From assembly GCF_018860755.1 (NCBI RefSeq), contig NZ_JAHKPW010000040.1:1-50898 (forward strand): DNA of 50,898 nucleotides. The letters are read 5' to 3'. A program made the translations under genes and the position numbers. Positions 1 to 50,898 of this stretch are shown one piece after another. The DNA is from Colwellia sp. D2M02 (lineage in GTDB: Bacteria > Pseudomonadota > Gammaproteobacteria > Enterobacterales > Alteromonadaceae). Position 1 is the first letter of the stretch. Every line of letters begins with the position of its first letter. Below the pieces are notes generated by a model. It was not told where the DNA came from. It saw nothing but the letters and a program-made list of their open reading frames with translations, and did no database searches.

Positions 1-40
1 TTAAAGAAGAAGATAAGAGTCACATCGCTCATTATCATAG

Positions 41-112
41 CTACTGGTAAGTAGCGTGTTTGTTGCCGTAGCCCCGAAGCAGCATGCGTACCAGCCACCT
101 CCGAGTTTTCAT
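41..112 (-). other. Possible 23-codon ORF in a GC-rich patch
   Basis: On the minus strand an ATG at 112 opens 23 codons rich in Arg and Leu (starting MKTRRWLVRML) and ends at a TAG at 41-43. The patch at about 57-106 is clearly more GC-rich than the AT-rich DNA around it. On the plus strand, frame 3 stays open from the window edge to a TAA at 48-50 and could be the tail of an upstream gene. No ribosome binding site or family is recognised. It may be part of a dispersed repeat or structured RNA rather than a protein. Low certainty. Confidence 0.2.
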
Positions 113-120
113 GTCAACCT

Positions 121-809
121 TTAATTTCAAATTAATTTTAGAATCATTTAAAAGTAAACGTTAAGTGGCTTGTTTATTCGATAATACGAGTAGATAAGCT
201 ATCAAAATAGTTCTTTCAGGCTTCTTTTTGATTGAACCCCTTGGAACTGGAGCGCATTATAGAGAGCTAACTTGAATGCGCAAGGGTTATTTTCATTTTA
301 ATGACTGTTCGACTATAAATACGGCTACATGGTTAAAAGTCGAGCTCAAGCCACAGTAATATCAATCGTTACCAACAACTCACTTTTACTATTAACGTCT
401 CCCTCTCACCTGTATCTCTGCAAGTGCTTCTGTCAACTTATTTTACACCAACAAATAAACAGTAAAAACATACTAAACCACACAAAAACCAACAAAACAA
501 CAAAATAACAAACAAAAACCAAAATAAACCATAATTACCAAACAAAAAACATAAATGGCACTTTGAGTTTTAACAGCAACCAATTACAACTGTAAATTTT
601 ATTTACAATTTATTTACACAAAGTTACATTCAAGATATATAAAGGTGAGATAGAACAACAGTTTTAACATTTTAATAACAAAGGCACTATTATTGCTTTA
701 AATATTAATCGCTAATAGCTTCAGCCTTAAGTTTAACTTTTATTTAAACTTAAGGTGGCAATACTCAACTCAATATTTAGCGAATAAATAATAATAATTG
801 GAGAGATAG
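121..809 (+). other. Gene-free leader of the S8 protease gene, with a G-depleted tract
   Basis: No convincing ORF lies in this stretch. From about 440 to 555 the plus strand is almost entirely A and C with a few T and a single G until the final GG, so a transcript would be unstructured. It is followed by an AT-rich stretch and then the hairpin at 725-755. The region probably holds the promoter and a long 5' untranslated leader for the protease gene at 810. I cannot place a -10/-35 pair with confidence. Confidence 0.4.
725..755 (+). promoter_or_regulatory. 12-bp perfect hairpin upstream of the protease gene
   Basis: CCTTAAGTTTAA at 725-736 pairs perfectly with 744-755 around a 7-nt loop (CTTTTAT). 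It ends 54 nt before the ATG at 810 and is not followed by a T-run in the plus direction, so it is unlikely to terminate toward the gene. It could be an operator palindrome or an mRNA-stabilising or attenuating stem in the leader. The function is inferred only from its position. Confidence 0.4.
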
Positions 810-3800
810 ATGCAACTGAAAAAATCCATTATAGGTAGTGTTATAACATTAACCTTAGCAACTTCAAGTTACGCCAACGAAGTATCAGTAGATAGAAGTC
901 AATTGATACTTACGGGGGGAAACTTAGATCAAACGGTTCAGCCAACCAAAACAATTAGTTATATTGTTCAGTTAAAAGGGCAGTCTGCTATTGAAAGGGC
1001 TCAGGCTATTGGGGAGCTATTGCCAAGTAATCAACAAGTAGCAGTTGCGGGTAATAATTATAATGCTAACACCCCTGCAATGAGAGCATATCATTTAGCT
1101 TTAGAAGCAAAGCAAAAATCTGTTGCTCAAGGTATCGGTTCTATTGATATAAATTATTCATTTAAACATACCTTTAATGGCTTTAGCGCGGTTTTAACAC
1201 CATCACAGAAAGCATCTTTAGAGAGTCATCCTGACGTTATTGGTATATGGGAAGATAAAGTTCAACATGTTTCAACCGCTAATACTCCTGAATTTCTTGG
1301 TTTAACCTCTGAAGCTGGACAACATACATTAGATATTAAAGGCGAAGATATAATTATTGGTATTATTGATACTGGTATATGGCCTGAAAACCCTAGCTTC
1401 TCAGATGATGGAAGTTACAGTGATCCTTCAACACTAGGTTGGTTAGGTGCTTGTGACAGTGGCTTAGATGAAGCATTTAGCTGTAATAATAAACTTATAG
1501 GCGCTAGATTCTTCAAGGATTCTTTTGAGAATACTTATGAAATTCAATATGAATTAGGCGAGATTGATTCACCTAGAGATGCTGCTGGTCACGGTAGTCA
1601 TACTGCAGGTACTGCAGCAGGTAATGAAGCAGTGGCGAGTACTGTCAATATTGATGGTTATGCTGCAGATGCTGGTTTGATATCTGGCATGGCCCCAAGA
1701 GCACGTATTGCTGCTTATAAGGCTTGCTGGAATGACTCTTACAAAGACCCTATCACTGGTGACAGTCAAGCAGGCTGCATGTATGGTGATACTATGGCAG
1801 CAATTGATCAAGCTGTTGCAGATGGCGTAGATGTAATTAACTACTCAATTGGTGGTAGCCGAACAGATCTAACAACGCCGCCAACAGCAGCAATGTTACG
1901 CGCTTCAGATGCGGGTGTTTTTGTTGCTGTATCTGCAGGTAATAGCGGTAGGGATGGTGCAGAAACAATAGGAACTCCTGCTCCATGGATAACTACGGTA
2001 GGAGCATCTACTTATAGCGGAGAAGTTCCTGCGCAAGGTTTAACCTACTCTTCTCGCACTCCTCAAGAAACAGTGTTAGCACCTGAGGGGGCAATAACTA
2101 AGCCATTAAAAGATTCTGGCCCAATAATCAATAATGTCGTTGTTGCAGAGCCTTTATTGGGTTGCTTCGAGGGTGAAACTGCTACAGCTCTTGATAATGC
2201 TAACCAACTTGCTGGCAATATTGCTTTAATTAGTCGCGGTGGCTGCCCATTTTCTCAAAAAGTTGAGCGAGCTCAATTATCTGGTGCGACAGCAGTTATT
2301 GTTTATAGCACAGATGAAACACCTATTATTATGGGTGGCGAAGGTGCTTTTGATATTCCTGGTATGATGATCAGTAAAAGTGATGGCGAATCGCTAAATA
2401 CAGCTATAACAAACGGAGAAGTAGTAGAAGCTACCTTAGCACGTGGTATTTTTGCTCCTAGAACTGTTACTGGTAATGTAATGGGTGATTTCTCTTCGCT
2501 TGGTCCTAATACTGCTAGCTATGATATTATCAAGCCAGATATTACTGCTCCAGGTGTTAGAGTATTAGCCGCTTATAGTGAAAACCCTGTAAGTAGTGCT
2601 TCAGGTGATTCATTTAGGTACTTACAAGGGACTTCAATGGCTGCACCTCATATAGCAGGTATTGCCGCGTTATTTAAAGAATCAAATAGCACTTGGTCAC
2701 CTGCACAAATTAAATCAGCAATGATGACTAATGCATATCAGGATGTAATGAAGCCTGATGGCGTAACACCTGCTGACCCATTCAACTTTGGTGCGGGTCA
2801 TGTGGCGCCAGTTGCCTCATTAAATCCTGGTTTATTGTACGATACAAATACTGCTGATTATCTTGCATTTCTTTGTGGGATTGGTAATGAGTCCTATGTG
2901 GCAAGCATGGGCATTACCTGTGAAACTTTAGCAGAAGCTGGCTTTAACTTAGACCCTAGCCAACTAAACTTGCCATCTATTGGTATTGCTCAACTGCAAG
3001 CACCTGAAACAATTATAAGAACGGTTTCAAATGCTAGCGCGAGCGCATCAAGTTATACAGCGACAATTGAAGCACCATTAGGTATTGATGTGCAATTACA
3101 AACATTTGATGCAAACGGCGCTGTTAACCCAAATAACACCTTAGATGTTGCGGTAAATGGCACAGCAAGTTATGCGTTAACCTTTACTAGAACTGAAGCA
3201 ACAGAGTTTGATACTTGGAAGTTTGGCGCTATTACTTGGACTGACAACTCTGGTCATAGTGTACGTAGCCCTATTGCTGTAAAAGCTGCCGCAGACGTAA
3301 AAATTGAAGTGCCAGCACAAGTTTCAGCGCAACTAGAGCGTGGACGTTATAGGTTCCCTGTGAAATATAACTACACGGGTTCCACCTCAATAGATTATGC
3401 AGGCTTAGTTGCTCCATTTGGGTCAAGTAGAACGGTTGCCCAAGATGAAAATGCTATATTTAGCTTCAATGAACCAGGATTGGGCTTCCATGGTTTTACT
3501 ATCCCAGAAGGTACTAAAGTAGCTCGTTTCAGCTTACGTGCTGGTTTAGTAGACGTAGAAGGTGCTGATTTAGACTTCTATCTATACCGCTGTGTGAAAT
3601 GGAGTTGTAGTTCGGTAGATAGTGCGACATCAAGTGATTCAAATGAGGATATCATATTGACGAACCCTATTGCAGCTAATGATGGTGCAGTAGGTGATTT
3701 ATATATCGCTTTTGTTCACGGTAAAGATTTAAAAGGAGCTGAAAGCACAGATTATACGATGATGGGCTGGGTTGCAGATCAAGCCTCTTCATCAACGCGT

Positions 3801-3956
3801 ATTATATCAAGTAAAAAAGCGATAAAAGACCGATATAATTATACAACGATTACCACTCGTGGCTTAACGGCTGGTATGATTTATATGGGTGCTGTTACTT
3901 ATTATAACGCTGAAGGTGAAGCTGAAGGCACTACTGTAATTGAATTAGGTAATTAA
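810..3956 (+). CDS. Secreted S8 family (subtilisin-like) serine protease with PA domain
   Basis: This is a 1048-residue secreted endopeptidase. A signal peptide ends near SSYA (about 22). An Inhibitor_I9-type propeptide follows (about 48-155). The S8 domain carries the catalytic triad: Asp187 in IIDTGIWPE, His261 in HGSHTAG and Ser609 in GTSMAAPH. A protease-associated (PA) domain is inserted between His and Ser (about 440-555), as in plant subtilases and pyrolysin-like enzymes. The C-terminal 350 residues look like Fn3-like and PPC-type beta domains. The start is supported by GGAGAG four bases before the ATG. The gene is monocistronic, with a terminator at 4007-4044. The likely role is breakdown of environmental protein. 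The family call is firm; the substrate is unknown. Confidence 0.93.
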   Translation: MQLKKSIIGSVITLTLATSSYANEVSVDRSQLILTGGNLDQTVQPTKTISYIVQLKGQSAIERAQAIGELLPSNQQVAVAGNNYNANTPAMRAYHLALEAKQKSVAQGIGSIDINYSFKHTFNGFSAVLTPSQKASLESHPDVIGIWEDKVQHVSTANTPEFLGLTSEAGQHTLDIKGEDIIIGIIDTGIWPENPSFSDDGSYSDPSTLGWLGACDSGLDEAFSCNNKLIGARFFKDSFENTYEIQYELGEIDSPRDAAGHGSHTAGTAAGNEAVASTVNIDGYAADAGLISGMAPRARIAAYKACWNDSYKDPITGDSQAGCMYGDTMAAIDQAVADGVDVINYSIGGSRTDLTTPPTAAMLRASDAGVFVAVSAGNSGRDGAETIGTPAPWITTVGASTYSGEVPAQGLTYSSRTPQETVLAPEGAITKPLKDSGPIINNVVVAEPLLGCFEGETATALDNANQLAGNIALISRGGCPFSQKVERAQLSGATAVIVYSTDETPIIMGGEGAFDIPGMMISKSDGESLNTAITNGEVVEATLARGIFAPRTVTGNVMGDFSSLGPNTASYDIIKPDITAPGVRVLAAYSENPVSSASGDSFRYLQGTSMAAPHIAGIAALFKESNSTWSPAQIKSAMMTNAYQDVMKPDGVTPADPFNFGAGHVAPVASLNPGLLYDTNTADYLAFLCGIGNESYVASMGITCETLAEAGFNLDPSQLNLPSIGIAQLQAPETIIRTVSNASASASSYTATIEAPLGIDVQLQTFDANGAVNPNNTLDVAVNGTASYALTFTRTEATEFDTWKFGAITWTDNSGHSVRSPIAVKAAADVKIEVPAQVSAQLERGRYRFPVKYNYTGSTSIDYAGLVAPFGSSRTVAQDENAIFSFNEPGLGFHGFTIPEGTKVARFSLRAGLVDVEGADLDFYLYRCVKWSCSSVDSATSSDSNEDIILTNPIAANDGAVGDLYIAFVHGKDLKGAESTDYTMMGWVADQASSSTRIISSKKAIKDRYNYTTITTRGLTAGMIYMGAVTYYNAEGEAEGTTVIELGN

Positions 3957-4006
3957 TTACAACACTACTTTTACTTAGCTTCTCTGAGGTTAAGTAATAC
4001 TCTATA

Positions 4007-4044
4007 TAAAAAGCTCCGTTAAAGTATTTTAGCGGGGCTTTTTT
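4007..4044 (+). terminator. Rho-independent terminator of the S8 protease gene
   Basis: A GC-containing stem (AAAAGCTCCGTTAAA against TTTAGCGGGGCTTTT) with a short loop is followed by a run of T at 4039-4044. It starts about 50 nt after the stop codon at 3956. Confidence 0.8.
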
Positions 4045-4246
4045 ATTATTAACTTATATATCACTAAGTAAGCGTATAAACTTAAAATACATGTCAACAG
4101 TTTAGCTATAAACCTTTTGGTATTATTCTCGGCACCTTAATTGAACTAATAACCCTGTTGCTAATAAACAGCAAGTGACGCTATGAATAATAACTTTTAA
4201 TGGAATTTGAAATAACATAGATGTATTACTTAACATAGCAAAATAA

Positions 4247-4276
4247 CCTTATACAACTTAGTCAAGTTGTATAAGG
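4247..4276. other. Perfect 13-bp hairpin in intergenic DNA
   Basis: CCTTATACAACTT (4247-4259) and its exact reverse complement (4264-4276) flank the tetraloop AGTC. No T-run follows on the plus strand; on the minus strand TTATTTTG follows, so weak minus-strand termination is possible. The rest of 4045-4400 shows nothing else that I can assign. Confidence 0.4.
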
Positions 4277-4400
4277 TCTAAGCTTCAATGGCAACTACGA
4301 ATAAAAGTAATGAGACCTATTAAACCAAAAACCCCTCACATATCTATTTAGAAACAACTGATATGAAACGCGTTTGATTTTAATTAGTGAAGATTAAAGA

Positions 4401-4559
4401 AGGATTAATAGAAGCTATACACATTATGATTTAAGGAGTTTCTATAAGTTAATTGCCAAGGAGCTAAATATAGACAACCTACCTCTTAACGGTATATTTA
4501 TAGAAAATAGGATGGTCAGTGAGAACACCTTTATAACATGCCCAATTGAAAGGTTATAA
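4401..4559 (+). pseudogene. Possible remnant of a coding sequence
   Basis: One plus-strand frame is open for about 52 codons to a TAA at 4557-4559. It reads like real protein over its last 40 residues (segments such as KLIAKELNIDNLPLNGIF) but has no ATG, GTG or TTG start after the preceding in-frame stop. It may be the decayed 3' end of a lost gene. I do not recognise a family, and an open frame this short may be chance. Confidence 0.22.
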
Positions 4560-4579
4560 ATAAAATATAATAACTAAAA

Positions 4580-4619
4580 AGCAATAAAGGGGGTTACTTG
4601 AGTAACCCCCTTTATTGCT
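4580..4619 (-). terminator. Terminator of the PEP-CTERM protein gene
   Basis: A perfect 19-bp inverted repeat (4580-4598 and 4601-4619) with a 2-nt centre contains a GGGGG/CCCCC core. On the minus strand it is followed by TTTTTAG, as expected for intrinsic termination. It lies 50 nt downstream of the minus-strand stop codon at 4669. Confidence 0.75.
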
Positions 4620-4668
4620 ATAAACGAGCTAAAGTAAATGATACCGCCAAGGGCGACACCTTAAACTA

Positions 4669-5208
4669 TTAACCATTTTTACGACGTGAAGCTAAACCTA
4701 CAATAGCAGTTAAAAACAACACTAATGTCGCTGGTGTAGGTACTACAGTTGTAGCACCAAAAGAAAACTCAGGGATATAAGCCACTAACGGTGGGTTTAC
4801 AGCACCAAGCCTATTAATAGCTACTCCATAACTATCAACTGTTCCATCGTAATCAATGAAGGTTGCACCTATCCACTGATATTGCCCATAGATATCGGTT
4901 AAATCAAAGTTAATATCAAAAATACCTGCAAATATATCGGTTGGATCTACAGAAGCATAAAATTGCTCACCAAACTGATTATCTATAGTATCAGGCGCCA
5001 ACATATCAAAGCCTAAAAACTGAAAAGACTCCCACTCATAAACGCTATCAAACTCATCTAAATTATCAATATTAATTGAAATAAAGCCAACTTGCGCTCC
5101 GCTTCCATCAATAATAGTTTGATTGATTAAAGTGGCGTTTGCAGCACCTGTAAATGTCAACGCTAAAGATATTGACAAAAAAGCGCGTAAAATTAATTTA
5201 TTTAACAT
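4669..5208 (-). CDS. PEP-CTERM sorting domain-containing protein
   Basis: This 179-residue exported protein has an N-terminal signal peptide (about 1-25, ending GAANA) and a C-terminal tripartite sorting signal: a VPTPATL motif, a hydrophobic segment and a final RRKNG. The motif is a variant of the usual VPEPSTL. In known systems such proteins are cut and transferred by an exosortase during export to the cell surface or exopolysaccharide matrix. The acidic middle region (about 30-150), rich in Asp, Phe, Ile and Tyr, matches no family I can name. No exosortase or polysaccharide genes lie nearby, so the partner must be elsewhere. A strong hairpin terminator follows. The sorting call is good; the function is unknown. 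Confidence 0.75.
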   Translation of the reverse strand: MLNKLILRAFLSISLALTFTGAANATLINQTIIDGSGAQVGFISINIDNLDEFDSVYEWESFQFLGFDMLAPDTIDNQFGEQFYASVDPTDIFAGIFDINFDLTDIYGQYQWIGATFIDYDGTVDSYGVAINRLGAVNPPLVAYIPEFSFGATTVVPTPATLVLFLTAIVGLASRRKNG

Positions 5209-5637
5209 GTTACTTCCTATTAATAGAGTGACTATTTATTATAATTATTCACATTGGCTAATGATGCTTATGCAACCATTAAACCAACAGTAACGCGTTA
5301 ACTGCAAAAAACAGACCTAATTATCACCTTTCTAAATATTAAAAAAAAACAATTTAAAACCAATAAGATAACACCATAAAAACAATTACTTTACTCTTAA
5401 TTAACAACAACAACCAAATATGTAAAAAATACTGACACTTATATTGAGCAGGCTAATATCGAACACTGGGCTGCTGATAAAGTATCAGCATGAAAGTAAC
5501 ATCATTAGTTATATTTAAGATAATAAATAAACCGTCACTCGAGCGTTAGATATGACGAGGACAATAGCTAGCACTATTATTTACCCTTAAATAATAGTGC
5601 TATAAAGGTAAGAGCTTACAAAATAGGCTTTTATAGG
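5209..5637. other. Intergenic region with two hairpins
   Basis: No gene is visible between the PEP-CTERM gene and clpB. TGCTGATA at 5472-5479 pairs with 5483-5490. A stronger perfect 14-bp stem (5569-5582 with 5589-5602, 6-nt loop) lies 35 nt beyond the clpB stop codon. Neither is followed by a clear T-run, but the second may act as a 3' end or stability element of the clpB transcript. The promoter of the PEP-CTERM gene should lie in the AT-rich part near 5215-5400. Confidence 0.4.
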
Positions 5638-8208
5638 TTAATTAAAAACAAGTGTTGTACCGGTAGTACTCAATTTAATTTGCGCACCTTTAGCATACTC
5701 ACCCGACAAGATTTTCTGTGCTAATGGGTTTTCAACTTGCTGCTGAATAGCCCTTTTCAATGGTCTAGCACCAAAAATAGGATCAAAGCCTGCTTCTGCA
5801 ATTAAAGAGAGTGCTTCTTCGCTAACCGACAACGTTAGCTCTTGTGTAAGTAAACGCTCAGATAAGCCTTTGAGCTGAATACCTGCAATCTGTTTTATTT
5901 GTTCAGCAAGTAACGGATGAAATACAACCGACTCATCAACACGGTTGATAAATTCAGGTTTAAAATGCTGACTTAACTCGGCCATCACTTGAGCCTTCAT
6001 TTCCTGATAACGGCTATCATCACCAAAAGCTTGAATAATATCTGAGCCTATATTAGAGGTCATAATAATAACGGTATTTTTAAAATCAACGGTGCGACCT
6101 TGCCCGTCAGTTAAACGTCCATCATCAAGTACTTGTAATAAAATATTGAAAACATCAGGGTGTGCCTTTTCTACTTCATCGAGTAATATCACCGAGTATG
6201 GTTTTCTGCGTACTGCCTCAGTTAAGTAACCACCTTCTTCATATCCTACATAACCTGGAGGAGCTCCCACTAAACGAGCAACAGAGTGCTTCTCCATAAA
6301 TTCTGACATATCGATTCTAATCAACGCATCTTCAGTATCGAAAAGAAAACTGGCTAATGCTTTAGTTAGCTCGGTTTTACCAACACCCGTAGGTCCTAAA
6401 AATAAAAAAGATCCTATCGGTTGGTTAGGATCACTTAATCCTGCACGCGAACGTCTAATAGCATTAGCCACGGAAGTTACCGCTTCATGTTGTCCAATAA
6501 CGCTTTTATGTAATGTAGTTTCCATTTCAAGCAATTTATCACGCTCTTGCTCAAGCATTTTCGATACGGGAATACCGGTAGCACGGCTCAATACATCAGC
6601 AATTTCAACATCTGTCACTTTATTCGCCAACAAACTCATTTCTTGCATTTCAGCTTGGCTTGCTAAATCGAGCTGCTTTTCCAGCTCAGGTAATTTCCCG
6701 TATTGTAATTCAGACATACGATTTAAATCACCACTACGTCTTGCAGCTTCAAGCTCTATACGGGCATGCTCTAACTCTTCTTTTATTGCTTGTGTACCAT
6801 GCAATGCCGCTTTTTCAGTCGTCCAAATTTCATCTAACTCATCATAACGCTGTTGATGAGCATTAATTTGTTCAGATATGGTGGCTAACCTTTTAATTGA
6901 GGCTTCGTCTTCATCTTTTTCTAACGCCTTTTGCTCAAGCTTTAATTGTATAAGTTTACGCTCTAGTCGGTCTAAATCTTCAGGCTTTGAGTCCATTTGT
7001 AAACGAATACTTGAAGCAGCTTCATCAATTAAATCAATCGCTTTATCTGGTAGTTGACGATCGCTGATATAACGATGAGATAAGCTCGCCGCGGCAACAA
7101 TAGCAGGATCGGTAATATTCACCGAATGATGCAACTCGTAACGTTCTTTCAAGCCACGTAAAATGGCAATAGTATCTTCAACCGAGGGCTCTTCCACTAA
7201 GACTTTTTGAAAGCGTCGTTCTAAAGCCGCATCTTTTTCAATATATTGGCGATATTCATCAAGTGTGGTTGCGCCAACACAATGAAGATCACCTCGTGCT
7301 AATGCGGGCTTTAACATGTTGCCCGCATCCATAGCACCATCGCCTTTACCAGCGCCAACCATAGTGTGCAGCTCATCTATAAATAAAATAACCTGCCCTT
7401 CTTCTTGCGACAGCTCATTTAACACCGCTTTTAAACGCTCTTCAAACTCACCTCGATATTTAGCCCCTGCAATCAACGCTCCCATATCTAATGATAAAAC
7501 CCGTTTGTTTTTTAGCCCTTCGGGTACTTCGTGATCAACAATTCGCTGTGCTAGGCCTTCAACAATGGCGGTTTTACCAACACCTGGTTGACCAATAAGT
7601 ACAGGATTGTTTTTAGTGCGTCGCTGAAGCACTTGTAAGGTTCGGCGTATTTCATCATCTCGACCAATAACGGGGTCTAATTTCCCTTGCTCAGCGCGTT
7701 CCGTTAAATCTACCGTGTATTTTTGTAATGCCTGTCGTACATCTTCTGCATTTTGATTATCGACTTTTTGCCCGCCACGAACATGCTCAATAGCCGCTTT
7801 AATGCGTTGCTCATTTGCACCTAACTCGAGTAGTATTTTTCCTAGTGCGCCTTTATCTTCTAAGGCGGCTAAAATAAAAATTTCAGAAGAAATAAACTTG
7901 TCTGACATTTTTTGCGCATATTTATCACATAAATTAAATAAGCGTCCTGAGGCTGCAGATAACTGAACATCACCACTGTTGCCTTCAACTTGCGCTAACG
8001 ACTGGAGCGCTTCTTCAATTTTTATGCGTAGCGTACGAACATCAACGCCAGCACTTTTTAATAAAGGAATGATTGAATTGCCATTTTGATTAAGCAAGGA
8101 CATCATTAAATGAATAGGCTCAATAAACTGATGATCTTTACCCAAAGCTAATGATTGTGCATCGGCAATAGATTCTTGAAACGATTGTGTGAAACGATCT
8201 AAACGCAT
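5638..8208 (-). CDS. clpB: ATP-dependent disaggregase ClpB
   Basis: ClpB is the cytoplasmic Hsp100 hexamer that works with DnaK to pull proteins out of aggregates. The protein is 857 residues with the full layout: Clp N-terminal domain (about 1-145), first AAA+ domain with Walker [10 protein letters not shown], coiled-coil middle domain (about 400-525), second AAA+ domain with GPTGVGKTE, and C-terminal D2-small domain. The start at 8208 (MRLDRFTQ) matches the family N-terminus and has AGGAGA nine bases... upstream, with only ATATTT between; a longer frame begins at 8247 but its 13 extra residues are not family-like. It follows rluD-pgeF, a conserved gammaproteobacterial order, and has its own candidate heat-shock promoter at 8305-8332. 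Confidence 0.97.
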
Positions 8209-8304
8209 AAATATTCTCCTACTCTGTATACCCAGAGCGATACCCAAAGGTAATCAAGCTTATTAAATCACTGAGGATTTATCTGATAACGATATTAATA
8301 CTAA

Positions 8305-8332
8305 ATATTAGGTCTGTTTGAAACGTTTTCAA
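8305..8332 (-). promoter_or_regulatory. Candidate sigma-32 (heat-shock) promoter of clpB
   Basis: On the minus strand TTGAAA (8332-8327) is followed after 14 nt by CCTAATAT (8312-8305). This resembles the sigma-32 pattern TTGAAA, 13-15 nt, CCCCATNT. It lies about 100 nt upstream of the clpB start, and clpB is a classic sigma-32 target. The -35 matches well and the -10 only partly. Confidence 0.5.
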
Positions 8333-8373
8333 TAGCAGAAGTCGATTAGAGAAATATAATAAGAGAGGGAAAT

Positions 8374-9171
8374 TTATGGCATGTGAGCAATAATAGATGC
8401 CATTCTGCCGGTAACTGAGCGACGGCGATAAGAATAATATTTTTGAGGTAAACTGTAGCTACACTCGGCTAGCGAATATATTGCAGTAACTCCTAAGTTC
8501 ATCAGCTGAATCTTTGCCAGAGTATGTAAGCTAGCAAGATACTTATCATGATTTTTTATTTTAAAAGCTGATGAATATTGTGGGTTTATATTAACGAAAG
8601 CCGCTTTGACTTCACTACCGACTTCAAAAGCACTGTCACCAATACAAGGACCTAACCACACCTGAATATCAGTAGTGTTTAATGCCATTTTTTTTATGGT
8701 TATTTCAATAATATTGGCAGCTAAAGAGCGCCAACCACCATGAATTGCTGCTATTTTTTCGCCATTATGGCTTGCCAATAAAATAGGTAAACAATCGGCG
8801 GTCATAATAGCTAAAGCAATATCTTTATTTTCAGTAATACAAGCATCTGCGGTTAACGGTTCACTACTTACTTGCTCAATAAAGGCAACATCATTTCCGT
8901 GCACTTGATTGAGCCATTGAATTTTTTTTCCTTGAAGCAGGTATTGCTCAATATAGCAGCGGTTATGGTTAACTTGCTGTTCATCATCATTAACGTGTAA
9001 ACCTAAATTAAAGTTACCGTAAGAGCTTTGAATATCAAAAAGATTGTTATTAGTGATATTAGGATGATGACGCGTGGTCTGAAAGGCCTGCACATTACGT
9101 ACAGACCAGTTAACCCGTTCAATTGCGGGGTTGCAATTATCGAGGCCGAGCTTAGTATTCTTCTTTTGCAT
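8374..9171 (-). CDS. pgeF: Peptidoglycan editing factor PgeF (YfiH/laccase-domain family)
   Basis: This 265-residue member of the multi-copper polyphenol oxidoreductase-like (COG1496) family is related to E. coli YfiH/PgeF and human LACC1. PgeF has been reported to keep wrong amino acids such as L-Ser out of peptidoglycan precursors; other family members act on purine nucleosides. Visible motifs are NLGLHVNDD (about 55-63), MTADCLP, IHGGWRSLAANI and LGPCIG..FEVG, which supply the conserved His/Cys metal site. The N-terminus is about 20 residues longer than in many homologues. Its start overlaps the end of rluD by 20 bp, implying translational coupling. No strong ribosome binding site is seen, which also fits coupling. 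Confidence 0.9.
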   Translation of the reverse strand: MQKKNTKLGLDNCNPAIERVNWSVRNVQAFQTTRHHPNITNNNLFDIQSSYGNFNLGLHVNDDEQQVNHNRCYIEQYLLQGKKIQWLNQVHGNDVAFIEQVSSEPLTADACITENKDIALAIMTADCLPILLASHNGEKIAAIHGGWRSLAANIIEITIKKMALNTTDIQVWLGPCIGDSAFEVGSEVKAAFVNINPQYSSAFKIKNHDKYLASLHTLAKIQLMNLGVTAIYSLAECSYSLPQKYYSYRRRSVTGRMASIIAHMP

Positions 9172-10126
9172 TTAATTTTGTGTCGTTTTGCAACAACTCA
9201 ATTAGCTCAACAAAATCTTCAGGCAAGTCAGCATGCCATGTCATCAACTCACCCGTAATAGGATGATATAAAGAAAGCATTGCCGCATGAAGTGCTTGAC
9301 GTTTAAAGTTGCGTAACTTGTCAAGTAGCTCAGGTGTTGCATTTTTTGGTGGACGAGGGCGTCCGCCATAAACAGGGTCACCAATTAACGGGTGAGTGAT
9401 ATGTGCCATATGTACACGAATTTGATGCGTTCGACCTGTTTCTAAGCGTAATCTAAGTCGTGTATGTAAACGGTATTTTTCCATCACACGATAATGAGTT
9501 ACTGAAGGTCGCCCTGTAAATGAAACCGCCATATGGGTACGTTTAGTTGAATGACGCCCTATGGGTTCATCTACTACGCCACCTGCGGTCATTATTCCAT
9601 TACATACCGCCTCATATTCACGTGTAATTTCACGTAGTTGTAATGCTTCAACAAGATTAGTTTGTGCGGCAATAGTTTTTGCAACAACCATTAAACCTGT
9701 CGTGTCTTTATCTAAACGATGCACAATACCTGCACGTGGAACAACATCAAGTTCAGGACAATGATGTAATAGCGCATTAAGCACTGTACCGTCAGGATTA
9801 CCTGCACCTGGATGAACAACTAAACCCGCAGGTTTATTAATCACCAAAATATCGTCATCTTCATAAACAATGTTTAAAGCGATATTTTGCGCTTCGAAAC
9901 GTAACTCTGACTCAACTTCAGCATCAATAGTAATGACTTCACCGCCATACATTTTCTCGCGTGCACGTGTTAGTACATCACCATTTACGGTAACATTGCC
10001 AGCTAAAATCCAATCTTTTAAGCGTGAACGTGAATAATCAGGAAACATTTGCGCTAATGTTTGGTCAAACCGTTTACCTAAACATGAATCAGGAACAGTA
10101 TCTGTGTGTTGAATAATTTCAGCCAT
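9152..10126 (-). CDS. rluD: 23S rRNA pseudouridine(1911/1915/1917) synthase RluD
   Basis: RluD makes three pseudouridines in helix 69 of 23S rRNA, at the intersubunit bridge of the ribosome. The 324-residue protein has an N-terminal S4 RNA-binding domain (about 18-75) and the RluA-type catalytic domain with HRLDKDTTGL, whose nucleophile is Asp139, the same position as in E. coli RluD. GRTHQIRVH and the GDPVYGG motif are also present. It is divergent from bamD and runs into pgeF with an overlap, the usual gammaproteobacterial arrangement. The call is firm. Confidence 0.96.
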   Translation of the reverse strand: MAEIIQHTDTVPDSCLGKRFDQTLAQMFPDYSRSRLKDWILAGNVTVNGDVLTRAREKMYGGEVITIDAEVESELRFEAQNIALNIVYEDDDILVINKPAGLVVHPGAGNPDGTVLNALLHHCPELDVVPRAGIVHRLDKDTTGLMVVAKTIAAQTNLVEALQLREITREYEAVCNGIMTAGGVVDEPIGRHSTKRTHMAVSFTGRPSVTHYRVMEKYRLHTRLRLRLETGRTHQIRVHMAHITHPLIGDPVYGGRPRPPKNATPELLDKLRNFKRQALHAAMLSLYHPITGELMTWHADLPEDFVELIELLQNDTKLNAKEEY

Positions 10127-10311
10127 TAAACTCTCTTTAAATCGTTTTGAGCCCTAGTAAATAATCAAATCACAATTTGCACAGTATTAGCACTGTGCAA
10201 GGTAAGATTGCTAGGGTAGAATGCATATTCTTAAATATAGAAACATTTTACCCGTTTACGAGAGGGTTTGATATTTATTTTAATTAAAACAAAGTAGCGA
10301 TCATAAATTTC

Positions 10312-11070
10312 ATGGATAAATTAACAATAAAAATTATTTTAGCGGTTCTCATTTTAACATTAACAGCTTGTTCATCTTCAGAGCCTGAACTAGAAAAAGT
10401 ACCGGATAAATCAGCACAGGCGCTATTTGTTGATGCAAGAGCGGCACTCGATAGTGGCTTATATCAAAAGGCTATTCAAATTCTTGGAGCAATTGATTCA
10501 CGCTTTCCATTTGGACCTATTTCTCATCAAGTACAGCTCGATTTAATTTATGCATACTATAAAAGTGGCGATGCCGCTCAAGGTATTGCATTAACCGACC
10601 GTTTTTTACGCTTAAATCCAAATAACTCTAACGTTGATTATGTTTATTACATGCGCGCCTTAATTAATATCTCAACGGAAGAGAATTTATTCCAAGATAT
10701 GGCTGGTATTGATAGATCTGATAGAGATCCTACGGCATCTAAAAGTGCTTTTGAAGACTTCAAACGCATAGTCACTGATTTCCCAGAAAGTAAATATGCA
10801 GCAGACTCTCGCAAGCGCATGATCTCTATTAAATCTCGACTTGCTCAGTATGAGTTAGCAGTAGCTGAGTTTTATTACAAACGTGAAGCTTATGCATCAG
10901 CAGCCAACCGTGGACGTTATATTGTTGAGTATTTCTCACCGAGCCCTGAAGTAGAACAAGCACTTGAAATGATGGTAAAGTGTTACGAAAAGTTAGAGCT
11001 TGATGACTTAAAGACTAATACGCTGCAAGTATTAGCTGCTAATTACCCTAATAATAAACTGATTAACTAA
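10312..11070 (+). CDS. bamD: Outer membrane protein assembly factor BamD
   Basis: BamD is the essential lipoprotein of the BAM complex that inserts beta-barrel proteins into the outer membrane. The 252-residue protein has a lipoprotein signal with lipobox LTAC (Cys at about 20) and then a TPR superhelix (about 35-245), beginning ALFVDARAALDSG and including RFPFGP and RFLRLNPNN. Its length matches E. coli BamD (245). It is divergent from rluD across 185 bp that must hold both promoters. A bidirectional terminator follows at 11088-11122. Confidence 0.95.
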   Translation: MDKLTIKIILAVLILTLTACSSSEPELEKVPDKSAQALFVDARAALDSGLYQKAIQILGAIDSRFPFGPISHQVQLDLIYAYYKSGDAAQGIALTDRFLRLNPNNSNVDYVYYMRALINISTEENLFQDMAGIDRSDRDPTASKSAFEDFKRIVTDFPESKYAADSRKRMISIKSRLAQYELAVAEFYYKREAYASAANRGRYIVEYFSPSPEVEQALEMMVKCYEKLELDDLKTNTLQVLAANYPNNKLIN

Positions 11071-11087
11071 GTTCACTTACACAAACC

Positions 11088-11122
11088 AAAAAAGCTGAAT
11101 GATTAACTATTCAGCTTTTTTT
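11088..11122. terminator. Bidirectional terminator between bamD and glnB
   Basis: AAAAAAGCTGAAT (11088-11100) pairs with ATTCAGCTTTTTTT (11109-11122). The T-run serves bamD on the plus strand, and the A-run becomes a T-run for glnB on the minus strand. It lies between the two convergent stop codons. Confidence 0.85.
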
Positions 11123-11166
11123 ATTATGGTTTATTGTTGAGTAAAGCTTAATTAGGCTAAGCACAA

Positions 11167-11514
<348 letters not shown>

Positions 11515-11642
11515 CTACGTTAGCGTAATATTAATAATAATTGTATTACAGCTTGTTTATCGCCAGATATCAATATCCAATTCCGTTTTAATTTTGTTAA
11601 ACTATCGACAATGACTCCTAAAAATAAGCACTAGGATACCCT

Positions 11643-12479
11643 ATGGACCAGCAAACAATTATTAAACAGATGAAAGTATTACCCACTATCGACGTAAATT
11701 TTGAGATAAGCCGTCGTGTTGACTTTATTAAAGCGCAGCTAAAGCAGTCAGGTCTAGCTAATTTAGTACTAGGGATTAGCGGTGGTGTAGACTCTTCAAC
11801 CTGTGGTCGCCTTGCTCAACTTGCCGTAAACCAACTTAACGAAGAATGTAGCGAAGAGACAGTATACCGATTTATTGCGGTACGACTGCCTTATGGTGTT
11901 CAAGCTGATGAAGAAGATGCTCAACATGCACTGGCTTTTATACAGCCAAGCCATTGTATTACCACTAACATACTATCTGGCGTTAATGAACTACACCAGG
12001 ACGTTTTACAATCAATGAACTCAGCTAGTTTATTATCCGCGTCAGATACAACAATAGACTTTTCTAAAGGTAACTTAAAAGCTAGAGCAAGAATGGCAAC
12101 CCAATATCATATTGCTGGCATATTAGGCGCTTTAGTACTAGGAACAGATCATAGCGCAGAAAATATTACGGGTTTTTTCACTAAATGGGGCGACGGAGCT
12201 TGTGATTTAGCGCCATTGTTCGGGCTTTCAAAACGACAAGTAAGAGCCATAGCTGACGCATTAGGCGCAAGCAGCATTATATCCAATAAAGTGCCTACCG
12301 CTGATTTAGAGGACTTAGAACCAGGAAAAACAGATGAAGATGCTTTAGGGATTAGCTATCAAGACCTAGATGACTTTTTAGAAGGTAAAACAATTTCGGC
12401 AAATGTCAGCCAACATATCATTAATATTTATACTAAGACGCAACACAAAAGAAAAGCAATACCAACCATTTACGATTAA
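11643..12479 (+). CDS. nadE: NH3-dependent NAD(+) synthetase
   Basis: NadE amidates nicotinic acid adenine dinucleotide to NAD+ using ammonia and ATP, the last step of NAD synthesis. The 278 residues match the short ammonia-dependent type (E. coli 275), with no N-terminal glutaminase domain. The PP-loop GISGGVDSS lies at about 44-52; [28 protein letters not shown] and KVPTADL are family blocks. It is transcribed away from glnB and ends about 90 bp before the first pseudopilin gene, with no clear terminator between them. Confidence 0.96.
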
Positions 12480-12508
12480 TTTTAATTTCAAACTTATTAT
12501 TTAATAGC

Positions 12509-12565
12509 AAAATCCATTTTTATTAACTATAACTGATTGTCAGGACAGTTTATAAAATGGATTTT
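12509..12565 (+). promoter_or_regulatory. Inverted repeat over the translation start of the first FimT-like gene
   Basis: AAAATCCATTTT (12509-12520) is the exact reverse complement of AAAATGGATTTT (12554-12565). Between them AACTG and CAGTT can extend an inner stem. The right arm ends two bases before the ATG at 12568 and covers the place where a Shine-Dalgarno site should be; none of good strength is seen. The structure could restrict translation. Confidence 0.35.
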
Positions 12566-12567
12566 AT

Positions 12568-13176
12568 ATGTTGAACTTTCAGTCATCCCTTTCTCATAGA
12601 AGCTCTCAGACCTCAATATCTAGATCTCGCGGATTAACTTTACTTGAGTTGATGTCATCCATTTCAATTACAGCAATTCTAGCCGTAACGGTATTACCGA
12701 ACATGAATAACTTTATTGTTAAAATGCGTGTCGATGACGAGATATCAATGCTACAGCGTTTGCTATTAATAACTCGAAACTCAGCAATAAACCATAATAG
12801 TAATGCTGTATTATGTCCACTTAATCAAGCAGGTCAGTGCTCCACACAGTGGCATAAAGATCTCACTGTATTTATCGATAGTAATAACAACAATCAACTT
12901 GATTCGTCAGAAAATGAAGTCGTACTAAGAACTAAGTCAGCAATCAAAGACGGTGACACCTTAATTTACGGTATTGGCCGTAAGAGCGTTATTTACCAAC
13001 CTTCAGGGCACTTAAGTGGTTTAAGCAATGGTACATTTCGGTATTGCCCTTACCAACATGAGGATAAATCAAGAGGAGTTGTGGTAGCTCGTTCTGGCAG
13101 AACTTATACAACCTCTGATACTGATAACGACGCCAAAGATGAAACGAGAATGAACCAAGAAATCACTTGTGATTAA
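12568..13176 (+). CDS. GspH/FimT family pseudopilin
   Basis: This 202-residue minor pilin-like protein has a leader of about 21 residues and then the prepilin peptidase site RG|LTLLEL with Glu at +5 of the mature protein. A hydrophobic helix runs to about 45. A GspH/FimT beta-domain follows, with paired cysteines (LCPLNQAGQC; YCPYQ; a final TC). Such proteins are processed by PilD and prime or tip type IV pili. It resembles the next gene (FIVKMR..DEIS..QRL; SRGVVVARSGR), so the two are ancient tandem duplicates. Both converge on the pilV-tapY2 operon. The leader peptide is unusually Ser-rich and the start has a weak ribosome binding site. Confidence 0.85.
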   Translation: MLNFQSSLSHRSSQTSISRSRGLTLLELMSSISITAILAVTVLPNMNNFIVKMRVDDEISMLQRLLLITRNSAINHNSNAVLCPLNQAGQCSTQWHKDLTVFIDSNNNNQLDSSENEVVLRTKSAIKDGDTLIYGIGRKSVIYQPSGHLSGLSNGTFRYCPYQHEDKSRGVVVARSGRTYTTSDTDNDAKDETRMNQEITCD

Positions 13177-13467
13177 CACTTATAAGTATTGACTATTCAT
13201 ACCACAAAAAGATTATTTAGATTAGCGTTAAGAACTGCTCTTATTGATAAATCCACCTCATACTAGGTGATTTACGTACTTCAAATAAACAACACTCATT
13301 AGCCTTATTGGTAACTATAAGGTGAGCTATGATAGCTGAGAGCATCGAAATAGCTTGTTAAGTGATTTTACCCATCTCATGTTCAGGTTAACTATATATT
13401 TAGGTACTAGCGTCCAATAAACTAAGGTGTTATAACTACCTAATCAACTAATTACAATGATGTAGCT

Positions 13468-14043
13468 ATGACTTCTTATAAAAAAAACAAACCGTTGAGC
13501 AATTTAGCCCCCCAAGAGAATACAACAAAGCATAAAGGCTTTAGCCTGATTGAAGTAATGGTCACTATAGCTATTGTTGCTATTCTTAGTGCAATAGCAT
13601 TACCAAGTTTGAATGACTTTCTTGTAAAAATGCGCACTGATAATGAAGTAAGTGAAATACAGCGTTTAGTACTCACCGCTAGAAATACCGCGATTAACGA
13701 AGGACGAAATATATCACTTTGCCCTATAGCTGGTAATGGCTGCTCTGGCGCTAACGATTGGACCGTTAACATAGGTGTTGTATCTCCTGATGGAGTAGTA
13801 AAACAAAAAGATGCGATTAAAGACGGTGATAAATTACAATTCCCTTTTAGCAGTATAACTTACAATGCCAGTGGTCAACTCGATAATAATAACGTGGGTA
13901 CTTTTAGTTATTGCCCAAAAAACTATGCTGATTATTCCCGAGGTGTTGAAGTTGCACTTTCAGGAAGAAGTTATGTAAGCACAGATCAAAATGGAGATGG
14001 TAGAGATGAGACAAGAAATAGCAACAATATTGTTTGCAATTAG
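13468..14043 (+). CDS. GspH/FimT family pseudopilin (second copy)
   Basis: This 191-residue class III signal peptide protein is cleaved at KG|FSLIEV (Glu+5 present) and has a hydrophobic helix MVTIAIVAILSAIALPS. Its GspH/FimT domain shares many positions with the upstream paralogue: FLVKMRTDNEVSEIQRL, NTAIN, LCP, FSYCP, SRGVEVALSGRSY, DETR. It probably belongs to the minor-pilin set (FimT/FimU role) that starts type IV pilus assembly. It is separated from the first copy by 291 bp without another gene and ends 59 bp from the convergent tapY2-like gene. Which of the two plays the FimU role cannot be told from sequence alone. Confidence 0.88.
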   Translation: MTSYKKNKPLSNLAPQENTTKHKGFSLIEVMVTIAIVAILSAIALPSLNDFLVKMRTDNEVSEIQRLVLTARNTAINEGRNISLCPIAGNGCSGANDWTVNIGVVSPDGVVKQKDAIKDGDKLQFPFSSITYNASGQLDNNNVGTFSYCPKNYADYSRGVEVALSGRSYVSTDQNGDGRDETRNSNNIVCN

Positions 14044-14102
14044 TTGCTACTTCTTAAAGGCTTTTATTTATACAGATAATTAATAAGGGGAGCTTTACAG
14101 CT

Positions 14103-14438
14103 CTAGCGATACAAATTTTTATCTAGTTGTCGTGCTTGAGGGCTAGTAAACTGCTCGTCTTCTGGCACGCACTGATATACCTTATCTATAGCAGCCTTAT
14201 CTTTATTAACACTTTTCTTGACATATACTTTAACCCCAACAATAGTGCTTTCGAAACCTTTTAAGTCTTTAAAATTTTCGTAGGGTATTGTCCATAAACT
14301 GATGGCTTCAGTGCTATTTGCTAAAGTGACATGACATTTAACTTCATTTCTATTATTTTCCACTTTATCGTTAGCAAACACAGTATAGTGATTTAGTAAC
14401 AGATAAAACCCTAAGATATATTTGATGTAATGATTCAT
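14103..14438 (-). CDS. TapY2-like type IV pilus-associated protein
   Basis: A 111-residue exported protein starting at MNHYIKYIL, with a signal peptide ending near VFANDK. The ATG at 14438 sits one base after the pilE stop, so it is the last gene of the operon and probably translationally coupled; a longer frame into pilE (to 14513) is not credible. The mature part has a Cys in VKCHVTLAN, a VYQCVPEDE motif and a C-terminal SPQARQLD segment, as I recall for TapY2/PilY2-like proteins at this place in Alteromonadales pilin operons. The role is not established; in Pseudomonas the small gene after pilY1 (pilY2) is tied to fimbrial biogenesis. Moderate certainty on the name. Confidence 0.65.
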   Translation of the reverse strand: MNHYIKYILGFYLLLNHYTVFANDKVENNRNEVKCHVTLANSTEAISLWTIPYENFKDLKGFESTIVGVKVYVKKSVNKDKAAIDKVYQCVPEDEQFTSPQARQLDKNLYR

Positions 14439-14439
14439 C

Positions 14440-14871
14440 TTATTTGTCCCAACATATTGAAGGTGCTTTAGTACCAGTATCGGTAACTGTAATAGCTGTG
14501 CATCCAGTATCATGAACTTGATTATACTGCGCTGTTGCGGTTAACGTAAAAGTATTGTTATTCACCACGGAGGATATTAAATAATTACCTGTAGGTGTTT
14601 CATAAGTAGCGCCAGCACCAAGCCCAAGCTGACTTAGGTTGGCTGTATATTGCCGGTTATCAATAAAAAACTGCTCTTGTAGGTTAGCTAACCGTAGTAG
14701 CTCACTTAACCCTTCAGCTCTATCAGAGCGTATAACATAGGCGCTATATGAAGGGTAAGCAATCGCGGCTAAAATCCCCACAATTGCAACAACAATCATC
14801 AACTCTATCAGAGTAAAACCTAAAGTGTGTTTACCATTATTGCAAGTACTGTTCATTTTGAGTTTTTTCAT
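14440..14871 (-). CDS. pilE: Type IV minor pilin PilE
   Basis: This 143-residue pilin-like protein has a leader with [25 protein letters not shown], the classic N-methylated pilin N-terminus with Glu+5. The mature domain follows the PilE pattern: a helix with [28 protein letters not shown], then a beta region and a C-terminal disulphide pair (GCTAI and SICWDK). AAGGA nine bases before the ATG supports the start at 14871. It lies 15 bp after pilY1 and is followed by the TapY2-like gene. Its role is in the minor-pilin priming and tip complex of type IV pili, placed in the inner membrane after PilD processing. Confidence 0.9.
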
Positions 14872-14886
14872 TACATCTGTTCCTTA

Positions 14887-17800
14887 TTATTGCTCATCAA
14901 TGTAAAGGTAATTACGTAATGTTCTAGGGAGTAAAGGAGCATCAATAGTTTTTCTCCCAACGATAATTTGGCCTGTAGAGTCATCAGTCGTTGGGTCACC
15001 ATCATCAATATCGGTAACAATTAAAGTAGGTGCCCCTAAGAATTGTTCATTAACAAAGGAAATATGATCGCTTCTATTTCTAGAGTCTTCCGCCGCCCAA
15101 TTATATTTTTTAGTGCCTAAAGCTAAATCAATCGCGTATAGCCAACCTTGACCATTTGGTAAATTACAACTTATTGCATTAACTCCAAGCTCAGGTGGGG
15201 TATAAGAAGTAAAATAAGCAACATTATTAATAACTAGGCCTGATGCAGAGCTCTTTTCCCCTGTTTGTGTGAAACTCATATACCAACCATCGTGATTACT
15301 TACGTCTAATGATAAAGCCTCTAATGCTTGAGTGCTTAACGAGCCTCCAAAGGGATCATTAGTATAATCATATAAGTCACTCAGTAGAATAGTAGTTGGC
15401 ACTGGTGTAATGGGTGTTACTGTTCCAGGAAATTGCTGGGTACGAATATTAATATCTTTTATCATAAAAAATTTATCATCAGTATCAGTACCTAAAGGGT
15501 TAACTCTATCACCGCTACCGATCAAAATAGCATCATAAGGCGTTTCTTGCTGAACAATAATGTCATCGCCATTTTGATCATTTTCACCGGTATCAAGAGT
15601 TTCAGTTATAATGGCTCTAGCAATTGCCGGCTCATTAAAAAAGCGTCTATCAACCGTATTAGCACTAGATCCTCCCAAACTCGCTAACTTAAAAACTGAG
15701 AACTTGCTTTTATCACTTCCTGGCATATCTATACGCCAAACATTACCGCCAGTATCACCTGTGTAAAGCCTATCTGTTAAACCATCACCATCACTATCTA
15801 ATGTAGCAATACTAGATGGAATGCTATCAGTTCCTGTAAAGGTTGTATCCCCTGTTGGAGCTAAGCTCCATAATAAATTTCCTTGCTCAGCATCAATCAT
15901 ATAAATAGCTTTACCTACATTATCATTACCACCAACCCCGTTAGCATCTTTAGTGGTATCGTAGCCACCACCAAAAATTAGCACAGGCTTAGCATTAGTT
16001 CCTGTAGTATTTAATGTTGAATAGGCAACTTTAGGTTGAGACCATGTCTGTCCTAAATCATCAAAACCAGCATCACCTGCTTTAATATGCCACATTAACT
16101 GGGGTGATTCTGGGTTTGTCACATTAAGAGCATAATATGAGTTTCCTCCTCGACGTAAGCCAAAGAATATCCACACTTCATCACTACCGTTAACAATACC
16201 ATCGCCATCATGATCAACAATATGTGATGTGATTTGGCCATCTACACCGTACACTTTATTCGTTGATGTATAGTTTTCACGAAGCGGTTTAATATTAGGG
16301 AATAAACCTTTAGGCATAAACGCCCATGACTCACTGACTTGATCATTAACGCTATCATCTTTAAACATATGTAAAGCACCTTGATTAGTGCCCACAACAA
16401 CATAAATCTTGTCATTGCCATAATTTATAACAATAGGTTTAGAGTGTAATGGATCACCAAATACATCGGGCCGCATGAATGGAATACTTTCATCTTCGGC
16501 TTTCACATCATCAGTATTTAACCCCTTAGCCCAGTCTAAATAATCATCAATAACATCATCATCATCTGCTACATCTAATGCTACAGCTAAATCGGCTCTA
16601 GATCCGAAGGCTGTAATAGCATGTGAACGATTCAAATCTTTAAGTGCTCCTCCCGTTCCTAAGTCACTATAAACTGTTCGAGCACTAGTTAAGCCTCTTA
16701 ACATTTCTGCAACGCCGCCCTTAGAGACTAAATCGCCATCTTTGCTAGGCGACCAGTAGCTGGTAGCATCCTCAGAAAAAATTCCATCACTATTAACGGC
16801 GTCTTCTCCTAATTTACCTTTTTGTACCCCGTTAACCACTTTATATTTTTTCATATTACCTTGCCAACGAGGACCTTGCTCTGGCTGGAACATAGCATAA
16901 TAAACATAATCAAGAGTTTCAGTACGGTCAAAGTTGTTCGAAGCCACTGAAGCTGACGTTAAAGAGTCATTACTGGTATCTAAATTAACCAAAACATTAA
17001 TCAGTGCCGCGGTTAAGGAGATTGAGTCTTTAGCGGGGAAGTATTTCCCGCCTCCAAGCGTAGCCGCTTCTGCTAGAATTGGCGCAGCAGTAGCTACACT
17101 ACTACCAAAACCGATAGTATAGAGTGAAGATGTTTGCTTACCATCTAATGAGGTATTAATATCGTTATTGTTTAACCACTGCGCCAGAGCGGGTAAATAA
17201 TTATTACTTACATTAGTATCGTTATATGCTGGCCCCATAGGATCCTGTCCTGCTTGTGGCATACTTGTGATCAAATTGTTAGCACTAGTATCTGCAGTAG
17301 GCTGACCATCAGAAATCAAAATGACATAAACTTTATCGGCACATGATGTAAGAGGAGAAATATATGATCCCGACTGCTCTATACTTTGATCTCTTTTAGG
17401 GTTGATATCATAATCATTGCCATAATAAACCCCCTTACCAGCAAAATAGCGAGATGCCTCATATAAGGTTTCACATAGAGGGGTGTTACCATCAGGGAAT
17501 AAGCTATCCACTTTATTCAATAACGTAGTTCTATAGCTTGATGTATGCTCTTTAATTCCTGCAATGATACGTCCGCCACTTCGACTTGAGCTATTATTTC
17601 GATTAAATACTTGTAGCCCAAAATCCACATAAGGTGCTGAGCGAATTAAATCACTAACACTCTTTTGAGCAATATCCATCCGGCTTCTCCACTCTTTTGG
17701 TAGAGAAGCATTATGGTACCAACGTAAATAGTTATCCGAATATAAAGTAACAGATCGCCCTGTCCATGAAACATTTGAATCGGTGGCATTGCTGGTGTGG

Positions 17801-18426
17801 TATTGAGGCGACAATAAGGTACCTTGACCATCTACCGGATAACCATTGCCTAAGTTATTAACATTACCTGAGCCATCAGAAGCCCCTGCATTGTTGTGAT
17901 TTAGCGCTATTACGTCTTCCTCACAATCGATAACTCGAACGTTACTTGCGTTATTATCGGGTAATTGCTTCCAACTACCTGAGTTGCCACTAAAAGAATA
18001 CTCACGTATACGACCATTATAAAACCCTAATGTATTTAAGGCTGTCTGTGCAGACTGACAACCATTAACGGCCGTTAATATTCTGCGCCCTTCATCGGGA
18101 TCATCAACTACAGGAATGACCCCTTCACTCCCTTTATTATAATAAACATAATCACTTGTAAGAGCGCTAAAGCCATTGGTTGCGGGGTAATTAATATTGG
18201 GGTCATACTCAACCTTTACTTTTTCCGTGTTACCCATACTCCCCGAATTATCAAAAATAATGAGTACTTGAGGCCTTTCAGTGTTCTGTTTAGCGGCATC
18301 ACTAATATATAATTCTATATCTTCAGCAAAAGTATTCGCTGACGTTATCAAAAGAAGTGAAACTAAGACTCTTAGCGATAATTTTTTAGCATTTTGCAAA
18401 ACTAGCTTTGTTGTTGAACCACCCAT
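14887..18426 (-). CDS. pilY1: Type IV pilus tip-associated adhesin PilY1
   Basis: This 1179-residue exported protein has a signal peptide of about 34 residues ending NTFAED. The N-terminal half holds a von Willebrand A domain with a MIDAS motif DNSGSMG at about 59-65, plus a later SDGQPTADTS block. The C-terminal half is the PilC/PilY1 beta-propeller, with calcium-loop motifs DHDGDGIVNG (near 738) and DSDGDGLTDRLYTGD (near 880). PilY1 sits at the pilus tip with the minor pilins and governs extension, adhesion and surface sensing. AGGGAG lies six bases before the ATG. It is in the middle of the pilV-W-X-Y1-E-tapY2 operon. The family call is firm; adhesion specificity is unknown. Confidence 0.93.
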   Translation of the reverse strand: MGGSTTKLVLQNAKKLSLRVLVSLLLITSANTFAEDIELYISDAAKQNTERPQVLIIFDNSGSMGNTEKVKVEYDPNINYPATNGFSALTSDYVYYNKGSEGVIPVVDDPDEGRRILTAVNGCQSAQTALNTLGFYNGRIREYSFSGNSGSWKQLPDNNASNVRVIDCEEDVIALNHNNAGASDGSGNVNNLGNGYPVDGQGTLLSPQYHTSNATDSNVSWTGRSVTLYSDNYLRWYHNASLPKEWRSRMDIAQKSVSDLIRSAPYVDFGLQVFNRNNSSSRSGGRIIAGIKEHTSSYRTTLLNKVDSLFPDGNTPLCETLYEASRYFAGKGVYYGNDYDINPKRDQSIEQSGSYISPLTSCADKVYVILISDGQPTADTSANNLITSMPQAGQDPMGPAYNDTNVSNNYLPALAQWLNNNDINTSLDGKQTSSLYTIGFGSSVATAAPILAEAATLGGGKYFPAKDSISLTAALINVLVNLDTSNDSLTSASVASNNFDRTETLDYVYYAMFQPEQGPRWQGNMKKYKVVNGVQKGKLGEDAVNSDGIFSEDATSYWSPSKDGDLVSKGGVAEMLRGLTSARTVYSDLGTGGALKDLNRSHAITAFGSRADLAVALDVADDDDVIDDYLDWAKGLNTDDVKAEDESIPFMRPDVFGDPLHSKPIVINYGNDKIYVVVGTNQGALHMFKDDSVNDQVSESWAFMPKGLFPNIKPLRENYTSTNKVYGVDGQITSHIVDHDGDGIVNGSDEVWIFFGLRRGGNSYYALNVTNPESPQLMWHIKAGDAGFDDLGQTWSQPKVAYSTLNTTGTNAKPVLIFGGGYDTTKDANGVGGNDNVGKAIYMIDAEQGNLLWSLAPTGDTTFTGTDSIPSSIATLDSDGDGLTDRLYTGDTGGNVWRIDMPGSDKSKFSVFKLASLGGSSANTVDRRFFNEPAIARAIITETLDTGENDQNGDDIIVQQETPYDAILIGSGDRVNPLGTDTDDKFFMIKDINIRTQQFPGTVTPITPVPTTILLSDLYDYTNDPFGGSLSTQALEALSLDVSNHDGWYMSFTQTGEKSSASGLVINNVAYFTSYTPPELGVNAISCNLPNGQGWLYAIDLALGTKKYNWAAEDSRNRSDHISFVNEQFLGAPTLIVTDIDDGDPTTDDSTGQIIVGRKTIDAPLLPRTLRNYLYIDEQ

Positions 18427-18526
18427 TACCCACTCCCTAAACTAACTTACTTTCATTGTAAACTAGTTGAAATTTTCATTAATATATCGTTCCAATTAGC
18501 GCTTAACTTAATTAACAATAATTGAA

Positions 18527-19054
18527 TTATTTTAATAGTTGCTGTGTTATGCCTGAGCTCGCACTCATATTACTGGTACCATTACGACCATAAATACGAG
18601 TGACATTTACTCTCAATGAGCTACAATTAAAGACCCCTGTTGATGATGCGCTCTTTGAATGCGCACAATCTACCTCTAGCTCTAGATCATTATTCACGAC
18701 GTTAACTACTGCTGTTGCTTCAGTGTTAGTTCCGGGCAATAACGCATTCTGATCGTTAATCGGAAAATTTCCTTTAAGCGGCCTTGCAAATAAATTATCT
18801 TGCCCTGGAGCGACTTGATTAAAAATCACTTCATCGACCGCACTTACCGTAGCTTGTACCGCTTCTTCTTTAACCTCACTTGCACCAGCCATTTTCATAT
18901 CTGTAGTACTATTTTGCATTAAAGCGGCGGCTACGGCAGTAAGCGCTACTAAAAAAATGAGCGCGACAATTAACACCACACCATGCTGCCTTGCCTGTAA
19001 ATTAACGGTTAATTTAGTCATAACAACCTCATTATCTATTTTTTTATTTACCAT
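18527..19054 (-). CDS. pilX: Minor pilin PilX
   Basis: A 175-residue PilX-type minor pilin with the PilX_N signature QHGVVLIVALIFLVALTAVA. The processed N-terminus would start after HG and lacks Glu+5, as is usual for PilX/GspK-like tip subunits. The start ATG overlaps the pilW stop (ATGGTAA), implying coupling. An alternative ATG 11 codons later (MTKLTVNL) has a better Shine-Dalgarno (GAGG five bases away), so a 164-residue form is equally possible. PilX, PilW, PilV and PilE form the complex that recruits PilY1 and primes pilus assembly. Confidence 0.87.
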   Translation of the reverse strand: MVNKKIDNEVVMTKLTVNLQARQHGVVLIVALIFLVALTAVAAALMQNSTTDMKMAGASEVKEEAVQATVSAVDEVIFNQVAPGQDNLFARPLKGNFPINDQNALLPGTNTEATAVVNVVNNDLELEVDCAHSKSASSTGVFNCSSLRVNVTRIYGRNGTSNMSASSGITQQLLK

Positions 19055-20046
19055 GAATCAACCCCTGCATTAAACAAGGTAACGGTTGAGCTAAATAATA
19101 ACCGCCTATAATTGTCATTTACAGCAACGGCTAAATTGCCTAACTGATAGGTATTAGTATTGGTGTATTTTGCGTCCGGCATTATATTTCTCGCCAAAAC
19201 ATAAACTTTAACCGCTAAAATACGCGTGCCCCCAGCGTTATTCCATAAAGCTTCAGTCATATTATCCGCAGAAATATAAGCATCGATAGTGCCATAGCCC
19301 AGTAATGTTGGATCTGTTGTCGTATCAACACCATACATAAAACGGATCATTTCTATACCGTCAACCACAGGTGCAAAAGCCATTTGATTAGTTAGTTGCC
19401 CTTGCATTAATACAGGTACCGTATTACCTGAAGCGCCTTGTGCTTCATCTCGAACATAATAAACATGATGCTGATACTGCCAAACTCTGCCATTATTAAT
19501 CGCAGGAACAACACCTGAAGTGAAAAGTACACCTTCTGACATATTACTAACTAGATGAAAGTTTCCTGCTGGCGCTATTGCTAGAGGGGTTGAGACAACG
19601 CGTTTGATCTGAATAACATCCGAGCCAATACGGGCATCATTAAAGCAGCCCATAGGTGAAGCATCAGCAACGACCTCTCCCCAAAGCGTACGAAATGGGC
19701 CAACTCCCGTTGGAAAAGTTCCATTATTGAGTCCACCACCATTACATTCATTTCCAGGTGCCGCTAACCCTGGTGCTAAGGCTATTGCTGGAGTATTAAA
19801 AACACCATCGAAGTCACCCCAAAAATTCTGCCTTAATAAATCTTCAGTCAATAAACTGATGGCAAAACGGCCATTTTCTTGTAATTCGCCATAACTTGAA
19901 GTTTCAGCAGAAGTGCTTCTCATACCAACAAAGATACTCATTACCCCAGCGAACAACACTAAGCCAATAACTAGTGCTACAAAAAGTTCAACTAAAGTAA
20001 AGCCTCGTTGTAATAAACTTCCTTTATTTCTTATTACCTTAACCAT
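19048..20046 (-). CDS. pilW: Minor pilin PilW
   Basis: A 332-residue minor pilin with cleavage site RG|FTLVELFVALVIGLVLFAG (Glu+5 present). The PilW-type signature GELQENGRFAISLLTEDLL follows at about 57-75. The rest is the large PilW C-terminal domain with Cys residues in NECNGG and MGCFNDA. The gene starts 20 bp after pilV and overlaps pilX by 7 bp. Its length and position match PilW of Pseudomonas and Shewanella minor-pilin operons. Confidence 0.9.
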   Translation of the reverse strand: MVKVIRNKGSLLQRGFTLVELFVALVIGLVLFAGVMSIFVGMRSTSAETSSYGELQENGRFAISLLTEDLLRQNFWGDFDGVFNTPAIALAPGLAAPGNECNGGGLNNGTFPTGVGPFRTLWGEVVADASPMGCFNDARIGSDVIQIKRVVSTPLAIAPAGNFHLVSNMSEGVLFTSGVVPAINNGRVWQYQHHVYYVRDEAQGASGNTVPVLMQGQLTNQMAFAPVVDGIEMIRFMYGVDTTTDPTLLGYGTIDAYISADNMTEALWNNAGGTRILAVKVYVLARNIMPDAKYTNTNTYQLGNLAVAVNDNYRRLLFSSTVTLFNAGVDSW

Positions 20047-20066
20047 ATAGTTTCTTTACCTAGCAT

Positions 20067-20624
20067 CTAAATAATGAAAGCTTGTACTACAACTTGGCGC
20101 CTTTTAGCACCGGCAGTACCGCAGCCAGCCACTTTTGCTGCATCTGAAATATCTTTTCTTGCCTGCCAACTTACCACCACAGTGATAGCGCTTCCAACTT
20201 GTGCGATACAACCTGTAGCGCCAAGTAAGCCACCGGCGCTGCCAAGCGCTGATGTAACATCTCCACCCATTAGAGCTAATTCCCACTCATATCTATCGTT
20301 GGTAACAAGCTCTGCAGCAGTACACGCAGCAGTGCAACGATTACCCGGAACGGCATCTAAGTCATCACCATAATCGTCAGCAATATAGGCATTTATCGTG
20401 GTAGGGTTATTCGCTCTTATTCTTGCAATGATATCTTGTGCTAAGCTTGAAGCAAGAGAGCGTTGCATTGCATCAAAGCTTCCTTGTTTCGCTGTTGCTT
20501 GCAGTGCAACCGCTCCTAAAATGCCTGTTGAAAGAATAACTAAAGCGACTAACACTTCAATAAACGTCATACCTACAGAGCGCTTTATAGAACAAATGTA
20601 CTTAAAATTATTTGATTTCATCAT
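20067..20624 (-). CDS. pilV: Minor pilin PilV
   Basis: A 185-residue minor pilin and first gene of the operon. The leader ends at VG|MTFIEVLVALVILSTGILG (Glu+5 present), the PilV type of N-terminus. Paired cysteines appear in RCTAACTAAE and in the C-terminal GCIAQ and VAGCGTAG segments. AAGGA precedes the ATG at 20624. The operon promoter should lie in the 20625-21090 interval, because an intrinsic terminator closes the ispH operon upstream. In Pseudomonas a fimU gene occupies the position before pilV; here FimT-like genes lie at the far end of the locus instead. Confidence 0.9.
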   Translation of the reverse strand: MMKSNNFKYICSIKRSVGMTFIEVLVALVILSTGILGAVALQATAKQGSFDAMQRSLASSLAQDIIARIRANNPTTINAYIADDYGDDLDAVPGNRCTAACTAAELVTNDRYEWELALMGGDVTSALGSAGGLLGATGCIAQVGSAITVVVSWQARKDISDAAKVAGCGTAGAKRRQVVVQAFII

Positions 20625-21089
20625 ACTTAACTTCCTTGACTATGCTCTGATAATGACAGACTAATAAACGAAAAGCGATTGAATTTTTTAATTTTAAAGT
20701 GGGAAAGTGTAAAAAAAAAGGAACATAAAAAGCTATATATGAAAAGGACTTAACAATACATAACGTTCTAGCAGAAGGAAATGGGTAATAAGAAGGGGTC
20801 AAGCCAAAACAGAGTATAGACTGAGAAGTGAGTGGTGCTACCTCATTTTCTCTTCTCATATAGCACATACTAAACCTCTGAAATCATGATTGTACTAAAG
20901 CACAAATTACATCAGATAGTTTTTCAATTTAGCATAGTATTTTAGGGTATCGTTAATTTGATAAGGTAGCTCAATCAGGTAACTTAACGAGTTTAGCGTT
21001 ACTCAATACTACATTGTAAATAATGACTAGAACTAGCCCATCATTTACTTTTTCTGATTTACTCTATGCCAACTTCTTTTATTGGTGAA
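20625..21089 (-). other. Intergenic region upstream of pilV
   Basis: No convincing gene is present. An 86-codon minus-strand frame (20608-20868) overlaps pilV, has no pilin or other family signal and no ribosome binding site, so I do not call it. The region should contain the pil operon promoter. I looked for a sigma-54 GG-N10-GC pattern and did not see a good one. Confidence 0.35.
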
Positions 21090-21093
21090 AAAT

Positions 21094-21113
21094 CCAGCTA
21101 ATCACTTAGCTGG
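21094..21113 (-). terminator. Terminator of the ispH operon
   Basis: CCAGCTAA (21094-21101) pairs with TTAGCTGG (21106-21113) around TCAC. On the minus strand the stem is followed by ATTTTTC. It lies 28 nt beyond the ispH stop codon and separates the operon from the pil genes. Confidence 0.65.
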
Positions 21114-21141
21114 TTAGTTATTAACACATTATATAATTAGA

Positions 21142-22071
21142 TTAGCGTAGTTCTACTGGGACTGCAAATACGATGTTTTCTTTTCGACCAGGATATTCTA
21201 TCACTTCATGGCCGCCATTATCTTTTAGCGCATCGACAACTTGCTGAATTAAAATCGCAGGGGCTGATGCGCCAGCAGTAACACCTACCTTGCCTATATT
21301 ATTTAGCCAAGAAAGCTCTATATCGTCAGCAGAGTCAATCAGGTAAGAAGTCGTTCCCATTTTCTCAGAAACTTCTCTGAGTCGATTAGAGTTAGAGCTA
21401 TTTTTAGCGCCAACAACAAGTAATAAGTCCACTTGATCAGCAATGGCTCTAACGGCATCTTGCCTATTTTGTGTTGCATAGCAAATATCATCTTTACGTG
21501 GCCCATTAATCAATGGATATTTAGCACGTAACGCATCAATAACATCAGAAGTATCATCAACAGATAATGTTGTTTGACTACAAAAGTATAACTTTTCTGG
21601 ATTTTTTACTGTTAATTTAGCGACATCATCTGCCGACTCAACTAAATAAATCCCAGCAGTATCACTATCATACTGTCCCATCGTACCTTCTACTTCAGGG
21701 TGCCCTGCATGACCAATCAAAATACACTCAATATTTTTTCGACTGACGCGAGAAACTTCCATATGAACTTTAGTCACCAAAGGACAAGTTGCATCAAACA
21801 CCTTGAGCGCTCTATTTTTAGCTTCTTGGCGCACCGCTTTAGATACGCCATGAGCACTAAAAATTACTGTGCTATCATCAGGCACTTCAACCAGCTCATC
21901 AACAAAAATAGCGCCTCTATTTTTTAAACCGTCAACTACGAATTTGTTGTGAACCACTTCATGTCGAACATAAATTGGCGCACCAAAAATATCTAAAGCG
22001 CGATCAACAATACTAATGGCTCTATCTACACCAGCACAAAATCCGCGAGGGTTAGCTAAAATAATTTCCAT
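21142..22071 (-). CDS. ispH: 4-hydroxy-3-methylbut-2-enyl diphosphate reductase IspH
   Basis: IspH performs the last step of the MEP isoprenoid pathway, reducing HMBPP to IPP and DMAPP with an iron-sulphur cluster. The 309-residue protein shows the three cluster cysteines Cys12 (RGFCAGV), Cys96 (DATCPLV) and Cys197 (DDICYAT), and the substrate-site residues His41, His74, His124 and Glu126. All positions equal those of the E. coli enzyme. It is last in the ribF-ileS-lspA-fkpB-ispH order, 52 bp after fkpB, with a terminator behind it. Confidence 0.97.
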
Positions 22072-22123
22072 GGTACTTCCAAATTTTTTCTAAAAGGTTT
22101 GGATTTATTAATAAACTAACAGT

Positions 22124-22567
22124 TTATAATATATCGACTAAATCAATCACAAAAGTGACTGCTTGCCCTGCTAATGGGTGATTAAAATCAATCGTTACTG
22201 AATTACCAGAAACCTCTTTAATCATACCTGGCAACTCTCCACCAGGCTGTGTAAAGGTAATAATATTCCCAACTACAGCTGGGGCATCAGCAGTAAATTT
22301 ATCAATATCCATATAGTGAATATTGTCCGGGTTAGACTCACCAAAAGCATCACTTGCCGCCAAGGTAAACTCTTTTGACTCACCAACTTTCATACCAATA
22401 AGTTCGTGCTCAAATGCTGGAGAAATACTATTATCACCCATGATGATTTTAGCGGGTTTATTATTAACTTTAGTACTATCTGCTGCTGAGCCATCTTCTA
22501 GTTTCATGGTGATATGTACTAAAATACTTGAATCTGCAACTACTTTCGTTTCATTTAATGTGGTCAT
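22124..22567 (-). CDS. fkpB: FKBP-type peptidyl-prolyl cis-trans isomerase
   Basis: A 147-residue SlpA/FkpB-type FKBP with an inserted-in-flap (IF) domain. Family blocks are VHITMKLEDGSAADS, SPAFEHELIGMKVGE, FTLAASDAFGE and DFNHPLAGQ. It has no signal peptide, so it acts in the cytoplasm as a folding catalyst and chaperone. It starts 5 bp after the lspA stop and belongs to the conserved lspA-fkpB-ispH group. The active-site set is the reduced one typical of this subfamily; the cellular substrate is unknown. Confidence 0.93.
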   Translation of the reverse strand: MTTLNETKVVADSSILVHITMKLEDGSAADSTKVNNKPAKIIMGDNSISPAFEHELIGMKVGESKEFTLAASDAFGESNPDNIHYMDIDKFTADAPAVVGNIITFTQPGGELPGMIKEVSGNSVTIDFNHPLAGQAVTFVIDLVDIL

Positions 22568-22572
22568 AATTT

Positions 22573-23076
22573 TTACTTCTCGACATCTTTGTTGATAGGT
22601 TCTTGTTTAAATGAGTCTAAGATCATTAATGCTGCGCCGATGAAAATCATTGAATCGGCAATATTAAACGCAGCAAAATGATAACCAGCCCAGTGAAAGT
22701 CAAGAAAATCTATAACATAACCAAATAACACGCGATCAATTAAATTACCGATAGCGCCACTTAAAATACAAGCAAACGCAATACTCAATAATTTTTGTTG
22801 TTTAGGCGTTTTCGCCATCCAGACAATAAAAACGGCACTAGCAATAGCAGCAATAGCGGTAAAAAACCAACGTTGCCAACCGCCTTGATCAGCTAAAAAA
22901 CTAAATGCAGCTCCTGGGTTATGCACATAGGTTAAATTAAAAAAAGGTAATACTGGGAGTATTTCACGATAATCAAAGCTTGCTGCAACCCATTGTTTAG
23001 TGATTTGATCTATTGCTAATAAAATAATCGTCAACCACAGCCAACGTAGCCCTGTTTCCGTAAATAACTTATTCAA
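22573..23076 (-). CDS. lspA: Lipoprotein signal peptidase LspA
   Basis: LspA is the inner-membrane aspartyl peptidase that cuts prolipoproteins before the lipidated cysteine; several lipoproteins in this window are its likely substrates. The 167-residue protein has four membrane segments. The two catalytic aspartates are in GNLIDRVLFGYVIDF and AAFNIADSMIF. YVHNPGAAFSFLAD is another family block. It lies after ileS with an intervening hairpin (23118-23150) and is followed closely by fkpB. Confidence 0.96.
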   Translation of the reverse strand: MNKLFTETGLRWLWLTIILLAIDQITKQWVAASFDYREILPVLPFFNLTYVHNPGAAFSFLADQGGWQRWFFTAIAAIASAVFIVWMAKTPKQQKLLSIAFACILSGAIGNLIDRVLFGYVIDFLDFHWAGYHFAAFNIADSMIFIGAALMILDSFKQEPINKDVEK

Positions 23077-23117
23077 AGTAAATATTCTCTTAGTAATAAT
23101 TTAGTGACTTAATAACA

Positions 23118-23150
23118 ATAAAGCCACGACAATACTGTCGTGGCTTTTAT
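23118..23150 (-). terminator. Hairpin between ileS and lspA
   Basis: AAAGCCACGACA (23120-23131) pairs with TGTCGTGGCTTT (23136-23147) around ATAC. On the minus strand a weak U-tract (TTTATTGTTATT) follows. It sits between two genes that are normally co-transcribed, so it may act as a partial terminator or processing site that lowers lspA-fkpB-ispH expression. Confidence 0.6.
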
Positions 23151-23161
23151 TTAGCAGTAAA

Positions 23162-25999
23162 TTAAGCGAATTGACGTACTTCGCCTTCGCCATCAACATT
23201 AGTGATACAACGACCACATAGCTCTGGGTGCTTCTCGTTAGCGCCAATATCAGCGGTAACGTGCCAACAACGATCACATTTATCGCCTTCAGCTGCTGAA
23301 ACACTAACCCATAACCCTTCAACTTCAGTGGCAGTAGCACCTTCTGGTGCTTGTGACACTTCTTCAATAGTCGCACTAGAAGTAATAAGCACAAAACGAA
23401 GTTCGTCACCTAACAAAGTTAATTTTTTAGCTAGTGCTGAAGTTGCAAATAAGATCACTTGCGCTTCTAGTGCTTTACCTACAACTTTTTCTTTACGAGC
23501 TAGCTCTAGTGTTCGGTTTACTTCACTACGCACTTGCAACAATTCAGTCCAATATTCATTACCTAATTCACTACCTTCAGGCATAGTCACTAAACCATCA
23601 AACCAAACACCCGTAAATACAAACTCATCTCGCTCACCTTCTGCTGGCGCTGGTAATGCTTGCCAAATTTCTTGCGCGGTAAATGACAAAATAGGAGCCA
23701 TCCAAGCTGTCATAGCTTCCGCAATTAAGTACATAGCCGTTTGACATGAGCGACGCGCGTTTGAATCGCTTTTAGCGGTATATTGTCTGTCTTTAATAAT
23801 ATCTAAGTAAAAACCACCAAGCTCGTTTGTACAGAAGTTCATAAGCTTATGCACTACAACATGGAACTCATACTCATCGTAAGCGCTAATAATTTCTTCT
23901 TGTAAACGTGCCGCTTTATCAACAACCCAACGGTCAAGTGCTACCATATCATCAAAAGCTACGGTGTGATTAGCTGGCTCAAAACCATTTAAGTTAGATA
24001 GTAAGAAACGTGAGGTATTACGGATACGGCGGTACGCATCAGCTTGGCGTTTAAATATTTCATCTGACACGGTAATTTCTTGCGTATAGTTAACCGATGC
24101 AGTCCAAAGGCGTAAAATATCAGCACCTAAGGTTTTAGTAATACTTGATGGCTCTACCACATTGCCTAATGACTTAGACATTTTGTGACCTTTAACATCA
24201 ACAGTAAAACCATGAGTAAGTACTTGCTTATACGGCGCCTTACCATTCATAGCGACTGATGAAATCATAGATGACATGAACCAACCACGATGTTGATCTG
24301 AGCCCTCAAGGTATAAATCAGCAATACCGTCAAACTCTTCACGTGCATTAATAACAGACTCATGGGTAGTGCCCGAATCAAACCATACATCTAAGGTGTC
24401 AGGTACTTTTATATATTCTTTAGCGTCATCACCGATAAGTTCACTCGGCTCTAAATCGAACCATGCTTGAATGCCTTCTTTTTCTACGCGCTGAGCAACT
24501 TCTTCAATCAGTTCAATACTACGTGGGTGTAATGCGCCTGTATCTTGATGAATGAATAATGCCATAGGCACGCCCCAGGTACGTTGACGTGAAATACACC
24601 AATCGGGACGACCTTCAACCATAGACTCTATTCGGCGTTGCCCCCAATCAGGAATCCACTGTGTTTTTTCAATTTCATTTAACGAGTCTTGACGTAAGCC
24701 TTTATTATCCATGCTGATAAACCACTGCGGTGTAGCACGGAAAATCAATGGTGTTTTATGACGCCAGCAATGTGGATAAGAATGCTCTAAAGCGTGATGA
24801 TGTACTAAAGCACCTTTTTCTTTCAATAACTCAACAATACTAGCATTAGCTTTGAAAACATGTTGCCCGGCAACTAATGGAGTATCTTCAAGATATACAC
24901 CGTTTGCGCCTACAGGGTTCGCCACTTCAAGGTTATATAATTTACCAACCACGAAATCTTCTACACCATGTCCAGGTGCCGTATGTACACAACCAGTACC
25001 TGAATCAGTAGTTACATGATCACCTAAAATAACAGGCACTGTGAAGTCATAAAGTGGATGCTGGCATTGTACTAGTTCAAGTTCATTACCTTTACATAAG
25101 CCCAGTGTTTGAAAGTTCTCAAAACCAAAACGTTCCATACAAGAGCTAACTAAATCTGTAGCAAAAATTAAACGTTGTTTTTGGCCATCAATTTCACACT
25201 GAACTAAGCTATATTCAACATCTGGGTGTACTGAAATCGCACGGTTAGCAGGCAATGTCCAAGGCGTAGTTGTCCAAATAACAATGCCAATATCACCTTC
25301 ACCCGCTTGAGTATCAAGTAAAGAGAACTTATCAGCAACCGCTGGGTCATTAATAGTAAATTTGACATCGATCGCAGGAGATTGCTTATCTTTGTATTCA
25401 ACCTCAGCTTCCGCCAAAGACGAACCACAATCTGTACACCAATGCACGGGTTTAAAGCCCTGATGCAAGTGACCATTTTCAGCAATTTTACCTAATGAAC
25501 GAATAATATTAGCTTCAGTATCAAAATCCATCGTTAAGTAAGGTTTTTCCCAGTCAGCAAAAATACCTAAACGCTTAAAATCTTCACGTTGACCATTAAC
25601 TTGCTTAGCGGCATATTCACGACACTTTTTGCGAAAATCGCTAGCACTAATTTTATGACCTGGCTTACCAACTTTTTTCTCGACCATAAGTTCAATGGGT
25701 AAACCATGACAATCCCAACCAGGTACAAAAGGTGAGTTAAAGTCAGACAAGGTCTTTGACTTAACAATAATATCTTTTAAAATTTTATTTACAGCATGAC
25801 CTAAATGAATATTACCATTTGCATACGGAGGACCATCATGCAAAATAAAAGATTTTTTACCTTTTTTAGCAGCACGAATTTTTGCATAAAGATCTTTTGA
25901 CGCCCAGTCTTTAAGCATATTGGGTTCACGGTTTGCCATGTTCCCTTTCATCGCGAAAGAAGTATCTGGCAAGTTAAGAGTATGTTTGTAATCGCTCAT
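23162..25999 (-). CDS. ileS: Isoleucyl-tRNA synthetase
   Basis: IleRS charges tRNA-Ile and edits misactivated valine. The 945-residue class I enzyme has the HIGH motif in NGNIHLGHA (about 62-70), the CP1 editing domain (with [12 protein letters not shown] and [12 protein letters not shown]), KMSKS in the second half, the anticodon-binding domain, and a C-terminal zinc finger with CDRCWH and CGRC. The N-terminus [20 protein letters not shown] is that of the gammaproteobacterial enzyme. The gene is downstream of ribF by 136 bp and upstream of lspA. The call is firm. Confidence 0.98.
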
Positions 26000-26135
26000 C
26001 TAAATCATTATCCGTTTAATATTGGTTGATAGTTATAATGTATAGTTATAAATACCAACCGAGTTTATAACTGTTTAATTTATGAATTTTGTCACGCTAC
26101 GCTATTAACGTAGGCTTAAGTAAAATAATAACGTG

Positions 26136-27056
26136 TTAACTTAAGGCTTTTTTTGCTTGCTCACTGTCTTGGCTAATTTGCGCCGTTAATGCCTCAAGCG
26201 TATCAAACTTCATTACTGAACGAAGTTTCTTTTTAATAATTACTTCAATACATTGTCCGTATAAATCATCACTAAAATCAAACAAATGCACTTCAAGCTG
26301 TTGTCTAATACCATTAACGGTTGGTCTAGCACCAATATTGGCAACGCCGCCAAATAATCCTTTTTCGGTATTTACATTAACCGCATAAACACCATTTAAA
26401 GGCGATACTCGTCTTTTGAGTAAAACATTTGCCGTTGGAAAGCCTAATTGACGCCCACGCTTATCGCCATGAAAAACACGTCCAATAATCGCATACTCTC
26501 GACCAAGCATGTAACGGACATCGTCCAGTTTATTTTGCTCTAAGGCACTGCGAATAGCGGTAGAACTGATACGGCAATCGGCCATTTTATAGCTTTGGGT
26601 GTCACTTACATCAAAACCAAATTGCTTCCCAGCCTGTCGCAACATATCAAAATTGCCAACGCGATTTTTACCAAAGTGAAAGTCATCACCAACAATTAAA
26701 TGTCTAATACCTAACTTATTTACTAATAACTGCTCAATAAAGTGTTCTGCAGTTTGGCTTGCAAAAGCTCTAGTAAAATTAACACATATCAGACGCTCTA
26801 CGCCCAACTTAGCAAGCAAAGTATATTTATCTCTTAATCGGCACAACCTAGCAGGCGCATTTTTAGGTGAAAATAGCTCTTGTGGTTGTGGCTCAAAAAC
26901 TAATACTGCGGCCACACAGTTCAATGCACGCGCTTTTTCAACTAATGCTTTAATAACCTGCTGATGCCCTAAATGCACACCATCAAAGTTACCAATAGTT
27001 AACACACAGCCGTGATGCTCTGCTTGAATATTATGTATACCGCGAACTAGCTGCAT
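26136..27056 (-). CDS. ribF: Bifunctional riboflavin kinase/FAD synthetase RibF
   Basis: RibF converts riboflavin to FMN and then FAD. The 306-residue protein has an N-terminal nucleotidyltransferase domain with TIGNFDGVHLGHQ (about 20-33), ISSTAIRSAL near its end, and a C-terminal flavokinase domain (about 185-306) with RGRQLGFPTANV, GVANIGARPTV and EVHLFDF. The length matches E. coli RibF (313). It lies between murJ and ileS in the standard order. No FMN riboswitch is visible upstream. Confidence 0.96.
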   Translation of the reverse strand: MQLVRGIHNIQAEHHGCVLTIGNFDGVHLGHQQVIKALVEKARALNCVAAVLVFEPQPQELFSPKNAPARLCRLRDKYTLLAKLGVERLICVNFTRAFASQTAEHFIEQLLVNKLGIRHLIVGDDFHFGKNRVGNFDMLRQAGKQFGFDVSDTQSYKMADCRISSTAIRSALEQNKLDDVRYMLGREYAIIGRVFHGDKRGRQLGFPTANVLLKRRVSPLNGVYAVNVNTEKGLFGGVANIGARPTVNGIRQQLEVHLFDFSDDLYGQCIEVIIKKKLRSVMKFDTLEALTAQISQDSEQAKKALS

Positions 27057-27173
27057 CGAGTAATCAAACCTGACTTCAATAGAAGATAAATTAATACTTA
27101 AAATTAAATCGACGAATTATATACCAGCGAGTTTGAATAATCAGTACCTTGAGTGTTTTATTTCAACATAATT

Positions 27174-28769
27174 TTACTGGTTACTCACCTTGAAATCATT
27201 CATTCGCACTCCAAGTAATGTAATAGCAGCAAGATAACTTAACGCTCCAGCAACAATACATAAGGTAACCTGTTGAAGTCGTTCAGCAAATGTCATAGCA
27301 ACCCACACATCAAAATCACCAGAAAGCTGAGCAACCACTAAGGCCATAACTCCAGCACTGAGTACTAATTTACCAATAAATACTAATGTTTTATTTGATA
27401 GCTGATAAACCCCTTGCGCCTTTAACCCGCGATACAGTAAATAAGCATTTAAAGTTGCCGATAACGTAGTTGCTAACGCTAAACCAACAAAACCTAAAAA
27501 TGGCGCTAACATCAAATTAAAAAACATATTAGCGACCATAGCAATAATCCCTATTTTAACGGGTGTTTTTGTATCTTGTCTTGCGTAAAACCCCGGTGCT
27601 AAAATTTTAATAAACATAAAACTAAGCAAGCCTGAAAGGTAAGCAAAAAGTGCCATAGAGACTTGTAAAACATCAGTTTGCGTGAATTCTCCGCGCATAA
27701 ACAGTAGCATAATAATAGGCTGAGCCAATATCATAAGCCCTGCAAAGGCTGGCCAGCCAAATAGGCAAATAATTTTAATTCCCCAATCGAGCGTGGCGGT
27801 AAATTCTTTCGGGCTATTATTACTATGTAATTTAGCTAAACTCGGCAAAATTACCGTTGCAATACCAATTCCAAAAAGCCCTAAAGGAAACTCCAACATC
27901 CGATCAGCATAATAAAGCCAACTAATAGAGCCAAAGGCTAAAAAACTGGCAATCAATGTATCAAACAATAAATTAATCTGTGTTACCGACACTCCAAATA
28001 AGGCAGGAATAATTAGCTTGCGAATTTTTTGTACGCCTTCACTTTGCCAAGCCCATTTAGGTTTAACCAACATCCCCGCTTTATAGAGAAATGGCAGTTG
28101 AAATAAAAACTGTATCAAACCACCTAAAAAAACGCCCCACGCTAAAGCGTGTGCAGGACTTTGTGTATATGGCGAACCATAGATGGCCATAAGAATAATG
28201 GCTATATTGAGCAATACTGGCGTAAAAGCGGCAACAGCAAACTTGCCCATTGTATTTAGTACCGCGCCGGCAAGTGCGGTAAAACTAATAAACCAAAGAT
28301 AAGGAAAAGTAATCTTTAATAAGCTTGCCGCAAGGTCAAATCGCTCGCCACCGGGGGCATCATTAAACCACTCGATAAACCAGCCAAAGCCAAATAACAT
28401 CACAATAAGTGGCGATGCCAACATACCAAATAAAGTCACCCAAGTAACAATAACGCCTAAAGTGCCTGATACTTGCGCAATCAATAAGCGGGTTTTTTCA
28501 TGCTGATTTTCCGTTCCAGTGAGCTTAGCATTTTCTTCATCTTTTACTTGATATTCACTTAATACCGGGACAAATGCTTGGGCAAAAGCTCCTTCGGCAA
28601 AAAGTCGGCGTAAAAAGTTTGGGATTTTATTGGCGAATAAAAAAACATCAGATACCGCACCTGCCCCCATAAAATTTGCAATAACAACATCACGAACAAG
28701 ACCAAGTACACGCGATATCAATGTCATCAGACTTACAATTAGCCCTGATCTGATCAGCTTTTTACTCAA
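27174..28769 (-). CDS. murJ: Lipid II flippase MurJ
   Basis: MurJ moves lipid II across the inner membrane for peptidoglycan synthesis. The protein is polytopic with about 14 membrane segments (MviN/MOP exporter family). Family blocks are SRVLGLVRDVVIANFMGAG, RLFAEGAFAQAFVPVLSEY and PGFYARQDTKTPVKIG. I place the start at a TTG (28769), giving MSKKLIRSGLIV, because GGGGTG lies just upstream and the N-terminus then matches homologues. The frame also permits a TTG at 28793, with eight extra residues that are not family-like. It is divergent from rpsT, as in many gammaproteobacteria. Confidence 0.95.
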   Translation of the reverse strand: MSKKLIRSGLIVSLMTLISRVLGLVRDVVIANFMGAGAVSDVFLFANKIPNFLRRLFAEGAFAQAFVPVLSEYQVKDEENAKLTGTENQHEKTRLLIAQVSGTLGVIVTWVTLFGMLASPLIVMLFGFGWFIEWFNDAPGGERFDLAASLLKITFPYLWFISFTALAGAVLNTMGKFAVAAFTPVLLNIAIILMAIYGSPYTQSPAHALAWGVFLGGLIQFLFQLPFLYKAGMLVKPKWAWQSEGVQKIRKLIIPALFGVSVTQINLLFDTLIASFLAFGSISWLYYADRMLEFPLGLFGIGIATVILPSLAKLHSNNSPKEFTATLDWGIKIICLFGWPAFAGLMILAQPIIMLLFMRGEFTQTDVLQVSMALFAYLSGLLSFMFIKILAPGFYARQDTKTPVKIGIIAMVANMFFNLMLAPFLGFVGLALATTLSATLNAYLLYRGLKAQGVYQLSNKTLVFIGKLVLSAGVMALVVAQLSGDFDVWVAMTFAERLQQVTLCIVAGALSYLAAITLLGVRMNDFKVSNQ

Positions 28770-28986
28770 AAAACACCCCGAGAAATGAAACAACGTAAAA
28801 TATGTGCCCTAACACGCTAAGCGCTGCCAAGCACAATTAAAAATAATCACTATTATGTGATGATTTTACCTATTTAAACAATGTATACTTACGACTGTTC
28901 ACAACAATGTACCCTGAATAATTTTCAGGCATAATTAATATTATTTTTTTAATTGCCCATTTTTTTATAAGAGCGTAATTAAAAAT

Positions 28987-29015
28987 TTGACAATCGGCTC
29001 AAAAACAGGCATATT
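28987..29015 (+). promoter_or_regulatory. Candidate sigma-70 promoter of rpsT
   Basis: TTGACA (28987-28992) is followed after 17 nt by CATATT (29010-29015). The -35 is perfect and the -10 matches four of six bases. It lies about 47 nt before the rpsT start codon. A palindrome CTTAAATTTAAG (29023-29034) sits in the short leader. Confidence 0.55.
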
Positions 29016-29061
29016 CTCTCGCCTTAAATTTAAGCTTATAATCATTCTTTAGGAGTTCACC

Positions 29062-29322
29062 TTGGCTAACTCAAAGCAAGCTAAGAAGCGCGCAACACAA
29101 TCTGAAAAGCGCCGTCAACATAATGCAAGTCGTCGTTCAATGATGCGTACTTTAGTTAAAAAAGTAATCGCTGCAATTGAAGCTGGTGACAAAGAAGTAG
29201 CAACAAAAGAACTTGCTGCTGCAACACCAATTTTAGATCGTTACGCATCTAAAGGTCTTATCCATAAAAACAAAGCTGCTCGTAGTAAGAGCCGTTTAAA
29301 CGCAGCAATTAAAGCACTTTAA
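29062..29322 (+). CDS. rpsT: 30S ribosomal protein S20
   Basis: S20 binds 16S rRNA in the body of the small subunit. The 86-residue basic protein begins [18 protein letters not shown] and contains [13 protein letters not shown] and [12 protein letters not shown], all family hallmarks. The start codon is TTG, preceded by AGGAGTTCACC. A TTG/UUG start is well known for rpsT and takes part in its translational autoregulation in E. coli. A strong terminator follows at 29348-29374. The gene is divergent from murJ. Confidence 0.98.
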
Positions 29323-29347
29323 TTACTGTTGTTTTTAGGAAACCTTT

Positions 29348-29374
29348 AAAAAGCCGGCTTATGCCGGTTTTTTT
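29348..29374 (+). terminator. Rho-independent terminator of rpsT
   Basis: A stem centred on CCGGC/GCCGG with a TTAT loop is extended by A-T pairs and followed by seven T residues (29368-29374). It starts 26 nt after the rpsT stop. Confidence 0.9.
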
Positions 29375-29507
29375 ATATCTCAAAATTAGTTCTCCGACTT
29401 TTATTACGCTTACAATAAGTTTACAGCCTACTTTCTCTTATTAGGTAGTTGCACTTAAATACATTTTTTCTTAACCTCACTACAAACGTTTATTACTGGA
29501 CTTTGCT

Positions 29508-31193
29508 ATGAAAACCAACTCTTTCTCTAAAATTGCTACGGCTATATTTATAAGCTGTATTGCATTAACTGCTTGTAACTCTGATGATTCAGCAGCTGAA
29601 AACTCATTAACACAACAAAATACAGCTTCAGTTACCTTATTAGCTGGCTTTAAAAATCGTCTCGATATTTATAAAGAAGTTACTTTAACTGCTGACTTAG
29701 AACATTTATCAAGCAACCAAAAGAAAATGCTGTCGTTATTAATAGATGCTTCTAAAATAATGGATGATTTATTTTGGCAACAAGCCTTTACGCAAGATAA
29801 AGCCACATTTCTTGCTAGTATCAATGATGAAAAAGTAAGACGTTTTGCCGAAATAAATTATGGCCCTTGGGATAGACTTGATGGTGATAAAGTATTTCTT
29901 AGCCAATACACTCCCAAAAATCATGGTGCAGAGTTTTATCCTGCCGATATCACTAAGGCTGAGTTTGAACAAGCCGCAATAGAAGATAAAAAAGGACTCT
30001 ATTCTATTATCCATAGAGACGAACAAGGAGCATTAAGTACTATCGCCTACTCTGAGGTTTATCATGAACAGCTAACCCGTGCTGCAGTGATACTAAAGGA
30101 AGCAGCAAAATATGCTGACGATAAAGAGTTTGCTAATTACTTAACATTACGCGCACAAGCCCTACTTAGTGATGAATACCAAGTATCAGATTTTGCTTGG
30201 ATGGATATGAAAAATAACTTAATTGATGTAGTTATTGGCCCAATAGAAAGTTATGAAGATCAACTTTATGGCTATCGTGCAGCTTTTGAGTCATATGTAT
30301 TAATTAAAGATACGGCTTGGAGTAAAAAGCTCGAGAAATATGCGGAGTATTTACCTGAATTACAAAAAGGTTTACCTGTAGCTCAAAAATACAAAGCCGA
30401 AGTACCAGGCTCAGATGCTGACCTTAATGCTTACGATGTTGTTTATTATGCTGGCCACTCAAACGCTGGTGGTAAAACCATTGCAATTAACTTACCTAAT
30501 GATGAGGAAGTACAGTTAAAAAAAGGTACACGACGTCTACAGTTAAAAAACGCTATGCAAGCAAAGTTTGACGCTATTATGCTGCCTATAGCACAAACGC
30601 TTATTGTGCCCGAGCAGCGCAACAATGTTACTTTTACGGGCTTTTTCGCCAACACCATGTTTCACGAAGTTGCCCATGGTTTAGGCATTAAAAACACCAT
30701 TAATGATAAAGGCCCTGTAAGACAAGCACTGCAAGAGCACGCTTCAGCACTTGAAGAAGGCAAAGCTGATATTCTTGGTTTATATATGATTAAGCAGCTG
30801 TTAGAGAAAGGCGTAATTACTGAAGGTAAGTTAGAAGAATATTACACGACCTTTATGGCGGGGATCTTCCGTTCAATTCGTTTTGGCGCAACCTCCGCTC
30901 ACGGTAAAGCAAACATGGTGCGCTTTAATTATTTTCAAGAGCAAGGCGCATTTAGCCGAAATGAGCAAGGCTTATATAGTGTCAATATGGACAAAATGAC
31001 AAGCGCGATCAACTCGTTATCTGAGCTTATTTTGACGTTACAAGGTAATGGCGATTATCAAGGTGTTGACGCATTAGTTAAAAAAAGTGGCAATATTGGT
31101 GAAGTGTTAGCTGCTGATTTAGCGCGTTTAGAAACGGGTAACATACCTGTAGACATTACCTTCAAGCAAGGCAAAGACGTTTTAGGGTTATAA
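29508..31193 (+). CDS. M49-like (dipeptidyl-peptidase III-related) zinc peptidase lipoprotein
   Basis: A 561-residue lipoprotein (lipobox LTAC, Cys at about 23) with a zincin catalytic region. HEVAHGLG places His386, Glu387 and His390, and EEGKADILGLY (Glu416/Glu417) resembles the EExRAE second motif of family M49. Classical DPP III has the hexapeptide HEXXGH; the pentapeptide HEXXH form seen here is known in some bacterial members such as the Caldithrix enzyme. Its location in the periplasm or outer membrane suggests release of dipeptides from peptides made by secreted proteases. Such proteins are often annotated only as Zn-dependent hydrolase. The gene stands alone after rpsT. The family is likely; the activity is unproven. 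Confidence 0.72.
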   Translation: MKTNSFSKIATAIFISCIALTACNSDDSAAENSLTQQNTASVTLLAGFKNRLDIYKEVTLTADLEHLSSNQKKMLSLLIDASKIMDDLFWQQAFTQDKATFLASINDEKVRRFAEINYGPWDRLDGDKVFLSQYTPKNHGAEFYPADITKAEFEQAAIEDKKGLYSIIHRDEQGALSTIAYSEVYHEQLTRAAVILKEAAKYADDKEFANYLTLRAQALLSDEYQVSDFAWMDMKNNLIDVVIGPIESYEDQLYGYRAAFESYVLIKDTAWSKKLEKYAEYLPELQKGLPVAQKYKAEVPGSDADLNAYDVVYYAGHSNAGGKTIAINLPNDEEVQLKKGTRRLQLKNAMQAKFDAIMLPIAQTLIVPEQRNNVTFTGFFANTMFHEVAHGLGIKNTINDKGPVRQALQEHASALEEGKADILGLYMIKQLLEKGVITEGKLEEYYTTFMAGIFRSIRFGATSAHGKANMVRFNYFQEQGAFSRNEQGLYSVNMDKMTSAINSLSELILTLQGNGDYQGVDALVKKSGNIGEVLAADLARLETGNIPVDITFKQGKDVLGL

Positions 31194-31212
31194 TTACGCT
31201 GTTTATTCTATC

Positions 31213-31252
31213 AAAGCACTTACTCTGTAAAAAAATCATAGATAAGTGCTTT
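31213..31252 (+). terminator. Possible terminator of the M49-like gene
   Basis: AAAGCACTTA (31213-31222) is the exact reverse complement of TAAGTGCTTT (31243-31252), with a 20-nt A-rich loop and a T-rich tail (ATTCTTATTTTA). The long loop makes it a weak terminator. The remaining interval to 31631 shows no gene and should hold the promoter of the next gene. Confidence 0.5.
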
Positions 31253-31631
31253 ATTCTTATTTTAATAGCCCGCCTTACACTAACTTCTCTGATTTACCTT
31301 TCCCCTTTATTGTGTTTTTTTTAAACTATTGGCTTTTTAAGTGAATAATTTGGAGATATACCTAAAGCGATTTTCCTTTAAAAACGTGGAGGTAATTAAA
31401 TAAATATTTTGCCTAAATTAGCAGCACACTAAATTTCCATACAAACAGATCCTACCCTAATACATTGAAAAAAAAGGCTATTTAAATATATTTTTCATCT
31501 GACGTTTCCCGTAAAACCTGTAGGTGTAAATATTATGTTGCACAAATGAAATGTAGATGTAAGACCAGTGTTGTCTATGTTTTACAATTCACTTATATTC
31601 AATCCAAGCAAACATAAGCAACAGGAAGAAT

Positions 31632-33926
31632 ATGAATAAGAATAATCTCAAGTTATCACTATTATCGACCGCGATATTATTAACATTAGCGGGTTGTGGC
31701 GGTAGCGATTCAAAAACAGTTAATAAATCACCGATCGCTAAAAGCATCACTATAGAAAATGCAAAACAATGGCTGCCGGTTACTGGTACCATAAAAGTTG
31801 CCAATGCTGATGTAAGTTCATTAAAAATTACCATTATGGATAATGGACAAAAAGTTACAGGGGATAATGGCGTATACCATCTAAGTCACGGCATTCTAGA
31901 GTTAACTGGCTTAAAATTTAGCTATATATCGCTCACTGGCGAAGATAAAAAAATTAGCTATACCGCTTCTGCAAATGGTAAGTCTAGCTCAGCAAGTATT
32001 GATATTACAGGTGTTACCGGTGACCCTCTTATTAATCAACAATGGCACTTAAGAAATACTGGTCAAAAAGCCTATGCATTAAGTGATGAAATGAAAGCAG
32101 GCTTGATTTCATTATATGTAAACAATTTTGGTTGGCCAGAAGAAGCCGCTAATGAGCGTATTAGTGAGATATTCGCTATTGAAGAAGCTAAGCTAATTGC
32201 TGGTGAAGATATCAATGTTGTTGGCGCTTACAGTCAAGGGGTTACTGGTGAAGGTGTTGTTGCAGTAGTTGTAGACTCAGGTTTAGAAATTCGCCATGAA
32301 GATTTAGAGCCTAATGTTTTGCCAAATCGTTCTCTTAACTTAAACCTTGTCGCTGCTGATAAGACAGATCCAACTCCCACAGCAATTACTGGTGATCACG
32401 GTACAAGTGTTGCTGGGTTAATCGCTGCAAAAGGCTGGAATGACTTAGGTGGACAAGGCGTATCACCAGATACTAATCTAATTGGTATGAACTATTTAGG
32501 CACAGATAAAGTTCCTCAAAAAGACTATTTAATTCATGGTTTTCCAGGTAGTGGTATCTCTAAAAGCGAACCTATCGCAGTATTTAACCGTAGCTATGGT
32601 TTAGGCGAGGTCTCGACGCATTTTGGCTACTCTGAGTTAGATGAAGCTATTGAGTCTTACCCTAGCTTAGTTTTACGTAATGCTAAAGGGGCGCTAAATA
32701 TTAAATCAAGCGGCAACTCTTTTGAAGGAGGTGGCTGGGATGGCTCATTATGTGCTGATAACGGTGCCCATGAGTTAGGCTTAACTTGTTACAACGCTGC
32801 ATATGAGTCAAGTCAAGTACATCCATATTATTTAAGTGTCGGCGCAGTCAACACAGATGGTAAGCACACGAGTTATTCAACGGCTGGAGCAAACCTTTTT
32901 GTTGCCGCTCCTGCAGGTGAGTATGGACGTAATGCACCAGCAATGGTTACCACAGACCAAATGACTTGTTTGAGTGGTTACTCTGGTTTTACCGGCCGCG
33001 GGATTACAGGATGGGCTGAAGCCTATGGGGAAGATTTTGCTAAATCTCAATTCCCATTTAACTTCCCAGGTCATGATGACAATGTATCTTGTAACTACAC
33101 TTCAACATTTAATGGTACCTCATCTGCAGCACCTAATGCATCTGGCGTTATATCATTGATATTATCAGCTAATCCAGAGCTTACATGGCGTGATGTCCGT
33201 CATATTTTAGCTTCAACAAGTACTAAAAATGATCCTGATAATGCAGCAGTTACTTTCAAAGTTGGCGATACAGACTTTGTCGCTCACCAAGGTTGGATAG
33301 AAAACGCTGCTGGTTTTAACTTCAACAACTTATACGGGTTTGGCCGTGTCAACGCTGGTGAAGCGGTGAAAATGGCTAAAGCTTACACTCAAGATTTAGG
33401 CGAACAAGTTATTACTGATTGGCTTGGTGCAGGCTCTACAGCTGGTGAACCAGCATTAATGAGTGAAATCCCTGATAATAACGCAGAAGGTTTAACTTAT
33501 ACTGTTGAAGTCAGTGAAGATCTAAACTTAGAAGCTATGCAATTTAAGTTTAATGTCAGCAATATCGAAATGGGCTTTGGTTTTGAAGATGGTACTCAAA
33601 CTACCGCTGGCACCGATTTAGCCATTGAAGTAACTTCGCCTTCGGGTACAAAGAGTATGTTATTGTCTTCTAAACAAGCACTCACTGTACCTGCTAATGC
33701 CGACGGTTGGCAAGTAGGTTACATTTTAAAAGACGGCGTATTCCTATCTAATGCATTTTACGGAGAATCAAGTAAAGGCCAGTGGAGTATTCGCTTAATT
33801 GACACTAGTGGTGCAAGCTATGCCACAACAGATGGCGGTATTCTTGAACTTACTGGCTATACTAACAACGCTGTAAACAGTGTTTTAGAAGGTGTTTCTC
33901 TTAGAGCATTTGGACACGAGAAGTAG
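31632..33926 (+). CDS. S8 family serine protease lipoprotein with P/Homo B domain
   Basis: A 764-residue subtilase with a lipoprotein signal (LTLAGC, Cys at about 22). A beta-rich domain (about 30-130) replaces the usual I9 propeptide. The catalytic domain begins at DPLINQQWHLRNTGQ, the kexin-like pattern, with Asp215 (VVVDSGLE), His256 (GDHGTSVAG) and Ser497 (NGTSSAAPNASG). The C-terminus (about 615-755) is a proprotein convertase P-domain. The best-known bacterial analogue is the Aeromonas sobria serine protease ASP, which also lacks a normal propeptide and needs the small protein ORF2, encoded just downstream, to fold. A small secreted protein gene lies 7 bp downstream here. The family is firm; the specificity is unknown. 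Confidence 0.9.
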   Translation: MNKNNLKLSLLSTAILLTLAGCGGSDSKTVNKSPIAKSITIENAKQWLPVTGTIKVANADVSSLKITIMDNGQKVTGDNGVYHLSHGILELTGLKFSYISLTGEDKKISYTASANGKSSSASIDITGVTGDPLINQQWHLRNTGQKAYALSDEMKAGLISLYVNNFGWPEEAANERISEIFAIEEAKLIAGEDINVVGAYSQGVTGEGVVAVVVDSGLEIRHEDLEPNVLPNRSLNLNLVAADKTDPTPTAITGDHGTSVAGLIAAKGWNDLGGQGVSPDTNLIGMNYLGTDKVPQKDYLIHGFPGSGISKSEPIAVFNRSYGLGEVSTHFGYSELDEAIESYPSLVLRNAKGALNIKSSGNSFEGGGWDGSLCADNGAHELGLTCYNAAYESSQVHPYYLSVGAVNTDGKHTSYSTAGANLFVAAPAGEYGRNAPAMVTTDQMTCLSGYSGFTGRGITGWAEAYGEDFAKSQFPFNFPGHDDNVSCNYTSTFNGTSSAAPNASGVISLILSANPELTWRDVRHILASTSTKNDPDNAAVTFKVGDTDFVAHQGWIENAAGFNFNNLYGFGRVNAGEAVKMAKAYTQDLGEQVITDWLGAGSTAGEPALMSEIPDNNAEGLTYTVEVSEDLNLEAMQFKFNVSNIEMGFGFEDGTQTTAGTDLAIEVTSPSGTKSMLLSSKQALTVPANADGWQVGYILKDGVFLSNAFYGESSKGQWSIRLIDTSGASYATTDGGILELTGYTNNAVNSVLEGVSLRAFGHEK

Positions 33927-33933
33927 GAAAATT

Positions 33934-34470
33934 ATGATGAAATTAAATAAAATAGTAGTTCTTGCTACCAGTGTATTATTATCAACCAACGTAATGGCTC
34001 AACAAAGTCAGCTAGTTGAATTACCTAAAGCAGAGAAAGTTTCCACGAAATTTTCTCTCGATAAAACCGATTTTGGTACTTATATTATCGAAAGAGATTT
34101 AGCGTATTTACCCACTGCGATTGCTGATGTTGATGCGGTTATTGGCACAAAAGGCGCGATGTCACTGGTTAAAACTAACCAACCTATTAAGCACATCACT
34201 AAAGGAACATTAGTTAGAAATACTTTAACAAACGAGCTGGCCGCGTTATCTGGCAATATATCAGTGTTACTTAAAGAAGGAGTTTCAGCTGAACAACTAA
34301 GTGCTGAAACAGGCTTAGCAGTAGTTTCGGTTTACGAGGGTACTAAAATAGCGGTATTCAAAGTAACTGGTCAGCAAGACATAATCGCTGCCCGTAAACA
34401 ACTCGAAGAGTCAGGCTTTACCAAAGTTGTTAAAATTGAAGTATTAGACTCAATACATGTAGCTCACTAA
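33934..34470 (+). CDS. Small secreted protein, possible trans-acting propeptide/chaperone of the upstream S8 protease
   Basis: A 178-residue exported protein (signal peptide to about 22, NVMAQQ). The start at 33934 has AGGA in the 7-bp gap after the protease stop; a longer frame from 33892 would overlap that gene and lose the signal peptide. The C-terminal part (about 105-175) alternates strand, helix, strand, strand, helix, strand: SGNISVLLKEG, SAEQLSAETG, AVVSVYEGTKIAVFKV, QDIIAARKQLEESG, KVVKIEVLDSI. That is the order of the ferredoxin-like fold of subtilase propeptides. As the protease before it has no such domain, I infer a folding chaperone and inhibitor acting in trans. The fold reading is by eye; no family name is certain. 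Confidence 0.6.
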   Translation: MMKLNKIVVLATSVLLSTNVMAQQSQLVELPKAEKVSTKFSLDKTDFGTYIIERDLAYLPTAIADVDAVIGTKGAMSLVKTNQPIKHITKGTLVRNTLTNELAALSGNISVLLKEGVSAEQLSAETGLAVVSVYEGTKIAVFKVTGQQDIIAARKQLEESGFTKVVKIEVLDSIHVAH

Positions 34471-34500
34471 CTCAGTTGCTATAATGTAATGACTAACAAT

Positions 34501-34530
34501 AAAATGGCGCATTAATATGCGCCATTTTTA
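34501..34530. terminator. Bidirectional terminator after the protease-chaperone pair
   Basis: AAAATGGCGCAT pairs with ATGCGCCATTTT around TAAT. T-runs occur on both strands (TTTTTA on plus, TTTTATTG on minus), so it can serve both this pair and the convergent TPR gene. Confidence 0.85.
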
Positions 34531-34593
34531 TATCTACTGAACCGTTCATTAAGTCAAGCTGTTAATTTTATTATCTAGTTACATTAATTTCGA

Positions 34594-35781
34594 TTAGTGT
34601 TCGCTCATACTAAGATTTAAGTTAAGGCTGTAAAGTTTGTATTTATATTGCTTTCTCTGGGCTATTTCGTAGGTCCACTCAAGCGCATTAATCAGCATTT
34701 TTTTGGCTAATCTTACCTGTCCATTTTCTTTATAAATTTTATACAATTCAATATAAGGCTCATTCAAATAGGGGGCTTTTTCGATAACTTTTTGATAATA
34801 ACGACTCGCCTTAGGAATTTCATTATTCATTTGGGCAACATACGCTTGCTCGAGCCATATGTAAGGGTTGGGGTCATCTACAAAGTCTAATTTGTCTTCT
34901 AACACTTTCGCTTCACTATGCCTCTGCTCAGTTTGCAGCAATACAACATAATTACTCATGAGAGCTAAACTTGAAGGCTCTATTTCTAAACCCGCTTTAT
35001 AGATTCCCTCGGCTGAGGTTACATCACCAGAACGACGGTGTATAACAGCTAATAAGTTGATCACCGATGCATTGCTTTTATCAAACTGATAAGCTTTTTC
35101 AGCTAAATAAAAAGCCTTATTAAAGTCATCTTCAATAAGTGCATTACTAGCAAGGTTTTTATAATACATAGCGCTGAAGGAGTCTCTAGAAACTTTTTTT
35201 CCTCGACGATTATCACTACTTGGAAAGTAGTCAATAATTATGCCCGGAGTGCCAAAATAAAACCTGTCTGCATCAGGAGTAAAGTCTTCTTCATGTAGTA
35301 AAGTTTGGACGTGAGAGGATGATAACAGTAAATTATTCTGCTTATCAAAAACAGGTAATGTATTTACTTCCCTATATGAAAACTCTAACCCAACAACTTG
35401 CGCAAAAGCACCGGTTAACACAGCCAAGCTCATGCAGTTCCCCTTATTTAATCGCATCGCTGCCTCTGCGGGGTAAGTATCACCATAATACGTAAAGTTT
35501 GCTAGTTTAGAGGTTAGTAAATCATTTAAGGCAATATGCTTAGGTGTACCTTTAGCAACGGCTTTATTAATTAACACCTGCACTTCTTGCTGTTGTACTG
35601 GGGTTAAATAAAATATGTCTTCTTCAAGCTTGTCTTTATATATTTCTGAGTTAAACAAAGCATAATTTAAAGGAAGATTAATAATTTTAAGCTTAGCATG
35701 TCCTTTATCCGTTATACTCGAACAAGCAAAAAGCTGAGTAATCAAAGCTAGCAGCCATATCCCTTTTAATAGCTTTTTCAT
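34594..35781 (-). CDS. TPR lipoprotein with transglutaminase/papain-like domain
   Basis: A 395-residue lipoprotein (lipobox LFAC, Cys at about 20). The N-terminal half (about 35-190) contains NKGNCMSLAVLTGAF and SSSHVQTLLHEED, spaced like the Cys and His of a transglutaminase-like or papain-like core. FTYYGDTYPAEAAMR just before the Cys also fits transglutaminase-like proteins. The C-terminal half (about 205-380) is a set of TPR units (YKNLASNALIEDDFNKAFY, AYQFDKSNASVINLLAVIHRR, and similar). The activity is unknown; it could act in peptide cross-linking or cleavage, or as a scaffold in the periplasm. The gene is monocistronic and lies in the same stretch as three other extracytoplasmic proteins. 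Confidence 0.65.
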   Translation of the reverse strand: MKKLLKGIWLLALITQLFACSSITDKGHAKLKIINLPLNYALFNSEIYKDKLEEDIFYLTPVQQQEVQVLINKAVAKGTPKHIALNDLLTSKLANFTYYGDTYPAEAAMRLNKGNCMSLAVLTGAFAQVVGLEFSYREVNTLPVFDKQNNLLLSSSHVQTLLHEEDFTPDADRFYFGTPGIIIDYFPSSDNRRGKKVSRDSFSAMYYKNLASNALIEDDFNKAFYLAEKAYQFDKSNASVINLLAVIHRRSGDVTSAEGIYKAGLEIEPSSLALMSNYVVLLQTEQRHSEAKVLEDKLDFVDDPNPYIWLEQAYVAQMNNEIPKASRYYQKVIEKAPYLNEPYIELYKIYKENGQVRLAKKMLINALEWTYEIAQRKQYKYKLYSLNLNLSMSEH

Positions 35782-35954
35782 GAAAATCCTTCTATTGCTT
35801 TCTATCTTTTGATTTAAGTCGAAGTTATCCTAAAAACACCTTAGCTCAAATAGCTTTCGATTTCATCTACTAATTTAAAGTACAACCTTGAAGTATGCTT
35901 GTAAATACGCTTGATTAACGCATGAAAAACGAAAAGCGGAGTCAGCATAAACAA

Positions 35955-35984
35955 AAAAGCCGAAAGTAAATACTTCCGGCTTTT
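35955..35984 (-). terminator. Terminator of the DUF3010 gene
   Basis: AAAAGCCGAAAGTA (35955-35968) pairs with TACTTCCGGCTTTT (35971-35984) with one mismatch. On the minus strand a run of six T follows the stem. It lies 25 nt beyond the stop codon at 36010. Confidence 0.8.
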
Positions 35985-36009
35985 AAAGAGTGGCGCACTT
36001 GTTAAAAAG

Positions 36010-36435
36010 CTATTTGCTTTCTAAATAAGAAAAAACCGTTTCAAATGCTTGTTCTTGATACTGCTTTAAACCGGTATCACGAAAATCAATATCAATTTGG
36101 CTTTTCGTTAACTCTTTTTTAATAAATGATGCCGACAAAATGTTTACTTGTAACTCACTAATCAGTTGGATTGCCGCTTCAAGTTTAAAACCAACAGGCC
36201 CACCGGAAAATTTTCCTTTTAATGCACGCCCTTTAATAAGTACATCAGTTACCTGGTAATCTTCCATCAACTTTGCAAACGTGAATTGAAACTTCTGCAT
36301 TTGCTCAGCATCACCAGCATCATCAAGGTGAATTTTTTGTACGCGCGTATGAGGAATATCATACAAATTATTTTCTTTTGTCATAATACAAATAACTGCA
36401 TCATTACCCTTTAATTCAACACCACATGCTCTCAT
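36010..36435 (-). CDS. DUF3010 family protein
   Basis: A 141-residue cytoplasmic protein that begins MRACGVELKGNDAVICIM, the pattern I associate with DUF3010 of Shewanella, Vibrio and Alteromonadales. The start, with a short acidic beta-strand G-V-E-L-K-G-N and later DVLIKGRALKGKFSGG, hints at an RNase H-like fold, but that is inference. No function is known. It is monocistronic, with a clear terminator downstream, and is divergent from the SDR gene across 130 bp. Confidence 0.78.
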   Translation of the reverse strand: MRACGVELKGNDAVICIMTKENNLYDIPHTRVQKIHLDDAGDAEQMQKFQFTFAKLMEDYQVTDVLIKGRALKGKFSGGPVGFKLEAAIQLISELQVNILSASFIKKELTKSQIDIDFRDTGLKQYQEQAFETVFSYLESK

Positions 36436-36565
36436 GAAAAAACCTCTTTAAACTAATTACCACTATTATACACGCAAACCTAGAAAAGAAGACAATGGAA
36501 GTTAATTAGTCTTGCGCGTATCATAGGCAATGATAAGAATTGATAAAATAATTAAGTGAAGAATA

Positions 36566-37291
36566 ATGACCAAAGTATGTGTAATTACAGGCGGTAGCTC
36601 AGGTATTGGCTTGAGCATAGTAAAATTATTTATTGAAAATAATTACCGCGTATTTAACTTAGACCTGACCCCGTCGTCAACTGGCGACTTTTGCCAATGC
36701 GATGTCACTGATGTCACGCAAGTACGCAACATAATTGCTCATATTGCCAGTGAGCATACCATTGATGTATTAGTTTCTAATGCTGGTATTCACTTTTCAG
36801 CTAATATAGAAAATACCTCAGAAGAAGCATTAGAAAAAGTATTTAACATAAATGTTAAGGGCGCTTATGCAGCAATAAAGTCTGTATTACCTCATATGAA
36901 AACACAGCACAGTGGCAGTATTATTTTAATGGCCTCAGATCAAGCACTTATTGCTAAACACAACTCTTTTGCTTATAACCTATCAAAAGCAGCGCTAGCT
37001 TCAATAGCTAAAACAACAGCCCTTGATTACGCAGGCTTTAACATTCGCGCCAATGCTGTATGCCCAGGCACCATTGAAACCCCTTTATATCATAATGCCA
37101 TTAATAACTATTGCGATAAATCTGGAGCAGACAAAACCCAAGTACATGCCGAAGAAGCGGCACTACAACCACTGAACCGTTTAGGGCAACCTGAAGAAGT
37201 AGCAGAGCTCGTATTATTTTTAGCCTCTGATAACGCTAAATTTATTACCGGTAGTTTGCAGGTAATTGACGGTGGTTATACCGCTCAGTAA
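36566..37291 (+). CDS. SDR family NAD(P)-dependent oxidoreductase, probable sugar or sugar-acid dehydrogenase
   Basis: A 241-residue classical short-chain dehydrogenase. The cofactor motif GGSSGIG is at about 9-15, NAG follows in VSNAGIHF, and the catalytic residues are Ser124, Tyr137 and Lys141. PGTIETPLY and GSLQVIDGGY are typical C-terminal blocks. Next to a lactonase-type amidohydrolase and an enolase-superfamily dehydratase, it probably oxidises an aldose to its lactone, or a 2-keto-3-deoxy sugar acid, as in L-fucose and L-rhamnose non-phosphorylative pathways. The substrate cannot be read from the sequence. It is 68 bp upstream of the amidohydrolase and probably co-transcribed with it. 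Confidence 0.85.
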   Translation: MTKVCVITGGSSGIGLSIVKLFIENNYRVFNLDLTPSSTGDFCQCDVTDVTQVRNIIAHIASEHTIDVLVSNAGIHFSANIENTSEEALEKVFNINVKGAYAAIKSVLPHMKTQHSGSIILMASDQALIAKHNSFAYNLSKAALASIAKTTALDYAGFNIRANAVCPGTIETPLYHNAINNYCDKSGADKTQVHAEEAALQPLNRLGQPEEVAELVLFLASDNAKFITGSLQVIDGGYTAQ

Positions 37292-37359
37292 CCCCGAACT
37301 AATATGAAGTGCGTTATAAATAACTTAATACGTGAGAAGCTAGGTAATTTCCTCTAACA

Positions 37360-38256
37360 ATGAAAATATTCGACCCACATATACATTTATTTGACTTAAC
37401 TCAAGGTGATTACCATTGGCTGAAAAGCCAAAACCCTCCATTTTGGTCCGACAAAGCGCTTATCAACAATAGCTTTTCAGAACAAAGTTTAGTGCTGCAG
37501 CCGCCCTTAACGTTAGCTGGCTTTGTGCATATTGAAGCTGGCTTTAATAATGATGAGCCTTGGCAAGAAATCAATTACTTAGAGCAAAGCTGTAATAAAC
37601 CGTTTGCCAGTGTCGCTAACATTGATTTACTAGCAACATCAGAGCGCTTCATCGAAACATTAAATAAGCTTATCTCTTATCAATCGCTCGTTGGAGTTCG
37701 ACATATTTTAGACGAGCAAGCTCATGCTATTTTGACCAATGAACAGGCGTTAATAAATTTTAAAAACTTAAATAAATACGCACTGATTTTTGAAGTGCAG
37801 TTACCGCTCGCCGATACAAACAAGGCAACACGCGAAGCACTAGTAAAGGTTATTCACGATAATCCAAATACCCAGTTCGTTATTAATCATAGTGGCTTTC
37901 CGCCCATGGATATATCATCAAAGCATTGGCAACAGTGGCTTGAAAATCTAGCCTCGCTAGCTGAATTGACGAACACAGTAATAAAATGTTCAGGTTGGGA
38001 GATGTGTAGTAGAAATTACAATGAGCAATGGCTTAGTCAATGTTTAGAAGGTGTAGTTGATATATTTGGCATTAAGCGCGTAATGTTAGCCAGTAATTTT
38101 CCGCTATGTTTATTTAGTCAGCAAAGTTATCACGATTATTGGCACACTATAGCCAACAGTACTTTTATCAGTCTTTGCAGCACACAACAAAAAAACGCAT
38201 TGCTTTGTGGCAATGCGCTTAAATGGTATAAAGTAAAAAATAATGAATGCTGTTAA
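37360..38256 (+). CDS. Amidohydrolase family protein, probable sugar lactonase
   Basis: A 298-residue TIM-barrel hydrolase of the COG3618 (L-fucono/L-rhamnono-lactonase) type. The metal-site start FDPHIHLFDL is at about 4-13; VGVRHILDEQ, QFVINHSGFP and LASNFPLCLF correspond to the further His and Asp segments. In characterised pathways these enzymes open the sugar lactone made by an SDR, giving the acid for the dehydratase, and both partner types are adjacent here. The gene ends 9 bp from the convergent dehydratase gene. The family call is good; the precise substrate is unknown. Confidence 0.82.
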   Translation: MKIFDPHIHLFDLTQGDYHWLKSQNPPFWSDKALINNSFSEQSLVLQPPLTLAGFVHIEAGFNNDEPWQEINYLEQSCNKPFASVANIDLLATSERFIETLNKLISYQSLVGVRHILDEQAHAILTNEQALINFKNLNKYALIFEVQLPLADTNKATREALVKVIHDNPNTQFVINHSGFPPMDISSKHWQQWLENLASLAELTNTVIKCSGWEMCSRNYNEQWLSQCLEGVVDIFGIKRVMLASNFPLCLFSQQSYHDYWHTIANSTFISLCSTQQKNALLCGNALKWYKVKNNECC

Positions 38257-38265
38257 CGTATTAGC

Positions 38266-39441
38266 TTACTTAATAGTAACGTGCGGCGAACGCTTAACTA
38301 CGTCATCATTTAATTCAATACCAATCCCAGGTACTTCAGTAACTTGGAAAAATCCATCAACCGGTTGTGGATCTTGTATACATAACTCTCGGTTCCAGTC
38401 TTTAATTGCATAAGTATGATGTTCATGAATTAAGAAGTTAGGGATCGCAGTTTCTAAATGAAGCGAGGCTGCGGTTGCTACAGGCCCACCACAGACATGG
38501 GCTTGAATACGAATATCATATACATCAGCATAATCGCATACTTTTTTGGCTTCGGTAAAACCACCACATAAACCAACATCAGGTTGTAATACATCAATAC
38601 TTTGATCTTCAAAATAAGGACGTACATCCCAGCGGTGATATAATCGTTCACCGCCAGCAATAGGTACATTAACGTTATCTGATACTTTCTTATGTACTGC
38701 TGGGTTTAAGTAATTAACTGGCTCTTCATACATCATACAGTCAACTTCTTCGACTATTTTGCCCATTTGTATTGCTGAGGCTGCGCCCATTAATGAATGT
38801 GATTCAAAAATAATATCAACATCACTACCAACAGCATCGCGAATAGCACGTAGTCGGTCACCAAATAAACGTAATTGTGGACGGGTAAATAACTTAGTTC
38901 TGTCGAACGATGAACTACCGTCTAGGTTATAAACAATAGGGTCTACTTTCACCGCATCATAACCTTGAGCCACGGCTTTTAATGCTGCCTCGGCATATTC
39001 TGCAGGCTCAATAAGTTTTTTAATGTCGCTGTCCCAGTCAAACTGTAACTGACTTGCATAAGTGCGTAGTTTATCATTCACTTTACCGCCAAGTAATTGG
39101 TAAACAGGTACGCCTAACGCTTTACCTTTAATATCCCAAAGGGCGGTATCAATAGCGCTCATGGCTGAGTACAGTACAGGACCGCCACCTAGACCCCAAA
39201 AGCTCTCACGTAACATACGTGACCATAACAGTTCGGTATTAAAAGGGTTAAAACCAATAAGTACCGCTTCAGCGATTTCTTTAATCATTGCCGCAGCGGC
39301 ACTGTGACCCCAGTCGTACGCTAGCCCAGCCTCACCCACACCGCTAATACCTTCATCGGTATGAATACGAATAAAAACAGGGTTCCAAGCGGTACGCTTA
39401 GGGCAATGAATATCAAATACTTCAACATGGGTAATTTTCAT
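38266..39441 (-). CDS. Mandelate racemase/muconate lactonizing enzyme family protein, probable sugar-acid dehydratase
   Basis: A 391-residue enolase-superfamily protein starting MKITHVEVFDIHCPKRTAW. An upstream ATG at 39465 adds eight residues but has no ribosome binding site, whereas the ATG at 39441 has GAG seven bases before it. The capping domain covers about 1-125. The barrel shows KVDP, the metal ligands in FESHSL, MYEEPV and AGGERL, and a late QAHVCGGPVATAA block with a His that may serve as acid/base. This fits sugar-acid dehydratases such as galactonate or fuconate dehydratase, but the motif set does not decide the substrate. It is followed on the same strand by the class II aldolase gene's downstream neighbour position, so both form a minus-strand pair. 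Confidence 0.82.
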   Translation of the reverse strand: MKITHVEVFDIHCPKRTAWNPVFIRIHTDEGISGVGEAGLAYDWGHSAAAAMIKEIAEAVLIGFNPFNTELLWSRMLRESFWGLGGGPVLYSAMSAIDTALWDIKGKALGVPVYQLLGGKVNDKLRTYASQLQFDWDSDIKKLIEPAEYAEAALKAVAQGYDAVKVDPIVYNLDGSSSFDRTKLFTRPQLRLFGDRLRAIRDAVGSDVDIIFESHSLMGAASAIQMGKIVEEVDCMMYEEPVNYLNPAVHKKVSDNVNVPIAGGERLYHRWDVRPYFEDQSIDVLQPDVGLCGGFTEAKKVCDYADVYDIRIQAHVCGGPVATAASLHLETAIPNFLIHEHHTYAIKDWNRELCIQDPQPVDGFFQVTEVPGIGIELNDDVVKRSPHVTIK

Positions 39442-39577
39442 TTTATTCTCGGTCGTTATGTACATTATTAAGTTATCAGGCAGAGACTAACCAACGCTCT
39501 GCATAACCATTAATGTCGGTGTAAAAGTGAATATAAAAGCATAGTAATACTAATTAAAAATTATGACTTACTGTGCT

Positions 39578-40348
39578 TTACGTGGCAAAGTTAGGATCAT
39601 TTCGATAAACGCGACGCACCATGGCTGGCCATGCCTTTTGTCCGCCAGTTTCACCGCTATGAACAATATTGGCTTGCGCTTTAATCCCATCAATAATGCT
39701 TTGTGGCGCATAAATAGGCTTCATACCCGTTGCCATAACTTGTAACTGAACTTGGCAAGCACGGGTTAAGTCGTACATATGCATAAATGCATCACCAATA
39801 GTTTTCCCCATGGTAAGTGCGCCATGGTTACGCAGTAACATAAAGTTTTTATCGCCTAGGTCTTGTTGCAAGCGTAACCTTTCGTCATCGTTTACTGCTA
39901 ACCCTTCGTAATCGTGATAACTCATTGAGGCCAATGCAAACATTGAATATTGGCTTAAAGGTAATAAACCTTCAGCTAAACTGGCAACAGCAATGGTTTC
40001 ATTGGTATGTACGTGTAAAGCACAAATATCATCATGACGCACTTCATGCACGGCACTATGAATAGTGAAGCCCGCAGGGTTGATGGTAAACGGCGAGTCT
40101 TTATCGATCACATTACCTGCCATATCAATTTTGACTAAATTGGAGGCGGTGATTTCCTCAAATGCCATACCAAAAGCATTAATCAATACATGCTCAGTAT
40201 TAGGTATACGCACAGAAATATGGGTATGAATAAGATCGTCCCACCCATGCATTTGCAATAAACGGTAGCATGCAGCTAAATCAACACGTAACTGCCATTC
40301 TTGTTCTGATACTTTATTTTTTAAGTTTACTATTGGCAAATCATGCAC
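39578..40348 (-). CDS. Class II aldolase/adducin family protein
   Basis: A 256-residue member of the L-fuculose-phosphate aldolase-like family. Zinc-ligand motifs are HVHTNET (about 101-107) and RNHGALTMG (about 160-168). HTHISVRIPN near residue 43 is the family's THISVR block, and INPAGFTIHSAVHE precedes the metal site. The start is a GTG at 40348 with AAAGG nine bases upstream. It lies 136 bp upstream of the dehydratase on the same strand, so it may cleave or modify a product of that pathway. Many members without an acidic catalytic residue have unknown reactions. The family is firm; the reaction is not. Confidence 0.82.
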   Translation of the reverse strand: MHDLPIVNLKNKVSEQEWQLRVDLAACYRLLQMHGWDDLIHTHISVRIPNTEHVLINAFGMAFEEITASNLVKIDMAGNVIDKDSPFTINPAGFTIHSAVHEVRHDDICALHVHTNETIAVASLAEGLLPLSQYSMFALASMSYHDYEGLAVNDDERLRLQQDLGDKNFMLLRNHGALTMGKTIGDAFMHMYDLTRACQVQLQVMATGMKPIYAPQSIIDGIKAQANIVHSGETGGQKAWPAMVRRVYRNDPNFAT

Positions 40349-40425
40349 GGTATCAAGCCTTTAAATTATATAAGCGTCGTTATTTTCTAATTTTACCTGA
40401 TTGCTATAAATCAATAAAGTTGACT

Positions 40426-40599
40426 TTAGAACATCGCCTTAATTAACCCAGCAGTTAACGAAATAAAGACTAAAATCACTAAAATTTTTCCGTATTTACT
40501 TTGTTGCTTTTCATCAATAGGACTACCGAAACGCTCACCTAAAATCACCATTAGCGCCACAGCCCCAAAGACACAAGCTAGTATTATTAATAACGTCAT
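40426..40599 (-). CDS. Small membrane protein of 57 residues
   Basis: A 57-codon frame starting ATG at 40599 and ending TAA at 40426-40428. AAGGA lies seven bases before the ATG, a good ribosome binding site. The protein has two hydrophobic segments, LLIILACVFGAVALMVIL and ILVILVFISLTAGLIKAMF, joined by a charged loop (GERFGSPIDEKQQSKYG). This is a typical two-pass inner-membrane small protein. It lies just upstream of the class II aldolase gene on the same strand (77 bp) and is divergent from the ThrE-type exporter. I recognise no family. The coding call rests on the ribosome binding site, the membrane pattern and the clean reading frame. Confidence 0.6.
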   Translation of the reverse strand: MTLLIILACVFGAVALMVILGERFGSPIDEKQQSKYGKILVILVFISLTAGLIKAMF

Positions 40600-40696
40600 T
40601 TATATTTCCTTTTCATCATAAAATAAGTTTTTTATATCGTGATTTTGTAAAATCGATTACCATAGCACACAGTACCAGCAATTGCTCTTTACTCCT

Positions 40697-41923
40697 ATGT
40701 CACAAATAGATGATTTCCACCAAAAACGCCGTTTTATCATTCGCTTAGGGAAAGCGTTACATAAGTTAGGCTCCACCGCCTACCGTTTAGAAGATAACCT
40801 ATTATCGATAGCACACTTTCTTGATATTCGTGCGTCGTTTATTATCACCCCGACGGCATTGACCTTTATTTTATCTGATGAGGAAGATGTTCAGCAGTAT
40901 AATCACTTAATACGCGTTAAACCTGGCGATGTAGATTTAGGTTCATTAGCACGTATTGATGAACTCGTTGATGAACTCGTCAATGGTGAACGAACTTTAG
41001 ATGAAGCAATTGAACGATTAGATGAAATAAAAGATAAACCTGCTCCTTATGGTACGTTATTAACCTTTGTTGCTTTTGGCGCTTCTAGTGGCGCTTTTGC
41101 TATGCTAATGCATACTAGCTGGCACGATGTTTTTTGGGCTACGTTGCTCGGTTGGCTTATTTTTGGGTTTGTATTGTGGGCCGAACGTTCACGTAGAATG
41201 ACCGAATTACTTGAGCCACTATCAGCATTAGTCGCGGCACTGTTAGCCTCGCTCATTTCTATTTATGATCCTACGATAAATATCCCTATGGTTATTCTAT
41301 CAACCATTATTGTTTTTATCCCTGGGCTATCACTTACTGTTGGACTCTCTGAATTAGCAGCTCGGCACTTAATGTCGGGTACTGCACGTATAATGGATGG
41401 CGCGATGATGCTATTCAAACTTTATTTTGGCGCAGTCTTAGGTATGGCATTAGGTAAAGTACTATGGGGAGAAGCTGTTTTTGTTCAGCCAGAAACACTA
41501 CCTGTTTGGACTTCGTGGTTAGCGGTAACAACATTGTGTAGCTGCTTAGTTATTTTATTTAGAGTGCGAATAAAAGATGCGCCTTGGGGGATTATCTCAG
41601 GTTATATTGCCTTTGGTGGGAGTATATGGGCCAGTGAATATTTAGGTGTCGCTTTAGGGGCTTTTGTTGGTGCTTTTGCTTTAGGTTTATACAGTAATTT
41701 GTTTTCACGTATTATGAACTTACCATCAAGTATAGTACGCCTACTTGGCTTGGTTGTACTGGTACCGGGCTCTAAAGTTTACATTGGTTTAAATAGCGCT
41801 GTTTCTGGTCAACACATGCTTAATGTGCCGGATTTAGGCTCGCAAACATTTTTAATCTTTATGTCATTAGTTGCTGGAATTATTTTTTCTAACGCGGTTA
41901 TTCCCCACAGAAAAACTTTATAA
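40697..41923 (+). CDS. Threonine/serine exporter family protein (ThrE-like)
   Basis: A 408-residue membrane protein. The N-terminal soluble part (about 1-110) and first membrane block match the DUF1212 half (RFIIRLGKALHKLGSTAYRLE, ITPTALTFILSDE). The second half (about 265-408) matches DUF3815, giving roughly ten membrane helices in all, as in ThrE of Corynebacterium, which exports threonine and serine. The frame begins at a TTG (40682), but the ATG at 40697 (MSQIDDFHQKRR) is the likelier start; neither has a strong ribosome binding site. It is monocistronic, with a 13-bp hairpin after it. The substrate is inferred from the family only. Confidence 0.85.
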   Translation: MSQIDDFHQKRRFIIRLGKALHKLGSTAYRLEDNLLSIAHFLDIRASFIITPTALTFILSDEEDVQQYNHLIRVKPGDVDLGSLARIDELVDELVNGERTLDEAIERLDEIKDKPAPYGTLLTFVAFGASSGAFAMLMHTSWHDVFWATLLGWLIFGFVLWAERSRRMTELLEPLSALVAALLASLISIYDPTINIPMVILSTIIVFIPGLSLTVGLSELAARHLMSGTARIMDGAMMLFKLYFGAVLGMALGKVLWGEAVFVQPETLPVWTSWLAVTTLCSCLVILFRVRIKDAPWGIISGYIAFGGSIWASEYLGVALGAFVGAFALGLYSNLFSRIMNLPSSIVRLLGLVVLVPGSKVYIGLNSAVSGQHMLNVPDLGSQTFLIFMSLVAGIIFSNAVIPHRKTL

Positions 41924-41948
41924 CCGTTCAAAACGTCAGCAATTACTT

Positions 41949-41983
41949 AGTGTTTGTTATTAATATTATAAATAACAAACACT
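41949..41983. other. Perfect 13-bp inverted repeat after the exporter gene
   Basis: AGTGTTTGTTATT (41949-41961) is the exact reverse complement of 41971-41983, with a 9-nt AT loop. It lies 25 nt after the exporter stop codon. No T-run follows, so it is either a weak 3' end structure or a binding-site palindrome. Confidence 0.4.
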
Positions 41984-42117
41984 AACAAATACTCCTCTAT
42001 TACCCCTTCGGCTCAGTAAGATGTCCCCCTTTTTCTTTCTAAATACAATTCGAGTTAAACTAAAAATATTTAACCTTTAGGCTATACTTGATACAGAGTC
42101 CTCTGAAAGATAGCCGT

Positions 42118-42990
42118 ATGTCTACTAAAATGTTGTTACTGCTAGTCTCATTTAACTTCTATGCTTATGCTACTAGCCCTCCCATTATTAATATCACCAT
42201 TGAAGCTGATATATACGACTATACACAGGAAATATTAGCGGGTAAGTCCCCTTTAGAAATAGATGACTTTTCTGGCGAGCATGCACAACGTGATGTAATT
42301 GAAGTTATTTTAGTGCAACAAGCTTTGGCGTTAGGTGGAATTGAGCTTAACTTCCAGTTTACCACTGGCCATTATGATTCAAGAAACATAAGACTATTGC
42401 AACAAGGGTTGCTATTAATTAACTTTGATTCTATGTGGCTTTCTTCTGTTGAAAGGCTTCAAGAAGATATATATATCTCCGATCCCTTAATACGTAAAGG
42501 GGAGTACTGGGCAGGGTTATATACGTCAGTAGAAAAAGTAAACACCTTAAAAATAAACTCATTAGCTGACTTACAACAGTTAACTATAACGTCAAATAAA
42601 CATTGGCCCGTAGATTGGGAAACGCTATCAAAAATAAAACCTAAAAAGCTTATTCACCAAGAAGAGTGGGTCTCTATGGCAAAACTGGTAAGTTTAGGCT
42701 GGATTGATATCATGCTAGCCCCTTTTACTCATAGTAAACCTTTTAGCTATCAGGGTGAGCAGTACAAAATAATGGCAATAGAAGGAGTGAAAATAGCTTT
42801 AAATGACAGTAGACATATTATTGTTTCTAAAAAGCACCCTTATGGAGAAAGAACGTTTAATGCCCTACAGAAAGGTTTAAAAATCTTACGAAAACGCGGC
42901 ACAATAACCAAAGCTTATCAACAATCAGGCTTTTTTAATGAGCAGGTTAAAAATTGGCATATCATTAATGCTGAGATGCTAAATGACTGA
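42118..42990 (+). CDS. Periplasmic substrate-binding-like protein
   Basis: A 290-residue exported protein starting MSTKMLLLLVSFNFYAYA with a signal peptide of about 18 residues. A TTG at 42088 would add ten residues before the signal and is not preferred. The mature part resembles the type 2 periplasmic binding (SBP_bac_3-like) fold: an early DVIEVILVQQALALGG helix, SDPLIRKGEYWAGL in the hinge region, LADLQQLTI, and GERTFNALQKGLKILRKRG near the end. No permease or ATPase gene accompanies it, so it may be an orphan sensor or binding protein rather than a transporter part. The function is not known. Confidence 0.6.
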   Translation: MSTKMLLLLVSFNFYAYATSPPIINITIEADIYDYTQEILAGKSPLEIDDFSGEHAQRDVIEVILVQQALALGGIELNFQFTTGHYDSRNIRLLQQGLLLINFDSMWLSSVERLQEDIYISDPLIRKGEYWAGLYTSVEKVNTLKINSLADLQQLTITSNKHWPVDWETLSKIKPKKLIHQEEWVSMAKLVSLGWIDIMLAPFTHSKPFSYQGEQYKIMAIEGVKIALNDSRHIIVSKKHPYGERTFNALQKGLKILRKRGTITKAYQQSGFFNEQVKNWHIINAEMLND

Positions 42991-43314
42991 ATAAAGATCT
43001 AACGAGTAAAATTAACTTATGTGTAATCCATAAAATATAACGTTCAGCCAATGCCTCCTGTTAAGACTTCCTGTTAATTCTTGGTTATTACTCACTCATT
43101 AATTAATTAAATTTTTTAATTGAATCTAAAAACTAGATTTTAATAAAAAACGATTTAATACAACAATTTGAAATAAAAACATTCCCAGTACAGCAAAGAC
43201 GCAATACCTCAACATAGTAACACCAACAAAAACCTTATTGATAACAATTACCATTAAGGTTATTATGTAGTTCTATTAATTACACAATTGTAAGCAATCA
43301 ACGACCTATAAATT
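42991..43314. other. Intergenic region upstream of bfd
   Basis: This AT-rich interval has no gene. Apart from the Fur-like site at 43240-43258, I see only AT-rich repeats such as the TTAATTAATTAA stretch near 43098, with no strong hairpin. Confidence 0.4.
43240..43258 (+). promoter_or_regulatory. Candidate Fur box upstream of bfd
   Basis: GATAACAATTACCATTAAG agrees with 13 of 19 positions of the classical Fur site GATAATGATAATCATTATC. It lies 57 nt upstream of the bfd start codon, a suitable place to overlap the promoter. bfd is repressed by Fur in several gammaproteobacteria. The match is moderate in AT-rich DNA. Confidence 0.4.
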
Positions 43315-43509
43315 ATGTATATCTGTATTTGTCATGGTGTTACTGATACACAAATAGAAGCAGCCATTGAGAATGGCTCTACAACCTTACAACAGCTCAA
43401 TAAAGAGCTAAAGGTTGGATCTCAATGCGGAAAATGCTGTCAGTGCACAAAACGCGTATTGAATAAAAAGTTAAACCAAATAGCAGTGCAAGAATTGCAA
43501 GTGGCGTAA
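43315..43509 (+). CDS. bfd: Bacterioferritin-associated ferredoxin
   Basis: Bfd is a small [2Fe-2S] protein that docks on bacterioferritin and passes electrons to the haem, reducing the stored iron so that it is released. The 64-residue protein shows the cluster cysteines Cys4 and Cys6 (YICICHGVT) and Cys38 and Cys41 (GSQCGKCC), in the helix-turn-helix frame of the BFD-like family. It converges on the two bacterioferritin genes with only 12 bp between stop codons. A Fur-like site lies upstream, consistent with induction under iron limitation. Confidence 0.92.
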   Translation: MYICICHGVTDTQIEAAIENGSTTLQQLNKELKVGSQCGKCCQCTKRVLNKKLNQIAVQELQVA

Positions 43510-43521
43510 GTCAGCTAATGT

Positions 43522-43995
43522 TTAATCAGCCTTCATCATTGACTGTAAATAGTTTTCTATACCCGCATTATCAATAATATATTGCTGTGCCTCAATCCAG
43601 TCGATTTGCTCTTCAACCTTTTCTAATAAGTCCTCCCCTAAATCACGACTAATATAGTCTTGGGCTTTTTCACTTTCGCTAATAAGCAGTTGCAATGATT
43701 CCCTAGAAACATATTCTAAATCCATATTAGCTTGCAACATTTCACTGGTGTGCTCACCAATACGTAAGCGACCTAAATCTTGTAAATTAGGTAACCCTTC
43801 TAGAAATAATATTCTTTCAATCAAATCATCTGCTTGTTTCATTTTTTCAATAGAGATTTTATAGTCTGCTTTATTAAGCCCGTTAAGCCCCCAATTTTTA
43901 TACATTCTAGCGTGTAAAAAATATTGATTAATGGCTATTAATTCAATGCCTAACGCCTTATTGAGTAAGGCTATAATACGAGTATTACCTTTCAT
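43522..43995 (-). CDS. Bacterioferritin, haem-binding subunit lacking a ferroxidase centre
   Basis: A 157-residue bacterioferritin aligned without gaps to E. coli Bfr through residue 130. Met52, the axial haem ligand, is kept. Of the six ferroxidase ligands only Glu18 and Glu94 remain: position 51 is Lys, 54 is Gln, 127 is Val and 130 is Gln. It should therefore bind haem between subunits and accept electrons from Bfd but not oxidise iron. This is the partner type seen in two-subunit bacterioferritins such as those of Neisseria and Pseudomonas putida. The gene is 12 bp downstream of the other bfr gene and convergent with bfd. Confidence 0.9.
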   Translation of the reverse strand: MKGNTRIIALLNKALGIELIAINQYFLHARMYKNWGLNGLNKADYKISIEKMKQADDLIERILFLEGLPNLQDLGRLRIGEHTSEMLQANMDLEYVSRESLQLLISESEKAQDYISRDLGEDLLEKVEEQIDWIEAQQYIIDNAGIENYLQSMMKAD

Positions 43996-44007
43996 ATTTT
44001 AACTCCT

Positions 44008-44493
44008 TTAACCTGGTAAGTGACTACCCATATAAGATTGAATATAATTTTGTAAGCCAATTTTATCGATTAAGCCAAGTTGCTTCTCTAACCAATAAAC
44101 ATGGTCCTCTTCGGTATCTACCAGTAACTTTTCTAGCATTTCCCGACTTTGATAATCTCCTTCACTTTCACATAAACTAATACAATCTTTTAGCGCTGAA
44201 ACCACTTCCATTTCTAAGATTAAATCGTTCTTCAGCATTGAAGGTACGTCATTACCAATAATTAAATCGCGTCTGTCTTTTAGATTAGGCGTGCCTTCTA
44301 AAAATAATATGCGTTTTATTAGCGCATCCGCATGGGTAATTTCTTCTTGCATTTCATGATCTAACTGATCAAATAGCTTATCTAAGCCCCAGTCTTGATA
44401 CATACGTGAATGAATAAAATATTGATCTATTGCTGCTAACTCATTATGTAACAGCGCATTCAAGCTCGAAATCACTTTGCTATTGCCTTTCAT
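44008..44493 (-). CDS. Bacterioferritin, ferroxidase subunit without haem ligand
   Basis: A 161-residue bacterioferritin starting MKGNSKVISSLNALL; GGAGAGGG lies just before the ATG at 44493, and a longer frame to 44571 is not family-like. The ferroxidase ligands Glu18, Glu51, His54 and Glu94 are present, as are Glu128 and His131, which equal Glu127 and His130 of E. coli after a one-residue insertion. Position 52 is Ile instead of Met, so the haem ligand is missing. It would oxidise and deposit iron while its operon partner supplies haem. It is the first gene of the bfr pair, and the two are presumably co-assembled in 24-mers. Confidence 0.9.
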   Translation of the reverse strand: MKGNSKVISSLNALLHNELAAIDQYFIHSRMYQDWGLDKLFDQLDHEMQEEITHADALIKRILFLEGTPNLKDRRDLIIGNDVPSMLKNDLILEMEVVSALKDCISLCESEGDYQSREMLEKLLVDTEEDHVYWLEKQLGLIDKIGLQNYIQSYMGSHLPG

Positions 44494-44633
44494 GTCCCTC
44501 TCCAAAAATTTAAAAGTAAACACTTTAAGGCTAGTTGATAAACAATTATTTTTCGAATAAAAAAACAACAAAAACTTAATTAACCTTCTATTTTATAAGT
44601 GAAAATTATTACTATTAAGATTATTAATATACT

Positions 44634-44893
44634 CGGGCTGTTGATCTTTCACGGTTAAATTTTGTTCGTTCTAAAAGGACTTTAATCGCGGCGAGTAGCG
44701 TGTAGCCTAGTCACTCTAAGCAAATACTGCTCAACAAAGCGTAAAACGCTTTTAGCCGACCCCTTCGGCAGCGTTTGTTAGTCATTTTTACAGCGTTATC
44801 GCCTTTTTAGTTAACGCTACATGACAAAGGCTCTGCTTTGTATAAATACCTAACAATTCGCTGCAAAAATAATCTCGAAAGAGCAACAGCCCC
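44634..44893. mobile_element. MITE-like element with terminal inverted repeats
   Basis: A 260-bp non-coding element. Its left end (GGGCTGTTGATCTTTC) and the reverse complement of its right end (GGGCTGTTGCTCTTTC) form an imperfect terminal inverted repeat of about 28 bp. Inside are three hairpins: AAAGCGT/ACGCTTT (44736-44752), GCCGA/TCGGC (44755-44769) and ACAAAG/CTTTGT (44824-44841). No ORF is present. The same left end recurs at 50863. It lies between the bfr operon and the cobalamin riboswitch. No clear target duplication is seen. It is probably mobilised by a transposase encoded elsewhere; I cannot name the family. Confidence 0.7.
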
Positions 44894-44949
44894 TAATAAA
44901 ATAAAACTATTTCACTTCAATCGACATAAGCCTGTAAGTCGCTACTTAC

Positions 44950-45110
44950 CAGTCAAAGATTGTCAGTATCTAACATTAAGGATACAATTGACGTGAATAT
45001 ACCCTTGCTCTTAGCGAAGATGGGCGAAGCCATCACTGTACCCGCAACTGTGAATGATTTTTGAGCGAAGAAGCTTCATGATCAAAGTCAGATAGCTAAG
45101 CAAACAACAT
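44950..45110 (+). promoter_or_regulatory. Cobalamin riboswitch
   Basis: The conserved core ACTGTACCCGCAACTGTGAA (45035-45054) matches the CCCGCAACTGTGA block of adenosylcobalamin riboswitches. It follows a GATGG/CCATC hairpin (45019-45034) in the expected place, and AAGTCAGATAGC (45085-45096) corresponds to the 3' AGTCAGGATAC-like block. A 5' stem (GTCAGTATC with GATAC..TGAC) lies at about 44961-44993. A small CGTG/CACG hairpin with GCGGG in its loop (45123-45138) lies close to the btuD start, a plausible expression-platform element that could mask the ribosome binding site. It should repress btuD-btuC-cobO-btuF when B12 is plentiful. The boundaries are approximate. Confidence 0.85.
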
Positions 45111-45145
45111 TATCATTATTACCGTGCGGGAAAACACGAGCGCCT

Positions 45146-45979
45146 ATGTCAGCACTACTCAATGTCAGCCAATTAAACTGGCGCACTAGCCATACTTGTA
45201 TTTTGCAAGATATTTCCTTAACGATTACCAAAGGCGAAGTCATTGGTATTATTGGTCCAAATGGTGCTGGCAAAACAAGTTTATTACGCTGTTTAATCAA
45301 CCAGAATAATATACTCACAAAAAGTGGCTTGTCAGGCTCCGTACACTTAAAGAATAAAAATATTATTAACTACTCCACTAAAGAGTTAGCGCAACACTTT
45401 GCTTTGGTGATGCAAAAACCTGACCCTATCTTTGCCTTATCTGTACAAGATGTATTAAAAATGGGTTTGTTACCTCATAAATCGATTTTTTCATTAGAGA
45501 GCGATCACGACCGCGGAAAAATTAATAACGCGTTAAGCAAAGTTGGTTTACTCCATATGCTAAACAACAATTTTGCAACGCTATCAGGGGGGGAGCAACA
45601 AAGAGTATTAATAGCCCGCGCCTTAGTGCAATCGCCACAAATTCTGATATTAGATGAGCCAACTAACCATTTAGATGCATTCTATCAACATCAGTTATTA
45701 CATCTGATCAGCAAACTTAATATCACAGTCATTATGACAGTACACGACCTTAATTTGGCCAGTAGCTATTGTCAGCGATTATTACTCCTTAACAAAGGGA
45801 AACTCATTAGTGATGGCACACCCGAGCAAGTTTTAACCGAGACACAATTGCACAATGCCTTTGGCTTACCATGCCAGCAAAAAGTCAATGAAATTACCGG
45901 CTCTACTCAGGTTTCTTTTTACTTACCTGAAACTCAACATGCCAACAATACCAGTACGGTGAATACTCACCATGAATAA
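45146..45979 (+). CDS. btuD: Vitamin B12 ABC transporter ATP-binding protein BtuD
   Basis: A 277-residue ABC ATPase with Walker A GPNGAGKTS (about 37-45), signature LSGGEQQRV, Walker B ILILDEPTNHLD and the H-loop in TVHDLN. It belongs to the FepC/BtuD class that powers uptake of metal chelates and cobalamin across the inner membrane. The riboswitch upstream and the permease, adenosyltransferase and binding protein genes downstream identify the substrate as a corrinoid. Its 3' end overlaps btuC by 8 bp. The ribosome binding site is weak, in line with control by the riboswitch. Confidence 0.9.
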   Translation: MSALLNVSQLNWRTSHTCILQDISLTITKGEVIGIIGPNGAGKTSLLRCLINQNNILTKSGLSGSVHLKNKNIINYSTKELAQHFALVMQKPDPIFALSVQDVLKMGLLPHKSIFSLESDHDRGKINNALSKVGLLHMLNNNFATLSGGEQQRVLIARALVQSPQILILDEPTNHLDAFYQHQLLHLISKLNITVIMTVHDLNLASSYCQRLLLLNKGKLISDGTPEQVLTETQLHNAFGLPCQQKVNEITGSTQVSFYLPETQHANNTSTVNTHHE

Positions 45980-46955
45980 AGTTATTTTATTAGTCACACT
46001 ATTTTTTTTGATGTTAATTTCTGGTTTTATCGCGCTTTCTTTTGGGCCTGCAAATATTACGTCAGCACAGCTGATGAGTTGCTTTATTGATACATGCCAC
46101 AACAAGGTTATTGATGTTGTTGTTTGGCAGGTACGTACGCCTAGAATATTAGTGGCTATGGCCGCTGGTATGGGATTAGCTATTGCGGGGGCTATTTTAC
46201 AAAACACCACCCGAAACCCGCTCGCCGACCCATACCTTTTTGGTATTGTTTCAGGAGCTGGACTTGGTGCAACCATCGCTAATATCACTTTGGCTGACAA
46301 CCTAACAGTTGCCCTGCCCTTAGCAGCATTTTTAGGCGCCCTGTTCTCCGTCGTGATTGTGTTATTTATTGCTAAGTTACTACAGCGTATGGAGCAACTT
46401 TTACTTGCTGGCGTGGCAGTTTCATTTATGCTTGCCTCTATTACACAATTCATTCTTTACTTTGGTGAGCCTTACGCCACCAATCGCGTTATATTCTGGA
46501 TGATGGGCAGTTTATCGCGTGTTGAGATGAGTAATTTTTACGTGATTTCCAGCATATTACTCATCGCCTTATTTACGATTTTAATATTACATAGACAAAT
46601 AGATGCACTATTACTTGGCGATGAAAGTGCGGCAAGCTTAGGGGTTAATGTTGATAAATTACGACTATTAATGCTTGGCATTTGCGCTGCTCTTACCGCT
46701 ACTATTGTCGCTTATTGTGGCGGCATTGGCTTTGTTGGCCTGATGATTCCTCACATTGTGCGGCAAATAGTTGGCGTCACCACCCTTAAACTCATTTTAG
46801 GCAGTGCATTAATTGGCGCTATATTTTTAATATGGGTTGATGTTATCGCGCGCTCAGCATTAGCCAACGCAGAAATTCCTATTGGTATTATTACCTCAGC
46901 CTTAGGTAGTATATTTTTCTTATTTATTATGTACCGCACCCGTATCGCTACTTAA
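45972..46955 (+). CDS. btuC: Vitamin B12 ABC transporter permease BtuC
   Basis: A 327-residue FecCD/BtuC-family permease with about ten membrane helices. Family blocks are QVRTPRILVAMAAGMGLAIAG, LQNTTRNPLADPYLFGIVSGA, and the ATPase-contact loop followed by GGIGFVGLMIPHIVRQIVG. Two copies form the channel through which BtuD drives corrinoid entry from the BtuF-loaded state. It starts inside the end of btuD, implying coupled translation, and ends 47 bp before cobO. The substrate assignment rests on the operon and riboswitch. Confidence 0.92.
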   Translation: MNKVILLVTLFFLMLISGFIALSFGPANITSAQLMSCFIDTCHNKVIDVVVWQVRTPRILVAMAAGMGLAIAGAILQNTTRNPLADPYLFGIVSGAGLGATIANITLADNLTVALPLAAFLGALFSVVIVLFIAKLLQRMEQLLLAGVAVSFMLASITQFILYFGEPYATNRVIFWMMGSLSRVEMSNFYVISSILLIALFTILILHRQIDALLLGDESAASLGVNVDKLRLLMLGICAALTATIVAYCGGIGFVGLMIPHIVRQIVGVTTLKLILGSALIGAIFLIWVDVIARSALANAEIPIGIITSALGSIFFLFIMYRTRIAT

Positions 46956-47002
46956 TATAGGAATTAGGTAACTATAAACATAACTTATTAAAGAGATGAA
47001 AA

Positions 47003-47590
47003 ATGACAGATAACCATAAACAACGCATGCAAAAATTAAAAGATAAAGTTGATGAGCGTATAGAAAGTGCCACTGAAGAGCGCGGCTTACTAATTGTTAT
47101 AACTGGCAACGGTAAAGGAAAAAGCACCTCCGGGTTTGGCACAGTAGCGCGCGCTGTTGGGCACGGATTAAATGCTGCAGTAGTACAGTTTATTAAAGGA
47201 ACTTGGGCCTGCGGCGAACGACAGTTACTCGAAAATGCGGGCGTTACATTTGAAGTAATGGGAACGGGTTTTACATGGAATACGCAAGATAAAGAAAAAG
47301 ACACTATAGCTGCACAAAAATCATGGAGTAAAACCAAAGACTTATTACAAGATAAGAGTATTGACGTAGTACTACTTGACGAGCTGACTTATATGGTTGC
47401 TTATAAGTATATTGAATTAACTGATGTAATCAGTGCACTAAAGAACAGACCTATAAATCAACATGTTATTATTACAGGTCGTGGTTGTCATCGCGAATTG
47501 ATTGAATTAGCCGATACCGTAAGTGAAGTGCAATCAGTTAAACATGCCTTTGATAATGGTGTCAAAGCGCAAAAAGGGATTGATTGGTAA
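47003..47590 (+). CDS. cobO: Cob(I)yrinic acid a,c-diamide adenosyltransferase
   Basis: A 195-residue CobA/CobO/BtuR-type corrinoid adenosyltransferase, which transfers the adenosyl group of ATP to cobalt(I) to form the coenzyme. The P-loop TGNGKGKSTSGFG is at about 34-46. FIKGTWACGERQLL, DVVLLDELTYMV and ITGRGCHRELIELAD are typical blocks. The length matches E. coli BtuR (196). Its place between the permease and binding protein genes suggests that imported corrinoid is adenosylated at once. No cobalamin synthesis genes are seen in the window, so salvage is the likely role. Confidence 0.94.
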   Translation: MTDNHKQRMQKLKDKVDERIESATEERGLLIVITGNGKGKSTSGFGTVARAVGHGLNAAVVQFIKGTWACGERQLLENAGVTFEVMGTGFTWNTQDKEKDTIAAQKSWSKTKDLLQDKSIDVVLLDELTYMVAYKYIELTDVISALKNRPINQHVIITGRGCHRELIELADTVSEVQSVKHAFDNGVKAQKGIDW

Positions 47591-47630
47591 TGCAAGTATC
47601 TCTGCAATACATTCTTATTGAGAAAATAAT

Positions 47631-48479
47631 ATGAACATAAAACCTATCCGATTGCTTACCGCTTTATTACTGAGTGTTTTATTATCCTTAAACAGCTACG
47701 CGAACGATAACACTAAAAAACCTAGCATCATTGCCCTTTCACCACACATTGTTGAAATGCTCTATGATGTTGGTGCTGGCGAGCAAATTATAGGTACCAC
47801 CGCACATGCAGACTACCCCGAACAAGCAAAAAAGATTCCTCGTATTGGTAATTACATTCGTTTGCAAATAGAGCGAGTAATTGAGCTACAACCCGACTTA
47901 ATCATAGCTTGGAAAAGTGGTAACCCGAGTGATGATTTAGCTCGATTAGAGCAACTTGGCTTTACTATTGTTTACTCTCAACCTCACTCTTTTCAAGATA
48001 TAGCGACAGAAATGCGCTATTTTGCCGAAATTACTGGCCATAAAGCGCAAGGTGAACGCATTACTGCTGCATTTGAAGATAAATTGACGAACATCATTAG
48101 TAGCTATAAAAATAAAACACCAATTATTGGCTTTTATGAGCTCTGGTCAAGACCTCTAACAACCGTTGCCCAAAATAGCTGGCCACAGCAGTTTATGGAT
48201 ATTTGTAAAGTAGAAAATCCCTTTAAGCAGGTTACAACACCTTACCCACAAGTAAATATTGAACAAGTTATCCCAATGTCAGTACAACTCATTATTCAAC
48301 CACGCTCGGCTAGTCAAAGTGACTTAGAAGGCTTTAATTGGCCCAATTGGCAGGTAATACCTGCGGTAGCCAATAATAAAATAATTAAACCTGATGCCGA
48401 CGGTTTACATAGAATGACTTTAAGAAGCTTAACTGCACTACAGAGCTTATGTGCTGAAGTCGATTTAATAAGGCAGTAA
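47631..48479 (+). CDS. btuF: Cobalamin-binding protein BtuF
   Basis: A 282-residue periplasmic cobalamin-binding protein of the helical-backbone (class III) type, with a signal peptide of about 25 residues ending NSYAND. Recognisable blocks are IIALSPHIVEMLYDVGAGEQ, GTTAHADYPEQAKKIPRIGNY, IELQPDLIIAWKSGNP and GFYELWSRPL. It delivers the corrinoid to BtuCD. It is the last gene of the riboswitch-controlled operon, 40 bp after cobO. The outer-membrane receptor gene btuB is not in this window. Confidence 0.93.
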   Translation: MNIKPIRLLTALLLSVLLSLNSYANDNTKKPSIIALSPHIVEMLYDVGAGEQIIGTTAHADYPEQAKKIPRIGNYIRLQIERVIELQPDLIIAWKSGNPSDDLARLEQLGFTIVYSQPHSFQDIATEMRYFAEITGHKAQGERITAAFEDKLTNIISSYKNKTPIIGFYELWSRPLTTVAQNSWPQQFMDICKVENPFKQVTTPYPQVNIEQVIPMSVQLIIQPRSASQSDLEGFNWPNWQVIPAVANNKIIKPDADGLHRMTLRSLTALQSLCAEVDLIRQ

Positions 48480-48540
48480 TGCCGTTGCTTGAAATACGCT
48501 TTACTACCGGTACATCAGTCTTATCTAATAAGTCCTGATT

Positions 48541-48564
48541 TGTTTAATTGTTTAATTGTTTAAT
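48541..48564. repeat. Short tandem repeat, three copies of TGTTTAAT
   Basis: Three exact 8-bp units lie between the convergent stop codons of btuF and the receiver-domain gene. No role is evident; the copy number may vary by replication slippage. Confidence 0.6.
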
Positions 48565-48567
48565 TAA

Positions 48568-48963
48568 TCACTCAACATTATCTACGATACCCGAGAGATA
48601 ACTTTTACTGATCATTTTAAGTTGTCTCTCTAATGTTTTTAAGTTGAATGGTTTCATCATAAAACCTGTCACCTTCAGTGCAATAAGCTTCATAATAACC
48701 TCTTTATCATCTTCACAAGAAACCATTAAAACCGGCAAGCTTTTCAAGGAGTCATCCCCTCTTATTTTCTTAAGAAGCTGCTGACCATTAGGGTTGGGCA
48801 TATGTAAATCTGTAATTAATAAGTCATAATTTTTCTCTCGAAGCATTTTGAGTGCTAATGCTCCCCCGCCAGCCTCGTCATTATCATGATACCCTAAGTT
48901 TTTGAGCATATGTATTAACACCATACGCATAGACGGCGTATCATCAACAATTAAAATTTTCAT
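48568..48963 (-). CDS. Stand-alone receiver-domain response regulator
   Basis: A 131-residue CheY-like receiver with no output domain. The acidic pair is in ILIVDDTPS (about 4-9), the phosphorylated Asp is in LLITDLHMPNPNG (about 53), the conserved Ser/Thr position is in VLMVSCEDD, and Lys is in MMKPF (about 104). The C-terminal tail of about 15 residues is polar. Single-domain regulators act by protein contact, for example in chemotaxis or phosphorelays. No kinase is adjacent, so the partner is unknown. It follows the RluA-family gene at about 83 bp and may or may not be co-transcribed with it. Confidence 0.9.
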   Translation of the reverse strand: MKILIVDDTPSMRMVLIHMLKNLGYHDNDEAGGGALALKMLREKNYDLLITDLHMPNPNGQQLLKKIRGDDSLKSLPVLMVSCEDDKEVIMKLIALKVTGFMMKPFNLKTLERQLKMISKSYLSGIVDNVE

Positions 48964-49046
48964 CGGTAAAGTCCTTTACATACTTGAACTAATTAATTGT
49001 AGTGTAAAACGATTATTTAGCCTAAAAACTTACCTTTCAATACAAC

Positions 49047-50792
49047 TTAAAACTCCGCATTAACTTGAAACGTTAGCCTTACATCCGTTTTAGGGTGATT
49101 CAGTATTAAAGTATCTGCATGTAAATGAAGACGGCTTGCCTTATGACCATATAAATCATCACCAAGAATTGGCATATTCAATCCTAATTTATGCGCACAA
49201 TGTACTCTAAGCTGATGAGTTCGTCCTGTTTTAGGGTGTAAATATACACGCGTATACTCAGCCTGTTCTGTTGCCAAATGCCAAGTAGTTTCAGCATTTT
49301 TTCCGTTATCGAAACAAACAATTTGTTTTGGGCGATCATCAAAGTCCCCTGCTAACGGCAAAGTAATTATACCGCCTACTTTCGCTTGCTTAAGCTCTAA
49401 TTCAGCAAATCCCCCTTCCAACAAGGCGACGTAACGCTTTTCTACTGTGCGCTTAATAAACTGTTGTTGCAAGTTTTTATGAGCGTCTTTTGTTAACGCT
49501 ATTACCATTAAGCCCGAGGTGGACATATCAAGACGATGAACAATTAACGGGCCTGTTGCGCTAGGAAACAGCGCCTGCATACGATGAAAAACACTGTCTT
49601 GTATTGTTTTACCTGGCACTGATAAAAACTCACTCGGTTTGTTGATAATAGCCATAGTTTCATCTTGATAAACAATATCAACCACCTTATCTTCGCCTAC
49701 ATTATTTAGTAAGGGATTTTCATCAACATCCATACCACTTAACATGTGCGTTAAAATAGGCTGGCATTTACCAATACACGCAGTGTAAAAGTTTTTATGC
49801 TGTTTCATTTCAGACTTTGGTGACTCGCCCCACCAAAACTCAGCCATTGCCAACGGTTTCATCCCTTGTTTAAATGCATATTGCAATAACTTAGGTGCGG
49901 CACAATCGCCAGAGCCTGCTGGAGGCACACCATATTTATCGTGAAATGCCGTATTTTCAAAAATATCAATTAAGTTTTTTTCAATACCTGCAATATTTAA
50001 AAAACGATACTGCTGAAAAAGCTGCTGCTGCAATGCAGCCGAGAGCATTTTTCGTTTACTTTTACGTGATGAAATTGCATTAAGCAGTGCGTTAAGTTCG
50101 TTTTGTAAAGTGCTATTTTTTTGCTGCCAAGCTAGCTTCAAGTACTTTAACTGGTTTTTATAATCAACACTTTCCTTAGCTAACTTATCTTGCAGCCTAG
50201 CTAATTCTGTCGCGGTTATTTCATTATTTGCTAAAGCCACCTGCGCTGATTTTCGCTGTGTTTTACGTATTTTACGCTGTTGTGTCATTAACTGTTGTAA
50301 TTCACCAACTTCTTGCTCTTCTGCCTGATAATTTTCAGCTAACGTACTCTGATATTTTGCAATATTAGGGTTAGCCGCCAAGGTAGTTATTTCATCATTA
50401 AGCCGATTGATAACCTCTTGTTCTCGTAAAAAATGACTTTCGCCTTCAGGTACTGAAAATTCTAGTTCTGCGTCCCAAGTTGCCGCACTATCAAACACTG
50501 GTGGCACAAAGCCAGGTAACACACTACTATCAGCTAACTTGCCAGAGAAAGCCGATAAATAACCTAACTCGCCTTGTGGGCTTTTAACTAATAACACGCC
50601 AAACATTTTCCCGCTTTGTTTAAAGCTGTGCTGCCAGTCAGTCTGGTTTTGAATATGTTGTTGCAGCTGCTCACAGGCAACTAAACATAAAGGGTGCGGC
50701 TGATAATAAAAAGGAAATGTAAAGCGCTCAGGGAGCGTATATTCATCAACTGACTGAGTAAAAGGTGTAAAGCAATGATCTTGAGGCTGCAT
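49047..50792 (-). CDS. RluA family pseudouridine synthase with long N-terminal extension
   Basis: A 581-residue protein. The C-terminal part (about 365-580) is an RluA-type synthase domain with HRLDMSTSGLMV (nucleophile about Asp422), KTGRTHQLRVH and GDDLYG. The N-terminal 350 residues have no S4 domain; they contain a long charged coiled coil (about 130-265) rich in Glu, Gln, Lys and Arg, and a GVPPAGSGDCAAPKLLQYAF block. That layout occurs in a subset of marine gammaproteobacterial RluA proteins whose RNA target is not known to me. The start is followed by a family-like MQPQDHCFTPF. It is likely to modify a structured RNA; the target is unassigned. Confidence 0.87.
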   Translation of the reverse strand: MQPQDHCFTPFTQSVDEYTLPERFTFPFYYQPHPLCLVACEQLQQHIQNQTDWQHSFKQSGKMFGVLLVKSPQGELGYLSAFSGKLADSSVLPGFVPPVFDSAATWDAELEFSVPEGESHFLREQEVINRLNDEITTLAANPNIAKYQSTLAENYQAEEQEVGELQQLMTQQRKIRKTQRKSAQVALANNEITATELARLQDKLAKESVDYKNQLKYLKLAWQQKNSTLQNELNALLNAISSRKSKRKMLSAALQQQLFQQYRFLNIAGIEKNLIDIFENTAFHDKYGVPPAGSGDCAAPKLLQYAFKQGMKPLAMAEFWWGESPKSEMKQHKNFYTACIGKCQPILTHMLSGMDVDENPLLNNVGEDKVVDIVYQDETMAIINKPSEFLSVPGKTIQDSVFHRMQALFPSATGPLIVHRLDMSTSGLMVIALTKDAHKNLQQQFIKRTVEKRYVALLEGGFAELELKQAKVGGIITLPLAGDFDDRPKQIVCFDNGKNAETTWHLATEQAEYTRVYLHPKTGRTHQLRVHCAHKLGLNMPILGDDLYGHKASRLHLHADTLILNHPKTDVRLTFQVNAEF

Positions 50793-50862
50793 AAGGTAAT
50801 CTATTTCAACTATAAACCGCGTTTGATGTTAATTTTACCTTTTCAATACAAAGATAGCACTA

Positions 50863-50898
50863 GGGGCTGTTGATCTTTTGCGGTTAAATTTTGTTCGA
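50863..50898. mobile_element. Left end of a second MITE-like element (cut by the window edge)
   Basis: The last 36 bases begin GGGGCTGTTGATCTTT and continue CGGTTAAATTTTGTTCG, matching the left end of the element at 44634 except for a few positions. The two copies lie in the same orientation about 6.2 kb apart. The rest of this copy is outside the window. Confidence 0.65.

Follow-up and report, generated by a model that had tools for sequence, protein, structure and literature searches.

The closest described relative of the locus examined here is the protease ASP of Aeromonas sobria with its partner ORF2 (PDB 3hjr, 3wqb, 2mk4), with which it shares an S8/P-domain protease lacking a propeptide, an ORF2 gene directly downstream and a propeptide-like fold in the downstream product. 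A 2022 survey of subtilases, in its accessible portion, treats ASP as the exception among enzymes that as a rule carry an N-terminal propeptide (PMC9549277), and the accessible text of a second paper names Vibrio, Shewanella, Chromobacterium and Pseudoalteromonas as other genera with ORF2 (PMC5638518). A literature search, with most subscription papers outside its coverage, returned no paper describing ORF2 in a fused or upstream form, or members with a lipid anchor. The window, which is the whole 50,898-nucleotide stretch of Colwellia sp. D2M02 that was analysed, contains two adjacent genes whose products find their best PDB matches in ASP and ORF2.

The protease and its small downstream neighbour

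The protease gene encodes 764 amino acids, and seven bases past its stop codon an ATG at position 33934 opens the gene for the 178-residue protein, whose TAA ends at 34470; both sets of coordinates are exactly those given in the initial annotation (Table 1). Matches to Peptidase_S8 (residues 206-570, 107.7 bits) and P_proprotein (residues 659-730, 34.0 bits) both exceed their Pfam cut-offs, bearing out the kexin-like catalytic domain and P-domain proposed earlier, and the top PDB matches are the ASP entries 3hjr_A and 3wqb_A, with kexin and furin ranking behind. Asp215, His256, Ser497 and Asn362 are the same in 18/18 aligned sequences, and the first three align with ASP residues 78, 115 and 336 (ASP numbering from the accessible text of PMC5638518). 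With S8 and P domains and the catalytic Asp, His and Ser in place, the protein has the make-up of an ASP-type S8/P protease.

Table 1. Features of the protease and ORF2-type genes, in window positions
Feature	Position	Strand	Evidence
S8/P-domain (kexin-like) protease, predicted lipoprotein, ASP homologue	31632..33926	+	PF00082, PF01483; PDB 3hjr_A E 3.4e-68
Lipoprotein-type signal, lipobox LAGC	31632..31697	+	Cys22 = 31695-31697, Gly at +2; sequence
Beta domain, probably bacterial Ig/cadherin-like stalk, without propeptide likeness	31698..32021	+	Big_9 in homologue L062; hhalign against ORF2 negative
Catalytic domain with Asp215, His256, Ser497, Asn362	32022..33341	+	Invariant in 18/18 aligned
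P-domain (core match)	33606..33821	+	PF01483, residues 659-730
ORF2-type external propeptide/chaperone (putative), 178 aa, Sec-type signal peptide (by eye)	33934..34470	+	
C-terminal part of the small protein before its tail	34237..34449	+	AF2 model, fold searches
Tail at the C-terminus (low pLDDT) that would enter the active site	34450..34467	+	AF2 model; analogy with ASP-ORF2 (PMC5638518, accessible text)
Terminator-like hairpin, near-palindromic, past the small gene	34501..34528	.	12 pairs, reported for the minus strand

The lipobox that had been noted in the protease is present as LAGC at residues 19-22, after a short hydrophobic signal in the manner of a bacterial lipoprotein, but it marks a large clade and is not peculiar to this genome. 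Under the usual lipoprotein rules, a protein with Gly at +2 after the lipobox Cys is not retained in the inner membrane, and the sequence predicts that the window protease is a lipoprotein of this kind. The enzyme is probably membrane-anchored, and we infer that it is lipidated and located in the outer membrane.

The 108 residues between Cys22 and the conserved protease region look like a beta domain, as the initial annotation had described in the place of a propeptide. The Pfam search gave no I9 match in the protease and no match over cut-off for this stretch itself, and homologue L062 has as its N-terminal domain a bacterial Ig domain, Big_9 (36.8 bits against a cut-off of 23.6). The aligned Ig region has no likeness to ORF2 (hhalign probability 0.1%) and no hhalign match to profiles of the fused prodomains described below. 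Judged by these sequence comparisons, the window protease is without an N-terminal propeptide, and the beta domain was rejected as a hidden one.

The small protein belongs to the Pfam family ORF_2_N, the ASP chaperone (51.5 bits against a curated cut-off of 29.2), and its family alignment gives a profile match to the solved ASP ORF2 (3wqb_B) at E 1.7e-25. An AF2 model of the protein alone, with a block pLDDT of 94-98, agrees with the fold of the solved ORF2. Together with the position of the gene directly downstream of an asp-like protease gene and the wider pairing described below, these results support the earlier reading of a trans-acting propeptide. The suggestion that the pair is an independent or diverged version of the ASP system held in its second half only: asp and orf2 are homologues of the two genes, and the pair is therefore a diverged homologue, not an independent invention, so that an independent origin was rejected.

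From their spacing, the protease and the small gene would form one transcription unit. Terminator-like hairpins in the region number 3 against 2.5 expected by chance, and promoter-like sites number 17 against 11.4 expected (sd 3.6), which is not clearly above chance. The gene upstream of the pair, at 29508-31193 of the window, codes for an M49-family peptidase (59.8 bits) whose signal, judged by eye, is lipobox-like; it is a second predicted lipoprotein peptidase next to the pair.

Pairing of the two genes across genomes

In the genus, ORF_2_N was found in 3/39 genomes, and a protease at E 1e-30 or better in the same three, a co-occurrence of the kind that the initial annotation had proposed to look for. 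Matches to ORF_2_N occurred in 41/394 genomes of the order, 38 of them above cut-off, and all 14 control genomes were without one. When genomes were drawn evenly from across the class, ORF_2_N turned up in 1/369, solely the window's own, and the family is therefore patchy. Forty-one ORF_2_N places were examined, comprising 39 of the 46 order-survey places and two from the genus survey; the seven places left out are all in one genus (g319). An S8/P protease lies directly 5' of ORF_2_N at 38 of these 41 places, one of the proteases (L044) being cut by a contig end, with gaps of 1-82 bases (median 12); the pairing covers 36/36 places above cut-off and 2/5 below. Chance adjacency of the two genes was rejected, the pairing being far beyond chance.

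The three unpaired places comprise two orphan lipoproteins (L071 and L073) and a sulfite-reductase-like gene (L074). The match in genome G053 (L005, L074) is below cut-off, lies within a gene resembling a sulfite reductase flavoprotein (named by eye) and was discarded. The lipoprotein-like ORFs at L071:3998-4540 (-) and L073:4080-4670 (-), with ORF_2_N scores of 26.3 and 21.5 bits, also below cut-off, have no S8 protease within about 4 kb and are perhaps stand-alone inhibitors or false matches.

The reverse search scanned contigs with a protease alignment, and the best 79 of 520 relatives were kept, a set that is biased to close kin and in which a few records are the same as those behind the ORF2 HMM. 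With this HMM (E up to 0.01), ORF2 was found downstream in 68 of the best 79 of 520 and upstream in 3 (L128, L145 and L146, all Bdellovibrionota). An iterated search from the 38 pairs gave 67 adjacent downstream and 3 adjacent upstream genes, the 68th being L102, a draft Pseudoalteromonas locus with a broken protease frame. Among the remaining 8 of 79, two are fused (L141 and L148), the L125 protease is followed by a gene of the fused-domain group, L154 has its copy elsewhere in the genome, and contig ends truncate L122 and L123. The last two, L149 and L152 (Paraburkholderia), have a small secreted downstream ORF that is ORF2-like by eye; comparison with ORF2 gave these genes no profile support (1.6%), and they are not counted as confirmed even though they carry the label "down" in the tree. 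The distribution found here extends past the four other genera of the accessible text of PMC5638518. In total, the window pair is a widespread form of the Aeromonas protease-chaperone pair, and the ASP exception is a broad family.

Distances among proteases and among ORF2s are correlated over 77 pairs (Mantel r 0.765, 0/999 permutations), a result that does not separate co-evolution from species history, and among divergent pairs the value is 0.43. Of four genomes with two pairs, three fit partner matching, one of these weakly, and L069/L070 is uninformative because both have one common nearest protease. Additional ORF2 HMM matches at L108:10429-10900 and L112:9255-9873, about 3 kb past the locus pair, perhaps belong to second pairs. 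L072:1596-9157 holds two tandem protease-ORF2 pairs, the second protease being about 1327 aa. At L102:4995-7890 the frame break stands ahead of an intact ORF2.

Positions of the propeptide-like gene and the protease tree

Among the relatives seen, most have ORF2 downstream; it lies upstream in Bdellovibrionota and in certain Gammaproteobacteria, is unlinked in one relative and is N-terminally fused in three. In two metagenome-assembled genomes (L141 and L148), a signal peptide opens the protease and is followed by a domain whose homologue at L125 is encoded by a separate downstream gene (BLASTP E 3e-8 and 3e-7; 1e-25 between L141 and L148). A search of related genomes added L176 as a further fusion, together with upstream genes that stand separately at L164, L165, L174, L175, L177, L178 and L179, and the genome of L148 itself has both a fused and an upstream-split copy. 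Alignment A3, run against an even draw from the class to which the L141 genome belongs, matched 1/274, solely that genome itself, and alignment A5 matched 4/244 in the order of the L148 genome. The upstream ORF2s of Bdellovibrionota (L128:2552-3281, L145:4234-4990 and L146:3737-4547) begin with a hydrophobic stretch which, by eye, resembles a membrane anchor and not a cleaved signal. At L125:3-9764 one ORF2-like gene stands between two S8/P proteases and might serve both.

A quick, unrooted IQ-TREE of the catalytic parts (96 rows; L102, broken in the draft, L123, whose contig ends 90 bases past the protease, and L117 left out) places the window protease in a clade of 26 rows, all with downstream ORF2, that includes Pseudoalteromonas, Alteromonas, Rheinheimera, Idiomarina and others. 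A second clade of 26 rows holds both the fused and the upstream forms, and the fused label needs 2 changes on the unrooted tree and well-supported branches force only 1. A simple scan found a lipobox in 43/77 named proteases of the best-relative set (L102 and L123 left out) and in 20/38 of another, overlapping set. The window protease and all 25 named rows of its clade have one; it is therefore a predicted anchored variant, outside the secreted, unanchored ASP subgroup with its signal peptide without a lipobox. Within the clade that contains the fusions, a scan with a laxer motif found a lipobox in 0/3 fused and 8/9 split or unlinked proteases (Fisher 0.018, uncorrected for kinship), a count that omits the long first protease of L125 and includes as positive L154, which is negative in the stricter, simple scan.

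Profile comparison connects the fused domains with ORF2. A 12-member alignment of the fused group matches the ORF2 family at an hhalign probability of 95.9% (E 5e-9, identity 8%), and the three fused domains alone do so at 94.1% (E 1.3e-7, score 48.7); 150 column shuffles of the 12-member alignment gave scores of at most 16.6 and probabilities of at most 0.9%, and the reversed alignment gave 0.1%. In a small set of chosen loci, the ORF2 HMM matches the fused L176 domain directly (E 3.2e-5). A search of PDB sequences with the fused-group profile gave no match. The best Foldseek match of a fused-domain model is 3wqb_B (E 0.037), and in VIA the model ties with polymerases. This fold match is unspecific by itself and the profile-alignment identity is low, as would be expected if the fused N-terminal domains were an independently acquired ferredoxin-like fold and not ORF2 homologues. 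We regard such an origin as quite improbable, given the profile matches far above shuffled and reversed controls, the same place in the same protease family, and the clear relatives of the fused domains that stand as separate neighbouring genes. Some relatives appear, from these alignments, to have this same chaperone fused to the enzyme in the manner of an ordinary propeptide. The separate proteins of the group (9/9) stop at one alignment column, past which the fused ones continue, the fused sequences having been trimmed further on than that column; this shared end, at about residue 175 of L148, would be the propeptide cleavage site in the fused forms.

Proposed mechanism and comparison with known systems

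Given the homology, gene pairing, predicted fold, lipobox and intact catalytic residues, we read the two-gene unit as a lipid-anchored ASP-type protease with its ORF2-type external propeptide, with a probability of about 0.87. Both proteins would be exported, and the propeptide-like domain of ORF2 would pack on the catalytic domain with its C-terminal tail in the active site, aiding folding and preventing autolysis until its later removal. The small protein, by analogy with ASP, would then act as chaperone and temporary inhibitor. It could instead be mainly a stand-alone periplasmic inhibitor that shields the cell from an anchored protease able to fold without it, given that propeptide-like inhibitors such as SUB1-ProM exist (accessible text of PMC6993865) and that ORF2 inhibits ASP with an IC50 of 84.3 nM (accessible text of PMC5638518). 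We consider this unlikely, because the window protease has no visible propeptide of its own and in relatives that domain is fused to the enzyme where a propeptide would sit. The stretch after Cys22 is long enough to house a folding segment within the protease's own beta domain, which would make the small gene an unrelated neighbour; the Ig-like character of this domain in the homologue, its failure to match ORF2 or fused-prodomain profiles, its absence from six unanchored relatives that nevertheless have ORF2, and the pairing of the two genes make this extremely improbable.

For the external propeptide reading, comparison of the relatives points to the chaperone being a propeptide and to its gene having changed place among upstream, fused and downstream positions. 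We tentatively propose, at somewhat less than even odds, that the S8/P propeptide domain has moved between cis and trans (fused, upstream, downstream, unlinked), and that splitting frees the mature N-terminus and permits a lipid-anchored, stalked enzyme. A cis-propeptide would carry an N-terminal anchor off with it because it is cleaved away, and with the propeptide split off this conflict would be gone. The fused and split relatives are natural material for asking what a propeptide needs in cis, what its scope is in trans and why cells split it.

The pair belongs to a known system as a probably lipid-anchored variant; what is added here is the cis-trans series of the propeptide, and about half of the members scanned have the lipobox that secreted ASP is without. 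Features that set the window protease apart from ASP are this lipobox, a beta domain some 108 residues long and an insertion that follows QWHLRNTGQ; the window protease shares 37-38% identity with five unanchored relatives and 32% with L039 (g319, probably Aeromonas), and its ORF2 has 178 aa against 151-155 in the g319 group. The propeptide here is the product of a separate gene, unlike those of subtilisin and the proprotein convertases (1spb_P, 3cnq_P, 9fid_D). The pair also differs from the stand-alone propeptide-like inhibitors SUB1-ProM, TgMIC5 and POIA1, whose target proteases have propeptides of their own.
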